The notes below the pieces were generated by a model. It worked only from the letters and a program-made list of their open reading frames with translations, was not told the origin of the DNA and did not search any database. A stretch of 64,000 bases of DNA from Variovorax sp. (GTDB lineage Bacteria > Pseudomonadota > Gammaproteobacteria > Burkholderiales > Burkholderiaceae_C): positions 1 through 64,000 of the forward strand of contig JANXTS010000071.1 in the NCBI GenBank assembly GCA_025352265.1, in the 5' to 3' direction. Positions 1 to 64,000 of this stretch are shown one piece after another. The translations under genes were made by a program, and so were the position numbers. Positions within the stretch are counted from its first letter, which is position 1; every line of letters starts with the position of its first letter.

Positions 1-39
1 AAGCTCGAGCGTGGCGGTGGGTACTGCCGAAGTGGTCAT
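1..39 (-). CDS. N-terminal 13 codons of a gene running off the left edge
   Basis: An ATG on the minus strand at 39 opens a frame that stays open to the window edge and begins MTTSAVPTATLEL. A purine-rich GAAGAGA lies about 7 nt upstream, and the preceding gene on the same strand (iorB) stops at 51, so the spacing fits a co-transcribed third gene after iorA-iorB. Too little is visible to assign a function. It could be a chance start. Confidence 0.4.
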   Translation of the reverse strand, partial: MTTSAVPTATLEL

Positions 40-50
40 GTGGTGTCTCT

Positions 51-1550
51 TCAGCCTAGCGCATGCTGTATCAGCGCAGCCTGCAGCTTGTGCCCGTGTT
101 CGTCGGCGAGCGCCGCATCGCGCAGCTCGCGCAAGGTCGCAGGCGCCAGCATCGCACCGGCGCGCTCGACCGAGCGCATCAAGGTGTCGTAGTTGCGGAT
201 GCCGCGTTCGTGCGTGTCGCTGTAGCCCTTGACCAGACGCTGGCATTGGGCGATTTCGACCGCCAGTTCGGGGTTGCGCTGGGCGGTGGACGCGATGCGT
301 TGCAGCCACTCTTCGATGCGGCGATTTTCTTGGGCATAGCGCATGGTCGAGCGGCGCCAGCGCTTCATGCTCGCCACCGTGCGCAGCATCAGGTAGCCGT
401 GCAACGAACTGGTCTGGATCACGCGGCCGTGTTGCGTGAAGCGCTCGACCAGCTTCCTCGGGATGGTGGATGCCATGAGCCAGCGACCGAGGACGCCGGG
501 TAGCGTCTCGCAGATTTCCTGCATGCGTGGGTGCATGTACTCATTGATGGCGAGCACCTGATCCGACTGCACGCGGACCTCGCCACGAACGCGCTGGAAA
601 CGCGTCGCGCGGGTCTTCAATGCAGCGACACGGGCGGTGTCTTCGTAGGACATCCACAGCGCGAGATGCCGTGCGGTTTCACGCAGCAACCGTTGCCCGT
701 CGCTCGCGGGCAGCGCGGCGATGGACGCCATGCGGTCGAGGTACAGGCTGGCGTAATCCAGGTCCTGATAATCGATGGAGCGGCGCACACCTTCGAGCAG
801 CAGATCGTGTGCCGGCAAGGGAAAGTCACGCTGCACGCGCTCGACCAATGCACGCACGGCCGGGTGGCGCGGTTGCGGGACGGGAGCGGGAACGAAGGCC
901 TCCGCCGGTGTCTCCCCATCGTCGCCCGCTTGCGCTCTCGTGAATGCAGAACCGAAGGCCTTCAAGCTCGGCTTCACGCCGACACCGCCGCGCTCGATGG
1001 TCGTTTCGAACTGCGTGCGGCTGAACGGCAGCACGCCCGATCCCGCCAGCGCACCGAAGAGCACAGCGCTGATCACACTTCCCGAGGCTTCGGCCGCCTG
1101 TGCCATGTCGAAGCGGATGAAGCGCCTTGCGGCTTTGCTGGTGTGCGCCAGCAGCTGCGCGCTGTCGACGCGGCCGTCGCCGAGCGCACTCTTCTCGGCG
1201 ATCGAATACACGCGATGCGTCGACGCGATGAGCGTGGTGCGGTCGTTGGTAACAAGGCCGCGCTGCACGGCGCGACCTGCTTCCATCAGCTCCGATGCCA
1301 GTACCACATCGACATCGCCCGGCAGCGGCATCAGCGCCAGCACTGGCCGGCCGCCATCCGCCTCGGCTTGCGCGATCGGGTACAGCTCGACGTAGTAGAT
1401 GGTCGCGCCGGTGCGCTGCGCCACGCCCGGCACCGAAGTGGTTTGCGCGACGTAGCCGTTGGCTTCGCCCATGTCGACGATCCAGTCGGCCAGCACGCCG
1501 CCGCCCTCGCCGCCCATGGCCAATATCGCGATCTTTAGAGGCTGTGTCAT
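51..1550 (-). CDS. iorB: Indolepyruvate oxidoreductase, beta-subunit family (long form)
   Basis: The predicted 499-residue protein opens with a glycine-rich segment (GGEGGG, residues 13-18), typical of the gamma/beta domain of 2-oxoacid:ferredoxin oxidoreductases. Classical archaeal IorB is only about 200 residues. Here roughly 280 extra C-terminal residues follow, as in the long proteobacterial form. Together with IorA it should oxidatively decarboxylate indolepyruvate or other aryl pyruvates to the acyl-CoA in the cytoplasm. The ATG lies 3 nt after the iorA stop, so the two are an operon. Family assignment is secure. The exact substrate is inferred from the family. Confidence 0.85.
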   Translation of the reverse strand: MTQPLKIAILAMGGEGGGVLADWIVDMGEANGYVAQTTSVPGVAQRTGATIYYVELYPIAQAEADGGRPVLALMPLPGDVDVVLASELMEAGRAVQRGLVTNDRTTLIASTHRVYSIAEKSALGDGRVDSAQLLAHTSKAARRFIRFDMAQAAEASGSVISAVLFGALAGSGVLPFSRTQFETTIERGGVGVKPSLKAFGSAFTRAQAGDDGETPAEAFVPAPVPQPRHPAVRALVERVQRDFPLPAHDLLLEGVRRSIDYQDLDYASLYLDRMASIAALPASDGQRLLRETARHLALWMSYEDTARVAALKTRATRFQRVRGEVRVQSDQVLAINEYMHPRMQEICETLPGVLGRWLMASTIPRKLVERFTQHGRVIQTSSLHGYLMLRTVASMKRWRRSTMRYAQENRRIEEWLQRIASTAQRNPELAVEIAQCQRLVKGYSDTHERGIRNYDTLMRSVERAGAMLAPATLRELRDAALADEHGHKLQAALIQHALG

Positions 1551-1553
1551 GGC

Positions 1554-3779
1554 TCAGAACGCGTACGCTTCGCGGCGCTTGGCTTCGCCGCGCTGGAGCC
1601 AGCCAATCACGCCGGCGCGCACGCGTTCGCGAACGCGGTCCCAGCGGCTCGGGTTGCTGATGACCTGCGCCTTGTAGAACGATGGGCAGAGCACTGCGGC
1701 ATGCGACACCTCGCCGCAGACGCCGCAGCCGACGCAGGTATCCAGAACCGTCGCGACCGGATCGGTGCGCAGCGGATCGGGATTGGGCTTGATCGACAGC
1801 GAGGGGCAGCCCGACAGGCGGATGCACGAGTGGTCGCCGGTGCAGGTGTCGGAATCGACGCCGAACTTGTCGCGCACCATGCGCTTGCCGTCGGCGATCG
1901 CCTTGCGCACCAGCGGCTTTTCGCGGCGCTGCTTGTTGAGCATGCACTCCGATTGCGCGATCAAGACTTTCGGGCCTTTCGTCGTGGTGGTGAGCGCATC
2001 TCTGAGCACGTCGCGCATGCCGGCGACGTCGTAGGTGCGGCGCAACGTCTTCACCCATTCGACGCCGACGCCGCGCACCGCACGCTCGATCGCATGGCCG
2101 GTGCTGCGCGTCTTGTTGACGGCGTGCGACGAAAGGATGTCCTGCCCGCCCGTAGCGGAGGTGTAGTTATTGTCGACGATGACCGTGAGGTTGTCGCTCT
2201 TGTTGAAGACCGCGTTCGCGATGCCGCTGGTCAGGCCGTTGTGCCAGAAGCCGCCGTCGCCCATCATCGAAATGGCGCGCTTGCCGGCCGGTGCGTTCAG
2301 CGCCGACGCGCCTGCGCCACCGAGGCCGTAGCCCATCGTGGTGTTGCCGATGTTGAAGGGCGGCAAGATAGAGAAGAGATGGCAGCCGATGTCCGCGCTG
2401 ACGTGGTGCGCGCCCAGTTCACGCTCGACCAGCTTCATCGCACTGAAGATCGGCCGCTCCGGGCAGCCGGTGCAAAAGCCCGGTGGCCGTGCATGCACCA
2501 CATCGCCCAACGCGCTGGACGGCAATGCCGGCTCGGGCGCGTTGTCGACGCCGATCTGCGCGACCTCCATCAGCGGGATGATCTTGCGTGCTGGCGAGGA
2601 CATTGAAGCCGGTGCGACTGTCGCTTTCGCGGCAATGGGCAGCGGCGAAAGGCGGTCGTACCGTTCGCAAAAGCTGCGGGTGCCTTTCAGCAATTCAGAC
2701 GATGTGTACTCGCCGGCCACCGGCAGCATGTCCTTGCCGTGCAGCGCCGTGGTCGAGCAATGCTGGCGCAGGATGGTGGCGAGGTTCTGCTCGACGAAGT
2801 TGGGCTGGCCCTCCTCCACGATCATCACCGCGCGCTTGCCTTCGCAGAATCGGATGACTTCGCTCTCGATCACCGGATAGGCCACGTTCATCACATAGAG
2901 CGGCACCTGGGTATTGCCGTAGACATCTGCCAGGCCGAGCCGCTCCAGGGCGCGCAGCAGCGTGTTGTAGCTGCCGCCCTGCACGATGATCCCGATGTCA
3001 TCATCGTCTTCCGAGAAGAACTCGTTGAGTTCGCGCTCCTCGATGAAGCGCACCGCGGCGGGCCAGCGCTCCTTGATCTTTTCCTGCTCGTGCAAGAAGC
3101 TCGCCGGCGGCAACACGATGCGGCTGACGTCGCGCTGCGGGTTCTCCAGCGCTTGCTTGAGCGTGAACTTGGCGCGCTTGTTGTCGCCCGCGATGAAGTG
3201 GCCGTGCACGTGGCAGGCGCGGATGCGCAGTTGCAGCATCACTGGCGTGTTGCTGGCTTCGGAAAGGTCGAAGCCCTGCTTCACCGCATCGACGATGCTG
3301 GGCAAGTTGGGCCGCGGATCGAGCAGCCAGATCTGCGACTTCATGGCGAAGGCGTGGCTGCGCTCCTGCATGATCGAAGAGCCCTCGCCGTAGTCCTCGC
3401 CGACGATGATCAATGCGCCGCCGGTAACGCCGCCCGAAGCAAGATTGGCCAGCGCATCGGAGGCCACGTTGGTGCCCACGGTGGCCTTGAAAGTGACGGC
3501 GCCCCGTAGCGGGTAGTTGACCGATGCGGCCAGAGTAGCGGCGGCCGTGGCCTCGCTCGCGCTGTTCTCGAAACGGATACCGTGCTCGGCGAGGATGTCC
3601 TGCGCATCGGCCAGCACGTCCATCAGGTGCGAGATGGGCGCGCCCTGGTAGCCGGCCACGTAAGAGACCCCGGATTCGAGCAAAGCCTTGGTGACCGCCA
3701 GAATGCCTTCACCTCGAAATACCTCTCCGCCGGGAAGGCGAAGTTTCTTGACTTCTTCGACGAAGGAACGCTCAGCCAT
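1554..3779 (-). CDS. iorA: Indolepyruvate ferredoxin oxidoreductase, alpha subunit
   Basis: The product is 741 residues from the ATG at 3779, which is preceded by AAGAAAG. An upstream in-frame start at 3866 overlaps the promoter and is less likely. The N-terminal part is a pyrimidine-binding/transketolase-like domain. A thiamine-diphosphate motif (GDGGFWHNG followed by DNNYTSA) sits near residue 510. Cysteine clusters in the last ~100 residues (CTGDHSC, CVGCGVC) form a ferredoxin-like Fe-S domain. It carries the TPP and Fe-S centres of the IorAB complex for aryl-pyruvate catabolism. It is transcribed divergently from a MarR regulator, which probably controls it. Confidence 0.9.
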   Translation of the reverse strand: MAERSFVEEVKKLRLPGGEVFRGEGILAVTKALLESGVSYVAGYQGAPISHLMDVLADAQDILAEHGIRFENSASEATAAATLAASVNYPLRGAVTFKATVGTNVASDALANLASGGVTGGALIIVGEDYGEGSSIMQERSHAFAMKSQIWLLDPRPNLPSIVDAVKQGFDLSEASNTPVMLQLRIRACHVHGHFIAGDNKRAKFTLKQALENPQRDVSRIVLPPASFLHEQEKIKERWPAAVRFIEERELNEFFSEDDDDIGIIVQGGSYNTLLRALERLGLADVYGNTQVPLYVMNVAYPVIESEVIRFCEGKRAVMIVEEGQPNFVEQNLATILRQHCSTTALHGKDMLPVAGEYTSSELLKGTRSFCERYDRLSPLPIAAKATVAPASMSSPARKIIPLMEVAQIGVDNAPEPALPSSALGDVVHARPPGFCTGCPERPIFSAMKLVERELGAHHVSADIGCHLFSILPPFNIGNTTMGYGLGGAGASALNAPAGKRAISMMGDGGFWHNGLTSGIANAVFNKSDNLTVIVDNNYTSATGGQDILSSHAVNKTRSTGHAIERAVRGVGVEWVKTLRRTYDVAGMRDVLRDALTTTTKGPKVLIAQSECMLNKQRREKPLVRKAIADGKRMVRDKFGVDSDTCTGDHSCIRLSGCPSLSIKPNPDPLRTDPVATVLDTCVGCGVCGEVSHAAVLCPSFYKAQVISNPSRWDRVRERVRAGVIGWLQRGEAKRREAYAF

Positions 3780-3837
3780 CGTGGGTCTTTCTTGTTGCGC
3801 GTGGAGGATGGGCTTCCGTTGCCACATCACGCTTCCT

Positions 3838-3866
3838 ATAATGTTGACAAATGAATGTATCCACAA
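3838..3866 (-). promoter_or_regulatory. Predicted sigma70 promoter of iorAB
   Basis: On the minus strand TTGTGG (-35, 3861-3866) and CATTAT (-10, 3838-3843) are separated by exactly 17 bp, about 60 nt upstream of the iorA ATG. A perfect TTGACA on the plus strand (3844-3849) overlaps it and may serve as the -35 of the divergent MarR gene. An imperfect dyad (ATACATTCAT, minus strand) lies in the spacer and is a plausible MarR operator. All of this is by inspection only. Confidence 0.5.
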
Positions 3867-3923
3867 TCATGAATAACCCTGTGCATGCAAGCAGCGTGCC
3901 CGAGGCGACTGTGGCCAGCCTTC

Positions 3924-4400
3924 ATGGCTAAGCAACCCGCCGAGCCACATCGCTTTGTAGACGACTACCTGCCCGCGCTACTGGCCCAGGCCAGCGAGCT
4001 GATCTCTTCGGAATTTCACGCGGTGGCGCGGCAGCAGGGGTTTTCCATTTCGGAGTGGCGCGTGATGGCGTCGCTCGCTGGCAGCGAGCCGGTCAGCATC
4101 GGCCAACTTGCGCAAGTGACCGTGACCAAGCAACCAACGGTAACGCGTCTGCTCGACCGCATGGAATCACGCGGACAGGTCGAGCGATTGCCCCATGAAA
4201 GTGATCGTCGCATCACGCTGGTGCGAATCACGAAAAAAGGTTTGAAAGCAGTCGACCATTTGATGGAACTCGCGCGCGACCACGAGCGGCGCGTGCTCGA
4301 ACCCTTTGGCCTGCGACGCGCCGACGAACTAAAGCACACGCTGCGACAGATGATCGACCAGCATGTGCATGTGCCGGTCGAGGCACCAGAAGAAGACTGA
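3924..4400 (+). CDS. MarR-family transcriptional regulator
   Basis: The product is 158 residues from the ATG at 3924. A start at 3885 would add 13 residues that do not look like MarR sequence. The central winged-helix part contains the typical run ISEWRVMASL and a recognition segment TVTKQPTVTRLLDRMESRG, followed by the wing DRRITLVRIT. MarR proteins are cytoplasmic dimers that release DNA on binding an aromatic ligand. Its head-to-head position with iorAB makes indolepyruvate or an aryl acid metabolite the likely signal, which is inference. It converges with the downstream dehydrogenase gene. Confidence 0.85.
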   Translation: MAKQPAEPHRFVDDYLPALLAQASELISSEFHAVARQQGFSISEWRVMASLAGSEPVSIGQLAQVTVTKQPTVTRLLDRMESRGQVERLPHESDRRITLVRITKKGLKAVDHLMELARDHERRVLEPFGLRRADELKHTLRQMIDQHVHVPVEAPEED

Positions 4401-4429
4401 GCTCTACCAGGAAAGCCTGGTCACGGCCT

Positions 4430-5475
4430 CTATGAGAGGGTCGCTTTTGCGGCAGCACGCCAGAGCCCTGCATGCCGCAGCTCGCCCAATGTGCGCGACA
4501 AAACGTCGCGCCGGTACGCGGCGATGTCGCGGCCTTGGTAGTCGTAGAAGCCGCTGCCGGTCTTCAGGCCGAGCCGCCCTTCTTCGATCATGCGATCGAC
4601 GATGGCCGGTGCGGTGTAGCGCTCCTTGCTGAGCGATGCCGACATCTCGCGGCTCGCGTGATGCAGGATGTCGCAGCCACCGAAGTCGATGAACTCGACC
4701 ACGCCGATCGCAGCAAAGCGAAGGCCGAGTCCGTAGCGCGTCGCCTTGTCGATCTCTTCGGCGGTGGCGGCGCCCTCCTCGATCATGCGGGCCGCCTCGT
4801 TCATCACCAGCGCCTGCAGCCGCGGCACGATGTAGCCCGGCGAGGCGCCGCATACGACAGGCAGCTTGCCGATTTCTTCCATCAGCGACTTGGTGCGCGC
4901 CAGCACTGCGGCATCGGTGCCGGGATGGCAACTGAGTTCCACGATCGGGATCACGTAGGCCGGATTGAGCCAGTGCATGTTGAGAAAGCGCGCCGGCAAA
5001 CGCACCATCGCGGCAAGCTGTGTCACCAGGATGCTGCTGGTCGTTGACGTCAGGATCGCGTCGTCGCGGCAATGACGATTGAGCTGCTCGAAGGCCTCGC
5101 GCTTGGCCTCCATCGTTTCCGGAACGCCTTCGAAGACCAGCTCGGCTGCCGCCAACGCCTGTGGCGCTTCAGAGGCACTCACGAACTCCACGCGTGCGGC
5201 AATGGCCCGAACCTGCGCCGCATCGATGACGCCGAGTTGGGCGAGCCCCCGAGCGCACCTTCGATCTCCGCACTCGCTTCATCGCAGAGACGATGCCAGG
5301 CTTCGTCACTGCGCTGGCGCAAATCGATCAACGAGATCCGGTGTCCGGCGTAGGCGAAGGCGATCGCGATGCCGCGCCCCATGCGGCCGGCACCGACTGC
5401 GGCGAAGCGAGGCAGCGGTGTCAACGGCGTCAACGGTGTCGACGGTGTCGACGGGACAAGTGACTCATTCGCCAT
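4430..5475 (-). pseudogene. 3-hydroxyacyl-CoA dehydrogenase, frameshifted
   Basis: The N-terminal frame (ATG at 5475) carries the NAD-binding motif GAGRMGRG at residues 28-35. It runs out of frame after EIEGALGG and stops at 5179. The remainder (HWLNP motif, SPGYIVPR, GLGLRFA, KTGSGFYDY) continues in another frame to 4430. The break coincides with a run of five C's (plus strand 5246-5250). One extra base restores a continuous protein of about 348 residues reading through LAQLGVIDAAQVRAIAARVE. Such enzymes oxidise short 3-hydroxyacyl-CoA or related substrates. It overlaps the upstream opine-dehydrogenase-like gene by 11 nt. A sequencing error in the homopolymer is as likely as a true mutation. 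Confidence 0.8.
5420..5455. repeat. Four tandem 9-bp units in the dehydrogenase leader
   Basis: Four consecutive copies of GTC(A/G)ACGG(C/T/G) fill 5420-5455. On the coding (minus) strand they encode a Thr/Ser-Pro-Leu repeat linker just before the Rossmann fold. The repeat probably arose by slippage and does not touch the catalytic domain. Confidence 0.8.
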
Positions 5476-6538
5476 GGTGGAGCCTCTGCGCGAGTTCGGC
5501 CTTGCTCAACGCCGCCAGTCCCAGGCTCTCGAACGTGCGTGGCCCTTGACGCAAATCGCGGCCGAGAAAGCCGCCGACGATGGCCAGTAAGCCATGCGCG
5601 ATCGGCGCGTCCACGCCGGCATAGCGTGCGACGGAGGCCAGGAACGCAAGCCCGAGTTCCGTGTCTTCCGTGATGTAGCGGTGCGAGTGCAGATCGATGT
5701 TCTCGCGCCAATCACCGGACTTTACGAGCTGCTTGTGCGCATCGCCATACATCCATTTGTCGTTGTCGTAGTGGTCAGCCAGCGGGTAGTGCGGCGCACC
5801 TTGCCCGAAGGCTTCGCGCACTGTTATGCGTTCGCGGTCGAGCTGGTCCGTCACCGCGCGCACTGCCGGCTGCGTGCCTTCGTTGTGGATGTCCCAGCGC
5901 TCGAAGTGCTGCAACGGCGCGGCGTTCATCACCATCAAGGGCGGGTGGATGACGGGGCCCGCATTCATTAGCGCGCCAGAGAGCGCATCGCCGCAAGCAC
6001 GCACGGAGGGAAATGCTTCGCGGATCACGGCGATGGTCTCGGCTGACTTGCGCGCCGGATAAACGCCGGTCGGCAGGCGGATGGCGCGGACGGTTACGTT
6101 CACTTCGCGCTCGCCGTGCTTTCGCGCGAGGTATGGCAGGGTGCCGGTCTCGGCCCAGGCCACGTCGGCGAGATTGCCCGTCTGCTTCACCAGCCTCGCC
6201 ATCACATAGCTTCCGAATGTGCCCGGCGGAAGGAACACCACCTGCCCGTCGACCAAGTGCGGCGCCATTGCAAGCGCGATGTCGTGCTGCGCGATGGCGG
6301 GAGTGGGTATGACGATCAGCTTTACCCCGTGGAGTGCCGCGGCGATGTCGGCCGTGGCGAGCGCCAACGGCACCTCGCGCACGCCGGCGGCATCCTTCAG
6401 GGTGATAGCTCCGGCGCGGACGACCGGCTCTAGCGCGGTCGCATCACGACGCCACAAATGCACTTCATGGCCGGCTTCAGACAGGTCCGCGGCGGCCGCA
6501 TGGGCGCCATGACCTCCACCAAGAATCGCAATTTTCAT
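5465..6538 (-). CDS. NAD/NADP octopine/nopaline dehydrogenase family protein
   Basis: The predicted 357-residue protein begins MKIAILGGGHGAHAAAADL, a classic Rossmann start with GGGHGAHA at residues 7-14. The C-terminal half contains the family-type segment ALMNAGPVIHPP and a conserved HNEG. Opine dehydrogenases reductively join an amino acid to a 2-oxo acid. Many bacterial members are of unknown substrate. It ends 11 nt inside the start of the hydroxyacyl-CoA dehydrogenase gene, so the two are likely co-expressed from the promoter at 6577-6605. Whether it is linked functionally to iorAB is unknown. Confidence 0.8.
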   Translation of the reverse strand: MKIAILGGGHGAHAAAADLSEAGHEVHLWRRDATALEPVVRAGAITLKDAAGVREVPLALATADIAAALHGVKLIVIPTPAIAQHDIALAMAPHLVDGQVVFLPPGTFGSYVMARLVKQTGNLADVAWAETGTLPYLARKHGEREVNVTVRAIRLPTGVYPARKSAETIAVIREAFPSVRACGDALSGALMNAGPVIHPPLMVMNAAPLQHFERWDIHNEGTQPAVRAVTDQLDRERITVREAFGQGAPHYPLADHYDNDKWMYGDAHKQLVKSGDWRENIDLHSHRYITEDTELGLAFLASVARYAGVDAPIAHGLLAIVGGFLGRDLRQGPRTFESLGLAALSKAELAQRLHHGE

Positions 6539-6576
6539 GTTCGGAGTTCGAGAATGCAGACGTCGATTAAGTCAAT

Positions 6577-6605
6577 ACATTACTTTTCATTGATTCATGT
6601 GTCAA
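6577..6605 (-). promoter_or_regulatory. Predicted sigma70 promoter of the opine-dehydrogenase-like gene
   Basis: A perfect TTGACA (minus strand, 6600-6605) is followed after 17 bp by TAATGT (6577-6582), about 40 nt upstream of the ATG at 6538. The surrounding 60 bp are distinctly AT-rich against the GC-rich genome. Confidence 0.5.
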
Positions 6606-6632
6606 TCATGATCTTCAGCTTCGAACGATTGC

Positions 6633-7313
6633 CTAGACCTCTGCCCAAAGCCTCAGCAGGTTGTGATAATGGCCCGTCAGCGCAACCGTTTCAACCGACT
6701 CACCCAGCCGCGTTCGCAACGACTGAATGCTTTGATCGAGGCCGAAAAGCATCTCCCGCTGATGGTTGTCACGCACCATGCTCTGCAACCAGAAGAAGGA
6801 GCAAATCCGCACGCCGCGGGTCACGGGATGCACCTGATGCAGACTGCTCGACGGGTACAGCACGAGGTCGCCGGCAGGCAACTTAACTTCATGCGTACCG
6901 TAGTTGTCGACAACCTCGAGTTCACCACCGTCGTAGTCGTCAGGGTCGCTCAGAAACAGCGTGCACGACAAGTCGGTGCGCAGTTGCTCGCCGGTGCCGG
7001 GTACCGATCGAACCGAGCCGTCGACATGCAGGCCGTAGTGCTCGCCGCCCTCGTAGCGATTGAAGAGCGGCGGGACGAAACGGAACGGCAGCGCAGCCGA
7101 ATGAAAGAGCGCATTGCGCGACAGTGCGCTTTGCACTGTCTTTGCGAGTTCGTGACCCACCACCGAATGCTCAGCTAACTGGCGATTGCGTTTCACCCTC
7201 GCGCCCTGCTCACCCACCGTTTCGCGGCCGTCCTCCCAATCAGCGTCATTCAGGGCCGATCGAATTTGGCGCACTTGGTCGAGCGTCAACACACACGGCA
7301 CATGCAACATCAT
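6633..7313 (-). CDS. piuC: PiuC-type Fe(II)/2-oxoglutarate-dependent hydroxylase
   Basis: The product is 226 residues from the ATG at 7313; another ATG 15 nt upstream is possible. It has the iron ligands HVD (in YGLHVDGS) and a distal His ([10 protein letters not shown]), with the 2-oxoglutarate-binding Arg in [10 protein letters not shown]. This is the PKHX/PiuC family of about 226 residues, commonly encoded next to catecholate siderophore receptors. Its physiological substrate is not established. It lies 103 nt downstream of the TonB receptor gene on the same strand, so iron/Fur control is expected. Confidence 0.88.
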
Positions 7314-7416
7314 TTTCAGGAGCCTCACAAGAAAAAAGCCATGACTGCGAGATGGGGCTCGGAGCGTCGCACCGCTTTCGGTGCGACCCTGTGTAGTCAG
7401 TCGACGGGATCGTGGA

Positions 7417-9828
7417 TCAGAAGGCGAAGTTCGCGGTCACGCGGTAGCTGCGTGGCGCACCTGGCGTGTAGCGGTAACCACTCTTGTTGATGGCGGCCAC
7501 ATAGTCCTTGTCGGCCAGGTTGTAGACGTTCAATTGCAAGTCGATGTTCTTGTTGATGCGATAGGAAGCCATCGCATCGAACACCCAGTAAGAGTCGGTG
7601 TATGCGGGCGTGCCTACTGCACTATCGGTCCCGCGCTTGAGCTGGCCGTTGTAGCGTGCGCCCCCGCCAACGGTCAGGCCGAACGGAAACTGATAGGTCG
7701 TCCATGATGTGAAGGCCGACTTGGGCGTGTATGCCAGTACGGCGGAACCGTCGGACGTCACCGCCGGGCCGCTCGGCACGCTGGTGTTCATCGTGGTGAA
7801 GCCCGCACTGACACCCCAATTGTCGGTAATGGTTCCAGCCGCGCCGAGCTCGATGCCCTGCACGCGCTTCTTGCCGGTCTGGTAGTACAGCAGCGTCGTC
7901 GTGTCCTGCACGACTTCATTGCTTACCTCCGTGCGATAGATGGCTGCCGTTAGTGCCAGGCGCTTGTGCAGCAGATCCCACTTGGTGCCGAACTCGACGG
8001 TATCGGCTTTCTGCGGCTTGAAGTCGGTGCGGCTGGCACTGCTGCCGGTGCCGCCGGAAGCCAGTGCAAAGTTGTTGCCGCCAGGAGGTTGTGCCGAGGT
8101 GCCGTAGGCCAGGTAGATGCTGGCGATATCGATCGGCTTGTAGACCACGCCGAGCTTGCCGGTGAAGAGGTTGTCGGAGGTGTTCAACGACGTCGGCACC
8201 AGCGTTCCCACCGGCAGGTTGGGGTACGCCGCCGCGGTCGACAGGGATGTCGCGCTGTAGTCCGTGCTGTAGTGGTCGATTCGCAATCCACCTGTCAGTT
8301 GCCACTGTTCGTTGAACTTCATCGTGTCGAAGACGTAGGCACCGATGGTGTTGGTCTTGCAATCGCTGTTGGCACCACTCGCAAGTCGCGTGTATCCAAC
8401 GACGTTGGCGTCAGGCGCATACAGATTTGCCACCGGCCAGCTCCCATTGTTCAAAACCCGGCCATTGAAGGTCGCGCCGGGGGCGAAGTAGCCGTGGGCC
8501 TCCTGCTCTTCACTGATCAATTCGACGCCAGCGTTCATTGTGTGACCGATCGAACCCGTGTCGAACTTGGCGCTGACGCTGGTCTGATTCAGAAAGATCT
8601 TGTTGACCTGGTCCTTGTTGGTCGGCTGGTTCCGCGTCATGGTCCATGTCAACGGATTGGCCGCATTGGGCGTGGCGAGAAATGCTGCGGTGGCGGCAGT
8701 GGGCACGACGCCCGGAACGCCCGCTGCGGTCCGGGTGCCGGCGGTCAGGCCACCGAGCATGAACGACGTCAGCATGTAGTCCTGTGTCGTCTTTCCGAAA
8801 CGGGTGCTGTTGCGCACCGTGATGTCCGGGGTGATGTCGTGCTCGAAGCGGGCGGTGAACATGTCCGACGTGATGTCGTCGAAGTCGGAGCTCGTTCCGT
8901 AGAAGTTGTTCGAGTTGACCGGCTGCGCGCTGTTCAGGAACGTGCGCCGCACGACAGGACGCGTGATCGCAATCGCGTCTGGCGTGGTGTATCCCGGCAA
9001 ACCGATGGTCGGCACGCCGCCATCAGGCACGTTGTTCTGCTTGATGTGGACATAGTCGAAGTACATGCGGGTCGGCGTACCCAAACCGAGCGCGAGCGAG
9101 GGAGCGACGCCCCAGCGCTTGTTCTTGACGTTGTCGCGGCCTGGCACGCCCCCGTCTTCGTCGACCACGTTGAGCCGGAACGCAGCGCCGGAACCGCCGG
9201 GACCGCTGAGCGATTTGTTCCAGTCGATCGTGCCGCGCTTGAAGTCTGCGCTGCCGCCGGTGAGCGAGCCCATGAAGGCGTCGCTCAGCGTCGGCTTCTT
9301 GGTGATCAGGTTGATGTAACCCGTCGGCGAGGTACGGCCGGTGTCGGTGCCGGCCGGGCCCTTGACGACCTCGACCTGCTGGATATTGAACACATCGCGC
9401 GACACGGAACCGGTATCGCGAACCCCATCCACGAAGATGCTGCTCGAGGTGTCGAAGCCGCGCATGTAGATGGCGTCGCCGGTGCTGGTGCTGCCGTTTT
9501 CGCCGAGGTAGAACGCGCCTGCGCCAGCCGTGTTGCGCAATGCTTCACTCAGGGTTGTCGCGGTCTGGTCCCGCATGAGGCGCTCGCCAATGATTTGAAT
9601 CGTTTGCGGGGTGTCGAGCAGCGGCGCGGTGAACTTGGGATTGGCCGACGCATCGGCTTTGTATTCGCCCGCCACCGACTCATGAACACGGATTTCCTGC
9701 AGCGTGTTGGTGGGAGCAGTTTGCGCGACTGCGGGCATTGCAAATGCCATCAGCGTGGCGGCAGCAGCGCCCGACAGTTGAGGAACGGCGCGCGCGACGG
9801 CGTGCTTGCGGCTCTTGATGTAGGCCAT
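7417..9828 (-). CDS. TonB-dependent catecholate siderophore receptor (Fiu-like)
   Basis: The product is 803 residues from the ATG at 9828, preceded by GGAGAA. It has a basic N-terminus and a signal peptide ending near AVAQ. The plug domain follows ([22 protein letters not shown], slightly under 100 residues in) and then a long beta-barrel ending in the outer-membrane signature ...RVTANFAF with a terminal Phe. No extra N-terminal signalling domain is seen, so it is a pure transporter. It should import ferric catecholates across the outer membrane using TonB energy. A Fur box lies about 130 bp upstream, and piuC follows in the same direction. Confidence 0.9.
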
Positions 9829-9957
9829 GAGGGGTTCTCCGGAAGATCGGCAAATGAGAACTCGACTGGCGGGTCCCACGCGAGCAGCCCGCAAGGGGCG
9901 CCGAAGGGATTTGGCTGGATGAGCTGGGTCGCGGCACACGCCACGAAACATCCGTAA

Positions 9958-9972
9958 TGATAATGACTCTCA
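9958..9972. promoter_or_regulatory. Fur box
   Basis: TGATAATGACTCTCA matches the 7-1-7 Fur consensus TGATAATnATTATCA at 12 of 14 arm positions. It lies between the TonB receptor gene (minus strand) and the Nudix gene (plus strand), in an AT-rich stretch, and should repress the receptor-piuC unit when iron is plentiful. Confidence 0.75.
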
Positions 9973-10125
9973 ATTAGATATTTGAAGTTCCTCGACGAAA
10001 CCAGCGCTGAACGCAATGCGTGTTGTAGTCATGCGACAACCAATTGGTTCCGGTTGCCGCAGGTGAGAAGCACGGACCGTGAGCCCGTAGCGCCGCGAAT
10101 CCGGTCAGGCATCAAACTCGGGCTC

Positions 10126-11043
10126 ATGAACGTATTTGCAAGCGCCCCCGCCTCGATGCCGACAGCCGACCGGCTCGAAGTGGCCGCGACAGTGATATTG
10201 CTCCGTGACGGCCCGCACGGCCTCGAAACCTTCCTGATGCGCCGCGCTTTGGCCGCCAGCGTACTGGGAGGCGTGCACGTCTTTCCAGGCGGCAAGCTCG
10301 ATGCGGCCGATGTGCTGTCCGTGCATAGGCTCGATCGCGACGCCGACGATCTGCACGCGGCCCTCGGCGAGCCGGAACTGTCCGCACAGGTTGCCGCGGC
10401 GATCCATGTGGCCGCCTGCCGCGAACTTTTCGAAGAGGCTGGCGTGTTGCTGGCCACAGGTCCCGCGGGGCCATGGCAACCCTCAGCCTCGTCGCCAGGC
10501 ACGGCACAGTTCCCGCGCGGCATGCCGTTCGACGCCATGCTCGACGCGCTCGACCTCAAGCTGTCGAGCAGTCTCGTCGCACCCTGGTCGCGCTGGATCA
10601 CGCCGGTCATTCCAAACATGCCGCGCCGTCGTTTCGACACCCGCTTCTTCGTTGCAAGAATGCCCGCGGGTCAGAGCGCAGCAGTCGCGGACCGCGAATC
10701 GACCATCGGTTGCTGGCTCGGCGCTCGCGAAGCTCTGGAGATGTACTGGCAGCGCGACATCGAATTGGCGCCGCCTCAGATCATCACGCTCGCCCATCTG
10801 TCGCGCTACGCCAACGCCGACGCAGCCCTCGATGCCGCACGCGCCACAGTGCCCCGACTCATTCATCCGGTGCATATCGAAGTCGATGCGGCGCGCGTTT
10901 TTTGCTATCCGGGCGATGCAGCGCATGGCAACCGCGAAAGCGCCTTTCCCGGTGTGTCGAGGCTGGTGTTGCGCGACGGGCGCTTCGAGCCGTTCGACGG
11001 CTTCGAAGCGTTTTTTTCGGACTCCGCTGCGCAGCGTCTGTGA
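10126..11043 (+). CDS. NUDT19-like Nudix hydrolase
   Basis: The product is 305 residues from the ATG at 10126. The frame is open upstream, but the extra residues do not look conserved. The Nudix box is split: its glycine part (HVFPGGKLDAADV) and its catalytic part (ACRELFEEAGVLLA) are separated by about 45 residues. This is the arrangement known for eukaryotic NUDT19/RP2 proteins, which hydrolyse acyl-CoA to acyl-phosphopantetheine and 3',5'-ADP. A CoA-ester substrate is therefore inferred. It is transcribed divergently from the TonB receptor and upstream of the sugar-acid genes, with no obvious link to either. Confidence 0.8.
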   Translation: MNVFASAPASMPTADRLEVAATVILLRDGPHGLETFLMRRALAASVLGGVHVFPGGKLDAADVLSVHRLDRDADDLHAALGEPELSAQVAAAIHVAACRELFEEAGVLLATGPAGPWQPSASSPGTAQFPRGMPFDAMLDALDLKLSSSLVAPWSRWITPVIPNMPRRRFDTRFFVARMPAGQSAAVADRESTIGCWLGAREALEMYWQRDIELAPPQIITLAHLSRYANADAALDAARATVPRLIHPVHIEVDAARVFCYPGDAAHGNRESAFPGVSRLVLRDGRFEPFDGFEAFFSDSAAQRL

Positions 11044-11142
11044 TGCTTCACCAACCTAAGTTCAAAAAAGTTATCTTTGCGTGAGCCCATTTCGCTGCTT
11101 ACGCTCGTTCCGTGCACAAAACCAATAGAAAGAAGACAAGCA

Positions 11143-12141
11143 ATGACCTCCGTCCTTATCACCCGAGCCACCTTCCCCGACATCGCTCAGCGCCTGCGCG
11201 ATCACTTCGAGGTCGATGACAACCCGGACGACACGATATGGAGCGCTGACGAACTGAAGCAACGCCTGCACGGCAAGCAGGGCGTGATGAGCCACGGCAG
11301 TGACCGCATCGACGCGGCCTTGCTGGACGCCTGCCCGACGGTCAAGGCGGTTTGCAATGTCGGCGTCGGCTACAACAACGTCGACGTGGCGGCCTGCACG
11401 GCTCGCGGCGTGCTGGTGACCAACACGCCCGACGTGCTGACCGAAACGACCGCCGACCTCGGCTTCGCGCTGATGATGGCAACGGCCCGGCGCCTCGGCG
11501 AGTCCGAGCGCTTCGTGCGCGCCGGTCAATGGAACAAGGGCGGCATCTTCGACCAGTTCGCCGGTGCCGATGTGCATGGCGCGACGCTAGGCATCCTGGG
11601 CATGGGACGCATCGGCCGGGCCATCGCGCGGCGTGGTGCGCTGGGCTTCGGCATGCAGGTGATCTATCACAACCGCACGCAGCTGGAAGCCGACACGGAA
11701 GCGAAGATCGGCGCGCGCTATGTCGACAAGGCCACGCTGCTGCGCGAGGCCGATCACCTGGTGCTGGTGTTGCCCTACTCCGCATCGTCGCATCACGCCA
11801 TCGGCGCCGAGGAGCTTCAGCTGATGAAGCCGACCGCCACCCTCACCAACATCGCACGCGGCGGCATCGTCGACGACGCGGCGCTGGCGGCAGCCTTGAA
11901 GGCGGGCACCATCGCTGCCGCCGGCCTCGACGTGTTCGAAGGCGAGCCGAGCATTCACCCTGCCCTGCTCGGACTGTCGAACGTCGTGCTCACCTCGCAC
12001 ATCGGCAGCGCAACGATCCAGACGCGGCGCGCGATGGCGTCGCTCGCAGTCGACAACCTGACTGCTGCCATGGGCGTCGGACCGCGTACAGGCAAACCGC
12101 CGACGCCGGTCAATCCAGAGGTACTCGCGCAAACCAAATGA
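11143..12141 (+). CDS. D-isomer-specific 2-hydroxyacid dehydrogenase (2-ketogluconate/hydroxypyruvate reductase type)
   Basis: The product is 332 residues from the ATG at 11143, with AGAAAGAAG upstream. The NAD motif GILGMGRIGRA lies mid-protein. The catalytic Arg is in NIARGG, the Glu in LDVFEGEP and the His in LTSHIGS. The family reduces glyoxylate, hydroxypyruvate or 2-ketogluconate. Because idnO-like and idnD-like genes follow immediately, 2-ketogluconate reductase (GhrB-like) is the best guess. The stop codon overlaps an 18-bp duplicated segment leading to the next gene. Confidence 0.82.
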   Translation: MTSVLITRATFPDIAQRLRDHFEVDDNPDDTIWSADELKQRLHGKQGVMSHGSDRIDAALLDACPTVKAVCNVGVGYNNVDVAACTARGVLVTNTPDVLTETTADLGFALMMATARRLGESERFVRAGQWNKGGIFDQFAGADVHGATLGILGMGRIGRAIARRGALGFGMQVIYHNRTQLEADTEAKIGARYVDKATLLREADHLVLVLPYSASSHHAIGAEELQLMKPTATLTNIARGGIVDDAALAAALKAGTIAAAGLDVFEGEPSIHPALLGLSNVVLTSHIGSATIQTRRAMASLAVDNLTAAMGVGPRTGKPPTPVNPEVLAQTK

Positions 12142-12171
12142 AAGCGGTATCTCAAATGAAAGCTTTATCTT
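12136..12171 (+). repeat. Near-perfect 18-bp tandem duplication between two genes
   Basis: AAATGAAAGCGGTATCTC (12136-12153) is followed directly by AAATGAAAGCTTTATCTT (12154-12171), differing at 3 of 18 positions. The first copy contains the stop of the 2-hydroxyacid dehydrogenase. The second ends on the TTG start of the SDR gene. Neither copy's ATG is in frame with the SDR, so the duplication may have displaced an original start codon. Confidence 0.7.
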
Positions 12172-12943
12172 GAACCCGACCCTCAAAAGTTTCGACCTTA
12201 CGGGCCGCACCGCGCTCATCACTGGCTCCAGCGCCGGCATTGGCTTCGCCCTGGCTCGGGGACTCGCCGGCGCAGGCGCACGCATCGTGTTGAACGCACG
12301 CAACGCCGACAAGCTCGAAGCTGCTGCAGCCACTTTGCGCGGCGAAGGTGCCGACATCGTTAAGGCCAGCTTCGACGTTACATCCGGTGCAGCCGTCAAG
12401 GAAGCGATTGATCGCATCGAGCGCGAAGTCGGCCCCATCGACATCCTTATCAACAACGCCGGCATGCAGCGCCGTGCGCCACTCGATCAGTTCGAAGAAG
12501 CGCACTGGCACGAGCTGATGAAGACCAACCTCGACAGCGTGTTCCTCGTCGGGCAGGCGGTAGCGCGTCACATGATCGGCCGCAAGCACGGCAAGATCGT
12601 CAACGTCTGTTCGGTGCAAAGTGAGTTGGGCCGCCCGGGCATCGCGCCGTACACCGCCAGCAAGGGCGCGGTGAAGATGCTGACCAAGGGCATGGCGATC
12701 GACTGGGGCCAGCATGGCATTCAAGTGAACGGGCTCGGGCCGGGCTACTTCAAAACCGAGCTGAACGAAGCGCTGGTCAAGAACGAGGACTTCTCGAAAT
12801 GGCTGATCGGCCGCACCCCTTCACGGCGCTGGGGCGATGTCGAGGACCTGGTGGGCGCAGCAGTGTTCCTGTCGAGTGCGGCATCGAACTTCGTCAACGG
12901 CCACATCCTGTACGTGGATGGCGGCGTGACGGCACAGCTCTAA
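12170..12943 (+). CDS. idnO: Gluconate 5-dehydrogenase (SDR)
   Basis: The predicted 257-residue protein has the classical SDR signatures: TGSSAGIGFALA (NADP site), NNAG, the catalytic YTASK in APYTASKGAVK, and the IdnO-typical NVCSVQSELGRPG. It interconverts 5-ketogluconate and gluconate with NAD(P)H. I chose the TTG at 12170 because no in-frame ATG precedes the Rossmann strand. There is no convincing ribosome binding site, so expression may depend on the upstream gene. It is followed 22 nt later by idnD. Confidence 0.85.
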   Translation: MNPTLKSFDLTGRTALITGSSAGIGFALARGLAGAGARIVLNARNADKLEAAAATLRGEGADIVKASFDVTSGAAVKEAIDRIEREVGPIDILINNAGMQRRAPLDQFEEAHWHELMKTNLDSVFLVGQAVARHMIGRKHGKIVNVCSVQSELGRPGIAPYTASKGAVKMLTKGMAIDWGQHGIQVNGLGPGYFKTELNEALVKNEDFSKWLIGRTPSRRWGDVEDLVGAAVFLSSAASNFVNGHILYVDGGVTAQL

Positions 12944-12965
12944 AAAATCAAGGAGACTTAAAAAA

Positions 12966-14000
12966 ATGGAAGCACTCGTCATTCACGCGCCCGGCGATCT
13001 GCGCGTCGAAACCTATGAAACCGCGCCGCTCGGCCCCGACCAGTTACAGGTGCGCGTGCGCTGCGGCGGCATCTGCGGTTCCGACCTGCACTACTACCAG
13101 CACGGCGGCTTCGGTACCGTGCGGATCAAGGAGCCCATGGTGCTCGGCCACGAAGTGGCGGGCGTGATCGAGGCGGTCGGTGCCGACGTGCGCGGCTTCG
13201 CGGCCGGCGAACGTGTGGCGATCAGCCCGAGCCGTTCTTGCGGCATCTGCAAGTTCTGCCAGCAAGGCTTGCAGAACCACTGCCTGGACATGCGCTACTA
13301 CGGCAGCGCCATGCGCACGCCGCACGTACAGGGTGCATTCCGTCAGCAGATCGTGGTCGAGCCGCATCAAGCCCACAAGCTGGCAGATTCGGTGAGCGAT
13401 GGCGAAGGCTCGATGGCCGAGCCGCTGTCGGTGGCGCTGCATGCCGTGCGCCGTGCCGGCTCGTTGCTCGGCAAGCGCGTGCTGGTGACTGGCTGCGGCC
13501 CGATCGGGGCGCTGGCGATCATTGCGGCGCGGCGCGCTGGTGCAGCTCATATCGTGGCGACCGATGTCGGCGCGCACACGCTGGGCAAGGCGTTGCAGGT
13601 CGGTGCCGATGAAGTGGTGAATGTCGCGGAAGAGCCCGACGGCCTCGCACGCTTCGCCGTCGACAAAGGCAGTTTCGACGTGCTGTTCGAAGCCAGTGGC
13701 AATGCGCGAGCGCTCGTGGGCGCCTTCGATGCGGTGCGACCACGCGGCATCATCGTTCAGCTCGGCCTGGGCGGGGAAATGACGCTGCCGGTCAACACCA
13801 TCGTGGCCAAGGAATTCGACCTGCGTGGCGCGTTCCGCTTCCATGAAGAATTCGCGATGGCGGTCGAGTTGCTGAACAAGGGCCTGGTCGATGTGAAGCC
13901 GCTGATCTCTGCAACGCTGTCTTATCGCGATTCGGCACGAGCCTTCGCGCTGGCTGCAGACCGGTCGCAGGCCATGAAGGTGATCTTGAATTTCGATTGA
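12966..14000 (+). CDS. idnD: L-idonate 5-dehydrogenase, zinc-dependent
   Basis: The predicted 344-residue medium-chain dehydrogenase has the catalytic zinc Cys in GGICGSDLHYY and the His/Glu in LGHEVAG. The structural-zinc cysteines lie in CGICKFCQQGLQNHC, and the NAD motif is VTGCGPIGALA. A strong AAGGAG precedes the ATG. It oxidises L-idonate to 5-ketogluconate, which IdnO then reduces to gluconate. The 2-hydroxyacid dehydrogenase upstream would cover 2-keto-acids. It converges on the LacI regulator gene with only 17 nt between. Confidence 0.87.
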   Translation: MEALVIHAPGDLRVETYETAPLGPDQLQVRVRCGGICGSDLHYYQHGGFGTVRIKEPMVLGHEVAGVIEAVGADVRGFAAGERVAISPSRSCGICKFCQQGLQNHCLDMRYYGSAMRTPHVQGAFRQQIVVEPHQAHKLADSVSDGEGSMAEPLSVALHAVRRAGSLLGKRVLVTGCGPIGALAIIAARRAGAAHIVATDVGAHTLGKALQVGADEVVNVAEEPDGLARFAVDKGSFDVLFEASGNARALVGAFDAVRPRGIIVQLGLGGEMTLPVNTIVAKEFDLRGAFRFHEEFAMAVELLNKGLVDVKPLISATLSYRDSARAFALAADRSQAMKVILNFD

Positions 14001-14017
14001 GCGAAGACCCCTGCGCT

Positions 14018-15070
14018 TCAGGTACTTTCACGCTGCGCGACATGGAAAGGCGTGAGCACCGTTTCGGATGGCAGCCTTTCACCGTTGCGCGCGGCTTCTA
14101 TCGCCCTCAATAACAGTTCGCCGGCGGCGCGGCCGATGCCGGTGCAATCGATGGCCACGGTCGTTAGCCTTGGATGGCAACTGCGCGCCACCTCGAAGTC
14201 GCCGAAGCCGGCGATGGCGATACGCTCCGGCACATTCCAGCCGCGTCGCTGGCACTCGGCCAGTGCGCCGAAGGCCGACAGGTCGGACACCGCCATGACC
14301 GCATCCACATCGGGCCATTGCGCCATGAGCAGAGCCATCGCTTCTCCGCCCTGCTCCATCGAGATCGGCGGCTGGCCAAACGAAATGACGCGGCCGGCGG
14401 GGAGCTTGAGCTTGCGGACTGCATCTGCATAACCACGCCTGCGGTCGGCACCGCGCGTGTCGCGGTTCGATGTGCCGCCGATGAATGCGATGTTGCGATA
14501 GCCCTTGCCGTGCAGATGCCGCACCAGTGCACCGCTGGCTTGCGCGTTCGAGAAGCCGACCGTATGTTCTATCGGGTTCTGCGGCAAGTCCCAAGTCTCG
14601 ATCACCGGAACGCCGGAGGCGCGCAACGTCGCTCGCGTCGACGCGGTGTGACTGCCGCCAGTAAGGATCACGCCCTCGGGCCGGCGCATCAGCATGGCCT
14701 TGACCAGCCGTTCTTCGTTGTCGATGCGATAGTCGGAATAACCCAGCAGCAATTGAAGGCCGCTGCCTTCCACCGCTTCGGTAATGCCGTTGGCAGTGTC
14801 CGAGAAGTTTGAATTGTTGAGCGACGGGATGATCGCGGCGATAAAGCCCGAGCGCTTCGACGAGAAGGTGCGCGCAGTCTGGTCGACCACGTAGCCCACC
14901 TTTTCGCAGGTTTCAAGGATTCGTTGTCGCAGCGCCTCCGAGGTGGTGCGGTTGCTCTGCGAGCTGCGGCTCAAGGCCCGCGACACCGTCATCTTCGACA
15001 CTCCGACGCGTGCCGCCACGTCGGCCATGGTCACTTGGCGTCCTGGGTCTGGAGCGGGAGGAGAAGTCAT
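14018..15070 (-). CDS. LacI-family repressor, GntR/IdnR type
   Basis: The product is 350 residues from the ATG at 15070. The DNA-binding helix-turn-helix is VTMADVAARVGVSKMTVSRAL near the N-terminus, followed by the hinge region and a periplasmic-binding-protein-like sensor domain with IPSLNNSNF and FGDFEVA. In E. coli, GntR and IdnR recognise a TGTTACCGGTAACA-like operator. Exactly that core, GTTACCGGTAAC, lies about 70 bp upstream of this gene, between it and the ABC importer. The expected ligand is a sugar acid or its phosphate. It should control the importer and possibly itself and the idn genes. Confidence 0.88.
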   Translation of the reverse strand: MTSPPAPDPGRQVTMADVAARVGVSKMTVSRALSRSSQSNRTTSEALRQRILETCEKVGYVVDQTARTFSSKRSGFIAAIIPSLNNSNFSDTANGITEAVEGSGLQLLLGYSDYRIDNEERLVKAMLMRRPEGVILTGGSHTASTRATLRASGVPVIETWDLPQNPIEHTVGFSNAQASGALVRHLHGKGYRNIAFIGGTSNRDTRGADRRRGYADAVRKLKLPAGRVISFGQPPISMEQGGEAMALLMAQWPDVDAVMAVSDLSAFGALAECQRRGWNVPERIAIAGFGDFEVARSCHPRLTTVAIDCTGIGRAAGELLLRAIEAARNGERLPSETVLTPFHVAQREST

Positions 15071-15139
15071 CGTTTGTTCCAAGAGCGCACCCGAATCATA
15101 TTTAGGAACGTGCCTGTCGGCAGCTCCGGGTAAGCACCA

Positions 15140-15151
15140 GTTACCGGTAAC
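15140..15151. promoter_or_regulatory. GntR/IdnR-type operator GTTACCGGTAAC
   Basis: This perfect 12-bp palindrome lies in the 104-bp region between the divergent lacI-type gene and the ABC ATPase gene, 24 bp before the ATPase ATG. It matches the core of the published E. coli GntR/IdnR operator. A modest promoter (TTGTTC at 15074, 17-bp spacer, CATATT at 15097) reads toward the importer, so the operator would block elongation. I found no other perfect copy of the palindrome in the window. Confidence 0.75.
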
Positions 15152-15174
15152 GCAACAAGGACGACACTGGGGTG

Positions 15175-16752
15175 ATGACAGAAGTTTTGCAACCGCGGGG
15201 CGCTGGTGCCCCGACACCGGACAGCGAGACATTGCTGCGATTCGAGGGCATCAGCAAACGCTTCGGCGGCACGCAAGCGGTCGACGACGTCACACTCGAC
15301 GTGCGTGCCGGAGAGATCCTCGCGCTGCTCGGCGAGAACGGCGCCGGCAAGTCGACACTCATCAAATTGCTGGCAGGTATCTATCCGTCCGACGACGGTG
15401 AGATCTTCTTTAAGGGCCGCCCGCAAGGCGACTGGCGCAGCAGCGATCGACGGGCGCAGCCGGTTGCCTTTATTCATCAGGACCTGGGCCTGGTCGAGTG
15501 GATGACGGTGGCCGAAAACGTGGCGTTGGGCATGGGCTATCCGCGCCGCTTCGGCCTCATCGACTGGAAAGTGGCGAACCGTGCAGCGGTGCGTGTCATG
15601 GTGCGAGTCGGCTGCGACATCGATCCTGAACGTCGTGTGTTCTCGCTAACACGGGCCGAGAAATCGTTGCTGGCTATCGGCCGCGCGCTGGAGGTCCAAG
15701 CCCGCTTGCTGGTGCTCGACGAACCTTCCGCCAGCCTTCCGATGGCCGATGTGGAACGCCTTTTCGGCGTGCTGCGCGGGCTGCGCAACCAAGGCATGGC
15801 GATGATCTATGTGTCGCACCGGCTCGATGAAGTCATGGCCATCTCGGACCGCGCAGCCGTCATGCGCGACGGCAAGCTCGTCGCGACGAAAACCACCTCG
15901 CAAACGAATGAGAGCGAACTTGTCAGCCTGATCGTGGGCAAGGCACTGTCGGCGGGCGTGGCCAAGGCGGCGCGCAGTGCCAGTGCCGAGCCTGTGTTGC
16001 AACTCGACGGCGCGGCCAGCGGCAACGCCGGGCCGTTGAGCTTCGCGGTGTGCCGTGGAGAAGTTGTCGGCCTCGTCGGCCTGCGCGGTGCCGGGCACGA
16101 GGCCATCAGCCGCGCGCTGTTCGGACGCGAGCCCTTGTCGGCTGGACGCATGCGGCTGCTCGGCCGCGAAGTGCGGTTCGGCAGTCCGTCGGATGCAATC
16201 CGCGCCGGTGTGGCGTACGTCGCCAGTGAACGCCTCGAAGAAAACCTCGCCGCCTCGATGACGGTGCTTGAAAACCTGTTTCCGCATCCTTCGCTGCATG
16301 GCGACGGCGGCATCTCTTTCGACCGGCGGCGGCGTGAGTACGACAGTGCGGTTGGGTTGATCCAGCGTTTCGACATCAATCCACCGGCACCAACGGCCGA
16401 GGTGCAGCAGCTCTCAGGTGGCAACCAGCAGAAGGTGGTGCTGGCGCGCTGGTTCCATCTCGACAAGCCGCTCGTCGTGCTCGAAGAACCCACGGCCGGC
16501 GTCGACGTCGGCGCCAAGCGGCAGATCTACGGCGTGCTGCGCGAGCGCGCCGAAGCCGGCAGCGCGCTGATCGTGGTGTCGACGGACTTCGAGGAAGTGG
16601 CGACGGTATGCACCCGTGTGCTCGTGTTTCGCGACGGGCTGATCGCGGCGACGCTGACGGGCAACGACATCACGGTAGAGCGCCTGCTCGCACTGGCCGC
16701 TGGCGGCGCGCTGCATGCGGACACCCTACACACAAAGGAAGTTTTTGCATGA
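15175..16752 (+). CDS. Sugar ABC importer, tandem ATPase subunit (RbsA/XylG family)
   Basis: The 525-residue protein has two ATP-binding halves. The first carries Walker A GENGAGKST and Walker B LLVLDEPSASLP. The second has a degenerate Walker A (VGLRGAGHE) but an intact signature LSGGNQQKV and EEPTAGVD. This asymmetry is normal for the carbohydrate CUT2 family. It energises import of a monosaccharide or sugar acid. The ATG at 15175 is chosen over the GTG just before it. The TGA overlaps the permease ATG (ATGA), so the three importer genes are translationally coupled. Confidence 0.92.
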   Translation: MTEVLQPRGAGAPTPDSETLLRFEGISKRFGGTQAVDDVTLDVRAGEILALLGENGAGKSTLIKLLAGIYPSDDGEIFFKGRPQGDWRSSDRRAQPVAFIHQDLGLVEWMTVAENVALGMGYPRRFGLIDWKVANRAAVRVMVRVGCDIDPERRVFSLTRAEKSLLAIGRALEVQARLLVLDEPSASLPMADVERLFGVLRGLRNQGMAMIYVSHRLDEVMAISDRAAVMRDGKLVATKTTSQTNESELVSLIVGKALSAGVAKAARSASAEPVLQLDGAASGNAGPLSFAVCRGEVVGLVGLRGAGHEAISRALFGREPLSAGRMRLLGREVRFGSPSDAIRAGVAYVASERLEENLAASMTVLENLFPHPSLHGDGGISFDRRRREYDSAVGLIQRFDINPPAPTAEVQQLSGGNQQKVVLARWFHLDKPLVVLEEPTAGVDVGAKRQIYGVLRERAEAGSALIVVSTDFEEVATVCTRVLVFRDGLIAATLTGNDITVERLLALAAGGALHADTLHTKEVFA

Positions 16753-17891
16753 GCAGTTCCATCAAATCCACGGCGCTGGAGCCGGACAAGTCGCTCGACG
16801 GCGAGGCGCTCACGCTGCTCCAACGGCTTGGTCGCGCCATCCCGGTTTATGGCCTGGTCATGCTCACCGTCGCGCTTGCGCTGCTGTTCTCGCTGCTGCT
16901 GCCCGACACCTTTCCGACGCTGTTCAACCTGCGCGCCATCCTGTCCGACAAGTCGGTCATCGCGCTGCTGGCGCTGGCCGCGACGATTCCCATGATCACC
17001 GGCAAGATCGACCTCACGGTGGGCTACGGCATCGTGCTGTGGCACATCCTGGCGATCAGTCTGCAGACGCGATTCGGCTTGCCGTGGCCGGTCGCCGTGC
17101 TGATCGTGCTGGCTTGCGCTGCGCTGTTCGGCGTGCTCAACGGCCTGCTGGTCGAGCTGGTGCAGATCGACTCGTTCATTGCCACGCTGGGCACCGGCAC
17201 GGTGATCTACGCGCTCGCCATGTGGCACAGCGGTGGGCGCCAGGTGGTGGGCGATCTGCCCGACGGGTTCGTCGGCATCGCCGGTGGCAGCTTGCTGGGC
17301 TTGCCGATCGCGGCCTTCTACGTGCTCATCGTCAGCGTGACGCTCTGGCTGGTCACCGAGTTCACACCGCTCGGCCGCGCGCTCTATGTGATCGGCGCCA
17401 ACCCCAAGGCGGCCCAGCTGAACGGCATCTCGGTGCGCAAGCACGTGATGGGTGCCTTCGTGGCATCGGGTCTGCTGTCGGGCTTTGCCGGCGTGCTGCT
17501 GGCCTCGCGGCTGCAGATCGGTCAGGCCAGCGTGGGCCTGGAGTTCCTGCTGCCGGCGCTCGTCGGCGCCTTCCTGGGTTCCACAACCATTCGGCCCGGC
17601 CGTGTGAACGTGTGGGGCACGCTGGTCGGCGTGGCGATCCTGGCCATCGGCATATCGGGCATCCAGCAGTTTGGTGGCGCCTTCTATGTCGAACCGCTGT
17701 TCAACGGCCTCACCTTGCTGGTGTCGATCGGCATCGCGGGCTATGCGCAGCAGCGCCGCAACCTGTCGATCAAGCGGCGTATCGCAGAGCGGCAATTGGC
17801 CTCCGATGTGCCTGCAACGCCTTCGACGCTTTCGCTGAATCCCCTTGCTTCCCTCGCTTCCATGAAAACACCAACGGAGACATCAAGATGA
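16749..17891 (+). CDS. Sugar ABC importer, permease subunit (CUT2/RbsC family)
   Basis: The 380-residue, strongly hydrophobic protein has about ten membrane segments and the permease signatures ITGKIDLTVG and GANPKAAQLNGISV. The length is somewhat above the usual 320-340 because of a hydrophilic C-terminal tail. Start and stop both overlap neighbouring genes by ATGA. With the tandem ATPase it forms the inner-membrane channel of the importer. The neighbouring idonate/gluconate enzymes suggest a hexonate or related sugar as substrate, which is inference. Confidence 0.9.
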   Translation: MSSSIKSTALEPDKSLDGEALTLLQRLGRAIPVYGLVMLTVALALLFSLLLPDTFPTLFNLRAILSDKSVIALLALAATIPMITGKIDLTVGYGIVLWHILAISLQTRFGLPWPVAVLIVLACAALFGVLNGLLVELVQIDSFIATLGTGTVIYALAMWHSGGRQVVGDLPDGFVGIAGGSLLGLPIAAFYVLIVSVTLWLVTEFTPLGRALYVIGANPKAAQLNGISVRKHVMGAFVASGLLSGFAGVLLASRLQIGQASVGLEFLLPALVGAFLGSTTIRPGRVNVWGTLVGVAILAIGISGIQQFGGAFYVEPLFNGLTLLVSIGIAGYAQQRRNLSIKRRIAERQLASDVPATPSTLSLNPLASLASMKTPTETSR

Positions 17892-19000
17892 AGACTGTTC
17901 GCACCCGCATCACCACCGCGGTCATCGCGCTCTGCACGGCCGGCCTGGCCGGGCACGCGCTGGCCGACGACATGCTCGACGCCGCCAAGCAAAAGGTGGC
18001 CGTCGCGACGATGAGCCAGGAAAAGTGGGACGGCCCGACCACCGGACCCAAAGCCGCAGCGGGCGGCACCATCGTGTTCGTCGCGGGCGACATGAAAAAC
18101 GGCGGCATCGTCGGCGTGTCGAAGGGCGTCGAAGAAGCCGGCAAAGCCATCGGCTGGAACGTGCGCGTGATCGACGGCCAAGGCTCTGTGAGTGGACGCA
18201 CCGCCGCGCTGAACCAGGCCCTGGCGCTCAAGCCGGCCGGCATCGTGGTGGGCGGCTTCGACACCACGGAACAGAAGGTGGCTTTCGAGAACGCGGCCAA
18301 ATCCGGCGTGCCGCTGGTCGGCTGGCACTCGGGTGAAAAACCAGGACCGAACGAAAAAGCCAATCTGTATGCCAACGTCACAACCGTGACCGACGACGTC
18401 GCCGATGTGGCTGCCTCATGGGCGGTGGTCGACTCCGGCGGCAAGGCCGGCGTGGTGATCTTCACTGACTCGCAATACGCGATCGCGCTATACAAAGCGA
18501 AGGCAATGGAAGCCGTGATCAAGAAGTGCGGCGGCTGCACGGTGCTCAGCTTCGAAGACAGCCCGATCTCCGAAAGCTCGACCCGCATGCCGCAACTGAC
18601 GACGTCGTTGCTGCAACGCTTCGGCGACAAGTGGACCCATTCGCTGGCCATCAACGACCTCTATTTCGACTTCATGGGCCCATCGCTTTCGGCCGCCGGC
18701 AAGAAAGGCGACGGCAACCCCAAGGCGGTGTCGGCCGGCGACGGCTCCGAAGCCGCCTACCAGCGCATTCGCAGCAAGCGCTTCCAGGCCGGTACCGTGC
18801 CGGAGCCGCTCAACATGCAGGGCTGGCAGGTCATCGATGAACTGAACCGCGCCTTCAACAAGGTGGCCTGGTCGGGCTACAACCCCAAGGTGCATCTGGT
18901 CACGGTCGACAACGTCGGCAAGGACGGTGGCCCCAAGAACATCTTCGATCCAGACAACGGCTACCGGGACCAGTACAAGCGGATTTGGGGCAAGCCCTGA
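17888..19000 (+). CDS. Sugar ABC importer, periplasmic binding protein
   Basis: The 370-residue product has a cleavable signal peptide (basic MKTVRTR, hydrophobic core, cut near GHALADD). The type I periplasmic-binding fold follows, with typical segments such as TIVFVAGDMKNGG, KPAGIVVGGFDT and SLAINDLYFDFMGP. It should capture the sugar substrate and deliver it to the permease encoded upstream. The ATG overlaps the permease TGA. In most such operons the binding protein comes first. Here it is last, which is less common. Confidence 0.9.
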   Translation: MKTVRTRITTAVIALCTAGLAGHALADDMLDAAKQKVAVATMSQEKWDGPTTGPKAAAGGTIVFVAGDMKNGGIVGVSKGVEEAGKAIGWNVRVIDGQGSVSGRTAALNQALALKPAGIVVGGFDTTEQKVAFENAAKSGVPLVGWHSGEKPGPNEKANLYANVTTVTDDVADVAASWAVVDSGGKAGVVIFTDSQYAIALYKAKAMEAVIKKCGGCTVLSFEDSPISESSTRMPQLTTSLLQRFGDKWTHSLAINDLYFDFMGPSLSAAGKKGDGNPKAVSAGDGSEAAYQRIRSKRFQAGTVPEPLNMQGWQVIDELNRAFNKVAWSGYNPKVHLVTVDNVGKDGGPKNIFDPDNGYRDQYKRIWGKP

Positions 19001-19023
19001 ACCTGCGTTTTGATCTGCGTCTC

Positions 19024-19047
19024 GACCCGCTTTTTCCAAGGCGGGTC
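19024..19047 (+). terminator. Hairpin after the sugar importer operon
   Basis: GACCCGC and GCGGGTC form a perfect 7-bp stem around a 10-nt loop (TTTTTCCAAG), 24 nt after the binding-protein stop. There is no downstream T-tract, so it could be a weak or Rho-assisted terminator or an mRNA-stabilising hairpin. The rest of the gap to 19283 holds only unconvincing short frames. Confidence 0.4.
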
Positions 19048-19283
19048 CGGGCAACCCGAATGCCCTTGAACGGGTGTCGTGTGCCCGTGGCTTGCACGAT
19101 GCGCCGCTCGGCGGTAACGATGCTCACGTCACTCAGAAGATGGTTCTCGTCGGCGATGAGTTGCTGGGCCAGCGCGCAGTCGCGGTGCCCTCGCTGGCAG
19201 CGGACCGTGTGTCTCCGTCCGATAACGCTGAAAGGCCTTATCGGTCCACTCCGGATTCTTTTTGATCAAGCCCATTCGGATGT

Positions 19284-20483
19284 TTATCGGGCGGTGGCCC
19301 GCGTCGTTGGCACCTCAGGCTGGTCTGCTGGCTGGCTTGCCGCCATCCGCGCATGGGCGAGCCCGGGTGCGCGCTTGGCCAGCCAGACGCCGTGGCGCAG
19401 CGGCCATCGTTCATAGGCAGGGTCGATACCGAGCGCTGCGGCGGCGTGGTGCGGCCAGTACGGATCGAACAACGCCTCGCGTCCGAGCGCCACGAGATCG
19501 GCTTGCCCATCGGCCAGCACCTGCTCGGCTTGGAGCGGATCGACGATCATGCCGACCGCTTGCGTCATGACGTCTGCCGCGCGCCGGATGCGATCCGAAA
19601 ACGGCACCTGGAACCCGAGTCCGCGGGGCACCGGCAGCGCACGGGTCTCTTCGGTAAGACCGCCCGACGAACAGTCGATCACGTCGATGCCGCAGCGCTT
19701 GAGTTCGCGCGCCAACAGCACCGAGTCGTCGAGGTTCCAGCCGTCCACGCTGCCGTCGACAGCAGACAGGCGACAGAAGAGCGGCTTGCCGGCCGGCCAC
19801 GCGGCGCGCACCCGCAATGCGATCGACAGCGCGAGACGCATGCGACCGGCGATGTCGCCGCCCCATTCATCCGTCCGATGGTTCGCGTTGGGCGACAGGA
19901 AGCTGGCGACCAGATAGCCGTGCCCGAAGTGCAGCTCGACCACGTCGAAACCTGCCGCCTCGGCACGCACAGTCGCATCGACAAAGCGCGCAACGACCGC
20001 TTCGATCCCGGCATCGTCCAGCGACACCGGCGCCGACCAGCCCGGCCCTGCCGGCAACGGGCTCGGACCGAGCCGTTGCCAAGGTTCGGTGTCCGCGGCA
20101 AGCTGCGATTCGCTCAACGCCGCACCACCATCCCAAAGCGGCTGGCTGCCGGACTTACGGCCGGCGTGAGCCAGCTGTACGCCGATGGCAGCGCCGTTGG
20201 CGTGCACAAAATCGACGATGTCGCGGAGCGGAGCGATCTGGCTGTCCTTCCACAGTCCGAGGTCCGCCGTGCCGATACGGCCACGCGGATCGACGGCCGT
20301 GCTCTCGGTCAGGATCAAACCCGCACCGCCGAGCGCGAATTTTCCGAGATGAACCATGTGCCAGGGCGTGGCGTGTCCGTTGTCCGCCGCATGCTGGCAC
20401 ATGGGTGAAATGACGATGCGATTGCGCAGCGTCAACTGACGGATCTGCAACGGGCTGAAGAGCAGGCTCGGGGTCGCATTCAT
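19284..20483 (-). CDS. Old yellow enzyme-family NADH:flavin oxidoreductase (XenA/YqjM class)
   Basis: The product is 399 residues from the ATG at 20483, which overlaps the MFS stop (ATGA). FMN-binding and catalytic features are present: ISPMCQHAAD with the redox-tuning Cys of the YqjM/XenA class, QLAHAGRKSG, and the active-site His pair in ELHFGHGYL followed by LSPNANHRTDEWGG. The class reduces activated C=C bonds of enones and nitro compounds. It is the last gene of a nine-gene run with a KSTD-like flavoprotein and an SDR, so the substrate is probably a cyclic or unsaturated ketone. This role is inferred. Confidence 0.9.
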   Translation of the reverse strand: MNATPSLLFSPLQIRQLTLRNRIVISPMCQHAADNGHATPWHMVHLGKFALGGAGLILTESTAVDPRGRIGTADLGLWKDSQIAPLRDIVDFVHANGAAIGVQLAHAGRKSGSQPLWDGGAALSESQLAADTEPWQRLGPSPLPAGPGWSAPVSLDDAGIEAVVARFVDATVRAEAAGFDVVELHFGHGYLVASFLSPNANHRTDEWGGDIAGRMRLALSIALRVRAAWPAGKPLFCRLSAVDGSVDGWNLDDSVLLARELKRCGIDVIDCSSGGLTEETRALPVPRGLGFQVPFSDRIRRAADVMTQAVGMIVDPLQAEQVLADGQADLVALGREALFDPYWPHHAAAALGIDPAYERWPLRHGVWLAKRAPGLAHARMAASQPADQPEVPTTRATAR

Positions 20484-21685
20484 GGGGCTCGCTCCAATGG
20501 TTCGAGGACCGTGCGGTGTCGGCCCATGAGTGCGGTGAACACGAAGGGCAACACCAGCAGGCCGATGGCGGCCACTGCGAACACCGCCGCAGCCGAGAAG
20601 CGATCGATCAGCCATGTCGCGATCGACAAGCCGACCGATTGCCCCAGAAAAAGTGCACTGGCAAAAAGCGAAACGGCCGTGCCGCGCACCGTCGGTGTCA
20701 TCTGCGTAGCCTGGGTCTGCAGCGTGTTGTGCAAAGCGTAGAAGCCGAAGCCCGCGAGCAGGCATGCAGGCAAGGCCCATTGCCAGGACGTCGCCAGTGC
20801 CAACGTCGTGAACGCACATGCCAGACAGACGCCGCCCAGGCGCGCCAACCCGCCCTCGCCCAGTCGTCGCACGAGCCGGCGTGCGCACCGGCTGTAGACC
20901 AGCCCGCCAATGCCGTAGAGCGATGCGACGGCACCCGCGATGCTCAGCGACAAGCCGAAGCGGTGGTGCAGATGACTCGGGATGAACGCGAGCGCGCTGA
21001 AAGCCAATGCGCCTTCGACAAAGGTGATGGCGAGCACGGACCTCGCCCATTTGCCGGACAGCACTTCAGCGAAACGCCGCAGTGTTCTGCCGGGTGCCGC
21101 ATCGCTGTGCGATGGCAGTGGCTCACGCCGAAACACCAAGAGCGTTCCACTGACAAGGAACACGACGGCCAGCATCGCGAAAGCCGCCTTCCAGCCGAGC
21201 GAATCGGCGACCACCGCGCCGAGCCATTGACCCGCCACCATGCCGAACACAGTAGCGCCGAGAAAGCGGGCCAGCACTTCTTGGCGACGGTCGTACGACA
21301 CGTTGTCGCCGATCCATGCCATCGCCAACGGAATGACGCCAGCCGCAGTGGCGCCGGACGCGATGCGGCTCAAGACAAGACCATCGAGACTGGACGACAG
21401 CGCCGCGCAGACATTGCCCACCGTACAGCCCAGCGTCGCGATCGCGATGACGCGCACCTTGCCGAAGTGATCGCCGAGAGAGCCATAGAACAACTGGAGC
21501 ACGCCGTACGCCAGGGCGAAGGCCGACACCGTCGCGGCGGCCTGCCCGGTCGTCACTGAAAAGTCCGCGGCAAAGGCCGGCAGCATGGCGTCGCAGATGC
21601 GCATCGACGCCATGCTCGCAAAGGAGCACATGCCCAGGAACCAGAGCATGCCGAGAGGCGCCTTCGGTTCCACCGTTTCAGTCAT
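20480..21685 (-). CDS. MFS transporter
   Basis: The 401-residue protein has about twelve hydrophobic segments and the MFS loop motif GSLGDHFGKVRV between segments 2 and 3. It is of the drug/aromatic-acid efflux-like size class. It could export a product or import the substrate of the surrounding pathway. It is placed between the metallo-beta-lactamase-fold gene (18 nt upstream) and the ene-reductase gene (4-nt overlap), so it is part of the same operon. Substrate cannot be read from the sequence. Confidence 0.85.
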   Translation of the reverse strand: MTETVEPKAPLGMLWFLGMCSFASMASMRICDAMLPAFAADFSVTTGQAAATVSAFALAYGVLQLFYGSLGDHFGKVRVIAIATLGCTVGNVCAALSSSLDGLVLSRIASGATAAGVIPLAMAWIGDNVSYDRRQEVLARFLGATVFGMVAGQWLGAVVADSLGWKAAFAMLAVVFLVSGTLLVFRREPLPSHSDAAPGRTLRRFAEVLSGKWARSVLAITFVEGALAFSALAFIPSHLHHRFGLSLSIAGAVASLYGIGGLVYSRCARRLVRRLGEGGLARLGGVCLACAFTTLALATSWQWALPACLLAGFGFYALHNTLQTQATQMTPTVRGTAVSLFASALFLGQSVGLSIATWLIDRFSAAAVFAVAAIGLLVLPFVFTALMGRHRTVLEPLERAP

Positions 21686-21703
21686 CTTGAAGGCCGCGCT
21701 TGC

Positions 21704-22687
21704 CTACCCCTCCAACGTATTCCACATCTCCACATCCCGCTCGGCCGTCCAGATGCGCGGATGGTCGTAGCCGGTGGCTTCGTCATAGGCGCGCGTCACG
21801 TCGAACGGCATGCAGTGATCGAAGATGACCCAGTGGCCATAGATCGGGCGCAAGGCGGCCATCGTCTCCTTGTAGATCGTGTTCAGGTTCTTGCCGGCAG
21901 CCACCCCGTTGTTGACCATCGTGTACACGTCGGAGATGAAGGCGCGCGTCGAGGCGATAGCTTTCTTGACGTCGGTTGCGTTCTCCAGGGCGGCACCGCG
22001 GCCGGGCACGAGTTTCTCGAAGCCGTGGGCCGACAAGCGGTCCAGCGTGGTGGGCCAGTCGCGAAAGTAGCAGTCGCCTGCGTAGGCGGTGCTCTGGTAC
22101 TCGACCAGGTCGCCGGCAAAGCAGATCTTCTGGTCTTCCAGGTAGGCGATGGTGTCGCCTTTGGTGTGGCCGCGGCCGATCTGGGCGATCTTGACTTCGA
22201 GCTTCTTGCCGAGCCAGACGCTCATGGTGCCGTCGAAGGTCATGGTCGGCCAGGTGAGGCCGGGGGGCACGGATTCGACGTTGCGAAAGAGGCGCGGGAA
22301 GCGGCCGATTTCGCTGGCCTTGTCCTGTTCACCGCGCTCGACGATGAGGTCGTAGGTGTCGCGGCTGGCGATGATCTGTTCGGCCCCTTCCTTGAAGTAG
22401 GCCGAGGCACCGAGCACGCGCACCGCGTGGTAATGGCTCAGGAGCACGTACTTGATGGGCAGCGGGGTGATTTCGCGGATGCGGCGGATGACGTCTTGCG
22501 CCATGCCGGGGGTGGCTTGCGTGTCGACGACCATGACGGCTTCGTCGCCGATGAAGACGCCGGTGTTGGGGTCGCCTTCAGCGGTGTAGGCGTAGGCGTT
22601 TTCGGACAGGCGGGTGAAGCTGACGGTTTTCTCGGCGAGGTCGGCCTGGCTGGCGAAGACTTTGGGTGGCGTGGCGGATGCGTTCAT
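21704..22687 (-). CDS. Metallo-beta-lactamase-fold protein with altered metal motif
   Basis: The predicted 327-residue protein retains the fold's landmarks: VMVVDTQATPGM, SHYHAVRVLG, GRGHTKGDT, CFAGDLVEY and the late His in PIYGHWVIFDH. The first motif reads HYHAVR where HxHxDH is expected, so the Asp and last His that bind the second zinc are replaced by Val and Arg. It may bind one metal or act differently from glyoxalase-like hydrolases. AAAGGACA precedes the ATG. Its position between LivF and the MFS gene puts it in the IclR-linked operon, perhaps as an ester or thioester hydrolase. Confidence 0.82.
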   Translation of the reverse strand: MNASATPPKVFASQADLAEKTVSFTRLSENAYAYTAEGDPNTGVFIGDEAVMVVDTQATPGMAQDVIRRIREITPLPIKYVLLSHYHAVRVLGASAYFKEGAEQIIASRDTYDLIVERGEQDKASEIGRFPRLFRNVESVPPGLTWPTMTFDGTMSVWLGKKLEVKIAQIGRGHTKGDTIAYLEDQKICFAGDLVEYQSTAYAGDCYFRDWPTTLDRLSAHGFEKLVPGRGAALENATDVKKAIASTRAFISDVYTMVNNGVAAGKNLNTIYKETMAALRPIYGHWVIFDHCMPFDVTRAYDEATGYDHPRIWTAERDVEMWNTLEG

Positions 22688-22745
22688 GAAAATGTCCTTT
22701 GAAAATGGTTCGTGAATGGCCAGTGAAGGTGGTCGATGAACCTGG

Positions 22746-23493
22746 TCAGTGACTGCCGAGGTAAGCAGCTTTCACCTTGGGATCGTTCAGCAGATCGCGG
22801 CCCGTGCCTTCGAGCGTGATGAGGCCGGTTTCCAGCACGTAGGCGCGGTCGGCCACGCCCAACGCCTGCTTGGCCATTTGCTCGACCAGCAGGATGGTGA
22901 GGCCCGAATGCCGCAGCTGCCGGATGGCTTCGAAGATGTCCTTGATGATCAACGGCGCGAGACCGAGCGACGGTTCATCGAGCAGCAGCAATCTCGGCTC
23001 GCTCATGAGCGCGCGCGATGGCGAGCATCTGTTGTTCGCCACCCGACAGCGTGCCCGACAACTGATCACGGCGCTCGCGCAGCCGCGGAAAGCGTACGAA
23101 CTCGCGCTCGACCGCCTGCGCCACCGCATCGACATCTCTTCTGCGCGAATAGGCTCCGAGCAGAAGGTTTTCGTGCACCGTCTGGTCTGCGAAAACACCG
23201 CGGCCTTCAGGCGACATCGCGATGCCGAGGCCGACGCGCTGGTAAGCCGGCAGGTCGGTGCAGTCCTTGCCGTCGAACGCGATGCGGCCCTTGGCCACAG
23301 GCTCGAGGCCGACGATGCTTTTAAGCAAGGTGCTCTTGCCCGCACCATTGGCGCCGATGATCGTCACCACTTCGCCCTGCCGCACTTCGAGGCTCACGCC
23401 TTTGACGGCGCGAATGGCGCCATAGGAAACTTCGAGCGACTCGATCTTCAGCATGATGCTTTTCTTGCCTTCAAACGGGTCATGCGGGTTCAT
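22746..23493 (-). pseudogene. ABC transporter ATPase LivF, frameshifted
   Basis: The first frame (ATG at 23493, overlapping the upstream stop as ATGA) has Walker A GANGAGKST and the signature LSGGEQQML. It leaves frame after AIARA. The remainder, MSEPRLLLLDEPSLGLAP onward to YLGSH, is in another frame and ends at 22746. The break falls in an alternating CG tract (plus strand 23010-23016). Adding one CG unit restores IARALMSEP and a 249-residue protein of normal LivF length. Without repair, Walker B is lost and the importer would lack one ATPase. An intact LivF homologue is encoded at 40475-41170. Confidence 0.85.
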
Positions 23494-25283
23494 GCGACGA
23501 CTCCGTGAGCGGTCGGCGTCGCGCTTTCGCTCGCCTCGTCATCGACGCCGAGATAGGCCTCGATCACGCGGGGATTCGCCTGCACTTCAGCCGGCTTTCC
23601 TTCGGCGATCTTCAGGCCGTAGTCGAGCACGATCACGTGATCGGAGATCGACATCACGAGATCCATGTGATGCTCCACCATCAGGATTGAGACGCCGCAT
23701 TTGCCGATGCGCACCAGCAGCTGACCGAGCTCTTCGGTCTCCTGCGGATTCAGGCCGGCGGCAGGTTCGTCGAGCAGCAGCAGTTGCGGCTCGGTCGCCA
23801 ATGCGCGCGCCAGCTCCACGCGACGCTGCAGTCCATACGAAAGGCTCCCGGCCGGGTGATAGGTGAGCTGCGACAAACCGACCAGCTCGATGAGTTCTGC
23901 GGCGCGCTCGCGGGTAGCCGCCTCTTCGCGCCGCGCGCTAGGCAGCGCTATCAGTGAGGCGAAGAAGCCGTTCGACATGCGGCTGTGCCGGCCGAGCATC
24001 ACGTTCTCGAGTACCGACAAATCGGCGAACAGGCGCAGATTCTGGAAGGTCCGTCCCATGCCCATGCTGCACACCTTGTGGGCAGGCCGGCCCGACACGT
24101 CTTCACCGAGAAAGCGGATCGAGCCCTTCGTCGGTTCGATGATGCCCGTCAGCATGTTGATCATGGTGCTTTTGCCAGCGCCGTTCGGCCCGATCAGCGC
24201 GTGGATATGCCCGCGCTGCAGGCAGAACGACACGTCTTGTGCCGGCTTCACGCCACCGAACATCTTGGTCACGCCATGGACGACCAACAGCTCGCCACTC
24301 GCACCCTCGGGTCCTATGCGGGTCGTGCACTTCGCGCTGGACAAGGGTGCGGTGCGCGTGCGCTGGAACCATTTGGCGAAGACGCCCACGACGCCGCCCG
24401 GCATCACATAGAGCGCAAATAGAAGCAGGAAGCCGTAGAGAAAATGCTGGGCCGAGGGCCAGCGTGCCAGCAACGCATCGATGAGCGTCAGAATCACCGT
24501 GCCGACCAGTGGCCCGTACATCGACCCCGCTCCGCCGAACAGCACGAGCAACAGAATGAACACCGACAGGTTGAAAGTGATGAAGTCGGAGTTGATGTAC
24601 TGGTTCTGTTGCGCCACCAGCGCGCCCGCGATGCCGCAGGTGACGGCCGCCACTACGAAGGCGATGACCTTGGCGCGGTACACGCGCACACCGACCGAAG
24701 ACGATGCGATCTCGTCGGCCTGCAAAGAAAGCAGCGCGCGTCCGAAGCGGCCGTTCAAAAGATTGCGCAGGAGCAGATGCGTTACCGCGCACAGCAAGAC
24801 AGAAAACCAGACCCACTGCTTTGTGGACAGCGGCTGCCCGTTCCATGTCAGCGACTTGATGCCGTAGATGCCTTGTGCGCCGCCGAAGACCTCGGTCCAC
24901 TCTCCCACCAGCTTCTCGACGACGACACCGAAGGCCAGCGTGACCATCGCAAGATACGGCCCCTTGACGCGCAACGACGGCAGTGCGATCAACACCCCGC
25001 ACAGCGCGGAGATGACAGCTGCGAAGACGAGTGCCAGCCACGGACTCATGTCGGTCCGTGTCGTTAGCAGCGCGACTGCATAGGCGCCAGCAGCAAAGAG
25101 CCCAGCCTGCCCCAGCGACTTCTGGCCGGCATAGCCGACCAGCACGTTCATGCCGGCGGCGCACATGTAATAGACGCACATCATGAAGCCGATGCGCAGG
25201 TAGTAGTCGTTGTCGACCAGCGCGCACGCGCCGATGACAGCGCCCGCGAAGACGACCACGCCGAGAAGGTGCAGCCGCCTCAT
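23490..25283 (-). CDS. ABC importer, fused LivM permease-LivG ATPase
   Basis: The 597-residue product (ATG at 25283, overlapping the LivH stop) joins two subunits. Residues up to about 310 form a LivM-type permease with multiple membrane helices (GYAGQKSLGQAGLFAAGAYA). After a linker, a LivG-type ATPase follows with Walker A GPNGAGKST, signature LSYGLQRRVELARAL and Walker B LLLLDEPAAGLNP. Such fusions exist in proteobacterial HAAT-family importers. The family takes up branched-chain amino acids but also aromatic and aliphatic acids. The catabolic neighbours suggest a non-amino-acid substrate. Confidence 0.9.
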   Translation of the reverse strand: MRRLHLLGVVVFAGAVIGACALVDNDYYLRIGFMMCVYYMCAAGMNVLVGYAGQKSLGQAGLFAAGAYAVALLTTRTDMSPWLALVFAAVISALCGVLIALPSLRVKGPYLAMVTLAFGVVVEKLVGEWTEVFGGAQGIYGIKSLTWNGQPLSTKQWVWFSVLLCAVTHLLLRNLLNGRFGRALLSLQADEIASSSVGVRVYRAKVIAFVVAAVTCGIAGALVAQQNQYINSDFITFNLSVFILLLVLFGGAGSMYGPLVGTVILTLIDALLARWPSAQHFLYGFLLLFALYVMPGGVVGVFAKWFQRTRTAPLSSAKCTTRIGPEGASGELLVVHGVTKMFGGVKPAQDVSFCLQRGHIHALIGPNGAGKSTMINMLTGIIEPTKGSIRFLGEDVSGRPAHKVCSMGMGRTFQNLRLFADLSVLENVMLGRHSRMSNGFFASLIALPSARREEAATRERAAELIELVGLSQLTYHPAGSLSYGLQRRVELARALATEPQLLLLDEPAAGLNPQETEELGQLLVRIGKCGVSILMVEHHMDLVMSISDHVIVLDYGLKIAEGKPAEVQANPRVIEAYLGVDDEASESATPTAHGVVA

Positions 25284-26203
25284 ACCTTCTCCACCAACCT
25301 GGTGCCGAAGAGACCGGTCGGCTTGAACGCCAGCACCAGGATCACCAGCGCGAAGACGGCCACCTCGCGCCATTGCGCCTGCCATAAATTGACCATCGAC
25401 TCGAAGACACCCAGCACGAAGCCGCCGATCACGCATCCACGAGGGTTGTTGAGGCCACCGATCATCGCGCCAGAAAATCCCTTGAGCCCGACGGTCAGCC
25501 CCAGAAAAAGCGAAGCCTGCGCAATCGGTGCGAGTAAAAATCCGGAAAGTCCGGCGAGCGCCGAACTCACGACGAAGGCACCGATCATCACGGCGTTGGT
25601 GTTGATGCCCATCAAGCTAGCGACATTGCCGTTGGCAGCCACCGCGCGCATCGCCTTGCCGACCATTGTCTTGTTCATGACGCGGTCGAAGATCACCATG
25701 ACGATCACGGTCACGCCCAGCGTTAGCAGTTCCTGCGGCCGTACGCCGACACCCAGCACACGAATGACCGCGTCACCGACCGGCCCCGGCACCACGACGG
25801 GCTTTGGCCCCCAGATCGCCAGCCCGACGCTCTGCAGGATGACGCCGAAGCCCAACGTGCTCATGACCCAGGCCATGCCCGGCCGCCGAGTAAACGGCCG
25901 TACGCCGATGACGTACAGCAACCAACCCAGCAGTCCCATCACACCCAGCGCAGCCGCCAGAGCCAGCAGCTGTGCCGCTGCGCCGGGCAATGCCGAGCCG
26001 AAGGTCGTCGAGGTCACCGGCAAGCCGAGCACCAGGAAAAGAACGCTCATGCCGATGAAGGCGCCAGCCGACACGAACTCCCCGTGCGAGAAATTAAGCG
26101 TCTTGGTCGTCGTGAACGTGATGCTGAAACCGAGCGCCACCAGGGCGTAGGCGCCGCCCACGGCCAGGCCGCTGATGAGTGCCTGCAGTAGCGCTTCTGG
26201 CAT
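25280..26203 (-). CDS. ABC importer, LivH-type permease
   Basis: The 307-residue protein has about eight membrane segments and the family signatures LNFSHGEFVSAGAF near the N-terminus and GLKGFSGAMIGGLNNPRG near the C-terminus. It pairs with the LivM domain encoded next (ATGA overlap) to form the channel. The binding-protein gene lies 53 nt upstream. This is an ordinary HAAT-family arrangement. Confidence 0.92.
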   Translation of the reverse strand: MPEALLQALISGLAVGGAYALVALGFSITFTTTKTLNFSHGEFVSAGAFIGMSVLFLVLGLPVTSTTFGSALPGAAAQLLALAAALGVMGLLGWLLYVIGVRPFTRRPGMAWVMSTLGFGVILQSVGLAIWGPKPVVVPGPVGDAVIRVLGVGVRPQELLTLGVTVIVMVIFDRVMNKTMVGKAMRAVAANGNVASLMGINTNAVMIGAFVVSSALAGLSGFLLAPIAQASLFLGLTVGLKGFSGAMIGGLNNPRGCVIGGFVLGVFESMVNLWQAQWREVAVFALVILVLAFKPTGLFGTRLVEKV

Positions 26204-26256
26204 GAATGTCTCCCTGACTCGTCACCGGCCGTACAAGGCCGATGCAAGTCATATGC

Positions 26257-27465
26257 TTATTGCTTGAAGTCGGCCATCGTCATCGAAGTGATGAGCGAAT
26301 CGCTGTACGGCAGCAGCTTGCCGTCTTTCCACTTGATCCACACCAGGTCTTTGGCAGTAAGCGCTTCGTGGGTGGCCTTGCTGAACGGCTTGTCGTAGTC
26401 CTTCAGCACGCCTTTGACGGGCGTCTTCAGGTCTTCCAGTGCCAGGCGCACGTCAGAGCCGTCGAGGCTCTTGGCCTGCTTGACCGCTTCGGCATAGAGC
26501 ATCACCGAGTCATAGCCGTGCAGTGCAAAGGAAAACGAACCCGGTGCCTTCAGCTTGCTGCCGATGCGGTCGAACAGCTTTTGTTGTGCCGGCGTGCGTG
26601 TTTCGCTCACCGTGCGCATGAAGAGCGGCTTTTCTGCAAGCGTCTTACCGGCCGCGTCGTAGAAGGTGATGTTGTCTGCGGCCCATGAAGTCAGCATCAC
26701 CGGGAAGTAGTTGATCTTTTCCATGCTGCGGATGAGCTGCGCGATCGGCGTGCCTTGCGCCCACACCACGACGGTGTCGACATTGGCGGCCTTCATCTTG
26801 CTGAGCTGCGACGTCATGTCGGTGTCGGCAACACCGAAGCGTTCGATCAGTGCCGGCTTGATGCCTTGCACTTCGGCGATTTCCTGCATGTCTTTCAGGC
26901 CGCCCTGGCCGTAGCCTGTGGTCTCCGCCATGAGACCGATGACCTTCGACGTCGCCGCGTTCTTCTTGACGTACGCCATCAATGCGGACACCTGCTCGCG
27001 GTCGACCATCGAGACGCGGAACATGTAGTTGTCGGCGCCGGCGCTCATCGGCTTGGTGATGTCCGTGCCCGACGACACGTTGCCGATCACGATCATCTTC
27101 TTCTGGTTGGCGATGTGCTTCCACGCCATGGCGTTGCCCGAGTTGGTCGGGCCGAACACGGCGGACACTTTCTCGTTGTCGATTAGGTCGCTCATGTTCT
27201 GGATCGACTTGGGCGGGGCTGAAACGTCGTCGCGCGCGACGACGGTCAGTTTGCGGCCCATCAGTCCGCCGGCCGCATTGATGTCGGCGACCGCAGCTTC
27301 CATGCCCAGCACTGCGGCCTGGCCGCTCTGCGCCGATGGCGAGGCCGACAGGTCTCCGTTGTAGCCCAGCTTGATCTCCTGAGCCGAGGCGCCGGATACA
27401 AGAGCGCCGAGCGCACCGAAAGTAGCTGCGGCGAGAAGGCCGGCATAGAGTCGCGAAAGTTTCAT
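26257..27465 (-). CDS. ABC importer, periplasmic substrate-binding protein (Leu/Ile/Val-binding family)
   Basis: The 402-residue precursor has a signal peptide (MKLSRLYAG..., cut after SGASAQ). The type I binding fold starts EIKLGYNGDLSASPSAQSG. The segment VFGPTNSGNAMAWKH corresponds to the ligand-loop region. It supplies the LivH/LivMG channel. An SDR and a KSTD-like flavoprotein lie just upstream in the operon, so a ketone or acid derived from a cyclic compound is a plausible ligand, which is inference. Confidence 0.9.
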   Translation of the reverse strand: MKLSRLYAGLLAAATFGALGALVSGASAQEIKLGYNGDLSASPSAQSGQAAVLGMEAAVADINAAGGLMGRKLTVVARDDVSAPPKSIQNMSDLIDNEKVSAVFGPTNSGNAMAWKHIANQKKMIVIGNVSSGTDITKPMSAGADNYMFRVSMVDREQVSALMAYVKKNAATSKVIGLMAETTGYGQGGLKDMQEIAEVQGIKPALIERFGVADTDMTSQLSKMKAANVDTVVVWAQGTPIAQLIRSMEKINYFPVMLTSWAADNITFYDAAGKTLAEKPLFMRTVSETRTPAQQKLFDRIGSKLKAPGSFSFALHGYDSVMLYAEAVKQAKSLDGSDVRLALEDLKTPVKGVLKDYDKPFSKATHEALTAKDLVWIKWKDGKLLPYSDSLITSMTMADFKQ

Positions 27466-27553
27466 GTTGTCTCCTTGAAATAATTAGTTGTCAGTCAGCG
27501 GTTCAGCGGTCGAAAAAAAATTACAGGGCCAGAACTCCCGGGTGCTCAAGCCA

Positions 27554-28339
27554 TCACACGGCGAGGAAGCCGCCGTCGACCGGCAGCGTGATGCCGGTGA
27601 CATAGCGCGACATGTCGGACGCCAAAAAGATCACCGGGCCGATCAGGTCTTCGGTCTCGCCGACGCGACCCATCGGAATGCGCGACATGAACGAGTTCAT
27701 GCGTTCCGGGTTCTCTCGCGTGGCCGCGGTCATGGGTGTGGCGATGACGCCGGGCGCGAGCGCATTGACCCGCACGCCGAAGGGCGCCAGCTCCTGCGCC
27801 AGCGACTGCGTGAACAGCTTGATCGCGCCCTTGGAAGGCGAGTAGCCGAGGCTGGCGCCCTGCCCTGCATACGCCGCGATGGACGCGATGTTGATGATCG
27901 AACCCTGGGTCGCCTTGATCGCCACGAGCATCGCCAGCGTGACGTTGAAGGTGCCGTGCACGTTGACGTCGATCAGCTTCCTCCAGTTGCTTGCAGCGTT
28001 GGGGCTCGACATGCCTTCCCGGATGATCACGCCGGCGTTGTTGATCAACAGATCGACCGCACCGACCTCGTCGGCCACGCGCGCTGCAAGCGCATGGCAT
28101 GCGTCCGGCGAGGTCACGTCCAGCACATAGGCCCAGGCCTGGCCGCCAGCCGCGCGAACCAGGGCAGCCGTTTCTTCGGTGGTCTCCGCATTCACGTCGG
28201 TGACGATTACGCGCGCACCCGCCTGCGCCAGACCCAGCGCGAAGGCCCGGCCATTGCCTTGCCCGGCGCCGGTGATGAAAGCCAGCCGGCCTTCGAGCAG
28301 ACGCGGCGCCACGGTCAAGGGGTAACTGGACGAAGTCAT
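27554..28339 (-). CDS. SDR-family oxidoreductase
   Basis: The predicted 261-residue classical SDR has TGAGQGNGRAFA at the nucleotide site, NNAG, the catalytic Ser in NIASIAAYAG and Tyr-Lys in YSPSK, and a C-terminal DGGFLAV. It should oxidise or reduce a hydroxyl/ketone with NAD(P). The nucleotide motif has Asn where most members have Ile (GxGIG). The ATG is preceded by GAAGAG and lies 11 nt after the flavoprotein stop, so the two act in one operon. Confidence 0.88.
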   Translation of the reverse strand: MTSSSYPLTVAPRLLEGRLAFITGAGQGNGRAFALGLAQAGARVIVTDVNAETTEETAALVRAAGGQAWAYVLDVTSPDACHALAARVADEVGAVDLLINNAGVIIREGMSSPNAASNWRKLIDVNVHGTFNVTLAMLVAIKATQGSIINIASIAAYAGQGASLGYSPSKGAIKLFTQSLAQELAPFGVRVNALAPGVIATPMTAATRENPERMNSFMSRIPMGRVGETEDLIGPVIFLASDMSRYVTGITLPVDGGFLAV

Positions 28340-28350
28340 GTGGTGGCTCT

Positions 28351-30114
28351 TCAGTTCGCTTGCCGCGCGATCGCCACGGCTTCGCGCCGTTCGATCTTCA
28401 GTTCGAAGGCGGTCACCGCCTCCGCGTCGACGAGCTGCAGCGCAGCCACATAGCCGAAGGTCAGTGCGGGGCCCAGCGTGATGCCGGCACCGGGGTAGTT
28501 GCCGCCCATGATGCTGGCTGCATCGTTGCCCACCGCGTACAGCCCCTTGATGGGTTTGCGCGCCGAATCGAGCACACGCGTGCGCTCGTCGGTGACCAGT
28601 CCCGCGAACGTTCCGATGTCACCAACTACCAGCTTGATTGCATAGAACGGACCCGTCTTAAGCGGCGCGACGCAAGGATTGGGAGTGACGAGCGAATCGC
28701 CCTGGAAGCGGTTGTAGGCCGTGCTGCCCTTGCCGAATTGCGGATCTTCACCGGACTCGGCTTTGGCGTTGAATTGGGCCACCGTCGCTTCCAGCGCGGC
28801 AGGCGTGATGCCGATCGTCGTTGCCAGTTCAGCCAATGTCTGGCCTTGCTTCAGGTAGCCGCTTTTCAAGTGGCGACCGATAGGCAGCGGGGCAGGTGCC
28901 ACGGCACCGAGCCCGTAGTCGCGCAGCGTCGCGTGGTCGCACAGCAGCCACGCCGAAACCTCCGGCTCGCCCTTGCACGCCTTGACCATCGCCTGCACGA
29001 AGTCGTGGTACGAGTTGCCCTCGTTGGTAAAGCGCTTGCCCGATGGCGTGACCGCTATCACGCCCGGTTTGGCGCGGTCGATGAAATGGGGCATGACGCC
29101 ATTCGTGCCGTCGGCACGGGTCGTCACCGAAGCCGGCACCCACGCCGCGGCGTGCGGGATGGTGACGTCGACGAAGCCGCCGACCGATTCGGCCAGCCGC
29201 AGGCCGTCGCCGGTGTTCGACTGGGGCGACGGCGAGTAATGCTCCTTGCCCGTGGGTGCATGCGGGAACAGTTGCTTGCGGCGTTCGACGTCGTGCGGAA
29301 ATCCGCCACAGGCCAGCACGACGCCGCGCGTCGCGTTGACCCGAATCGACTTGCCTTCATGCTGGACGATGGCGCCGGCCACGCCGTCGTACTCCACCAC
29401 GAGCCGGGTCACGGGCGACGACAGCCAGACCGGAATCTGCAGATCCATCGCGGCCTTGGCCAGACGACCGGCCAGCGCGTTGCCATTGGTCAGCGTCATG
29501 CCGCGGCCGTGCTGCACGACATCGAAGAGGTGGCGGGTCAGTCGTTTGGTCACGTACCAGAACGACTCCAGCGACTTGAAGGTCCGCATGAAATGTTTGA
29601 TTTCAGGACCGGAGCCCAACATCATTCCGAACACCGTGAGCTCGGGCAGCGCCGGTGCCAGCTGCTTCACGCGCGGACCCAGCTCACGCCCATCGAACGG
29701 CCGAGTGACCATCGAGCGCCCGCCCGGCTGACCGCCGGTGGCTTCTGCGTGATAGTCCGGAAAAATGGCCGGCATATCGAACTGCACGCAGGTCTTCTGG
29801 GTGAAGAAATCGATCGCTTTGGGGCCGTTTTCCAGAAACGCGTCGATCCGCTTTTCATCGAAATGGGTGGTGGTCTCGTGCTTGAGATAAGCCTTGGCCG
29901 CGCCTGCCGGCTCGTGGATGCCCTGGTCTTTTGCGAGGCGCGTGCCGGGGATCCACAGCCAGCCGCCGGAGCGGGCGGTGGTCCCGCCGAACTTGGCTTC
30001 TTTCTCGACGACCAGCACCTTCAGCCCATGCGATGCCGCGGTGACCGCCGTGGCCATGCCGGAGGCCCCGGTGCCGACGACGAGCACGTCGACGGTCATG
30101 TTTTCTTGTGTCAT
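28351..30114 (-). CDS. FAD-dependent oxidoreductase, 3-ketosteroid-dehydrogenase-like
   Basis: The product is 587 residues from the ATG at 30114, preceded by GGAGGC. It has an N-terminal FAD motif (VLVVGTGASGMATA), the KSTD/fumarate-reductase-type TTARSGGWLWIPGT, and the C-terminal GNDAASIMGGNYPGAGITLGPA. The family includes 3-oxosteroid 1- and 4-dehydrogenases that introduce double bonds next to a keto group. The old yellow enzyme at the other end of the operon would do the reverse kind of chemistry. Steroid specificity is not proved by the sequence. It is the first gene of the operon and divergent from IclR. Confidence 0.87.
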   Translation of the reverse strand: MTQENMTVDVLVVGTGASGMATAVTAASHGLKVLVVEKEAKFGGTTARSGGWLWIPGTRLAKDQGIHEPAGAAKAYLKHETTTHFDEKRIDAFLENGPKAIDFFTQKTCVQFDMPAIFPDYHAEATGGQPGGRSMVTRPFDGRELGPRVKQLAPALPELTVFGMMLGSGPEIKHFMRTFKSLESFWYVTKRLTRHLFDVVQHGRGMTLTNGNALAGRLAKAAMDLQIPVWLSSPVTRLVVEYDGVAGAIVQHEGKSIRVNATRGVVLACGGFPHDVERRKQLFPHAPTGKEHYSPSPQSNTGDGLRLAESVGGFVDVTIPHAAAWVPASVTTRADGTNGVMPHFIDRAKPGVIAVTPSGKRFTNEGNSYHDFVQAMVKACKGEPEVSAWLLCDHATLRDYGLGAVAPAPLPIGRHLKSGYLKQGQTLAELATTIGITPAALEATVAQFNAKAESGEDPQFGKGSTAYNRFQGDSLVTPNPCVAPLKTGPFYAIKLVVGDIGTFAGLVTDERTRVLDSARKPIKGLYAVGNDAASIMGGNYPGAGITLGPALTFGYVAALQLVDAEAVTAFELKIERREAVAIARQAN

Positions 30115-30141
30115 TGGATTGCCTCCAGGCGATTGCAAGAA

Positions 30142-30169
30142 ATTCTACGTCCCGTCTGATAGTTGTCAA
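30142..30169 (-). promoter_or_regulatory. Strong predicted promoter of the nine-gene catabolic operon
   Basis: On the minus strand a perfect TTGACA (30164-30169) is followed after 16 bp by TAGAAT (30142-30147), 28 nt before the flavoprotein ATG. Two palindromes lie immediately upstream. The nearer is centred about 46 bp before the expected start site, a typical place for an activator of the IclR family. Confidence 0.6.
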
Positions 30170-30174
30170 CTCGT

Positions 30175-30187
30175 TTGATAATATCAA
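30175..30187. promoter_or_regulatory. Palindrome TTGATA-A-TATCAA, candidate IclR operator
   Basis: This perfect 6+1+6 inverted repeat sits 5 bp upstream of the -35 of the catabolic operon and within the divergent region of the IclR gene. Its position suits binding by the adjacent IclR protein. The assignment is by position only. Confidence 0.5.
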
Positions 30188-30190
30188 GTT

Positions 30191-30207
30191 ATACGACTTA
30201 ATCGTAT
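30191..30207. promoter_or_regulatory. Palindrome ATACGA-N5-TCGTAT, second candidate operator
   Basis: A perfect 6-bp inverted repeat with a 5-nt spacer (CTTAA), 7 bp before the IclR ATG and centred 18 bp from the neighbouring palindrome. It may mediate autoregulation or be half of a composite site. Confidence 0.45.
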
Positions 30208-30213
30208 GAATCC

Positions 30214-31062
30214 ATGAATATCATGGAAAACCCTTATAGCTACACTCGCGCTCACCCCATGGAAAAAATCCGCCGCGGCATCCAATCGATCGAAATCGGC
30301 AGCGCACTGCTGTTGCAGCTGGCGCGGCATGTTCGCCCCGTGGCGCTGAAGGATCTGGCGAAAGCGACGGGCATGACGGCGGGCAAGGCGCACCCGTACA
30401 TGGTCAGTTTTCTGAAGGTGGGATTCGTCACCCAGACGGATGCCGGCCACTATGAACTCGGCCCCCTCGCCCTGCAGCTAGGCCTTACCCGCCTCCAGCG
30501 CATGGACCCGGTCAGGGAAGCGTCGCAACTGATCGAGGCCTTGGCCAACGAGACCGGCCAGAGCGTCGCGGTCGCGGTGTGGGGCAATCTGGGACCGACC
30601 ATCGTGCGGCTCGAAGAACCGATCGAGCCGCTGCACGTCAACCTGCGCGCCGGCACGGTGATGTCGCTTTCCAATACGGCGACCGGTCGGCTCTTCGCTG
30701 CCTACATGCCGGCAAAAGTCGTCGAGCGCCTTTTGGCGGAAGAGCTGGCCCGGATGAGCCTGGGCAACAACGCCGCGCCCCCGGCGCAAGGCTCGTTCGA
30801 AAACTCGATGGTGGAAACACGCAAGCACGGCCTGTCGCGCACGTTGGGGCAGCCCATTCCGGGCATCGATGCGCTGTGCGCACCGGTCTTCGATACGGCC
30901 GACCATCTGGTGCTTGGCATCCTCGTCATGGGGCCGGCCGCCACGTTCGACAGCGACTGGGATGGCGCTGTCGCGCAACCGTTACGGCGTTGTGCGCTCG
31001 AGATATCGCGGCGGCTGGGCCGTGATCAGGTGGATGCCGAGCGGCCGCGACCGGCCACCTGA
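30214..31062 (+). CDS. IclR-family transcriptional regulator (first)
   Basis: The predicted 282-residue protein (ATG at 30214; a second ATG 9 nt later is equally possible) has an N-terminal winged helix with ALKDLAKATGMTAGKAHPYM as recognition region. The IclR effector domain follows, ending with SRTLGQPIPGIDALCAPVFD. IclR proteins are cytoplasmic tetramers that repress or activate catabolic operons in response to a metabolite. It is head-to-head with the nine-gene operon, with two palindromes and a strong promoter in the intergenic region, and is the obvious regulator. Confidence 0.88.
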   Translation: MNIMENPYSYTRAHPMEKIRRGIQSIEIGSALLLQLARHVRPVALKDLAKATGMTAGKAHPYMVSFLKVGFVTQTDAGHYELGPLALQLGLTRLQRMDPVREASQLIEALANETGQSVAVAVWGNLGPTIVRLEEPIEPLHVNLRAGTVMSLSNTATGRLFAAYMPAKVVERLLAEELARMSLGNNAAPPAQGSFENSMVETRKHGLSRTLGQPIPGIDALCAPVFDTADHLVLGILVMGPAATFDSDWDGAVAQPLRRCALEISRRLGRDQVDAERPRPAT

Positions 31063-31409
31063 ACGGCCTCGATCCGCATCCCCGACCTTTCGCCTCCTGC
31101 CGGCGACTGCCAGTCTGGTCCAGCGGGTGTCGAAAACCGGCGGGTCCGCAGCTCTAACTAAAGTTGTAAGTGAGATTTTTTCATTTACGATTGTGACTTT
31201 ATGTGAATCGCTCCGGACCCTTGGCTGAATCTGTTGTCGGCCACTGTCTGCCTTGCTACCAGGTCCTTTGTGCGCCCTTCCTTTCTTGTCATCCTGCCTC
31301 GCCCCTCGGCGCTTGCCGACCACCCAACGCTTCTAAGTAGACACGCGCAGTACAGGGCCATCGTCGCGCGTGCAAGCGACTCTTCCGCAGTCGCAACGCC
31401 GTCAAGCGA
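31063..31409. other. Non-coding gap between IclR and the pseudo-cyclase gene
   Basis: I see no convincing gene in these 347 bp. The middle is AT-rich and contains an imperfect inverted repeat, GTAAGTGA (31166-31173) and TCATTTAC (31181-31188), matching at 7 of 8 positions. It could be a regulatory site or part of the promoter for the downstream pair. No clear -35/-10 pair stands out. Confidence 0.5.
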
Positions 31410-32783
31410 GTGAACCGCTCAACGCCCAGCCACTCGATCGTCTGCAGCGTGTTGTGCCTTCAGCCCGTCTCGACGATCGAGTGGGACGGCAGCGCCCGGA
31501 TGGAGTGGCACTCACAGCTTCAGGCGCTCGTTACCAGCTTGCTGGCCGGCGTACCGGAACCCGACCGCACCATTCTTCCGGCAGGGGAAGGCGTAGCGAT
31601 CAGTTTCCGGCATCACGTCGATGCCGCCTTGACTGCAGCATTCCGTTTGGCGGACTGGATGTACAAGGACAACTCGCAGCGACTAAGAGCGGGCCTTCAC
31701 TTGGGATCTTTGGTTGCGCGCAAGGACGTGAACGGGATGCCAAGCTTCTCTGGCGAAGGGATGAATGTGGCGGAGCATGTGATGCAGCATGCGGTCGCGG
31801 GTCAAATCCTGGTGTCCGGTGCCTTTCATGTCTCGATGTCGGATTTATCGGTTGCGCACCGAGCAGCCTTCAAGCCAGCCGAAGGATTCACGGAAGAAAG
31901 TGGCCGGCGAATTGAGACCTTCCTGTTGCAGGTGCCGGAGCCCGCGTTGCGCGCTCATCTCGAGCGGCTTTATGGCGCCGATACCTCGGCTCTCATCCCG
32001 ACGACGGTACCCCGCGCCATAGACGTTGCGCCACCCGAACCGCCTCCTCTCACAACTCAGCAGCAGATTCTGAAGGCGATCAGCACGTGGGTGTTTCCGT
32101 TCAATGCGCTGGCGGCGTTCGTCGGCCTGGCTATCTCGGGACTAGAGCGGCTGGCACCCGGTGGTTCGCTGACGCGCATCGGGTTTGCCGTCAGCTTTGG
32201 TGTCGCCGTGCTGCTGGTCCTGCTGGACGTTTCGCGCGTCACCAAAAGGCCGCACGGGTTGTGGCTGCAACCGGGTGCCGTCTTGACAAGGCTGGTCAGC
32301 CGCGCGACCTCGGTACTGGCCGGAGTCGTCACGATCATGTTCGGCGTGGGGGTGCTGCTGCTATCAGCTTCGGCGGCGCACGATACGGCGACGGCCGACG
32401 CTCACCCGCCCGTCATCCCCGGCGCCGTTGCACCATCTGCACGATCTGCACCACAGACGCAGCCGTCCACCCTCACTGCAGCTTCGCCGCCGGCAGTCGG
32501 CCAAGCCGACTCCGCACCGGTGGCGCCAGCGGCACCGGAGGTCGCTGTTCGTGTACCGGCCGCTGTGCCAGCCACCAAAGCCTCGCCCTTCCGCACAACG
32601 AAGCCGCTGCCTGCGACACCTCGTGCCGCGGAGGGCACGCCGACTGTCGCAGCCGCCGCGCACTCTGGAAGATCCAACCCCGAATCTGCCGGGGCCTCCC
32701 GCTGCAGCGAGATCCTCATGCGCGCCTCGGCAGGCGCGCCCCTGACCAATATCGACCAAGAAACCCTGAGAACCAGATGCTGA
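31410..32783 (+). CDS. Membrane protein with degenerate class III cyclase domain
   Basis: The predicted 457-residue protein (GTG at 31410; no ATG is available upstream in frame) has an N-terminal ~180-residue domain resembling adenylate/guanylate cyclase folds: LPAGEGVAISF, LRAGLHLGSL, FSGEGMNVAEHVMQHAVAGQILVSG. The two metal-binding Asp positions are not conserved (CSVLCLQPV for the first, GEG for the second), so catalysis is unlikely. About three membrane helices follow (residues ~220-320), then an Ala/Pro/Thr-rich tail of ~130 residues and a short Cys-bounded end. It overlaps the OmpA-type lipoprotein gene by 7 nt, suggesting a joint envelope role. Function is unknown. Confidence 0.75.
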   Translation: MNRSTPSHSIVCSVLCLQPVSTIEWDGSARMEWHSQLQALVTSLLAGVPEPDRTILPAGEGVAISFRHHVDAALTAAFRLADWMYKDNSQRLRAGLHLGSLVARKDVNGMPSFSGEGMNVAEHVMQHAVAGQILVSGAFHVSMSDLSVAHRAAFKPAEGFTEESGRRIETFLLQVPEPALRAHLERLYGADTSALIPTTVPRAIDVAPPEPPPLTTQQQILKAISTWVFPFNALAAFVGLAISGLERLAPGGSLTRIGFAVSFGVAVLLVLLDVSRVTKRPHGLWLQPGAVLTRLVSRATSVLAGVVTIMFGVGVLLLSASAAHDTATADAHPPVIPGAVAPSARSAPQTQPSTLTAASPPAVGQADSAPVAPAAPEVAVRVPAAVPATKASPFRTTKPLPATPRAAEGTPTVAAAAHSGRSNPESAGASRCSEILMRASAGAPLTNIDQETLRTRC

Positions 32784-33991
32784 TCACACCATCGCAACTT
32801 CAAAGACTCGCACGGGCCGCACTGCTGGGCTGCGCCTTGGCCCTGGTCGCGTGCGGCGCGCCGCGCGTATCCGAGCGCGACGCGGCCATACCCTTCGATG
32901 AGGCACTCGACCAGTCGGTCGACGACCTTTTTGCGCAAACTCAAAAGCTACCGACTTTCATGGCGACGGTGGAGTCGCGCTTGAAGGCGCCTCGCATCAT
33001 CGTGGTAGATCCGATGCTCGACGGCACGAGTGGACAGCAGACCGAGGTCACGCGCATCGCCGAACAGCGCGTGGTCGAACGTGTGCGTTCGCGCTTCAAG
33101 CAGTTCAACGTTTCAACCTTCGACGCCACCGGCCTGGCCGGCGCCCAGTTCGTGTTGAACGGTACGCTGACGCAGACCAGCAGCACCGCCGGCGCCGCGC
33201 AGTACCGCCTGAGTCTCGCGCTCACCGATATCAAAACCGGGCTGGTCCTGGCCCAGACTGCTTCACGTGTGGGCGACAACAATCTCAATACCAGTCCGAC
33301 GGCCGTTTACCGGGACAGCCCGGTGATCGCGAAAGATCGCGTCGTAGAGGGCTACATTCGCACCTCGCAGACAAAGGCGGGCATGCCTGCCGATCCGCTC
33401 TATCTCGAACGGCTACCGACCTCGGCGTTGCTGGCCGACGCCAATGCTGCGTACAACGAGAAGCGCTACGCCGAAGCGCTCGCGCGTTACGAGGCTGCAT
33501 CGCTGCGCCCGGACGGCCAGCAGATGGGCATCTACAGTGGTCTGTACCTTGCGCAGACACAGCTCGGGCAAACCGAAGCGGCCGAGAAGACTTTTGGGCT
33601 CATGGTGCGCCTGGGCCTGGCCACCAACAACCTGAGCGTAAAGTTTCTCTTCAAGCCAGGAACGACCGACTTCGTAGTTGATCCCCGGGTCAGTGGGTCG
33701 TATCCGATGTGGCTGCGCCAGATCGCGCGTCAAAGCGCGTTGATCGAGCAATGCGTGGTGGTGACCGGGCACACCAGCCGTACCGGCGCCGAGCAAATCA
33801 ACAACCGGCTGTCGCTGCAGCGCGCGACCTTCGTGAAGCGGCGACTGGAAACTGAAACCCCTGAACTCGCGCGCAAGCTGCGTGACGCCGGCCTTGGATT
33901 TCGAGAAAACATCGTGGGGACCGGAACAGACGACCAACGCGATGCGCTCGACCGGCGCGTCGAGTTCAAGGTCAGCGCGTGCAACGGATAA
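32777..33991 (+). CDS. OmpA-family outer-membrane lipoprotein
   Basis: The product is 404 residues from the ATG at 32777. It has a lipobox (ALALVACG) for signal peptidase II, a central domain of the kind seen in envelope lipoproteins (VVDPMLDGTSGQQTEVT), a short TPR-like stretch (ANAAYNEKRYAEALARYEAA), and a C-terminal OmpA/MotB peptidoglycan-binding domain (VVTGHTSRTGAEQINNRLSLQRA, GTGTDDQRDALDRRVEF). It should anchor to the outer membrane and hold peptidoglycan. It is translationally linked to the pseudo-cyclase membrane protein. The pair may form an envelope-sensing unit, which is inference. Confidence 0.85.
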   Translation: MLITPSQLQRLARAALLGCALALVACGAPRVSERDAAIPFDEALDQSVDDLFAQTQKLPTFMATVESRLKAPRIIVVDPMLDGTSGQQTEVTRIAEQRVVERVRSRFKQFNVSTFDATGLAGAQFVLNGTLTQTSSTAGAAQYRLSLALTDIKTGLVLAQTASRVGDNNLNTSPTAVYRDSPVIAKDRVVEGYIRTSQTKAGMPADPLYLERLPTSALLADANAAYNEKRYAEALARYEAASLRPDGQQMGIYSGLYLAQTQLGQTEAAEKTFGLMVRLGLATNNLSVKFLFKPGTTDFVVDPRVSGSYPMWLRQIARQSALIEQCVVVTGHTSRTGAEQINNRLSLQRATFVKRRLETETPELARKLRDAGLGFRENIVGTGTDDQRDALDRRVEFKVSACNG

Positions 33992-34051
33992 GGCGGTATG
34001 AAACGGCTTACTGTCGGCGAGCATCGTTGACACGACCGATCGCATCGCAAG

Positions 34052-34076
34052 GCTCCGGGTTCGCGCCCAGGAGCCA
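34052..34076. terminator. Stem-loop between convergent genes
   Basis: GGCTCC (34052-34057) pairs with GGAGCC (34071-34076), extended by an inner GGG/CCC, in the 90-bp space between the OmpA-type lipoprotein and yghU stops. It lacks a T-tract and could be a bidirectional, Rho-assisted terminator. Confidence 0.35.
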
Positions 34077-34081
34077 CGACG

Positions 34082-34939
34082 TCACGGCTTGGTCGCCATG
34101 TCGAAATCGCTGGCGTCATGGCGCTCGGGCATCTGCTCGGCCGCGTCGCCCCACACTCGATTGACTCTACGCCCGCGCTTCACCGCGGGTCGCGCCGCAA
34201 TCTGATCCGTCCATCGCTGCACGCGCGTGTAAGACGTGACCTCCAAAAACTCCGCCGCCTCGTAGACCAGCCCCTTGGCCAGTGCGCCGTACCAGGACCA
34301 CACCGCCATGTCGGCGATCGTATAGTCGTCCCCTGCCAGATACGGTGACTCCGCAAGCCGTCGGTCGAGCACATCGAGCTGCCGCTTCACCTCCATGGCA
34401 AACCGGTCGATCGCGTACTCGATCTTGATCGGCGCGTACGCATAGAAATGTCCGAACCCGCCGCCTAGATACGGCGCACTGCCCATCTGCCAGAACAGCC
34501 ATGAGAGGCATTGGGCGCGGCGCGCACCTTCGGTCGGCAAAAATGCGCCGAACTTCTCGGCGAGATAGACCAGGATCGCACCGGACTCGAAGACCCGGAT
34601 CGGTGTTGGCCCGCTGCGGTCCATCAGGGCAGGGATCTTGGAGTTGGGATTGATGTCCACGAAGCCGCTGCCGAACTGATCGCCCTCGTTGATCTTGATG
34701 AGCCATGCGTCGTATTCGGCGCCCTCGTACCCGAGTGCCAGCAACTCTTCAAGCATGACCGTCACCTTGATGCCGTTCGGTGTGCCGAGCGAATAGAGCT
34801 GCAACGGATGGCGCCCTACCGGAAGCTCCTTGTCATGCGTCGGCCCGGCGATCGGGCGATTGATGTTGGCGAACTTGCCGCCGTTACTCGTGTTCCAGGT
34901 CCAGACTTTGGGCGGGAGGTAGTCCGAAGAAGTGTCCAT
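34082..34939 (-). CDS. yghU: Glutathione S-transferase family, YghU-type disulfide-bond reductase
   Basis: The 285-residue protein has the long YghU-type N-terminus (KVWTWNTSNGGKFANINRPIAG) and a thioredoxin-like domain (LYSLGTPNGIKVTVMLEEL, SKIPALMD, FESGAILVYLAEKFG). The helical domain has YTIADMAVWSWYG. E. coli YghU binds two glutathiones and reduces organic disulfides and peroxides. It is a cytoplasmic detoxification enzyme with no evident functional link to its neighbours. Confidence 0.9.
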   Translation of the reverse strand: MDTSSDYLPPKVWTWNTSNGGKFANINRPIAGPTHDKELPVGRHPLQLYSLGTPNGIKVTVMLEELLALGYEGAEYDAWLIKINEGDQFGSGFVDINPNSKIPALMDRSGPTPIRVFESGAILVYLAEKFGAFLPTEGARRAQCLSWLFWQMGSAPYLGGGFGHFYAYAPIKIEYAIDRFAMEVKRQLDVLDRRLAESPYLAGDDYTIADMAVWSWYGALAKGLVYEAAEFLEVTSYTRVQRWTDQIAARPAVKRGRRVNRVWGDAAEQMPERHDASDFDMATKP

Positions 34940-35359
34940 GTATCGATCTCGATCTTGATGTTTGTAGAAGGTCGGACTTTCAGTGGATCACGAAAGCCGA
35001 ACCTCCGCAGGGCGACGTCTCGAGCGGCGTTTCACCAACGCAAACATTGCCCACCACACTGCGACCAGACCGTCACCGCGATTGGTATCAGCCAGAGTGC
35101 GCGTGCCGGTTGAAGTCGTGCAAGAAAAAGCATCCCCATATTTTCTCGCGCCTCAAGTGATCGAGTCGGTTCGGTGCCGAACAGATATTTGAGGCGGGTC
35201 TTGGTTTCAAGCATCGATCCAACTGAGCTGTGATCGATTCCGGGCCGGTTGCGTTCCGGCGCAAAGGTCAAGGCACCGGCGGTTTTGGTCGAGCCGGCAA
35301 AGCGTGGGATCATTCGAGACTTGCCGATCCCTCTTCTCGAACAGCTTCTCTTCGAACAA
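34940..35359. other. Non-coding gap upstream of the OmpH-like gene
   Basis: I see no gene that I can support in these 420 bp. Short frames on both strands lack ribosome binding sites and family resemblance. The region should hold the promoter of yghU (minus strand, AT-richer around 34940-34970) and that of the ompH-like gene. No clear operators were found. Confidence 0.4.
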
Positions 35360-35890
35360 ATGTTTACCCGTACCCACAGGCGACTCGTCTCTTCTTTCTG
35401 CGTGATGGTCGCTGTGGCCGCTTGCGGCACCGCAAGCGCGCAGCAATTTCGCCTGGGCTACGTCAATGTCGACCGCGTCATGAGGGATTCAATTCAGGGC
35501 AAGCGGGCAGAAGAAGCGCTCGCAGTCGAGTTCGCGGTTCGCGCCAAAGCAGGCAAAGACCAGGCGCAAACGTTCAGTTCGGCCGTTGCCCAGCTCGACA
35601 AAGACCTGCCCAATCTGAGCGATGAACAGCGCCTGGAGCGTCAGCGCCGACTGGGCGAACAGCAGCGCGAGTTGAACCGTGTAAGCGAGGTGTTCAAGGC
35701 GGACCAGGAGCGTCGGCGCAGCGAAGAGTTGCAAAAGCTGCTGGAAGCGACGTCGCGCGCCGTCAAACAGGTAGCGGAAACGGAGCGCTTCGACGCGATT
35801 CTGCAAGAGATCGTCTATATCAAGCCGACGTACGACGTCACCGACAAGGTGCTCAAAACGCTCGACTCGCCGACCAGCGTCAACAAGTAG
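35360..35890 (+). CDS. OmpH/Skp-family periplasmic chaperone-like protein
   Basis: The product is 176 residues with a signal peptide (MFTRTHRRLVSSF..., cut after GTASA). The canonical OmpH start QQFRLGYVNVDRVMRDS follows, then a long charged, coiled-coil-prone helix (LSDEQRLERQRRLGEQQREL) and a C-terminal strand. Skp forms a jellyfish-shaped trimer that holds unfolded outer-membrane proteins. The gene is solitary here, not next to bamA/lpxD, so it is probably a paralogue of the housekeeping skp. Confidence 0.8.
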   Translation: MFTRTHRRLVSSFCVMVAVAACGTASAQQFRLGYVNVDRVMRDSIQGKRAEEALAVEFAVRAKAGKDQAQTFSSAVAQLDKDLPNLSDEQRLERQRRLGEQQRELNRVSEVFKADQERRRSEELQKLLEATSRAVKQVAETERFDAILQEIVYIKPTYDVTDKVLKTLDSPTSVNK

Positions 35891-35908
35891 CAGCCGCCGT
35901 CCGCGACG

Positions 35909-36499
35909 TTAATAAGGCGGTGCCTTGCGCGCCCTCTGCTCCCGAGTGGCTTCGGTCCACCATGCAAGGTCGTCGGCAAAGCGCGCGAACGACTTGTCGA
36001 GTGCGGCACCGGGCGCCCCCGTCGTGTGGCCCTCGCCGTCCAACGTCTCCGAGATCGGGCCGACCGCGAGCGTGCTCGACACCACGACCATGCCCATCTC
36101 CGACAGGATCTGATGCCAGATCGAGCCTGATCGCACACCCGAGAATCGACTGGCCGAATAGCTCGCCACGGCAGCGGGGCGCCAAAACCACTCTTCGAGG
36201 AAGTGGTCGGTCAGGTTCTTCAAGCCGGGCTGCGGACCCCAGTTGTATTCGCCGGTGATGAAAACGAACGCGTCCGCCGTGCGGATCTTTTCGGCCAGCG
36301 CTTCCATCGCGGCCGGCGCGGTCCCCTTCGGGTACTCCTTGTACATGCGGTCGAGCATCGGCAGGCCGACGGCTTGCGCGTCGACCAGCTCGGCGGCCGC
36401 GCCCCGCGCCACGAGGCTCGACACCACGTAGTCGGCCAGCCGGATGCCCATGCGGTCGGACCGGTACGAGCCATAAAAAACGAGAATTTTGTCGGCCAT
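35909..36499 (-). CDS. NADPH-dependent FMN reductase
   Basis: The predicted 196-residue flavodoxin-fold protein has the FMN-phosphate loop GSYRSDRMGIRLA at residues 10-22 and the family motif GEYNWGPQPGLKNLTD. The usual motif is EYNxSxPGxLKN, so Ser is replaced by Gly here. It likely reduces FMN, quinones or azo compounds with NADPH in the cytoplasm. It converges with the ompH-like gene and is otherwise solitary. Confidence 0.85.
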   Translation of the reverse strand: MADKILVFYGSYRSDRMGIRLADYVVSSLVARGAAAELVDAQAVGLPMLDRMYKEYPKGTAPAAMEALAEKIRTADAFVFITGEYNWGPQPGLKNLTDHFLEEWFWRPAAVASYSASRFSGVRSGSIWHQILSEMGMVVVSSTLAVGPISETLDGEGHTTGAPGAALDKSFARFADDLAWWTEATREQRARKAPPY

Positions 36500-36670
36500 G
36501 CGTGCTCCGTGGTGTGCTGAAAAATCAGCAGGTCACAGTAGTCTTGCACATGCCTGTCTTGAGAGCCTAGGCCGAAAAACGCCTTGACCATGCGATGCAC
36601 GCACTACGTCAGCCGTGTACCGCCTTTGGTGACATCGCGGGCCTTCCTCGACATCTCCCGACGGATGCGC

Positions 36671-37504
36671 TCAACTACCCGCCCGTGCCGGCGCCACGCT
36701 GGCGCCTTCGATGCCGTGTCGCTTCAACGCAGCCGCGACGAATCCGGAAGCCTTCATCTCTTCGATGTAGCTGCTCAACCAACCCTGCGCTGCGGTGCGG
36801 CCCTTTGGCACACCCATCGCTTGCTCGATGACCATGAACCGTCCCGGAAGCATGCGCAGGCCCGGCGCGGATGCGTCACTCCCGTTCAATCGTTTGGCGT
36901 CAGCTTCGAGCTGCTGCCGCACGCCCGCAGCCACTTCGAGATTTTGCGCGATGAACTGGTTCGTCACTTCAGGCGAAGTCGGCACGCGGACCAGCGCGGC
37001 GGACTTGATCGCGCGCGTGAGGTAGAGGTCGTATGCGCTGCCGCGGCCGACCACGATGCGCGTGCCGGCACGGTCGACTTCGTCGTTGCGCCGAAGCGGC
37101 GACTCGTCGCGCACGAGGTAGGCACCTTCGATGATCACGTACGGCGCGGTGTAGTCGGTGTCGGCTGCACGCACCGGATCGATCGCCACGAAGGCAAGGT
37201 CGACCTGGCGCGCCTTGACGGCTTCGACCACGTTGCCTGCCGAATTGAAAGCTACGAGTTCGATAGGCAAGCGCAGGCGACGGGCCGCCTCGCGCGCGAG
37301 ATCGACCGATACGCCTTGGGGCTCGCCAGAAGGTCCGCGACTCGCGAGGATCGGGTTGCCGAGGTTGATCGCGACGCGCAGCGTGCCGGTGCTGCCGAGT
37401 TCGGCAATGGCTGCGGCACGCGCATCGGCGCCGGTGCTTGCGCAGCCGGCCAGCAACGTGCCGCCCGCGGCGATGCCGAAAGCGCGGCGACTGACGACCG
37501 TCAC
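36671..37504 (-). CDS. Amino-acid-type ABC transporter binding protein (family 3), orphan lipoprotein
   Basis: The predicted 277-residue protein has a twin-Arg-like leader and lipobox (SRRAFGIAAGGTLLAGC) and the family-3 solute-binding start GTLRVAINLGNPILA. It also has GVSVDLAREAARRL and VDLAFVAIDPVRAADTDYTAPYV. Such proteins bind polar amino acids or other small acids in the periplasm. No permease or ATPase gene of the matching type is nearby, so it is an orphan that must use a distant transporter or act as a sensor. Confidence 0.85.
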   Translation of the reverse strand: MTVVSRRAFGIAAGGTLLAGCASTGADARAAAIAELGSTGTLRVAINLGNPILASRGPSGEPQGVSVDLAREAARRLRLPIELVAFNSAGNVVEAVKARQVDLAFVAIDPVRAADTDYTAPYVIIEGAYLVRDESPLRRNDEVDRAGTRIVVGRGSAYDLYLTRAIKSAALVRVPTSPEVTNQFIAQNLEVAAGVRQQLEADAKRLNGSDASAPGLRMLPGRFMVIEQAMGVPKGRTAAQGWLSSYIEEMKASGFVAAALKRHGIEGASVAPARAGS

Positions 37505-37718
37505 AGTTCGATCCTTGGGCTTGCGACTTCAGCCACCGCTGGGTCCTGCTTTTCGAGATACGGCATTCGTTCGACTTCCGTGGGGCAGATCCTCTAGTCC
37601 GCAGATCGCGCAGTCAAGCCTGCGTGAATGCGGCAGTGTCCCCGGTTACCGGCACGCTTGCCGCCGGTGCCGCGGCGCGTGCGGCCGCAGATGGACGCAA
37701 TCTGTTCACCAGACCGCC

Positions 37719-37868
37719 ATGCGCGTGCCCGAGGTGTCACGCAAGCTCAACGATGCAGACTGGGAAACGGCAGCTGCCGATGCCACTTTGCTGCGCGCCT
37801 ACATGGCCGCCGAACGCGCCATCTGGCCAGCACTGATTCGCGATCGCGGCATTCTCGTGATCCAGTAG
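37719..37868 (+). CDS. Possible 49-residue hypothetical protein
   Basis: In the 382-bp gap between the orphan binding protein and the AI-2E gene, the ATG at 37719 opens a 49-codon frame (MRVPEVSRKLNDADWETAAAD ... RGILVIQ) with a protein-like composition. A second frame starting at 37624 (MNAAVSPVTGTLAAGAA) covers the upstream part, so a longer gene with a frameshift is conceivable. I do not recognise either. No ribosome binding site is evident. Confidence 0.25.
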   Translation: MRVPEVSRKLNDADWETAAADATLLRAYMAAERAIWPALIRDRGILVIQ

Positions 37869-37886
37869 AAAGGCGGTCCGCATCGC

Positions 37887-39512
37887 TTATTGAGCGGGCA
37901 CGGCATCGGTTGTCTTCTTGCTTTCGAGCACGAACGCCTCCGCCTCGGAATACGAGTGCAGCATCAGATCGGTCAAGTCTTCGACCTGATTTTCTTCGAC
38001 GAAAGAATCGTCGAGTGCCTGCTTGATGGTGGCAAGAATCGCGTCTGGCAATGCGGCTCGCAACTCAACTGCTGTTTGCCGCCATTGCGCCAATCCGTCC
38101 AGGCGCGGATAGACCAGAAACACGGTGCCCACCAGACTGGCCTTGTCGGCCATCTCAGGGTCTTGCGGTTCGTTCGCCGACACGCTCCGGGCGTCGACGC
38201 CCTCCTCTCGCAGCGCCCTGACCAGCAGTTCCATCAGCAGATCGTCACGGTCGGTGCCAAAGCCCATGCACAAGACGATCGAATGCGAAGGCACATCGAG
38301 CCGCCCTTGCCACCGACCGAGGCGTGCCTCGCGCATGTGACGCAGATGGGCACCCATGTTGGCGTCGACCAGCGAAGTCGGTGCGCGACGGCGCGCCGTG
38401 CGCCGTGCCGGCCGCTCCTTCGACAACGATTCGGCCAAGGCGACGATGTTCGCCTGGATGCGCTCGCGCTGCAGCTGATCGATGCGCCCGATGCGAAAGT
38501 CCGCCGCGCCGAGTGCCAGCCCCGGAAACAGCACGTGATCGCAGTACCTGGCGAAGCTGCTGCGCCGCAGAAAGGCACGAGCCTCCTGCAGATTGACGGC
38601 GGCATTGCCCGACAGCGCACGCTGATAGAAGCGCTGACCTGCCGACAGACCCGACACATCGCTGAGAAGAATCGTGAACGGTGCCAGTGCTTTGACGTGG
38701 CGGCCCGTCACCACCAGACACAGCGTGAGCGGCGTAGACAACAGCCGTCCCACGGGCCCCCAAAGCGCGCCCCAGAACAACGCGGACACAATGACTGCCA
38801 GCGGTGCCGGGCCCGTACTGTGCCCGTAGACCTGCGGCTCCAGCACATTGGCGAAGACGAGCTCGAGCACGCCGAAAAATCCGAGGCTGGCGAGCACGAG
38901 CGTCCACCCCGGATCGACCGCCGCTGCAAACACCGCGATCAACGCGGCTGCGCTCAGCACACCCACATACGGGATGAATCGCAGCAGCGCGGCCACGCAA
39001 CCCCAAAGCGCGGCGTGCGGCAGTCCTATCCCCTAAAGTCCCACGCCGACCACAGTGCCGAAGATCGCGTTGACGATGGATTGCGACAGGAAGAAGCGCG
39101 ACACGCCTTGCGCCGCCGCGCTCAGTGCCTGGACGGTCGGTGCGGGCGGCGGCACGACCACCGTGGCCCGACTGCCTTGACGCCGCGGTGCGGTCGCGTC
39201 GGGCGGCGCGTTCTGCGGCAACATTCCTTTGAGTTCAGACTCGATTCGTTCGAACGGACGGACCGTGAACTCACGGATCGCATCGACCTTGCCGCTGATG
39301 GCCGCCGTGTATTGGGGCAGATCACCGGCCACGGCGACGAGCTGTATCGCAAGCACCGCGCTGATCCAGGCGACGCACGCTGCAGCCAGCACCAGGCTCA
39401 AGACACCCGCGATGACGATGGGCTTTAGAAAGTCCTGACCGAAGTGCAGCAACAGCAGCACGCACGTGGCCGGGACGATCAGGCCGAACTGGAAGTTCTT
39501 GAGGTTGGGCAA
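37887..39512 (-). pseudogene. AI-2E/PerM-family transporter, interrupted by an amber codon
   Basis: Two frames in the same register, 39512-39033 and the continuation to 37887, form one protein of about 540 codons split by a TAG at 39033-39035. The join reads VVGVGL-stop-GIGLPHAALWG, where the family normally has Trp (LW.IGLP), so TGG to TAG is the likely change. The N-terminal part also runs directly from LSLVLA to ACVAWI, missing the roughly 35 residues that usually complete helix 2 and the following loop. The start would be a TTG. The long hydrophilic C-terminal extension (~250 residues) is intact. Probably a decaying gene. Confidence 0.8.
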
Positions 39513-39564
39513 TGGGCGCAGCCAGCGTTATGGCGATGGTGAAGATGTTCCAGGGAAGCGAGAT

Positions 39565-40398
39565 CTATACCGCCTCCGGCATCGCCAGCACAGCGGTCAA
39601 CGCGAAGTCCACCAGCAGCAGCCACGTCATTTCGAGATCGATGATGCTGTGATGGTCCGAGCCCCGAATCGTCTTCACCGACACCGGCGTCGGCCATGCC
39701 GCGATGAGCTTGGCGGACCGCTCCGGCAATACGACGTCGTCGTGCTCGGCCAGCAGCACTTGCGTCTTGGCCGCCACGCCGATGCAATGCGCCAGCGAGT
39801 TGAACTGGTGCCGCAGCAACAGCGACAACGGCACCAGCGGAAAGCGCTTCTTTGCGACCTCCAGCATGGAGTCGTACGGCGTGATCAGCTGCAGGCTGGT
39901 AAACGTCTGCTGCGCCACGAGTTGAATCGCCACGCCCGAGCCCAGGCTGCGGCCGACGACATGCAGCCGCGCACTCGGAAAGCCCCTGCGCAAATGATTC
40001 GCCAACTGCACTGCGTCCGCGACAGAAGCGATCTCCGACGGGTGCCCTTCCGAGTCCGCCATGCCCCGGTAGTTGACCGCGGCAAAGCCGAAGCCTTCAG
40101 GCAGCCAGTGCAGTGCCTTGGCCGTGGTACGAACATCCTCGCCGCGGCCAGCGAAGTAGATGAACAGGTCCTGCAGCGCCGCCTCGCCGCGCGGGTGATA
40201 GACATAGCCGCGCACCATGCCGCCCGGCACGGTGTGAGAGTAAGTGGAGAAGTCGTCGGACAAGGCCACGACGGGCAGCTTGCGCGTGTCGAAAAGAATG
40301 TGGTCCTGGCGGGCGGCGAGCAGCGCCCAGTAAGCAGCGATTGCACCGAGCGCGGCGCCCGATGCGGACAGGGCGACGCGATAGGCTTTGGATGACAA
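39565..40398 (-). CDS. Alpha/beta hydrolase (Bem46/YfhR-like), membrane-anchored
   Basis: The protein has an N-terminal membrane segment (GAALGAIAAYWALLAA), the nucleophile elbow GRSLGSG, and the late catalytic residues in EHDDVVLPE and the GSDHHSI region. These are features of the YfhR/BEM46 serine-hydrolase group. I chose the TTG at 40398 (277 residues). An ATG at 40506 would add 36 non-conserved residues and overlap the LivF gene. It follows the second ABC importer in the same direction and may be the last gene of that operon. Substrate unknown. Confidence 0.78.
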   Translation of the reverse strand: MSSKAYRVALSASGAALGAIAAYWALLAARQDHILFDTRKLPVVALSDDFSTYSHTVPGGMVRGYVYHPRGEAALQDLFIYFAGRGEDVRTTAKALHWLPEGFGFAAVNYRGMADSEGHPSEIASVADAVQLANHLRRGFPSARLHVVGRSLGSGVAIQLVAQQTFTSLQLITPYDSMLEVAKKRFPLVPLSLLLRHQFNSLAHCIGVAAKTQVLLAEHDDVVLPERSAKLIAAWPTPVSVKTIRGSDHHSIIDLEMTWLLLVDFALTAVLAMPEAV

Positions 40399-40474
40399 AG
40401 TGGGTTCCCAAGGCGCATGACGGTATGCGCGCCCGAGTATGCATGGCGCGGGGATGCGTCGAATCTCGGGAACC

Positions 40475-41170
40475 TCAGGCCAGGTAAGCCTCCAGCACGC
40501 CGGCATCGGAGCGCAGCGCGTCCACTGTTCCCTCGGTCACGATCGACCCGCGCTTCATGAGATAGGCGTAGTCGCAGACAGACAGCGCGATCTCGGCGTT
40601 TTGCTCGACCAGCAGGATCGACTGGCCCTCGCGATGCAGGGTGACGATCGCCTGGAACACGAGGTCCACGATCGATGGCGCCAATCCCATCGATGGTTCG
40701 TCCAGCACGAGCATGCTGGGTTCGGTCATGAGTGCGCGGCCAATGGCGAGCATCTGCTGCTCGCCGCCACTCATGAGGCCCGCGATCTGGCCACGCCTTT
40801 CCTTCAGGCGGGGAAACAGGTCATAGACACGCGCCATCAAGTCGCTCGCGTTGCCGCGCCCTGCGTAGCTGCTGAGCTTCAAATTCTCTTCTACCGTGAG
40901 GGGTGCGACGACCATGCGGCCTTCAGGCACCAGCGCGAGCCCACGCCGGACGACGCGGTGCACCGGCATCGCCGAGATCTCTTCTCCGTTTAGCTTGATC
41001 GAGCCCTTCACCGGCCGATGCAGGCCGGCAATGCTGCGCAACGTGGTCGATTTGCCCGCGCCGTTGGCACCGAGGATGGCGACCATGCTGCGCGGCCAGA
41101 CCTCGAAACTGAGGTCGGTGACAGCGCGGATGGCGCCGTAGCTAGCGCAGAGCGCGGATACGGTCAGCAT
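40475..41170 (-). CDS. Second ABC importer, LivF-type ATPase
   Basis: The product is 231 residues from the ATG at 41170, which lies 29 nt inside the upstream livG-type gene. Walker A GANGAGKST, signature MSGGEQQML and Walker B MLVLDEPSMGLAP are all present, so this copy is intact, unlike the one at 22746-23493. It partners with the LivG-type ATPase to drive the importer. It might also substitute for the broken LivF of the first importer. Confidence 0.92.
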   Translation of the reverse strand: MLTVSALCASYGAIRAVTDLSFEVWPRSMVAILGANGAGKSTTLRSIAGLHRPVKGSIKLNGEEISAMPVHRVVRRGLALVPEGRMVVAPLTVEENLKLSSYAGRGNASDLMARVYDLFPRLKERRGQIAGLMSGGEQQMLAIGRALMTEPSMLVLDEPSMGLAPSIVDLVFQAIVTLHREGQSILLVEQNAEIALSVCDYAYLMKRGSIVTEGTVDALRSDAGVLEAYLA

Positions 41171-41948
41171 CGGCAGTGTTTCCAAAGTAAGCAGCCTGCA
41201 CATCGGGATGCGCCATGCAGTCTGCGGGTGTTCCATGGGCAAGGAGGCGGCCGAAGTTCATCACGGTGACGTGGTCGCAGAACTCTTTGACCAGCCGCAC
41301 GTTGTGTTCGACCATCAGCACCGTCAGTCCGCCATCGCGCAGGCTGTGCACGAGACTTCCGATCTCGTTTGATTCCTGCACGTTCATTCCGGCGGTGGGC
41401 TCGTCGAGGAGCAAAAGTCGCGGGCCGGTGCCCAGTGCACGGGCGATCTCGACCCGCCGCTGCTCTCCATACGACAGCGTTTCCGCCAGCAGGTGCGCCT
41501 GTCGCCCCAACTGCACGCGCTCCAGCAATTCGTAGGCATGAAGTTCGACCGCCTTGCGTGCCGCGCGGGCCTTCGGCAGGCCGAGGAACGACGCCCACAA
41601 CGATGTACCGCGCCGCAGATAGCACCCGGCCATCACCTGCTCCAGCACCGTCATGCCGCTGAAGAGCCGCACGTTCTGATAGGTGCGGGCGATGCCCTGG
41701 AACGCTATGTCGTAAGCCGGACTGCGCTGGATCTCGATACCGCCGAAGCGGATGGTGCCGGTGTCCGATGGCAGCAAGCCGCTGATGAGATTGACTAGCG
41801 TCGTCTTGCCAGCGCCGTTCGGGCCCATGACCCCTGCGACGCTGCCGGCTTTGACCGTCATCGACAAGCCGGAGACGGCAGCGACGCCGCCGAAGTTCTT
41901 GCCGATGGCCTCGACCGTCAGCAGCGGCGCGTCGGGTGCAACGCTCAT
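41142..41948 (-). CDS. Second ABC importer, LivG-type ATPase
   Basis: The product is 268 residues from the ATG at 41948, 5 nt after the LivM stop. It has Walker A GPNGAGKTT, the LivG-typical RTYQNVRLFSGMTVLEQVM, signature LSYGEQRRVEIARAL and Walker B LLLLDEPTAGMN. Longer in-frame extensions upstream lie inside livM and are not used. It is a cytoplasmic ATPase of the HAAT importer fed by the binding protein at 43801-44961. Confidence 0.92.
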   Translation of the reverse strand: MSVAPDAPLLTVEAIGKNFGGVAAVSGLSMTVKAGSVAGVMGPNGAGKTTLVNLISGLLPSDTGTIRFGGIEIQRSPAYDIAFQGIARTYQNVRLFSGMTVLEQVMAGCYLRRGTSLWASFLGLPKARAARKAVELHAYELLERVQLGRQAHLLAETLSYGEQRRVEIARALGTGPRLLLLDEPTAGMNVQESNEIGSLVHSLRDGGLTVLMVEHNVRLVKEFCDHVTVMNFGRLLAHGTPADCMAHPDVQAAYFGNTADADRIRALR

Positions 41949-41953
41949 GGCAG

Positions 41954-42886
41954 TCAAAGCGCAGCTCCGGCAGCGGACGATACTTTCACGGGCGCGCCGT
42001 CTGCATCGGCAGTTGCATTTGCATTCGCATCTGCATTGCGTGCGGCGCGGCGCAAGCGAATGGCGCGTGGATCGACCAACCCTCGCGGCAGGAAGATCAT
42101 GATCAGCAGTAGCACGACCCCGTTCGCCACTTCTTGAAAGTGAGGTACGAAGGCCTGAGCGATCACCGGCAGTGCGGTGAACACCGCCGCCCCGATGATC
42201 GATCCGATCCAGTGATACGACCCACCCAGCACCACGGCCGCGATCATGGTGAAGGCGATGTTCACGAAGTAGGTGTCGGGCGAAAGAAACTGCAGAACCA
42301 GCGCGAGGAGCATGCCGCCCAGACCACCCACTGCCCCCGAGATTGCGAAGGCGATCGTCTGTATCCGGCGCGGTGCGATGCCCAGGCTGGATGCGACCGC
42401 CGGATCTTCGCGCACTGCCTGCGCCGCGATGCCGTACCACGACACCGACAGCCGATAGAACACGATCATGGCCAGGGCCAGCAGCATGCCCAGCACGCCG
42501 ATCGGCAGCGTGACCGGCACGCTCAGTCCGTTGACGCCGCCGGTCAGGCTCGGCACGTTGATGACGGCGACGCGGACGATCAGGATGAGCGCCAGGCTTG
42601 CCAAGGCCATCCAGTGACTCTCGAGCCTGAGAAAGATCAAGGCGACCACATAGGCCAGGAGCGCACCCGCCGCCATGGCCGCGGGCAACAGGATCAGCGG
42701 ATCGAGACCCGTTTGCAAAATCAGCCGCGCGCCCACGAAGCCACCGATGGCGGCATAGGTCACGGTGGCGAAGCTCAGGATGCCGGCCGACAGCACCGAG
42801 TAAGTGCTGAGTGCGAAGAAGGAATTGACGATCGCGAACGCGACCGTGCTTTGGTAGGTACGCCAGAAATCGGCAAGTGCTTGCAT
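41954..42886 (-). CDS. Second ABC importer, LivM-type permease
   Basis: The 310-residue protein has about nine membrane segments and the LivM signature YSVLSAGILSFATVTYAAIGGFVGA region near the start. It also has the QTIAFAISGAVGGLGGMLLA segment before the last helices, and a hydrophilic Ala/Asp-rich tail (ADANANATADADGAP). It forms the channel with the LivH-type subunit encoded 16 nt upstream. Confidence 0.9.
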   Translation of the reverse strand: MQALADFWRTYQSTVAFAIVNSFFALSTYSVLSAGILSFATVTYAAIGGFVGARLILQTGLDPLILLPAAMAAGALLAYVVALIFLRLESHWMALASLALILIVRVAVINVPSLTGGVNGLSVPVTLPIGVLGMLLALAMIVFYRLSVSWYGIAAQAVREDPAVASSLGIAPRRIQTIAFAISGAVGGLGGMLLALVLQFLSPDTYFVNIAFTMIAAVVLGGSYHWIGSIIGAAVFTALPVIAQAFVPHFQEVANGVVLLLIMIFLPRGLVDPRAIRLRRAARNADANANATADADGAPVKVSSAAGAAL

Positions 42887-42902
42887 GGTTGCTTGTATGA
42901 AA

Positions 42903-43790
42903 TCAGGCCCGAGAAAAACCGAGACTGCCGAACAGGCCGCGCGGTCGTACCAGCAGAAAAGTCAGCAACAACGCGTAGGTGATGCCGTCACGCAGACCCG
43001 ACGACAGGTATTGCGCCGACATCACCTCCAGCACTCCGAGCCCGACACCGGCAACGGCCGTGCCGCGAACGTCGTCGTAGCCGCCGACCACCACCGCAGC
43101 GAACCCCTTGAGCAGCAGGCCCTCGCCGAGCAGGAACGAGACGTTGTGCGTGGTGATGCCACCGAGAACGCCGGCCAGGCCCGAGGTCGCACCGGCGATG
43201 AAGGCGGTGACGATCACGACATAACGCGGATTAACGCCGCCCAACGAGGCGGCCGTTTGGTTCCAGCCGACCGCACGCATGGCCGCACCGAAGCGGCTGC
43301 GCCGGATGAGCATGTGAAGCCCGAAGGTCACGACGAGCATGACCGCCACCGTGATGAGCTGCATAGCCGGAATCGGAATGTCGCCCAGATGGAACACGGT
43401 GCCCGGATAGCTTCCGCGAGGAAAGCTCAGGCTCTGCTGGCCGGTGGCGGTACCGGCCAGGTTGTCGAGAATGATCCAGAACGCAATGCTGGTGATGAGC
43501 GCACCCAGCATGCCGCTGCCACGTTTGCGCAGCGGCTGGAAGGCGATCTGGTCCACCACCACCGCGAGCAGCCCGCCCCCAACGACACCCACGACCAGTG
43601 CCGGCAGGAAGGGCAACTTCAGCTGCTCGACCGCTGCCAGCGCTGCGATCGCGGCCCAGCTCGCATAGCTGCCGTGCGCCGCATTCAGGATGCCGAGCGT
43701 CGAAAAAACGATCCCGAAACCGAGTCCGAACAACGCGTACAGCGCACCGAGCGCGCAACCGTTGATCAGTTGCTCGATGAAGAGTTGCAT
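42903..43790 (-). CDS. Second ABC importer, LivH-type permease
   Basis: The 295-residue membrane protein begins MQLFIEQLINGCALGALYALFG, the standard LivH start. It carries NAAHGSYASWAA and GGYDDVRGTAVAGVGLG, which match the coupling-helix region. It lies 10 nt downstream of the binding-protein gene. It completes a full HAAT-family importer in the IclR-controlled block. Confidence 0.92.
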   Translation of the reverse strand: MQLFIEQLINGCALGALYALFGLGFGIVFSTLGILNAAHGSYASWAAIAALAAVEQLKLPFLPALVVGVVGGGLLAVVVDQIAFQPLRKRGSGMLGALITSIAFWIILDNLAGTATGQQSLSFPRGSYPGTVFHLGDIPIPAMQLITVAVMLVVTFGLHMLIRRSRFGAAMRAVGWNQTAASLGGVNPRYVVIVTAFIAGATSGLAGVLGGITTHNVSFLLGEGLLLKGFAAVVVGGYDDVRGTAVAGVGLGVLEVMSAQYLSSGLRDGITYALLLTFLLVRPRGLFGSLGFSRA

Positions 43791-43800
43791 GACCCCGTGC

Positions 43801-44961
43801 CTACTTGGGTGCGACCCAGGGCACGATCTTGCCTTCAGCAGACCATGCCACCACCAACGTGCCAGCCGTCTCCGCCTGGCCGTTGTTCATGGCCTCGCCG
43901 CCATAGACCTGATGGTCGATCTTCGTTACCTTCGACAGTGCCTGGCCCAGCGCCTCGCGGGTCGGTTTGCCGGACAGCGACTTCAACCCCTGAGCGATGA
44001 ACCACACCACCTGGTAGCCCTGAGCCGAATAGATGTCGGGCGCCACGTTGAACTTCTTCTGGTAGGCCGCGACGAAAGCCTTGGCTTCTGGCGTTTCCAC
44101 GATCGAGTCGGAAAAGCTGACCGGGAACGGCACGCCGACGACCGAATCACCCATCTTCTTGAAGATGGAAGCCGGCGACAGCACATCGTTGCCGACGATG
44201 GTCTTGGCGTAGCCGCGATCCTTCAGCGCGGTGATGGCACCGGCGGCAGCACCCTGCGTCGCATAGACCAGGATGATGTCGGCCTTCAGACCCATGGCTT
44301 GCGTAGCGGCCGCGGTGAAGTCGGTGTCCTTTGTCAGCACGCTGACCACGCCGGCGGTGGTCACGCCCTTGGCCTCGAGCGCTTCACGGGTCGCGTTCAT
44401 GCGGCCCTTGAAAGCGTCGTTGTCGGCCGCGAGGATGTAGGCGGCGGTCTTCGGCTTGACCGCATCGACGATCATGAGCGCGGTGGCTTTGTCTTTGGGG
44501 CCGGGCAGGATCGTCATGCTGTAGACGTAGGGCAGCTGCGGCAGGCCGGCCGCCGTCGCGCCGAAGATCACGAGCGGTGTCTTCGCCTCGGTCACGATCG
44601 GCTTCAGGGAGCCGGCAACGGGCGACAGAATGCAGCAACTGATCGCTAGCAGCGAAGGGTCGGCCACGAACTGATTGGTCGCCTGAATCGCGCGGGCGGC
44701 ATCGCTACCGCTCTCCTTCGGGTCCAGCACGATCGAGGCGCCGCCGAGGTACTTCTGCGTCTTGACCTCCTCCGCTGCCAGCTGCGCGCCGTTCCAGTAG
44801 GACTGGCCCGCCGACGCGATGGCGCCGGTGTTCTCTGTGACGAATCCGACCTTGTAGTCGCCCGGAGCGAGGCCCTGAGCGGACGCCGGTCCGACATGGA
44901 CGAACAAAGCAGCCAACGCTGCACCTAACAACGAAAAATTCTTCAAGTTCCAGCTCTTCAT
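43801..44961 (-). CDS. Second ABC importer, periplasmic binding protein
   Basis: The product is 386 residues from the ATG at 44961, preceded by GAGGAGACA. It has a signal peptide cut after GPASA and the Leu/Ile/Val-binding fold (GDYKVGFVTENTGAIASAGQ, LLAISCCILSPVAGSLKPI). It is placed directly after the hydro-lyase subunits and before the permeases, so its ligand is probably the dicarboxylic or branched acid processed by those enzymes, which is inference. Confidence 0.9.
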   Translation of the reverse strand: MKSWNLKNFSLLGAALAALFVHVGPASAQGLAPGDYKVGFVTENTGAIASAGQSYWNGAQLAAEEVKTQKYLGGASIVLDPKESGSDAARAIQATNQFVADPSLLAISCCILSPVAGSLKPIVTEAKTPLVIFGATAAGLPQLPYVYSMTILPGPKDKATALMIVDAVKPKTAAYILAADNDAFKGRMNATREALEAKGVTTAGVVSVLTKDTDFTAAATQAMGLKADIILVYATQGAAAGAITALKDRGYAKTIVGNDVLSPASIFKKMGDSVVGVPFPVSFSDSIVETPEAKAFVAAYQKKFNVAPDIYSAQGYQVVWFIAQGLKSLSGKPTREALGQALSKVTKIDHQVYGGEAMNNGQAETAGTLVVAWSAEGKIVPWVAPK

Positions 44962-44998
44962 CTCTTGTCTCCTCGGGGTGGTTGTCTTGATCGGCCGT

Positions 44999-45541
44999 TC
45001 AAGGTTGCGCATGTTGAACAGTCCGCGTCTTGTCGGCGAGAAATCTTTTCTTCAAATAGGTCTCGAGTCCGCCAGCTTCCAGCATGTCGAGGTCGGCGCG
45101 CGGCAGCGGCTCGAAAGCGATCTCGGTGTCCTGCGTCAGGTTGCGCACGCATTGGCCCGCCCAGTCGACTTCCAGCTCGTCCCAGCGTTCGGCGAACTGA
45201 AGGATGCCGGGGCACGGCACCTGCGGGAAGCCCATGCTGATCTCACCGCGCCAATAACCCGGTGAGAACGATTCGGCAATGACGCCCGCGATGCCCATGT
45301 GGCGCATGGCTTTCATCGGTGGATAGTGGGGATGGCCATAGCCGAAGTTGTGATTGCCCAGCAGCAGGTCGCCGGGCTTCACCAAGCTGGCGAAGGCGAG
45401 GTCGTATTCCTGCATCGCGGCCTTGCTCAGCTCTTCGATGTTGGTGGTCTTGATGTTCTTGACGCCGACGATCTGGTCGACGTCGAAGTCGATCTCGTCG
45501 AACTTGAAGGCCACGCGGCCGCGCAGGTTCATGAGTGCCAT
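44999..45541 (-). CDS. Aconitase-superfamily hydro-lyase, small (LeuD-like) subunit
   Basis: The 180-residue swivel-domain protein resembles LeuD (isopropylmalate isomerase small subunit): GRVAFKFDEIDFDVDQI at the start, then PGDLLLGNHNFGYGHPHYPP and GIAGVIAESFSPGYW. Canonical LeuD has GCGSSREHAP where this protein has GYGHPHYPP, so the substrate-binding Ser-Arg-Glu is lost. Its substrate must therefore differ from isopropylmalate. It is encoded 17 nt after the large subunit and just before an ABC importer. Dimethylmaleate hydratase DmdB is another LeuD relative and a possible model. Confidence 0.82.
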   Translation of the reverse strand: MALMNLRGRVAFKFDEIDFDVDQIVGVKNIKTTNIEELSKAAMQEYDLAFASLVKPGDLLLGNHNFGYGHPHYPPMKAMRHMGIAGVIAESFSPGYWRGEISMGFPQVPCPGILQFAERWDELEVDWAGQCVRNLTQDTEIAFEPLPRADLDMLEAGGLETYLKKRFLADKTRTVQHAQP

Positions 45542-45558
45542 GCTCTTCTCCTTGGCCG

Positions 45559-46827
45559 TTAACCGTTACCGGCGAGGTACGGACGCGGGTCGGCAATCTT
45601 GCCTTCGACCGCCGAGGCCGCGAGCACTGCGGCGTTGCACAGGTAGATCTCCGAGTCCGGACTGCCCATGCGACCGCGCACATTGAGCGTGCCGGTAGAC
45701 ACGGCGCGCTGGCCCGGTGCCATCGTCGCGATGCGGCCGAAGCAGTAGTCGCACGACGGCGACGAGACGAAGGCGCCCGCCTCGACGAACACCGACAGCA
45801 AGCCTTCGCGCGATGCGGCAGCCATGATTTCCTGGCTGGTCGGCACCACGTGCAAGGCAAAGCCCGGCGCGACCTGTCGGCCCGCCAGCACCTGCGCCGC
45901 AGCGCGCAGGTCTTCGATGCGGCCGGAAGCGCAAGACCCGAGGTAGCCGGTGTGGACCGGCAGGTCCAGGTATTCGCTCAAGTCGCGCGTGTTGGCCGGA
46001 CTCGGCGGGATCACGATGATGGGCTCGAGCGTCGACAGGTCGATCTCGTGTCGCGCGGCGTAGTGCGCGTCCTCGTCGCTGTAGACGGGTTCGAGCTTGA
46101 TGCGGGCGCGGGGCATGGCGTATTCGAGGCGCTTGGCATCGGGGTTCACGATGGCCGTCACGGCGCCGGTGAACATCGCCAGACCGGTGATGGTTTGCAA
46201 GGCATCGTTAGACATGTCGGCGACCGCTGGCCCACCGATCTCCAGCACCTGGAAGCGACATGACGCCGCGCCCAGCACGCGCACCAAGTGATGGAACACA
46301 TCGCGCGCCATCACGCCCGGCTGCAACTTGCCGACCAGATCGACACGCGTCGTATGCGGCACGCGGATGGAGACCCGCTCCAGTGCAAAAGCCTCGAGCA
46401 CGTTGCGCCTGAGACCCATGGCCAGCGTGCCGAAAGTGCCCAACTGGCTTACATGGCCGTCGAAGTGAACCACGAACGCGCCCGGCGTGGCGTAGCCCAC
46501 CTCGGACGACACCTGGTGCCCGATGCCCTTGCGTTCATACAGCTTCACGTCGTTGATGGTGGTCCATTCACGCGTGCCCTTGTGCAGCTCTTCTTCCGCC
46601 GGCGAGATGGCTGGGACCATGTGGTCGATGAAGATGCCGAAGCGTTCCGGCTCGGGCATCTTGGTGATGCCGAAGTTGTCTTTCAACTGCTTGAAGATCA
46701 CGTCGGTGTAGCCCGGGAAGTCGTAGGCGAGCACGAAGTCGGGCTTGGCCATGACCTCGTCGCCGGCCCTGACTGAGGCCAGGCTCGACACGCGCGCGAG
46801 GATCTTTTCTGTGATGGTGAAACCCAT
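45559..46827 (-). CDS. Aconitase-superfamily hydro-lyase, large (LeuC-like) subunit
   Basis: The product is 422 residues from the ATG at 46827. The three cysteines that would hold a [4Fe-4S] cluster are visible in GSCASGR and SPSCDYCFGR, and the substrate-site DH in FIDHMVP. The family's GDSHT segment is changed to FDGHVSQLGTFG, in line with the divergent small subunit. The two subunits should dehydrate and rehydrate a hydroxy-dicarboxylate. LeuC proper is about 470 residues, so this form is shorter. It sits with a PEP-mutase-family lyase under shared operators, which suggests the pair DmdA plus dimethylmalate lyase as an analogy. Confidence 0.84.
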   Translation of the reverse strand: MGFTITEKILARVSSLASVRAGDEVMAKPDFVLAYDFPGYTDVIFKQLKDNFGITKMPEPERFGIFIDHMVPAISPAEEELHKGTREWTTINDVKLYERKGIGHQVSSEVGYATPGAFVVHFDGHVSQLGTFGTLAMGLRRNVLEAFALERVSIRVPHTTRVDLVGKLQPGVMARDVFHHLVRVLGAASCRFQVLEIGGPAVADMSNDALQTITGLAMFTGAVTAIVNPDAKRLEYAMPRARIKLEPVYSDEDAHYAARHEIDLSTLEPIIVIPPSPANTRDLSEYLDLPVHTGYLGSCASGRIEDLRAAAQVLAGRQVAPGFALHVVPTSQEIMAAASREGLLSVFVEAGAFVSSPSCDYCFGRIATMAPGQRAVSTGTLNVRGRMGSPDSEIYLCNAAVLAASAVEGKIADPRPYLAGNG

Positions 46828-46877
46828 GGATTCGTCTCCAGTACAAAAGTGTTTTTCAGTGCTCGGCCCGCGTGGCC

Positions 46878-48455
46878 TCAGGCCGCGTTGCGCAACCCGA
46901 GCGAGCCGGGATTCATGACGCCCTTGGGGTCCAGCGCGCTCTTGATGGCGGTCAGCATGGCCCAGGTCGCTGGCTGCATCACTTGCTGCAGCGGATAGTC
47001 GCGGCCGATTTGCCAGTTGACGCCGCCCAGTTCCAGGTAGACCTGTTGCACGCCCTTGCGCAAGGCGATCACGGCTTCCCGCGCAGGCAGATTCGCGGGA
47101 CGGTCGAGCCATGGCCCGACCACGTCGTCGCCGAGACTCTGGCGGTGCAGCGGCGTGATTTCGTCTTGCCAGTAGAAGGCCGGCTCGAGAAAGAATTCAT
47201 TGCCCACCGTCATGGTGAGGTGCGACAGGATGATCCCGTGCGCCTTCATCATCGCGGCCTGACTCTCGAAGTACGCCGCACTCGCCTCCACCACGCGCGC
47301 GGTTTCGCTCATCGGGAATACCGCATGGATGGGTACCCAGCGCTGACCGTCCGCGCCGAGCATGCCGCGCACCGGATTGAAGGGACGCGAGCGCATCACC
47401 CGCGCTGCGGCATTCTCGATCTCGATGCCGTGCTTCCTGCCGATGGCGCGCAGCGCTGCCAGGTTGGCGGCCAGCGCATCGGCCGTCTTGCCCTCGACGA
47501 CGAGGTGCAGCGAACACGCATGGTCGGCCAGGTAGTTCGCGCCCGTCGTCGCCACGTTCACTGCATCCTTGATGCCCTGGAACAAACCTTTCGACGAGCG
47601 CGCCACACTGCTCAGGATCTTCACGCCGTCGGACAACTTGTTGACGCTCGCCGAGTTCAACGCCTTGGCGCGGTCGATGCCGAAACCTTCAGAGATCGCC
47701 TGTACGGCGCTCATCTCGGCTTGGGCCAATGCCATCGACTTCATGTCTTCGAAGCCGAAACCCAGGTAGTCCAGATGCTGGGGCGCCGCGTCGAGCTTGA
47801 GAGTTGCACCGAGCTTCAGACCGAAGGCGCCGGTGTCTCCGAGAAACAAGCCGGTCATGTCCGGCCCTGCATAGCGGGTGAAGGGCTTCGCACCGACGCG
47901 TCCACCGGAGCCGGTGGTCACCACCTCACCGCTGGCCAGCAACACGGTCACGCCCAGCACGCTGGCCGCGACAGTTCCGTGCAGTGTCGATCCGAAGAAG
48001 GCGCTGTTCTGCGCCAAGGCGCCGCCGACCGTGGCGTTGATGCCCGACAACGGACCCCAGTAGCCGGTGTTCATGCCGGTGGCCTTCAGCGCATCGTGCA
48101 CCTGCGCCCAGGTGCAGCCGGCCTCGACCGTGATGTACCGGTCGGGCACGTTGATCTCCAACACCTTGTTTAGCTCGCGCGTGTCGATGACGATCGTTTG
48201 CGTGCTCTCCGGCAGATAGCCCTTGGTATAGGACATGCCGCCACCGCGCGGCACGATAGCGATGTGGTGCGCCGCTGCAGTCTTGACCGCAGCCACGGCC
48301 TGCGCCTGCGTTTGCGGCAACACGACGCACATCGGCACGATGCCCGGCTGCCAGAAGATATCGTTGGCGTAGTACTCGCACGTCACGCTGTCCGACAGCA
48401 CTTGAGCGGAGCCGACGGCGTCGCGCAGTGCGGACAGGAAGGATTCGTTTTGCAT
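46878..48455 (-). CDS. FAD-linked oxidoreductase (GlcD / vanillyl-alcohol-oxidase superfamily)
   Basis: The predicted 525-residue protein has the PCMH-type FAD domain: VVLPQTQAQAVAAVKTAAAHHIAIVPRGGGMSY is distributed over residues ~43-80, with ITVEAGCTWAQVHDAL and WGPLSGINATVGGALAQNS following. The C-terminal cap ends ALDPKGVMNPGSLGL, the usual FAD-binding C-terminus. Members oxidise 2-hydroxy acids (glycolate, D-lactate, 2-hydroxyglutarate) or 4-alkylphenols. In this operon it probably oxidises a hydroxy acid that feeds or leaves the hydro-lyase. The electron acceptor is not evident. Confidence 0.85.
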   Translation of the reverse strand: MQNESFLSALRDAVGSAQVLSDSVTCEYYANDIFWQPGIVPMCVVLPQTQAQAVAAVKTAAAHHIAIVPRGGGMSYTKGYLPESTQTIVIDTRELNKVLEINVPDRYITVEAGCTWAQVHDALKATGMNTGYWGPLSGINATVGGALAQNSAFFGSTLHGTVAASVLGVTVLLASGEVVTTGSGGRVGAKPFTRYAGPDMTGLFLGDTGAFGLKLGATLKLDAAPQHLDYLGFGFEDMKSMALAQAEMSAVQAISEGFGIDRAKALNSASVNKLSDGVKILSSVARSSKGLFQGIKDAVNVATTGANYLADHACSLHLVVEGKTADALAANLAALRAIGRKHGIEIENAAARVMRSRPFNPVRGMLGADGQRWVPIHAVFPMSETARVVEASAAYFESQAAMMKAHGIILSHLTMTVGNEFFLEPAFYWQDEITPLHRQSLGDDVVGPWLDRPANLPAREAVIALRKGVQQVYLELGGVNWQIGRDYPLQQVMQPATWAMLTAIKSALDPKGVMNPGSLGLRNAA

Positions 48456-48500
48456 TAGGAATGAATCTTGTGGCGGTCGTGCGATGTGAGGAGACCGGAC

Positions 48501-49406
48501 TCAGCCGGCCACCACGAGGTCGTCTGCAGGCCTGAAGTCGTAGCCGGCCCCACGGCGCTTCACGTACCCGCCGTGCGGCGCACCGAAGTGGGCGGGAAGC
48601 AGCAATGCTTTGCGGTCGTGGCAGTAGTCGAGGATGGAGCGGCGCGTAGCGCGAGCCTGGCTCGCCATCTCGCAGAAGCGGCTGTTCCAGTCGGGGCGAA
48701 ACACCTGCATCGGCTGGTGCAGCGAGTCGCCGGGAAAGATCGCCGCGTCGTTGCCGGACTCGAGCTTCAGCATGCCGTGACCGGCGGTATGGCCGATCGC
48801 GTCGTGGAAGAACAGGCCTTCGATGATCTTTGAGCCGTCGTCGATGAATTCGGCTTGCCCGGCTTCGATGACCGGCATCACGCTGTCTTCGATGACCGCG
48901 ATGTTCTCCGGCATCGTGACATGGCCGCCGGTCAGCGATTGCCAATGCTCGAACTCGCGATGCGAGAAGATGTACTTGGCGTTGGGGAAGGTCGGCACCC
49001 ATTTGCCGTCGACCAATCGCGTGTTCCAACCGACGTGATCGATGTGCAGGTGCGTGCAGATGACGAGCGTCACGTCCTCGGGACGCACGCCGGATTCGGT
49101 TAGCCGGTCGAGGTACGGCAGATGCAGTTGGTGGAAGCGCTCGAACAACGGAAGTGCACGCGTCTTGTCGTTGCCGCAGCCGGTGTCGATAAGGATGGTG
49201 TGCTTGTCGTCGCGGATCATCCACGAGTGCATGCTCGACATGACCTTCTGGCTGGGCTCGTCCCAAAACCTCGGCGCCGACAGCACCTTGTGCTCGTCGA
49301 AGATGTCGGGCGTGTAGTCAGGAAAGAGAAACTCAGGTTTGAATCCGGGCGTCAGCATTTCTTCAATGCGCGTCACGTGGTACGAGCCGATCTGGAATGT
49401 CTTCAT
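48501..49406 (-). CDS. Metallo-beta-lactamase-fold hydrolase (complete metal motif)
   Basis: The product is 301 residues from the ATG at 49406; an in-frame ATG at 49433 would add 9 residues. The metal motif is intact: THLHIDHVGW (HxHxDH), the following His in IGHTAGHG, the bridging Asp in FPGDSLHQP and a last His in LLPAHFGAPHGG. These enzymes hydrolyse lactones, esters or thioesters. It is the first gene of the ten-gene IclR-linked block, with a perfect TTGACA at 49511-49516 and two operator palindromes upstream. Confidence 0.86.
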   Translation of the reverse strand: MKTFQIGSYHVTRIEEMLTPGFKPEFLFPDYTPDIFDEHKVLSAPRFWDEPSQKVMSSMHSWMIRDDKHTILIDTGCGNDKTRALPLFERFHQLHLPYLDRLTESGVRPEDVTLVICTHLHIDHVGWNTRLVDGKWVPTFPNAKYIFSHREFEHWQSLTGGHVTMPENIAVIEDSVMPVIEAGQAEFIDDGSKIIEGLFFHDAIGHTAGHGMLKLESGNDAAIFPGDSLHQPMQVFRPDWNSRFCEMASQARATRRSILDYCHDRKALLLPAHFGAPHGGYVKRRGAGYDFRPADDLVVAG

Positions 49407-49484
49407 CTGTTTCGCCGTGATCTCTTTGTGCATCGATGTTAGGCAGGCCGCATCGGTCGCCTCACAGGGTAAACGTCCACGCCC

Positions 49485-49495
49485 CCACAATGTGG
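49485..49495. promoter_or_regulatory. IclR-type operator, copy 1 (CCACAATGTGG)
   Basis: A perfect 5+1+5 palindrome in the 367-bp region between the metallo-hydrolase and iclR genes. It lies 15 bp downstream of a perfect TTGACA (minus strand, 49511-49516), so it covers the expected -10 of the catabolic operon. Binding here should repress. Confidence 0.7.
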
Positions 49496-49564
49496 CGAAA
49501 GAATTTCAGGTGTCAAGCCCATGGCTGCGACCGAATGAGTCAAGTTGAAGGTTCGTTCACTTCT

Positions 49565-49575
49565 CCACAATGTAG
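49565..49575. promoter_or_regulatory. IclR-type operator, copy 2 (CCACAATGTAG)
   Basis: One mismatch from the palindrome, flanked by CT/AG so that the dyad extends to 15 bp with one mismatch. It is 80 bp from copy 1 and upstream of the same promoter. Confidence 0.6.
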
Positions 49576-49755
49576 AGCCTCAGGCGGCATTGAGGAATTC
49601 CTCGTACAAGGCGATCGTCGCCAGCACCGATTCCGGGGGGTCGACCGTGATACCAGAGCGTCGCCGGCGTAGCCGAAACCCGGGTACCGGCTGGCGCGAG
49701 TCGCCCGGTTTCTTCCCGGCCTTCGACCACCGTATGAGGGTTACCAGTTAGCTCG

Positions 49756-49766
49756 CCACAATGTGG
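49756..49766. promoter_or_regulatory. IclR-type operator, copy 3 (CCACAATGTGG)
   Basis: A perfect copy 8 bp before the iclR ATG at 49774, well placed for autoregulation. The stretch between copies 2 and 3 (49576-49755) holds no gene I can support. Confidence 0.7.
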
Positions 49767-49773
49767 ACTCCAT

Positions 49774-50643
49774 ATGATGTGTTCGATGATTGCAAGAACA
49801 CGAACATCAGCAGATCAAGCAAACATTCCTCCACAAGGTGGAGAGTCCAGATCAGGCACGCAGAGCATCGAACGGGTGGTCGACGTTCTTCGCGTGATCG
49901 CCTCGCGTGGACGTCGCGGCATGCGTGTCGGCGAAGTCGTCGCCACCTCCGGACTGGCGGAAGCAACCTGCTTTCGCATGCTTCGGAGACTGGAGCTGGA
50001 AGGAATGCTCGATCGCGACCCGCACAGCAAAAAGTACTTTCTCGGGCCGCTGCTGCATGAGTTGGGCTTGCTTGCGCGCCCCCGCTACAGGCTCGCTGAA
50101 CTGTGCGATGCAACATTGCAGCGCCTGGCCGAATTTACGCAAGACACGGTCTATCTGAGCGAGCGCAGCGGACTGGAGGCTGTGTGCGCGAACCGTGCAC
50201 TCGGCGACTTTCCGATCAAGTCGCTGTCCCTCGACATCGGCGTGAGAAGGCCGTTGGGTGTCGGTGCGGGCGGCCTGGCAATCCTCTGTGCATTGCCCGC
50301 TTCAGAAGCCCACGCATTGGTCGAGGCCAACTCCCATCGCTATGAAAAGTTCGCGTCCTTCACCGCCGATTTTCTCTACGGCGCCATCGCCGAAGGCCGA
50401 AAGCGCGGCTATTCTTTTCTAAAGGGCGCGGTCACGCCCGGCACGGCGTCGATCGGTGTGGCGTTTCCGCCCGGCAACCCGGTCGCGGCCATCAGCGTGG
50501 CAGCGATTGCCGGGCGCCTGCTGCCGGAACGCCGGCAGGAGATTGCGCGGGAGATGCACCGGGAAGTCGACAAACTCGTGCTTGCCATGGAGGCTGCAAA
50601 ATCAGCCGGCGACATGGCAGCGGCTGACGCTGCGCAGAAGTGA
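49774..50643 (+). CDS. IclR-family transcriptional regulator (second)
   Basis: The predicted 289-residue protein has an IclR start (SGTQSIERVVDVLRVIASRG) after a 27-residue leader and the recognition helix VATSGLAEATCFRMLRRLELEGM. The effector domain has the typical SLDIGVRRPLGVGAGGLAILCALP and KGAVTPGTASIGVAFPPGNP. It is divergent from the metallo-hydrolase operon and upstream of the convergent lyase gene. Copies of one palindrome lie at all three promoter regions, so this protein most likely controls the whole block. Confidence 0.88.
   Translation: MMCSMIARTRTSADQANIPPQGGESRSGTQSIERVVDVLRVIASRGRRGMRVGEVVATSGLAEATCFRMLRRLELEGMLDRDPHSKKYFLGPLLHELGLLARPRYRLAELCDATLQRLAEFTQDTVYLSERSGLEAVCANRALGDFPIKSLSLDIGVRRPLGVGAGGLAILCALPASEAHALVEANSHRYEKFASFTADFLYGAIAEGRKRGYSFLKGAVTPGTASIGVAFPPGNPVAAISVAAIAGRLLPERRQEIAREMHREVDKLVLAMEAAKSAGDMAAADAAQK
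49829..49843. promoter_or_regulatory. IclR-type operator, copy 4 (CTCCAC-AAG-GTGGAG)
   Basis: This perfect 6-bp dyad with a 3-nt centre lies inside the first codons of iclR (encoding ...PPQGGE), 75 bp from copy 3. An intragenic partner site would suit loop-mediated autorepression. Confidence 0.6.
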
Positions 50644-50686
50644 CAGCGCCACCTTGCGCTTGACCTCGGCTTTTTCAGAACCGCCT

Positions 50687-51562
50687 TCAGGTCATCGTTT
50701 CGTAGTGCGTCTGCCGTTCCTCAATAGCCTTCCAGCCGATGACATCCTTGAACGCAGACATCGTCGTCTGACCGCAAGGAAGATTGCCGATGTCTCCGCC
50801 ACGACGCCCCGCCATCACGCGCAGGTTTTCCTGCAACGCATGGACCGTGCTCATCAGCGTGATCAGCGGATAGGTCGCAAAGGCCGCGACGGACTCGACC
50901 TGTTCCCGCGTGAGATCGGCCATCCATAGGCCCTGCATCAGTTGCAGCGACAGGCGTCGGCCCGTCACCTCTTTCAGCTTGACCAGGTCTTCGTAGCGAC
51001 TGAAGGTGCGCGAGATCGGCTGGATCAGATCGGCGCCCGCCTCCGCATACTGAGCGCATCGGTCGATGGCCTCGGACGGATCGAGTGCGTCGGTGCGCGC
51101 AACGATCAGAAAGTCGGGATCGGTCCGCGCATCGACCGCCGCCTTGATCTTTGCAACGGCATCGCGCACCGGGATCACCGGCATGGTCGATGCCGCTGCG
51201 GGACAGCGCTTGGGGCTGAACTGGTCTTCGAGTTGGATGGCGACCGCCCCCGTCTTTTCGAACTCGCGCACTGTGCGCGCCATGTTGATCACGTTGCCGT
51301 AGCCGGTATCGGCATCGGCGAAGACGGGCTTGTTCACCAGATTGACGATGCGATCCACGACCGCCACGTTCTCCGTCAGCGTGTAGATCTCGACGTCGGG
51401 CTGGCCGAGCAAAGCTGCCGAGATGCCGAAGCCGGTGGTGAAAATGCCGTCGAAATCCGACTGGTCGACCAGCAGTGCAGACAGTGCGTCCTGCGCTCCC
51501 GCCATCCAGAGGGTTGGTCCTGACTGGATGCGCTGACGCACCGCCTTGCAATGGCTTTTCAT
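50687..51562 (-). CDS. Isocitrate lyase/PEP mutase-family C-C lyase
   Basis: The predicted 291-residue TIM-barrel protein has the metal-binding segment VFADADTGYGN and the active-site loop PKRCPAAAS. In methylisocitrate lyase and PEP mutase relatives this loop reads KRCGH, so the catalytic-loop Gly-His is replaced while the Cys remains. Later segments LIVARTDALDPSEAI and EAGADLIQPI fit the family. It should cleave a 2-hydroxy-dicarboxylate to pyruvate or glyoxylate plus a shorter acid; dimethylmalate lyase and oxaloacetate hydrolase are relatives. AAGGAG precedes the ATG. Two operator copies lie upstream, linking it to the hydro-lyase operon. Confidence 0.86.
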   Translation of the reverse strand: MKSHCKAVRQRIQSGPTLWMAGAQDALSALLVDQSDFDGIFTTGFGISAALLGQPDVEIYTLTENVAVVDRIVNLVNKPVFADADTGYGNVINMARTVREFEKTGAVAIQLEDQFSPKRCPAAASTMPVIPVRDAVAKIKAAVDARTDPDFLIVARTDALDPSEAIDRCAQYAEAGADLIQPISRTFSRYEDLVKLKEVTGRRLSLQLMQGLWMADLTREQVESVAAFATYPLITLMSTVHALQENLRVMAGRRGGDIGNLPCGQTTMSAFKDVIGWKAIEERQTHYETMT

Positions 51563-51608
51563 GGAGGCTCCTTGCGAATTGATTGGACTTGGGCACGCCA
51601 GTCAGTCC

Positions 51609-51619
51609 CCACAATGTGG
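51609..51619. promoter_or_regulatory. IclR-type operator, copy 5 (CCACAATGTGG)
   Basis: A perfect copy 47 bp upstream of the lyase ATG, in the 197-bp intergenic region between the lyase and the PRISE-type reductase. Confidence 0.7.
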
Positions 51620-51695
51620 TGACGACCAGAGGCCATTAAGGCATCAATTACATTGCCTGCAAGACAGCTGCTCTACAAGGTTTACCCTCAACTCT

Positions 51696-51706
51696 CCACA
51701 TCGTGG
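51696..51706. promoter_or_regulatory. IclR-type operator, copy 6 (CCACATCGTGG)
   Basis: One arm position differs from the consensus. It lies 87 bp from copy 5, completing the third pair of sites. It is also near the 3' end of the reductase gene. Confidence 0.55.
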
Positions 51707-51759
51707 ACAAGATCTACGGGCAGTTCCTTCGGAGAGCGACGGTGTCCATCAAGAACCGA

Positions 51760-52833
51760 TCAAGGAATTACGCGCTCAGCCTTCAGCTTGTCGAACAACT
51801 CAATGAAAGCATCCGGCGTGCTCTGAAAATCCAGAAAGCCGGCCTTGCGACTCTTGGTCATGTCGGCCAGCACCTCCATCGGCCGACCGAGGTCGGCGTC
51901 GGTGTGCCACCACGACACAAGGTTCTCGACGTTCGCTTCTTTTAATTTGTGGCGTTCGGCGATCTCTCGCCACTGGCTGGCACAGCCTTGCATCCGATCG
52001 GCCAGCGGGCGCACGGTGCCGTCGAATTCAGAGGCTTCGATGCCGAAGTATTCGGCCAGTCGGGGCCATAACCATTTCCAGCGAAACACATCGCCATCGA
52101 CGACGTTGAAGTCCTGATTGCGCGCAGCCGCAGTGTCCGAGGCCCACGCGAGATGACGGGCGAGCAGCCCCGCATCGGTCATGTCGGTGAGGCTTTCCCA
52201 CTGCGCTGCAGACCCCGGGAATACGAACGGTTGGCCCGTCTGCTTGCAGAGCGTGGCATAGACGGCGAGCGTCACGCCCATGTTCATCGCGTTGCCGATG
52301 GCGAACCCGATGATGGTGTGCGGGCGGTGCACGCTCCAGCCGAAGCCGTGGCGCTCGGCGGCCGCGAAGAGCCTGTCTTCTTGTTCGTAATAGAAGTTGT
52401 CTACCGGCTGTCGCCCTTGCTCTTCACGGAACGGCGTCATGGGCACGTTGCCGGTGCCGTAGGCTTCGAAGGGGCCGAGGTAATGCTTGAGCCCGGTGAC
52501 CAAGGCAGCATGGCCGCCGCGCAAGCCGGGGCCCACTGCGTCGAGCACATTGCTCACCATGGCCCCGTTGACGCGGATGTTCTCTTTCTCGTTCGCCTGC
52601 CTTGCCCAGGCAGCGAAGAATACTTTCGAGAATTCGATGCCACCGAGTGAACCCAGAACTTCAGCCAGGGCGGCGGGGTCGGTCAAGTCTGCCGTGAGCG
52701 GTTTCACGCCAGCCGCGACGGGCGTTCTGCCGCGAGAAAGCCCGTAGACCGACACACCCTCGGCGAGCAAATGCTCCGCGAGCGCACTTCCGATAACACC
52801 GCTGACCCCGACGACGAGCGCGTTTTTTTTCAT
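51760..52833 (-). CDS. PRISE-type NAD(P)-dependent enone reductase (atypical SDR)
   Basis: The product is 357 residues from the ATG at 52833, with AGGATGG six nt upstream. It has a Rossmann start (ALVVGVSGVIGSALAEHLL), the progesterone-5-beta-reductase/iridoid-synthase motif NFYYEQEDRLF, and SVHRPHTIIGFAIGN. PRISE enzymes reduce conjugated enones by 1,4-addition. Some bacterial members of the family are annotated only as aldose-reductase-like proteins. It is upstream of the lyase gene on the same strand with operators between, so it may belong to the same regulon, though not to the same transcript start. Confidence 0.82.
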   Translation of the reverse strand: MKKNALVVGVSGVIGSALAEHLLAEGVSVYGLSRGRTPVAAGVKPLTADLTDPAALAEVLGSLGGIEFSKVFFAAWARQANEKENIRVNGAMVSNVLDAVGPGLRGGHAALVTGLKHYLGPFEAYGTGNVPMTPFREEQGRQPVDNFYYEQEDRLFAAAERHGFGWSVHRPHTIIGFAIGNAMNMGVTLAVYATLCKQTGQPFVFPGSAAQWESLTDMTDAGLLARHLAWASDTAAARNQDFNVVDGDVFRWKWLWPRLAEYFGIEASEFDGTVRPLADRMQGCASQWREIAERHKLKEANVENLVSWWHTDADLGRPMEVLADMTKSRKAGFLDFQSTPDAFIELFDKLKAERVIP

Positions 52834-52989
52834 GCCGACCATCCTGTTTGTAGTTCGACATCGACAATAGCCGAGGGGCCGATTCGAGCGGCGGATTTAT
52901 TTTTCAGCCCGAGTGCATCCAACCGCTCATCCCGTGGGTAGAGCAATCAGCAGCAACAGTGCTGCTGACCTATCCACTGGAGAATTTCA

Positions 52990-53568
52990 ATGCGCACTCC
53001 CCAAGCTTCTCGTCAAGTTTTTCGTCCTGTTTTCGTTGCGGTCGCTTTGTCTGCAGCCGCCCTCGTCACAGCCTGCGGCTCCATGTCCATGGGCCCGACG
53101 TTCAATCAGTCTTCGCTCCCGACGCCAATCCAGGTGCCGCCGGGCAACAAGGTCGCCATGGAAACCGTGGGCGTCGGCGACATCACCTACGAATGCCGCG
53201 ACAAGGCCAACGCGCCCGGCCAGACGGAATGGGTTTTTGTCGGCCCCGACGCCAAGTTGATGGACCGCAGCGGCAAGCAGATCGGCAAGTACTACGGCCC
53301 GCCTGCCACTTGGGAATCGATGGACGGCTCCAAGCTCACCGCGACGCAAATCGCCGTCGCGCCGTCGGGTCCGACCAGCCTGCCCTATCAGGTCGTTAAG
53401 GCCAACCCGGCGATGGGCAGCGGCGCAATGACCGGCGTGACCTACATCCAGCGCGTCGCGCTGCAAGGCGGCGTCGCACCGGCAGCCATGCCTTGCACAC
53501 CCGCTAACAAGGGCCAGAAACAGACCGTCAAGTACCAAGCCGACTACATCTTCTGGAAGGCGTCTTGA
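52990..53568 (+). CDS. DUF3455-family lipoprotein
   Basis: The predicted 192-residue protein has a lipobox (ALVTACG) and the DUF3455 pattern: VPPGNKVAMETVGVGDITYEC, TEWVFVGPDAKLMD, YYGPPATWESMDGSKL and VTYIQRVALQGGVAP. The family is widespread in proteobacteria and has no known function. It is anchored to the cell envelope. It precedes an ECF sigma/anti-sigma pair by 35 nt and could be a target of that sigma factor. Confidence 0.82.
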   Translation: MRTPQASRQVFRPVFVAVALSAAALVTACGSMSMGPTFNQSSLPTPIQVPPGNKVAMETVGVGDITYECRDKANAPGQTEWVFVGPDAKLMDRSGKQIGKYYGPPATWESMDGSKLTATQIAVAPSGPTSLPYQVVKANPAMGSGAMTGVTYIQRVALQGGVAPAAMPCTPANKGQKQTVKYQADYIFWKAS

Positions 53569-53603
53569 CCCTCGGCCGCGGTATGGAATGACGCCGCCGA
53601 AAC

Positions 53604-54215
53604 GTGTGGCTCGACTACCATCGGGCCTTCATCAAGCCATCGCCATCGATCTTGCCGCCCGCCGATCATTTCGACTACGACGCCACGCTCATGGCCTGCG
53701 CGCAAGGCGACCGCCAGGCCCTGCAGCGCCTGTACCAGCGCGAGGCTCGCTACCTTTTGGGAGTGGCCCTGCGCATCGTGCGCCAGCACCATCGAGCAGA
53801 AGACGTGCTGCACGATGCTTTCGTCAACATCTGGCAGCGTGCCGGCAGCTTCGATCCGACCCGCGGTGAAGGCCGTGGCTGGATCTACAGCGTGGTGCGC
53901 AACGCAGCACTGAACATGGTGCGCAGTACCGCGCGCGAAGCCACGGTGGACGACGATGCCCGCGAAGCGATCGACGACGATGCCGCGCTGGCTGCCTATG
54001 CCAGTGCGGGCGACCCGTTCGAACTCCGTGCCGACCTCGGCCGATTGCACACCTGCCTAGCGGGCCTGGAACCAGCAAGGAGGGACTGCATCCTCTATGC
54101 CTATGTCGAAGGTTGCTCGCATGCCGAGATCGCAGAACGGACGCGCACGCCGCTCGGCACGGTCAAGGCCTGGATCCAGCGCGGCATGAAAGCCTTGCGC
54201 GAGTGCATGACATGA
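53604..54215 (+). CDS. ECF-type RNA polymerase sigma factor
   Basis: The predicted 203-residue protein (GTG at 53604; a TTG at 53652 is an alternative) has sigma region 2 (VRQHHRAEDVLHDAFVNIWQRA) and region 4 (YVEGCSHAEIAERTRTPLGTVKAWIQRGM). It resembles the group paired with RskA-type anti-sigma factors, such as SigK. The stop overlaps the anti-sigma start (ATGA), so the two are made together. The stress that releases it is unknown. Confidence 0.9.
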   Translation: MWLDYHRAFIKPSPSILPPADHFDYDATLMACAQGDRQALQRLYQREARYLLGVALRIVRQHHRAEDVLHDAFVNIWQRAGSFDPTRGEGRGWIYSVVRNAALNMVRSTAREATVDDDAREAIDDDAALAAYASAGDPFELRADLGRLHTCLAGLEPARRDCILYAYVEGCSHAEIAERTRTPLGTVKAWIQRGMKALRECMT

Positions 54216-55027
54216 GCACGATCCGCACGCCCTCATCTGCAGATGGCACGGACCGCCGTGGTGAAGACATCGACGCACTCGCCGGCGAATACGTCCTCGG
54301 CACACTGACAGTTGCAGCGCGACAGACCGTCGCAGCGCGGATCGAGCGCGTACCCGCGTTACGTGATGCAGTAGCGGCGTGGGAAAAGAGACTGCTTCCG
54401 CTCGTCGCGCTCGCGCCGCCTGCTGAACCGTCGTCTGCGCTGTGGCAGCGCATCGAGGGCAGCCTGGGCGAAGTCAAGACGATGGAACCAGCCACAGTCG
54501 CTGTCTCCGTCGCCGTCTCAGCGACAGCTACAAGCCTGCCATCCAGGCAGCGACCCGAAGTCCAGAGCCGCATCACGTCGAGCTGGTGGAACAACCTTGG
54601 GCTTTGGCGCGGCATGACCGGTGTGGGGTTCGTCACTGCCGCGGTGCTGGCAGCCGTACTCGTCTTGCGTCCCGGGACACCGCAAGCCCCGGAATACATG
54701 GTCGTGCTGGTGGCGCCAATGGACAAGGCGCCCGGCTACGTCATCCAGACCAATGCCGCGCGCCAGTTGAGCCTGGTTCCTTTGGGCACCGTGACAGTTC
54801 CGAGCCAGAAGTCGCTCCAGTTCTGGACCAAGGCCGACAAGTGGCGCGGCCCCGTTTCTCTTGGACTGGTGAAGCCGGGGCAAACGCTCCATGTACCGCT
54901 CGGCAAGCTGCCGGCGCTGGAGTCGAATCAGCTGTTCGAGCTCACGCTCGAGCCGGAGAACGGCTCCCCGATCGACAGGCCGACCGGGCCGATCCAGTAC
55001 ATCGGGCGGGCGGTGAAGGTGCTGTAG
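54212..55027 (+). CDS. Anti-sigma factor, RskA/anti-sigma-K type
   Basis: The predicted 271-residue protein has a cytoplasmic N-terminal segment with the conserved AGEYVLGTL used to hold the sigma factor. One membrane helix (GMTGVGFVTAAVLAAVLVL, about residue 135) and a periplasmic RskA-like domain follow. In RskA proteins, proteolysis of the periplasmic part frees the sigma factor. A zinc-binding HxxxCxxC motif is not present. Confidence 0.88.
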   Translation: MSTIRTPSSADGTDRRGEDIDALAGEYVLGTLTVAARQTVAARIERVPALRDAVAAWEKRLLPLVALAPPAEPSSALWQRIEGSLGEVKTMEPATVAVSVAVSATATSLPSRQRPEVQSRITSSWWNNLGLWRGMTGVGFVTAAVLAAVLVLRPGTPQAPEYMVVLVAPMDKAPGYVIQTNAARQLSLVPLGTVTVPSQKSLQFWTKADKWRGPVSLGLVKPGQTLHVPLGKLPALESNQLFELTLEPENGSPIDRPTGPIQYIGRAVKVL

Positions 55028-55138
55028 GGCGGACACCTTGCCGGGTTTGAAGCGCAATTGACTCGCTTAATATGTCGAAAAAACGAGTTTGTCGCGATAT
55101 TGAACTCAATTCAACTCCGCGGCCCGTAGCATTGGAAC

Positions 55139-55309
55139 ATGAATAACAGCAATGCGGGTTTTCGAGGTAACAAGGCGGCTTTGCCCTCCAAGCCCTGCAT
55201 GGGGTGTGGTCTGACCATGACATGGCGCCGTCGATGGGCAAAGAACTGGGCCGAGGTGAAGTACTGCTCCGACGCCTGCCGCAAAACCCGGCCGCGTTCC
55301 GCCCCATGA
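55139..55309 (+). CDS. DUF2256-family small zinc-ribbon-like protein
   Basis: The predicted 56-residue protein has KPCMGCGLTMTWRRRWAKNW followed by VKYCSDACRK, the two CxxC/CxxxC pairs and Trp-rich core of DUF2256. These cysteines probably bind zinc. In many genomes DUF2256 genes neighbour photolyase/cryptochrome-type genes. None is present here, but the SDR that follows is of a type seen in such neighbourhoods. The ATG at 55139 gives a complete domain. The TGA overlaps the next small frame by ATGA. Confidence 0.85.
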   Translation: MNNSNAGFRGNKAALPSKPCMGCGLTMTWRRRWAKNWAEVKYCSDACRKTRPRSAP

Positions 55310-55416
55310 ATCCCGGCGTACAGCCAGCTGATGAGGTTCCAGCGCTGCGCGGTCCGTCTGGTCAACAAGCCGTCCCGCTGATTTCACTCGGCTCACCGTC
55401 GCAACACACACCATGA
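55306..55416 (+). CDS. Possible 36-residue coupled ORF
   Basis: This frame starts on the ATGA overlap with the DUF2256 stop and ends on an ATGA overlap with the SDR start, so it fits exactly between the two genes. The peptide (MNPGVQPADEVPALRGPSGQ...) is not recognised and has no clear fold. It may be a real short gene or merely a relay that couples translation. Confidence 0.3.
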   Translation: MNPGVQPADEVPALRGPSGQQAVPLISLGSPSQHTP

Positions 55417-56153
55417 CTTCAATCGCTCTCATCACAGGCGCCAGCGGCGGCATCGGTCGCGTCTTGGCACGGCAGCTGCACGCGAAGGGCTTCCGCGTCG
55501 CGGCTGTGGGTCGTGATGTCGCTCGCCTGGCCGATGTCGAAGCCGCAGTGCGCATAGCTGCCGACACCGCCACACCCGAAGGCGCGGCCCAGGCCATTGC
55601 GGCCTGCCAAGAAGCGCTCGGCGCAGTGCCCACTTTGTTGGCGCACTGCGTGGGCAGCACGCTGATCGCACCGCTGCACCGTACCCGCGCGGATGCCTAT
55701 CGCGAGGTGATGCGTGTGAACCTCGACAGCGCAGTGTTCATGCTGCAAGCATGGATCGGCGCGATGCAGGCCGGGCAAGGCGGGCCCGGTGCCGCAGTTT
55801 TCGCAAGCTCGGTCGTGGCGCGCATCGGTGTCGCCAATCACGAGGCGATCGCTGCGGCAAAGGGTGGCATCGAAGCCCTGGTGCGCAGTGCCGCGGCCAC
55901 CTATGCAACACAAGGTCTGCGCATCAACGCCGTTGCCCCGGGCATGACCGAGACGCCGATGACGGCCAGCATGCTGAAACTGCCCGCCATGCGTGACGGG
56001 GCTGCGCGGCAATACCCCTTGGGCGGCGTGCAGACTGCAGACCAGGTCGCCGATGTCATGGCCTGGCTGCTCAGCGACGGCGCGGCTCGCCTCACGGGAC
56101 AGGTGATTGCGGTGGATGGGGGCTTCACCACAGTGCGGCCGCTGGTGCGGTAG
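55413..56153 (+). CDS. SDR-family protein lacking the catalytic tyrosine
   Basis: The predicted 246-residue protein has an intact nucleotide site (TGASGGIGRVLA) and the SDR C-terminal pattern (RINAVAPGMTETPM, VIAVDGGF). Where YxxxK is expected the sequence is NHEAIAAAKGGIEAL, so Ile occupies the Tyr position while Lys is kept. The protein may act by an unusual mechanism, serve as a binding protein, or be inactive. The ATG is coupled to the small frame after the DUF2256 gene. Confidence 0.85.
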   Translation: MTSIALITGASGGIGRVLARQLHAKGFRVAAVGRDVARLADVEAAVRIAADTATPEGAAQAIAACQEALGAVPTLLAHCVGSTLIAPLHRTRADAYREVMRVNLDSAVFMLQAWIGAMQAGQGGPGAAVFASSVVARIGVANHEAIAAAKGGIEALVRSAAATYATQGLRINAVAPGMTETPMTASMLKLPAMRDGAARQYPLGGVQTADQVADVMAWLLSDGAARLTGQVIAVDGGFTTVRPLVR

Positions 56154-56226
56154 CGGTAGAACGATTCAAAGAGACACCCGTCGCCGAGCCGTCGGCCAGA
56201 CGGACGCCGCTTATGGCGCGTGGATT

Positions 56227-56673
56227 TCAGTGCGTGCCGTGCACGTGCTTAGTCGCCGCCCGCCTGAAAGCGCGGGCCGGCACCTCGCTCGACAGCTCTT
56301 TGAGGATGCCGCAATCGCTTGCGGCCGCCGCCGTAGAACATTGCTCCAAAAGGCCCTTCAACTGCTTCTCCAATGCGCGCAGCTCGCGGATGCGTTGAGC
56401 GACGTGCTCAAGGTGTTCTTCCAGAAGCTCGTTGACGCCGCCGCAGTTTTGCTGCGGTGCCTCCTTGAAGCGAAGTAGCGCGCGAATCTCGTCCAGCGCC
56501 ATGTCGAGGGAACGGCAATGGCGAATGAACATGAGCCGCTCGATGTGCTCCTGCCCGTAGATGCGGTAGTTGCTTTCGGTCCGTCCCGGAATTGGCAGCA
56601 GCGCCTCTTTTTCGTAGAAACGAATGGTTTCGACTGCCGTCTCCGTGGCCTGTGCCAGTACACCAATTTTCAT
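56227..56673 (-). CDS. cadR: MerR-family Cd(II)/Pb(II)-responsive regulator
   Basis: The predicted 148-residue protein has a MerR helix-turn-helix start (MKIGVLAQATETAVETIRFYEKEALLP), a long dimerisation helix, and metal-site cysteines in QNCGGVNELLEEH and later ASDCGIL. It ends in a His-containing tail (HVHGTH). This is the CadR/PbrR pattern. It is divergent from the P-type ATPase gene and should activate it from the 19-bp-spaced promoter on binding Cd, Pb or Zn. Confidence 0.88.
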   Translation of the reverse strand: MKIGVLAQATETAVETIRFYEKEALLPIPGRTESNYRIYGQEHIERLMFIRHCRSLDMALDEIRALLRFKEAPQQNCGGVNELLEEHLEHVAQRIRELRALEKQLKGLLEQCSTAAAASDCGILKELSSEVPARAFRRAATKHVHGTH

Positions 56674-56709
56674 TGAAAGCCCCTTCGAAAAACGTTCTGA
56701 AAATGAAGC

Positions 56710-56740
56710 TTGACTCTAAACCCGCTACAGGGTTTCCAAT
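56710..56740 (+). promoter_or_regulatory. MerR-type promoter of the metal-efflux ATPase gene
   Basis: TTGACT (56710-56715) and TCCAAT (56735-56740) are separated by 19 bp, the overlong spacer characteristic of MerR-activated promoters. The imperfect dyad ACTCTA...TACAGGGT within it resembles published PbrR/CadR operators. Confidence 0.7.
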
Positions 56741-56747
56741 CGAGGCA

Positions 56748-59078
56748 ATGACAAAAACCACAATGCCTGAAATGAACCGGGAGCCACTCACCGGCTCCTG
56801 CGCCGACAACGACTGCTGTGTGCCCTTGATGGCCGCTGCAGGGACGTCCGCCATCGCAGCCAAGACAACTGTTCCCGTGGGCGCAACGGTCTTCCGCATC
56901 CCCGCAATGGACTGTGCGGTTGAAGAAAGCGACATCCGCCGTGCGCTCGACAAGGTCACCGGCATCAAGAGCCTCAACTTCCAGTTGGGCGCGCGCACGG
57001 TGGCGATCAACGCACCGGCCGACGTGATTCCGCTGGCGGTCAAAGCTATTCAAAGCGCAGGTTACGAGCCGGTGCCGGTGAGCGCGTCTCGAAGCGGCGC
57101 AGGCCATGCTGCGACCCACGCAGCCGAGGACGGCCATCATGGCCACGACCATGCGGGGCATGGCCACGATCACGGCCACGCTCATGGCGAGCAATCGTCG
57201 AGCGTGATTCGCCTCGGCGCCGCGCTCGCACTGGCCGTCGGCGCCGAGGCGCTGCACTTCGTCGCCAGCGATGTCCCGGCAATGAAGTACGTCGGCCTCG
57301 GCATGGCCGCAATCGCGATCTGGTTGTCGGGCGTCGAGACATATTCCAAGGGCGTCAAGGCGCTGAGCCACGGCCGTTTGAACATCAATGCGCTGATGAG
57401 CGTGGCTGTGACCGGCGCTTTCGTCATCGGCCAGTGGCCGGAAGCCGCGATGGTCATGGCGCTCTACGCCATCGCCGAATTGATCGAAGCGCGTGCCGCC
57501 GACCGTGCCCGCAACGCGATCAAGGGCCTGGTCGCGCTTGCGCCGGAAGAAGCCGACGTGCAGCAGGCAGACCGCAGCTGGAAGACCGTGCCGTCGGCCG
57601 GTGTACCGCTCGACGCCATCGTGCGCATTCGTCCCGGTGAGCGCGTGCCGCTCGATGGCGTCGTCACCGAAGGACGCAGCGCGGTAAATCAGGCGCCGGT
57701 GACGGGCGAGAGCTTGCCCGTCGACCGCAGCGTCGGAGACGCGGTCTATGCCGGCACCATCAACGAGACCGGTGAACTCCAGTTTCGCGTGACCGGCACC
57801 GCCTCCAACACCACGCTGGCGCGCATCATCCATGCGGTCGAAGAAGCGCAGGGAACGCGCGCACCGACGCAGCGCTTCGTCGACCGTTTCGCGGCCATCT
57901 ACACGCCATCCGTCTTCGTGCTGGCATTGGCTGTTGCTGTGGTGATGCCGTGGCTGACGAACTCCACCTGGCTCGAAGCCATCTACAAGGCACTGGTGCT
58001 GCTGGTGGTCGCCTGCCCGTGCGCACTGGTGATCTCAACGCCGGTCACGGTCGTCAGCGCGCTGGCAGCGGGCGCGCGCAGAGGCATCCTGATCAAAGGC
58101 GGCACCTATCTGGAAGAGGCGCGAAACCTGAAGGCCATCGCGCTCGACAAGACCGGCACGATTACCGAGGGCAAGCCCAAACTGGTCGACTGGTTCGTTG
58201 TGCGCTCCAACGCCGACGAAGAGCAGGTCGGCCGCATCGCGATGAGCCTGGCGGAGCGTTCCGACCACCCGGTGTCAAAGGCCATCGCGCAAGGGCTCGG
58301 CTCGCCCACTCACGCAGTAGATGGCTTCACCGCCCTCCCCGGCCGCGGCACGCAAGGCACGATCGATGGCCGCAACCACGTGCTCGGCAACCACCGCCTC
58401 ATGCAGGAGCGTAACCACAGCAATGCCGACATCGCCGCCCGACTCGCGGCACACGAGCAGCAAGGCCGCACGGTCACGCTGCTGGCAGATGACAGCGGCG
58501 TCATCGCTCTGTTCGCGGTGGCTGACACCATCAAGGAATCATCGCGCCAGGCCATCGCCGAGCTCAAGGCACTCGGCGTGACGCCCATCATGCTGACCGG
58601 TGACAACGCGGCAACCGCGAAGACGATCGCCGCCGAAGCCGGCATCGACGAGTCGCAAGGCAACCTGTTGCCCGAAGACAAACTTGCAGAGATCCAGGCG
58701 TTGCAGAAGCGCTTTGGCGCCACCGCGATGACCGGTGACGGCATCAACGACGCCCCCGCGCTGGCGCAGTCCGATATCGGTTTCGCGATGGGCGCGATGG
58801 GCACCGACATCGCCATGGAAGCGTCAGACGTGGTGGTCATGAACGACGACCTGCGCCGCATTCCGGAGACGATTCGTCTCTCGCGCAAAACGCACACGGT
58901 GCTGGTGCAGAACATTTCGCTCGCGCTCGGCATCAAGGCCGTCTTCATGGCGCTCGCTCTGGTCGGCACCGCCACGATGTGGATGGCCGTATTCGCCGAC
59001 ATGGGCGCGACGCTGCTGGTCGTCGCCAATGGCTTGCGACTGATGCGTGCTAAGACGACGGGCGATCGCATCGCCTGA
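56748..59078 (+). CDS. cadA: Zn/Cd/Pb-exporting P1B-type ATPase
   Basis: The product is 776 residues from the ATG at 56748. An ATG at 56703 lies upstream of the predicted transcription start and is unlikely; ATGs at 56763 and 56772 are also possible. It has a Cys-rich N-terminus (CADNDCC), an HMA-like domain whose motif is MDCAVEE rather than CxxC, and a His-rich stretch (GHHGHDHAGHGHDHGHAHG). The metal channel motif is CPC (ACPCALVIS), the phosphorylation site DKTGTIT and the nucleotide-domain motif SDHPVSKA. It pumps Zn(II), Cd(II) or Pb(II) out of the cytoplasm. Confidence 0.9.
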   Translation: MTKTTMPEMNREPLTGSCADNDCCVPLMAAAGTSAIAAKTTVPVGATVFRIPAMDCAVEESDIRRALDKVTGIKSLNFQLGARTVAINAPADVIPLAVKAIQSAGYEPVPVSASRSGAGHAATHAAEDGHHGHDHAGHGHDHGHAHGEQSSSVIRLGAALALAVGAEALHFVASDVPAMKYVGLGMAAIAIWLSGVETYSKGVKALSHGRLNINALMSVAVTGAFVIGQWPEAAMVMALYAIAELIEARAADRARNAIKGLVALAPEEADVQQADRSWKTVPSAGVPLDAIVRIRPGERVPLDGVVTEGRSAVNQAPVTGESLPVDRSVGDAVYAGTINETGELQFRVTGTASNTTLARIIHAVEEAQGTRAPTQRFVDRFAAIYTPSVFVLALAVAVVMPWLTNSTWLEAIYKALVLLVVACPCALVISTPVTVVSALAAGARRGILIKGGTYLEEARNLKAIALDKTGTITEGKPKLVDWFVVRSNADEEQVGRIAMSLAERSDHPVSKAIAQGLGSPTHAVDGFTALPGRGTQGTIDGRNHVLGNHRLMQERNHSNADIAARLAAHEQQGRTVTLLADDSGVIALFAVADTIKESSRQAIAELKALGVTPIMLTGDNAATAKTIAAEAGIDESQGNLLPEDKLAEIQALQKRFGATAMTGDGINDAPALAQSDIGFAMGAMGTDIAMEASDVVVMNDDLRRIPETIRLSRKTHTVLVQNISLALGIKAVFMALALVGTATMWMAVFADMGATLLVVANGLRLMRAKTTGDRIA

Positions 59079-59095
59079 ATTACGCGCCCAGGCTT

Positions 59096-59112
59096 CGCCG
59101 ATCGTGTCGGCG
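59096..59112. terminator. Hairpin between convergent genes
   Basis: CGCCGA and TCGGCG form a perfect 6-bp stem around TCGTG in the 39-bp space between the cadA stop and the convergent lipoprotein stop. No T-tract is present. It is a possible bidirectional terminator. Confidence 0.35.
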
Positions 59113-59117
59113 CCGGG

Positions 59118-60029
59118 CTAGACAGGCATTGCAGCTGCAGCGGCAGTCCCGGTAAACGCAGGTCCGCTCACTTCCTTGGCCGCATAACCACGGTTGACAT
59201 CGAGCCCGGTGATGCGCCAATCATGGGCGGGCAGCGCAACCGGATGCACGATGCGCTCGAACGATCGCATCGGCCACATCACACCGAAGCGGCGTTCATG
59301 CTCGAAGGTGTCGACCTCGGCAACGGCCCCCTGCGTGTTGACGAAGCCTTCCAGCGTGAAGCGCATCCGGTGCACCAGGCCGTCCCCGCGATCGATGCAC
59401 AGGGCGACGCGGTCGGTGGCGGACCGGCCCAAACCGGGCGACAACCAGACGTCGACGACATCGCAAACGCGACCGTCGACACGCTCGGTGCCACCCATCT
59501 GCATGCGCAGCCCGCGGTCGTTCAGCCATAGCGGACCGAGCAGAAAAAGTCCATAGCCCTCTGCCACCAGCGCGGCCGCTTGCTGCGCAGCGTTGTCGGC
59601 GCTGCGCACGCCGTTAAACCATACCGCCACCTCGCCTGCGTCGTCCGTTGCCGTGCCACCCCTGCGCCACCAGACGTGCTTGTTGCCCTTCGCCCCGGTG
59701 TAGGCCTGCGCCACCACAGCGGTCGAAGGCAGCAGTCTTTCCTGAGAACTGCCGCGATAGCCTTCGTCGACGACTTCAGGCTGGATGCGACCCACCAGTG
59801 GCCGCCACTGGCCGCTGTAGCTGACATTGATATCGGTCATCGTCCGGTATGCAGCAAGGCCGTGCGCTTCTGCACTGTCGCGAAGCCGCGCCGTGGCAGC
59901 GGCATCGCTCGCCGGTGCTTGTACGAGCGGCAGTGGCGTGGTGCAGCCGCCGACGAGCCACGGCAGCGTGAGCGCGCCGAGCACGCTCCTGCGGCTGAGT
60001 GCGCGCGCGGCCGTTGGAAGCGAGGCCAT
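59118..60029 (-). CDS. Hypothetical lipoprotein encoded with a HiPIP
   Basis: The product is 303 residues from the ATG at 60029, which overlaps the HiPIP stop (TGATG). It has a lipobox after a twin-Arg-like leader (SRRSVLGALTLPWLVGGC). The mature part has conserved-looking segments (DINVSYSGQWRPLVGRIQPEV, YGLFLLGPLWLNDRGL, MRFTLEGFVNTQG), in the style of LolA/LolB-fold envelope proteins, but I cannot name the family. Translational coupling with the HiPIP suggests that it works with periplasmic electron transfer or is its membrane partner. Confidence 0.7.
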   Translation of the reverse strand: MASLPTAARALSRRSVLGALTLPWLVGGCTTPLPLVQAPASDAAATARLRDSAEAHGLAAYRTMTDINVSYSGQWRPLVGRIQPEVVDEGYRGSSQERLLPSTAVVAQAYTGAKGNKHVWWRRGGTATDDAGEVAVWFNGVRSADNAAQQAAALVAEGYGLFLLGPLWLNDRGLRMQMGGTERVDGRVCDVVDVWLSPGLGRSATDRVALCIDRGDGLVHRMRFTLEGFVNTQGAVAEVDTFEHERRFGVMWPMRSFERIVHPVALPAHDWRITGLDVNRGYAAKEVSGPAFTGTAAAAAMPV

Positions 60030-60340
60030 CAGGCCTTCTTTGCCCAAGCGCTGCACCAGCCCTTGGCGCTGACCTGCTTGCCGGCGAAGAGCGGACAGGC
60101 GCCGTTGGCGTCGCCCGCCTTACCTTGGTACAGCGCGCAGTTGCCGCACATCTGGCCCGCGGCGTACTTCGGAAATTTCTTGGCGTCGACGCGACTAGCA
60201 TCCGCCGCATAGCCCAACGCAGCGGCTTGCGGATCTTTTTCATCGACTGTTGCTTGCGCCATCGCGTCGAGGCCGAAGGCTGTCGCCCCAGCGGAAATGG
60301 TCAGCAAAAAGATGCGGCGTGTGGTCTGGGTTGTATTCAT
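60029..60340 (-). CDS. High-potential iron-sulfur protein (HiPIP), Tat-exported
   Basis: The product is 103 residues from the ATG at 60340. It has a twin-arginine leader (TTRRIFLLTISAG) and the HiPIP cysteine pattern C-x2-C-x16-C-x13-C (MCGNCALYQG, GACPLFAG, GWCSAW). It folds with a cubane [4Fe-4S] before export and shuttles electrons in the periplasm, for example to cytochrome oxidases or reaction centres. It is followed directly by a lipoprotein gene of unknown role. Confidence 0.92.
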   Translation of the reverse strand: MNTTQTTRRIFLLTISAGATAFGLDAMAQATVDEKDPQAAALGYAADASRVDAKKFPKYAAGQMCGNCALYQGKAGDANGACPLFAGKQVSAKGWCSAWAKKA

Positions 60341-60608
60341 CGTGGTCTTTCGTGGTTTTGGAACTGGCACCGTCGACAACGGCGATGCGCTCTGGTACCC
60401 AATTATTCATTTTAGTGAAACGATAATGAAGCGCTAAATGCGATTTTTATTGCCAAATAACGATTCAAAAGTGAGTCAATTAAAAAAGGAACACCCGTCA
60501 AATGAACAGCCGCACCCGGCCACCTAGCAAGTAAGCCGGCAATGTGGGCCACGTGAGAGCGGTCGGCATTTCAAATGGAATGCCAGGATGGCTCGCGGTG
60601 GGCATTGG

Positions 60609-61343
60609 CTACGCAACGCCTACTTCGCGCAATCGCATATGCGCCACACCATCCCACGCTACAGGTAGCTGATTCTTCGCCTGGAGATAGTGATGCGTGA
60701 ACACCGCCAGATAGGCATCCAGCATGCGTTCTGCGACAAGCTCACCTGCCAGGTTCATGCACAGTGCTGCCACTTCGCTGGTGCAGAAATGATCGTCACG
60801 ACCAGACCGACGCAGCTTGTATTGCGGAAGTCGATCGGGCTGCAGGCTGAGCACGGGCAACCGGTCCAGATACGGACTTTTCCCGAACATTTTGCGTGCC
60901 TCGGCCCAAGTGCCATCGAGCAGGATGAACAGCGGGCGCTTGCCGGGCTCTCCATCGTCGGCGTTAGGCTCCAGCGTATGCACCACCCGCTCTGGCGCCG
61001 CGTACTGCCCCGGGAACACGACATACGGCTGCCAATGCGGGTCACTCAGCAAAGCCAGAAGTGCGGGATCGGTCTCGGTGCGCGACCATCCGAACGCGAA
61101 GGTATCGACTACCACATCGGCGATCAACCAACCGGTGTTGCTCGGCTTGAGTGGCTCGATGTCGGCCATGAGCAGACACACCGCCGCGCGCGTAACGACC
61201 GAGGGACGCAATGCGCACATGCAATGGCTGAAAACCAGACGGCAGCCGGTGCAACGCTCGCGCTTGAAGCCACCACGGGCGAGAAATGGTTTGGCGCTGC
61301 GGGCCAGTCGCGCAGTACGCAGGCGGGAGACGGCGTGGGGCAT
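60609..61343 (-). CDS. DTW-domain tRNA-uridine aminocarboxypropyltransferase
   Basis: The product is 244 residues from the ATG at 61343; longer in-frame extensions have no DTW similarity. It has an N-terminal zinc-like cluster (CTGCRLVFSHCMC) and the DTW motif region LLDGTWAEARKMF. The late YKLRRSGRDDHFCTSEVAAL is typical of TapT/YfiP. The family transfers the 3-amino-3-carboxypropyl group of SAM to uridine in tRNA (acp3U). It is solitary and divergent from the M23-type lipoprotein gene. Confidence 0.88.
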   Translation of the reverse strand: MPHAVSRLRTARLARSAKPFLARGGFKRERCTGCRLVFSHCMCALRPSVVTRAAVCLLMADIEPLKPSNTGWLIADVVVDTFAFGWSRTETDPALLALLSDPHWQPYVVFPGQYAAPERVVHTLEPNADDGEPGKRPLFILLDGTWAEARKMFGKSPYLDRLPVLSLQPDRLPQYKLRRSGRDDHFCTSEVAALCMNLAGELVAERMLDAYLAVFTHHYLQAKNQLPVAWDGVAHMRLREVGVA

Positions 61344-61390
61344 GCATGGATTCTCGGGCGTCTTCGGCTTGCTGAAGCACGCCCTGTAGC

Positions 61391-61969
61391 ATGAGCGCTT
61401 ACAAAAAAAGTCAGGGAAGTCCGAGCTATATGGTGCAGAGAAGTTGGATACGCGCAGCGTTCGTTTTGGTACCCGCAATGAGTGTGGTCATGCTGGCAGG
61501 TTGCGCGAAAGATCAGCCTGTGAATACTGCGAGCAGACAGAGCGCATCCCGGAGTGCGGCCGCAAAGCCGGTACCGCCGGATCAAGCGGCGCCAGCAACA
61601 GGCAACAGCAGCTTTGTCAGCCCCGCGACGGGCAACACAATTTCAGGCTACGACGGCGTCCGCAACAAGGGTATCGATATCGGCGGCAGCCGCGGCGACC
61701 CGGTCGTCGCTGCCGCAGCCGGGCGCGTAATACTGGTCAGCAATTCGCTGCGCTCTTACGGCACGATGATCATCATCAAGCACAACGCCAAGCTGATCAC
61801 GGCCTACGCACATCTGGACCGCTCGCTGGTGCATGAAGACGATCAGGTCAAGCAAGGCCAGAAGATCGGCGACATGGGCAGCACGGGTACGGATCGCGTC
61901 AAGCTGCATTTCGAAGTTCGAAAGGATGGGGTTGCAACGAATCCTGTGCCTTATCTGCAAAGCAGATAG
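61391..61969 (+). CDS. M23-family (NlpD-like) lipoprotein, probably non-catalytic
   Basis: The predicted 192-residue protein has a lipobox (VVMLAGC), an Ala/Pro-rich linker and a LytM fold (GYDGVRNKGIDIGG, VVAAAAGRVILV, AYAHLDRSLV, LHFEVRKDG). The zinc ligands of active LytM enzymes are partly missing: the HxxxD His is Asn-Lys-Gly here. It therefore resembles NlpD/EnvC-type activators of amidases, acting at the outer membrane and septum. It lacks a LysM domain, so it is shorter than NlpD. Confidence 0.85.
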   Translation: MSAYKKSQGSPSYMVQRSWIRAAFVLVPAMSVVMLAGCAKDQPVNTASRQSASRSAAAKPVPPDQAAPATGNSSFVSPATGNTISGYDGVRNKGIDIGGSRGDPVVAAAAGRVILVSNSLRSYGTMIIIKHNAKLITAYAHLDRSLVHEDDQVKQGQKIGDMGSTGTDRVKLHFEVRKDGVATNPVPYLQSR

Positions 61970-62244
61970 CGCGCCTTTGTCCGAATCAAATTCGCCGAGC
62001 CAATTCGCAGGCGGCCTGAGGCGCCACAAGGCGACTGCCGGTCGGTGTCACAAGGTCCGCGGGGCAGTTCACGTCGCGGGTTTCGAGCATGGGACGACAT
62101 CCGAGGCACCTCAACAATCTCACGCGGTCATCTATCGCCCGACCGGGTCGAGAGCCGCTACGCTGGCACGTGTGTCGACGGCGGGATGCTGATCGATGTC
62201 GGCTGACTTCGATCAACGTCGACTGACCTCGATAGACGCCGCCG

Positions 62245-62571
62245 TTAGCGTCGGGTGGCCGAGTTCATCTGGCTGGTTCCCGCGGGAAGGCCATGAATAG
62301 AGGAGCCTTGAGGCTGCGAATTGGAAGGCGGTGGCGTGCTGGCCGGGAATGCCGGCGTCCCCTGAGGCTGCACGGGCGTTGAGCCCTCCCCACCTTGCGA
62401 CTGCACACCCTTGCGTCCGACACACGGCCGCCTCGGGTCGGAACTGAAACTGCCGTCAGCGCACTGCGCCGTGGTCCCTGCGGGCGCGCCGCGGGTTGCT
62501 TGCGCGGAGACGTCGGTCACGGCACCCATCGAGAGAGCGCTCGTAATGAACAACTGTAGAAATTTATCCAT
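62245..62571 (-). CDS. Small secreted Pro/Ser/Gln-rich protein
   Basis: The 108-residue frame has a plausible signal peptide (MDKFLQLFITSALSMGAVTDVSA), a Cys-containing patch (AQCADGSFSSDPRRPCVGRKGV) reminiscent of short exported proteins with a CxDG...C pattern, and a disordered Pro/Gln/Ser tail. I cannot assign a function. The 275 bp between it and the M23-type gene hold nothing I can support. Confidence 0.55.
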   Translation of the reverse strand: MDKFLQLFITSALSMGAVTDVSAQATRGAPAGTTAQCADGSFSSDPRRPCVGRKGVQSQGGEGSTPVQPQGTPAFPASTPPPSNSQPQGSSIHGLPAGTSQMNSATRR

Positions 62572-62713
62572 CCTTTACTGTATGGCAGCCGTCGAATCAC
62601 TTGCGTTGGCGTGGGGAAGCTCAAACCGGGCAGTTCACTACGATCGCCCGATGCCGACCGCGCCGCGGTGTCAGGGCAAGATCCACCGTTTTCAACCCTT
62701 CTGAAAATCAAAC

Positions 62714-63355
62714 GTGCTCACCATCCATCACCTCGGCAAATCCCAGTCGGAACGCATTGTCTGGCTCTGCGAAGAACTCGGTCTCAACTACAAGCTCGTG
62801 CTGCACAACCGCGACCCGGTCACCGCGCTCGCACCGCCCTCGCTCGTCGAGCTGCATCCACTGGGAACCGCACCCGTCATCGCGGACGGCGACATCGTCC
62901 TTGCGGAGTCGGGTGCCATCATGGAATACATCATCGGCAAGTACGGTGGTGGACGCTTGACGTTCGCACCGACGCACCCTGAATACGCGCAGTACGTCTT
63001 TTGGTTGCACTACGCGAACGGCAACCTGCAGCCCGCCATGGGTCGCAACATGGTGATGCATCGGCTGGGGGTTCCACCGGACAATCCGATCGCTGCGCGC
63101 ATCAGAAGTCGGCTGCTCGGTGGGTTCGCGATGATCGAGACCCGACTGGGTGAGGCATCTTTTCTTGCGGGCGACACCTTGACCGCCGCAGACATCATGA
63201 CGGTGTTTTCGCTGACGACCATGCGCTACTTTTATCCATTCGATCTCACGCCGTACCCGAACGTGCGGGGCTACCTGAAGCGCATCGCCGCCATCGCTTC
63301 GTATCAGCGCGCCATGAAAAAAGGCGACCTCGGAATGAAGCTGTTGCTCGACTGA
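62714..63355 (+). CDS. Glutathione S-transferase
   Basis: The predicted 213-residue protein (GTG at 62714) has a thioredoxin-like domain with the catalytic Ser in LGKSQSERIVWLCEELGL, the cis-Pro in LGTAPVI, ESGAIMEYI, and a helical domain with LAGDTLTAADIMTVFSL. It is a cytoplasmic detoxification enzyme with a serine-type active site, similar to bacterial beta/theta-like GSTs. It is solitary. A strong terminator follows 166 nt later. Confidence 0.9.
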   Translation: MLTIHHLGKSQSERIVWLCEELGLNYKLVLHNRDPVTALAPPSLVELHPLGTAPVIADGDIVLAESGAIMEYIIGKYGGGRLTFAPTHPEYAQYVFWLHYANGNLQPAMGRNMVMHRLGVPPDNPIAARIRSRLLGGFAMIETRLGEASFLAGDTLTAADIMTVFSLTTMRYFYPFDLTPYPNVRGYLKRIAAIASYQRAMKKGDLGMKLLLD

Positions 63356-63520
63356 TCGAGCAGAAGAAAAGGAAAGGACGAAGCAAAAGTTCAGCCACTT
63401 ATGCCAACTAATTCCGAAAAGGTGCGGCAAGGTATACCTTTGGTCGACTTGGCTTGTGACAAGCGCACGGCTAGTCTCAAGGCTTGGTTCTCCAAGGTGG
63501 TTTCAAGGGCCACACTTCCA
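63356..63520 (+). other. GST 3' region; possible small RNA
   Basis: These 165 bp between the GST stop and a strong intrinsic terminator hold no convincing gene; a frame from 63401 reads straight through the terminator. The long distance to the terminator and several GC-clamped dyads leave room for a 3'-UTR-derived or independent small RNA. Confidence 0.3.
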
Positions 63521-63548
63521 AAGGCCCGCCTCGTGCGGGCCTTTTTTT
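63520..63548 (+). terminator. Strong Rho-independent terminator
   Basis: AAGGCCCGC (63521-63529) pairs perfectly with GCGGGCCTT (63535-63543) around a 5-nt loop, followed by a T-run to 63548. This is the clearest intrinsic terminator in the window and reads in the plus direction, after the GST gene. Confidence 0.9.
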
Positions 63549-63634
63549 GCTCTCCGCGCGCAAAAAACCTCGCTTCCGATGAACGAAGCATTGGATTGGG
63601 TTGTCGGCGGCAAGGCCGCGTATAGTTATGGACC

Positions 63635-63847
63635 ATGAAAAACGCGATGCTCCTGATGTTCCTGCTCGGCACAGGCGCAATCGTGTTGCTGCTGGCCGGC
63701 CGCTTGATTGACGCCCACAAACTGAGAGGTGGCCATTGGGACATCGCCATATCGGCGATCGTCATCGCAGCGATTGCCGCCATTGGGATTTTTCTGTCTA
63801 CCGATCATGATGATTGGCTGCAATCGATCATGGGTCGAAGGCACTAA
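63635..63847 (+). CDS. Small two-helix membrane protein
   Basis: The predicted 70-residue protein has two hydrophobic segments (AMLLMFLLGTGAIVLLLAG and ISAIVIAAIAAIGIFL) joined by a short polar loop, with a charged end (DDWLQSIMGRRH). I do not recognise a family. It stands alone between the terminator and the last gene. Confidence 0.6.
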   Translation: MKNAMLLMFLLGTGAIVLLLAGRLIDAHKLRGGHWDIAISAIVIAAIAAIGIFLSTDHDDWLQSIMGRRH

Positions 63848-63918
63848 CCCTTCTTAAGCGTGCCCTAAGCCCCGCGTGCTCTAGTCGAAATAACAATTTC
63901 GTAAAGCGAAAGGCTTCC

Positions 63919-64000
63919 ATGTTCAAACGTCTGGTTATCCACCTCAGTTTCGCGCTGGCGTTGACCGTTCCGGCACTGGTGCTGGCACAGGTTGATTCAG
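63919..64000 (+). CDS. N-terminal part of an exported protein, cut by the window edge
   Basis: The ATG at 63919 is preceded by GCGAAAGGC and opens a frame to the window end. It encodes a clear signal peptide (MFKRLVIHLSF, hydrophobic core, cut after VLAQ). The mature protein is not visible, so no function can be given. Confidence 0.65.
   Translation, partial: MFKRLVIHLSFALALTVPALVLAQVDS

What the first reader, a model, noticed from the sequence alone, without database searches (positions are those of the whole stretch)
49485..51706. Six copies of one palindrome arranged as three operator pairs around an IclR gene
CCACAATGTGG or a close variant occurs at 49485, 49565, 49756, 49829-49843, 51609 and 51696. 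The copies fall into three pairs spaced 80, 75 and 87 bp apart. One pair lies in each of the three regulatory regions: the metallo-hydrolase/hydro-lyase operon, iclR itself, and the PEP-mutase-family lyase. One copy covers the expected -10 of the operon promoter and one lies inside the iclR coding sequence. This defines a local regulon and suggests loop formation by an IclR tetramer with an operator sequence I do not recognise from characterised IclR proteins.
Basis: seen in the sequence. Interest (0 to 1): 0.8.

Follow-up and report, generated by a model that had tools for sequence, protein, structure and literature searches.

The report
Paired operators of an IclR autoregulator
A bacterial regulator appears to control its own gene and a neighbouring organic-acid pathway through pairs of near-identical DNA landing sites kept about 75 or 86 letters apart across dozens of species, which suggests that one protein complex grips both sites and pinches the promoter between them into a small loop.

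Summary
They look like cognate operators: 43 of 44 non-redundant ortholog loci have two or more. The usual layout is divergent iclR and leuCD-like hydro-lyase genes with sites O1-86-O2, in 19 loci also O3 inside the iclR coding sequence. O1-O2 spacing is 84-90 bp in 40 of 40 measured (85-87 in 35), although interiors from the two groups are only 32% identical. O2-O3 is 75-77 in 18 of 19 and 64 (one turn less) in the other. Without O3, the O2-to-HTH distance wanders by 9-17 bp; with it, it is nearly fixed. So the spacing is probably selected and the pairs act as units. Loop formation by a tetramer is the best mechanism but is not shown. Cautions: the PEP-mutase pair descends from the ancestral O1-O2 region, so the window's pairs are not independent; the 80-bp pair is out of helical phase; no consensus promoter was found. 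The operator shares its inner geometry with IclR "group 2" motifs.

The parts
49485..49495 (.). Operator, MBL-proximal copy, CCACAATGTGG
   Evidence: kept in L113
49565..49575 (.). Operator, MBL-distal copy, CCACAATGTAG, 80 bp from the previous one
   Evidence: kept in L113 at 80 bp
49756..49766 (.). Operator O2 of iclR, CCACAATGTGG
   Evidence: centre at -94 from codon 28, as in orthologs
49831..49841 (.). Operator O3 inside the iclR coding sequence, CCACAAGGTGG, 75 bp from O2
   Evidence: DNA-level conservation and rare codons
51609..51619 (.). Operator O1-type, PEP-mutase-proximal, CCACAATGTGG
51696..51706 (.). Operator O2-type, PEP-mutase-distal, CCACATCGTGG, 87 bp from the previous one
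49786..50643 (+). iclR-family regulator gene; start codon at 49786 preferred over 49774 because an ATG at this place (-69) occurs in 12 of 20 loci compared
   Evidence: Pfam HTH_IclR + IclR_C; N-termini
48501..49433 (-). Metallo-beta-lactamase-fold hydrolase (MBL), first gene of the divergent operon
   Evidence: Lactamase_B
46878..48455 (-). FAD-linked oxidase (GlcD-like)
45559..46797 (-). Aconitase-family hydro-lyase large subunit (LeuC/DmdA-like)
44999..45541 (-). Hydro-lyase small subunit (LeuD/DmdB-like)
43801..44967 (-). ABC transporter substrate-binding protein; permease and ATPase frames follow to about 40475
50687..51562 (-). PEP-mutase/isocitrate-lyase-family lyase; in relatives it follows leuC and leuD on the same strand
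49467..49474 (.). GGGTAAAC element 18 bp before the operator at 49485
   Evidence: read; counterpart of the element
49738..49745 (.). GGGTTACC element 18 bp before O2
   Evidence: read
51678..51686 (.). AGGTTTACC element 18 bp before the operator at 51696
   Evidence: read

Best explanation
A local autoregulator of the IclR family binds a palindrome close to TCCACANTGTGGA. The sites are used in pairs about 7-8 helical turns apart, each pair enclosing or overlapping a promoter. In the ancestral layout O1 and O2 (86 bp) flank the promoter region of the leuC-leuD-(transporter)-lyase operon and, in one group, O2 and O3 (75/76 bp) flank the iclR start region, O2 being shared. One regulator tetramer most likely bridges the two members of a pair, holding the promoter in a small loop until a pathway metabolite releases it. 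In the window organism the operon was rearranged: the lyase gene carries a displaced O1-O2 region, iclR keeps O2-O3, and the metallo-hydrolase-led operon has its own pair (80 bp). Shown by computation: sites, linkage to iclR, conserved spacing, DNA-level constraint on O3. Inferred: binding by this IclR, repression, tetramer bridging, inducer release.
For: 44 non-redundant ortholog loci: O1-O2 spacing in 40: 86 (20), 85 (9), 87 (6), 90 (2), 84, 88, 89 (1 each). O2-O3 in 19: 75 (10), 76 (7), 77 (1), 64 (1, L047, one turn shorter). Gapless identity of the O1-O2 interior between clade A (loci with O3, plus L116) and clade B (O1-O2 only) is 32% in 126 equal-length pairs, so length outlived sequence. 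Comparison of loci with and without O3, codon 28 re-anchored on TQSIE: the O2-to-codon-28 distance differs by 1.5 bp (81 pairs at 70-80% IclR identity) and 0.7 bp (35 pairs at 80-90%) with O3; by 14.1 bp (127 pairs) and 10.9 bp (27 pairs) without. O3 columns carry 1.75 bits against 0.85 in flanking columns, through codons CCA, CAA, GGT used at 2.1, 10.6 and 6.8% in these genes; CCACAAGGT in 16 of 20. L046 changes PPQGG to PPHSG but keeps a palindrome (CCACATAGTGG). Six-site array kept in L113. Loose pairs at 71-101 bp in 16 genomes: 10 of 19 in the iclR cluster, against 0 of 18 at 102-132 bp. Two other IclR paralogs have their own pairs: one 39% identical at 76 bp (L057/L037) and one 37% identical with another palindrome, picked by eye, at 84, 84, 87, 116 and 120 bp in five relatives.
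Against: No binding or expression data. O1-O2 spacing covers 84-90 bp, more than half a turn, and the MBL pair (80) is about half a turn out of phase with 75/86; the distinct spacings give a mean resultant of only 0.45 at 10.5 bp. Promoter-like elements lie at near-fixed places inside O1-O2, so promoter geometry might pin the spacing. The O3 comparison is not clean: in 20 of 24 loci without O3 an in-frame GTG lies inside O2, so there the varying distance is the length of a coding tail, and species pairs are not independent. The PEP-mutase pair is homologous to the ancestral region and the MBL pair weakly similar to it. In 75 other paralogs pairs exceed shuffles at nearly every spacing, not only near 75/86. 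A replication set of 56 further paralog regions gave only 1-3 pairs and could not test phase. L116 has no recognisable O3. L114 has a single site besides O3 between MBL and iclR.
Confidence: 0.6

Rival explanations
1. Same regulator and sites, but each site is bound independently: O2 blocks the regulator promoter, O1 blocks the operon's initiation or elongation, O3 acts as a roadblock in the coding sequence. Spacing is inherited or pinned by promoter elements and not by protein bridging.
For: A -10-like hexamer (TGTAAT, TATAGT, TTTAAT) lies 29-32 bp from O1 in 35 of 40 loci and a GGGT-ACCC-like palindrome 18-20.5 bp from O2 in 38 of 40, by lenient patterns. In 20 of 24 loci without O3 an in-frame GTG start lies inside O2. 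The MBL pair is out of phase and O1-O2 spacing is not a sharp helical comb.
Against: It does not by itself explain why the O2-to-HTH distance is locked where O3 exists, why the one deviant O2-O3 spacing (64) differs from 75 by one turn, or why other IclR paralogs show pairs at 76 and 84-87 bp.
Confidence: 0.32
2. The palindromes belong to another DNA-binding protein encoded elsewhere, and iclR is merely one of its targets.
For: No binding data exist; the GGGT-ACCC palindrome beside O2 shows that a second factor is possible.
Against: The sites stay with iclR when neighbours change (MBL-led in L113 and L114, leuC-led in the 31 other mapped loci). Pairs with the CCACAWTGTGG core at 66-96 bp occur in 2 of 299 family genomes, both at orthologs; the window's own pairs miss that strict core. 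The motif geometry fits IclR group 2.
Confidence: 0.05
3. Chance: an 11-bp palindrome with mismatches in a GC-rich window.
For: At up to 2 mismatches the window as a whole shows no clear excess.
Against: Clustering, and conservation of site and position across 44 loci; background above score 13 is 2 of 275,312 positions.
Confidence: 0.01

Closest known systems
IclR-family operators surveyed by Suvorova and Gelfand 2021 (PMC8222616; abstract, passages and section 14 read)
   Same: Palindrome with inner ACA-N-TGT, as in the group 2 consensus TGRAACAN1-2TGTTYCA; several sites per regulatory region; tetramer binding proposed there.
   Different: The letters outside ACA are CC, mostly TCC or GCC, and not TGRA. 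The survey's preferred tandem distance is 18-22 nt (about 3 and 4 turns also over-represented); here 75-90. It calls sites centred at +40 to +50 very rare; O3 sits at about +50 from the window's preferred start codon.
gal-type repression loop (GalR operators flanking promoters; recalled, not tested)
   Same: Two operators flank the promoter region at short distance, with an extra palindrome between the upstream operator and the -10.
   Different: Different repressor family, shorter distance, two abutting pairs sharing a middle operator.
E. coli IclR at aceBAK, two IclR boxes (recalled; no primary paper read)
   Same: IclR-family tetramer repressing an operon with more than one site.
   Different: Operator sequence and gene set; spacing was not compared here.
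BhcR of Paracoccus (NF045644; PMC11323563, passages read)
   Same: Best NCBIfam model for the regulator (E 1.3e-20); regulator gene divergent from its target operon.
   Different: 73.8 bits against a cut-off of 350; the paper reports one potential palindromic site upstream of the -35 of bhcA.
Dimethylmaleate hydratase (DmdAB) plus 2,3-dimethylmalate lyase module (recalled pathway)
   Same: LeuD/DmdB-like small subunit, aconitase-type large subunit and an isocitrate-lyase-type lyase together.
   Different: All NCBIfam models for these three proteins are below their cut-offs; the best PDB match of the lyase is methylisocitrate lyase, with 3fa3 (2,3-dimethylmalate lyase) lower. Substrate unknown.

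Membership tests
IclR family of regulators | N-terminal HTH_IclR and C-terminal IclR_C effector domain | tested here: met
   Both above Pfam gathering scores (37.5 vs 22; 44.5 vs 24)
IclR family of regulators | Tetramer (dimer of dimers) on DNA | not testable with these tools
   No oligomer test run; sequence matches in PDB include TtgV 2xrn at E 2.3e-5
IclR group 2 operator (TGRAACAN1-2TGTTYCA) | Inner ACA-N-TGT palindrome geometry | tested here: met
   CCACANTGTGG in window and, with variants, in orthologs
IclR group 2 operator (TGRAACAN1-2TGTTYCA) | Outer TGRA half-site | tested here: not met
   Mostly TCC or GCC outside the inner ACA
IclR tandem operators | Centres 18-22 nt apart | tested here: not met
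   64-90 bp between the palindromes; a different palindrome does lie 18-20.5 bp from O2
Loop-forming operator pair (gal/lac type) | Spacing conserved and helically phased | tested here: inconclusive
   Length conserved; phase support partial
Loop-forming operator pair (gal/lac type) | Cooperative binding, phase-dependent repression | not testable with these tools
   Needs footprinting and reporter constructs
BhcR equivalog (NF045644) | Score above the curated cut-off of 350 bits | tested here: not met
   73.8 bits

The most novel reading that the evidence does not exclude
IclR-family regulators are loop-formers as a rule: pairs of palindromes several helical turns apart, in a common phase (spacing about 2 modulo 10.5), enclose the promoters of the regulator and its target, with a middle operator shared by two abutting mini-loops. 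The leuCD-lyase autoregulator described here is the clearest case.
Probability: 0.28. Interest if true: 0.68.

Novelty: new variant of a known kind. Interest (0 to 1): 0.52.

Why it matters
The one broad survey read here describes IclR-family tetramers on closely spaced tandem sites. A conserved 75/86-bp paired layout, with a coding-sequence operator and a spacing that is fixed where that operator exists, gives an evolutionary argument for long-range bridging in this family, and a compact test bed (two abutting pairs, natural variants of 64 to 90 bp) for short-loop repression. It also supplies an operator consensus for annotating this regulon in Variovorax and relatives.

Tried and rejected
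Pairs with the exact core in 299 family genomes: 2 genomes only, both orthologs; too strict for spacing statistics. A palindrome-pair finder without a motif: on 15 paralogs nothing but one weak pair, L032 at 73 bp, 1 of 50 shuffles; on L134-L138 nothing at all, so the pairs reported for those five loci were picked by eye from the printed sequence and the matrix was built from the same ten sites; the L134 pair is the weakest (12.1 and 14.4). Orthologs of the L057 paralog: 1 of 349 genomes at E 1e-60, itself only, so its 76-bp spacing could not be footprinted. Consensus promoters: none in 49300-51850. The fourth exact genome copy (L001) has no partner within its 3-kb locus. Helical phase in other paralogs: set A (75 regions) favours a period of 10.1-10.6 among 6-16 at all four score cut-offs, with Rayleigh p at 10.5 of 0.04, 0.07, 0.009 and 0.009. 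Period 10.5 was chosen from DNA geometry, but the cut-offs were not fixed beforehand. The pre-stated replication (56 regions, one of them, L227, cut short by its contig end) had only 3, 2, 1 and 1 pairs at the four cut-offs, so it neither confirms nor refutes.

Corrections made on checking: the comparison had codon 28 misplaced by 3-12 bp in 11 loci without O3; it was redone with the TQSIE anchor, which is what the report cites, and the conclusion stands. The GTG-in-O2 statement was counted only afterwards (20 of 24). Because this weakens the O3 comparison I lowered the main odds slightly (0.62 to 0.60) and the novel case (0.30 to 0.28) and raised the chief rival (0.30 to 0.32).

L056 has no recognised O2 (threshold 6), and window, L113 and L114 have no O1 at the iclR side, hence 40 of 44 for O1-O2. 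L116 (no scored O3) was left out of both groups and counted with clade A; L047 was left out of the column statistics. The weight matrix was built from sites in these loci, so scores are circular; spacings were not used to build it. O1 and O2 were assigned in search ranges; the list shows every hit above 6 from -320 to +10. The enrichment is against dinucleotide shuffles of regions that mix coding and non-coding DNA.
Full report
Observation. In the whole genome exact CCACAATGTGG occurs four times, three of them here. At two mismatches the window shows no clear excess (22 against 16.6 expected), so the case rests on clustering and on conservation. A weight matrix gave 18.4-20.0 for all six sites, and 2 of 275,312 background positions above 13, one of them at 58972 in this window.

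Who carries the sites. The regulator has HTH_IclR and IclR_C domains. Orthologs came from genome searches; 33 of the non-window loci were read in stretches of about 11-20 kb and ten with the 1.5-kb flanks of the search (L060-L068, L091). After removing duplicates 44 loci remain, the window included; 43 of 44 have two or more sites and L056 has one. The window's genus is probably Variovorax: contigs with the lengths of named Variovorax records fall in its genus group. In 31 of the 33 mapped loci iclR is divergent from a leuC-like gene followed by leuD and, sometimes after a Liv-type transporter, the PEP-mutase-type lyase. The other two (L113, L114) have the window's MBL-led arrangement.

Ancestral layout. 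Centres measured from the codon for residue 28 (before TQSIE) lie near -180 (O1), -94 (O2) and -19 (O3, inside the coding sequence) in one group. A second group has O1 and O2 only. O1-O2 is 84-90 bp in 40 of 40 measured loci, 85-87 in 35. O2-O3 is 75-77 in 18 of 19 and 64 in L047.

Why the spacing looks selected. First, interiors of equal length from the two groups are 32% identical without gaps (126 pairs), so the sequence has been replaced while the length stayed. Second, the O3 comparison: at equal regulator divergence the distance from O2 to the HTH codon differs by 1.5 and 0.7 bp where O3 exists, but by 14.1 and 10.9 bp where it does not (70-80% and 80-90% identity bins). In the 60-70% bin it is 4.7 bp with O3 (0.3 bp without L047) against 17.4 bp. 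Two limits: species pairs are not independent, and in 20 of 24 loci without O3 an in-frame GTG lies inside O2, so there the distance is a coding tail. Third, O3 is conserved as DNA: it uses rare codons, stands out against its flanks, and keeps a palindrome in L046 where the peptide changes.

What happened in the window. L113 (94% identical regulator) has the same six sites at 80, 75 and 88 bp; L114 (80%) has the MBL gene directly divergent from iclR with one O2 and an O3 77 bp away. The interior of the PEP-mutase pair aligns with the ancestral leuC-iclR region better than all 500 shuffles for L043 and L117, marginally for L116 (6 of 500 reach it), not for L046 (198 of 500). The MBL pair resembles the PEP-mutase pair weakly (2 of 500; 3 of 500 in L113) and the ancestral region no better than chance (75-242 of 500). 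The test is of limited power, since true orthologs of the two groups also fail it (55 and 88 of 500; all). So the local regulon grew by displacement, and perhaps duplication, of one operator array, and the three pairs are not three independent inventions.

Promoters. No consensus sigma-70 promoter was found in the region. In orthologs a -10-like hexamer on the leuC strand lies 29-32 bp from O1 (35 of 40 loci), and a second palindrome such as GGGTTAACCC or GGGTGCAACCC lies 18-20.5 bp from O2 (38 of 40; patterns were loosened in steps). If that -10 is used, O1 falls near +24, the second palindrome near -42 and O2 near -62 (inference).

Regulon size. In 16 genomes, loosely defined pairs (CCACNNNGTGG) 71-101 bp apart were found 19 times, 10 of them in the iclR cluster of 7 genomes; at 102-132 bp 18 times, none there. 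In each of the nine others at least one member departs from CCACANTGTGG. Nine of the 16 genomes, all holding an ortholog or paralog, gave no match at their own iclR because their sites miss this pattern. The regulon looks local, but this search would not see degenerate sites elsewhere.

Other IclR lineages. A 39%-identical paralog has a pair at 76 bp, one site just after its start codon. A 37%-identical paralog of the same genome and four relatives have palindromes of the type GGTTCA-N5-TGAACC at 116, 120, 87, 84 and 84 bp, picked by eye. In 75 paralog upstream regions operator-like sites are enriched (79 against 23 in shuffles at score 8) and pairs exceed shuffles in nearly every spacing bin. 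Their spacings favour a 10.1-10.6 bp period with about the same phase as 75/86, p 0.009-0.07 depending on cut-off, exploratory. The planned replication had too few pairs.

Mechanism. The best-supported reading is an autoregulator whose tetramer bridges two operators, holding a promoter in a loop of 7-8 turns, with O2 shared between two abutting loops. Shown: sites, linkage, length constraint, DNA-level constraint on O3. Inferred: binding, repression, bridging, inducer. The chief rival, independent occupancy with promoter-pinned spacing, cannot be excluded for O1-O2 but fits the O2-O3 data less well. The 80-bp MBL pair is out of phase and remains unexplained.

Comparison. The survey of IclR motifs (PMC8222616: abstract, passages and section 14 read) gives tandem centres at 18-22 nt, with about 3 and 4 turns also over-represented; its distance figure and supplements were not seen. 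The layout here is a variant of that known kind. A search of the held paper library for the core letters gave nine papers, whose titles concern unrelated subjects (listing only). Searches on IclR with looping, tetramers or paired operators listed no title or abstract start describing such pairs (listings only).

Noticed in passing
49467-49474, 49738-49745, 51678-51686; orthologs: A second palindrome (GGGTTAACCC or GGGTGCAACCC type) sits 18-20.5 bp from O2 in 38 of 40 loci; it may be an activator site or a second regulator dimer.
   Followed up: partly
L048, L050-L055, L066, L067, L121-L131: In 20 of 24 loci without O3 an in-frame GTG, a possible start codon of iclR, lies inside operator O2, suggesting a very short or absent leader.
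   Followed up: partly
L118, L119, L044, L064, L116 next to O1: Read by eye: an inverted repeat with changing arms (for example GGCGACA...TGTCGCC) lies just inside O1, at the expected 5' end of the leuC transcript; perhaps an mRNA 5' hairpin.
   Followed up: no
L134-L138, about 30-175 bp before the match: Another IclR paralog, divergent from a gene that reads by eye as thiolase-like in L134, has its own paired palindromes at 116, 120, 87, 84 and 84 bp.
   Followed up: partly
window 44999-46797 and 50687-51562: Aconitase-type hydro-lyase plus isocitrate-lyase-type lyase form a conserved module resembling dimethylmaleate hydratase and dimethylmalate lyase; substrate unknown.
   Followed up: partly
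L094/L114 and L026/L055: The ortholog matches in G789 and G078 are each reported with one in-frame TGA.
   Followed up: no
window 58972-58982: A lone near-match of the palindrome lies inside a frame that reads by eye as a P-type ATPase; taken as chance.
   Followed up: yes
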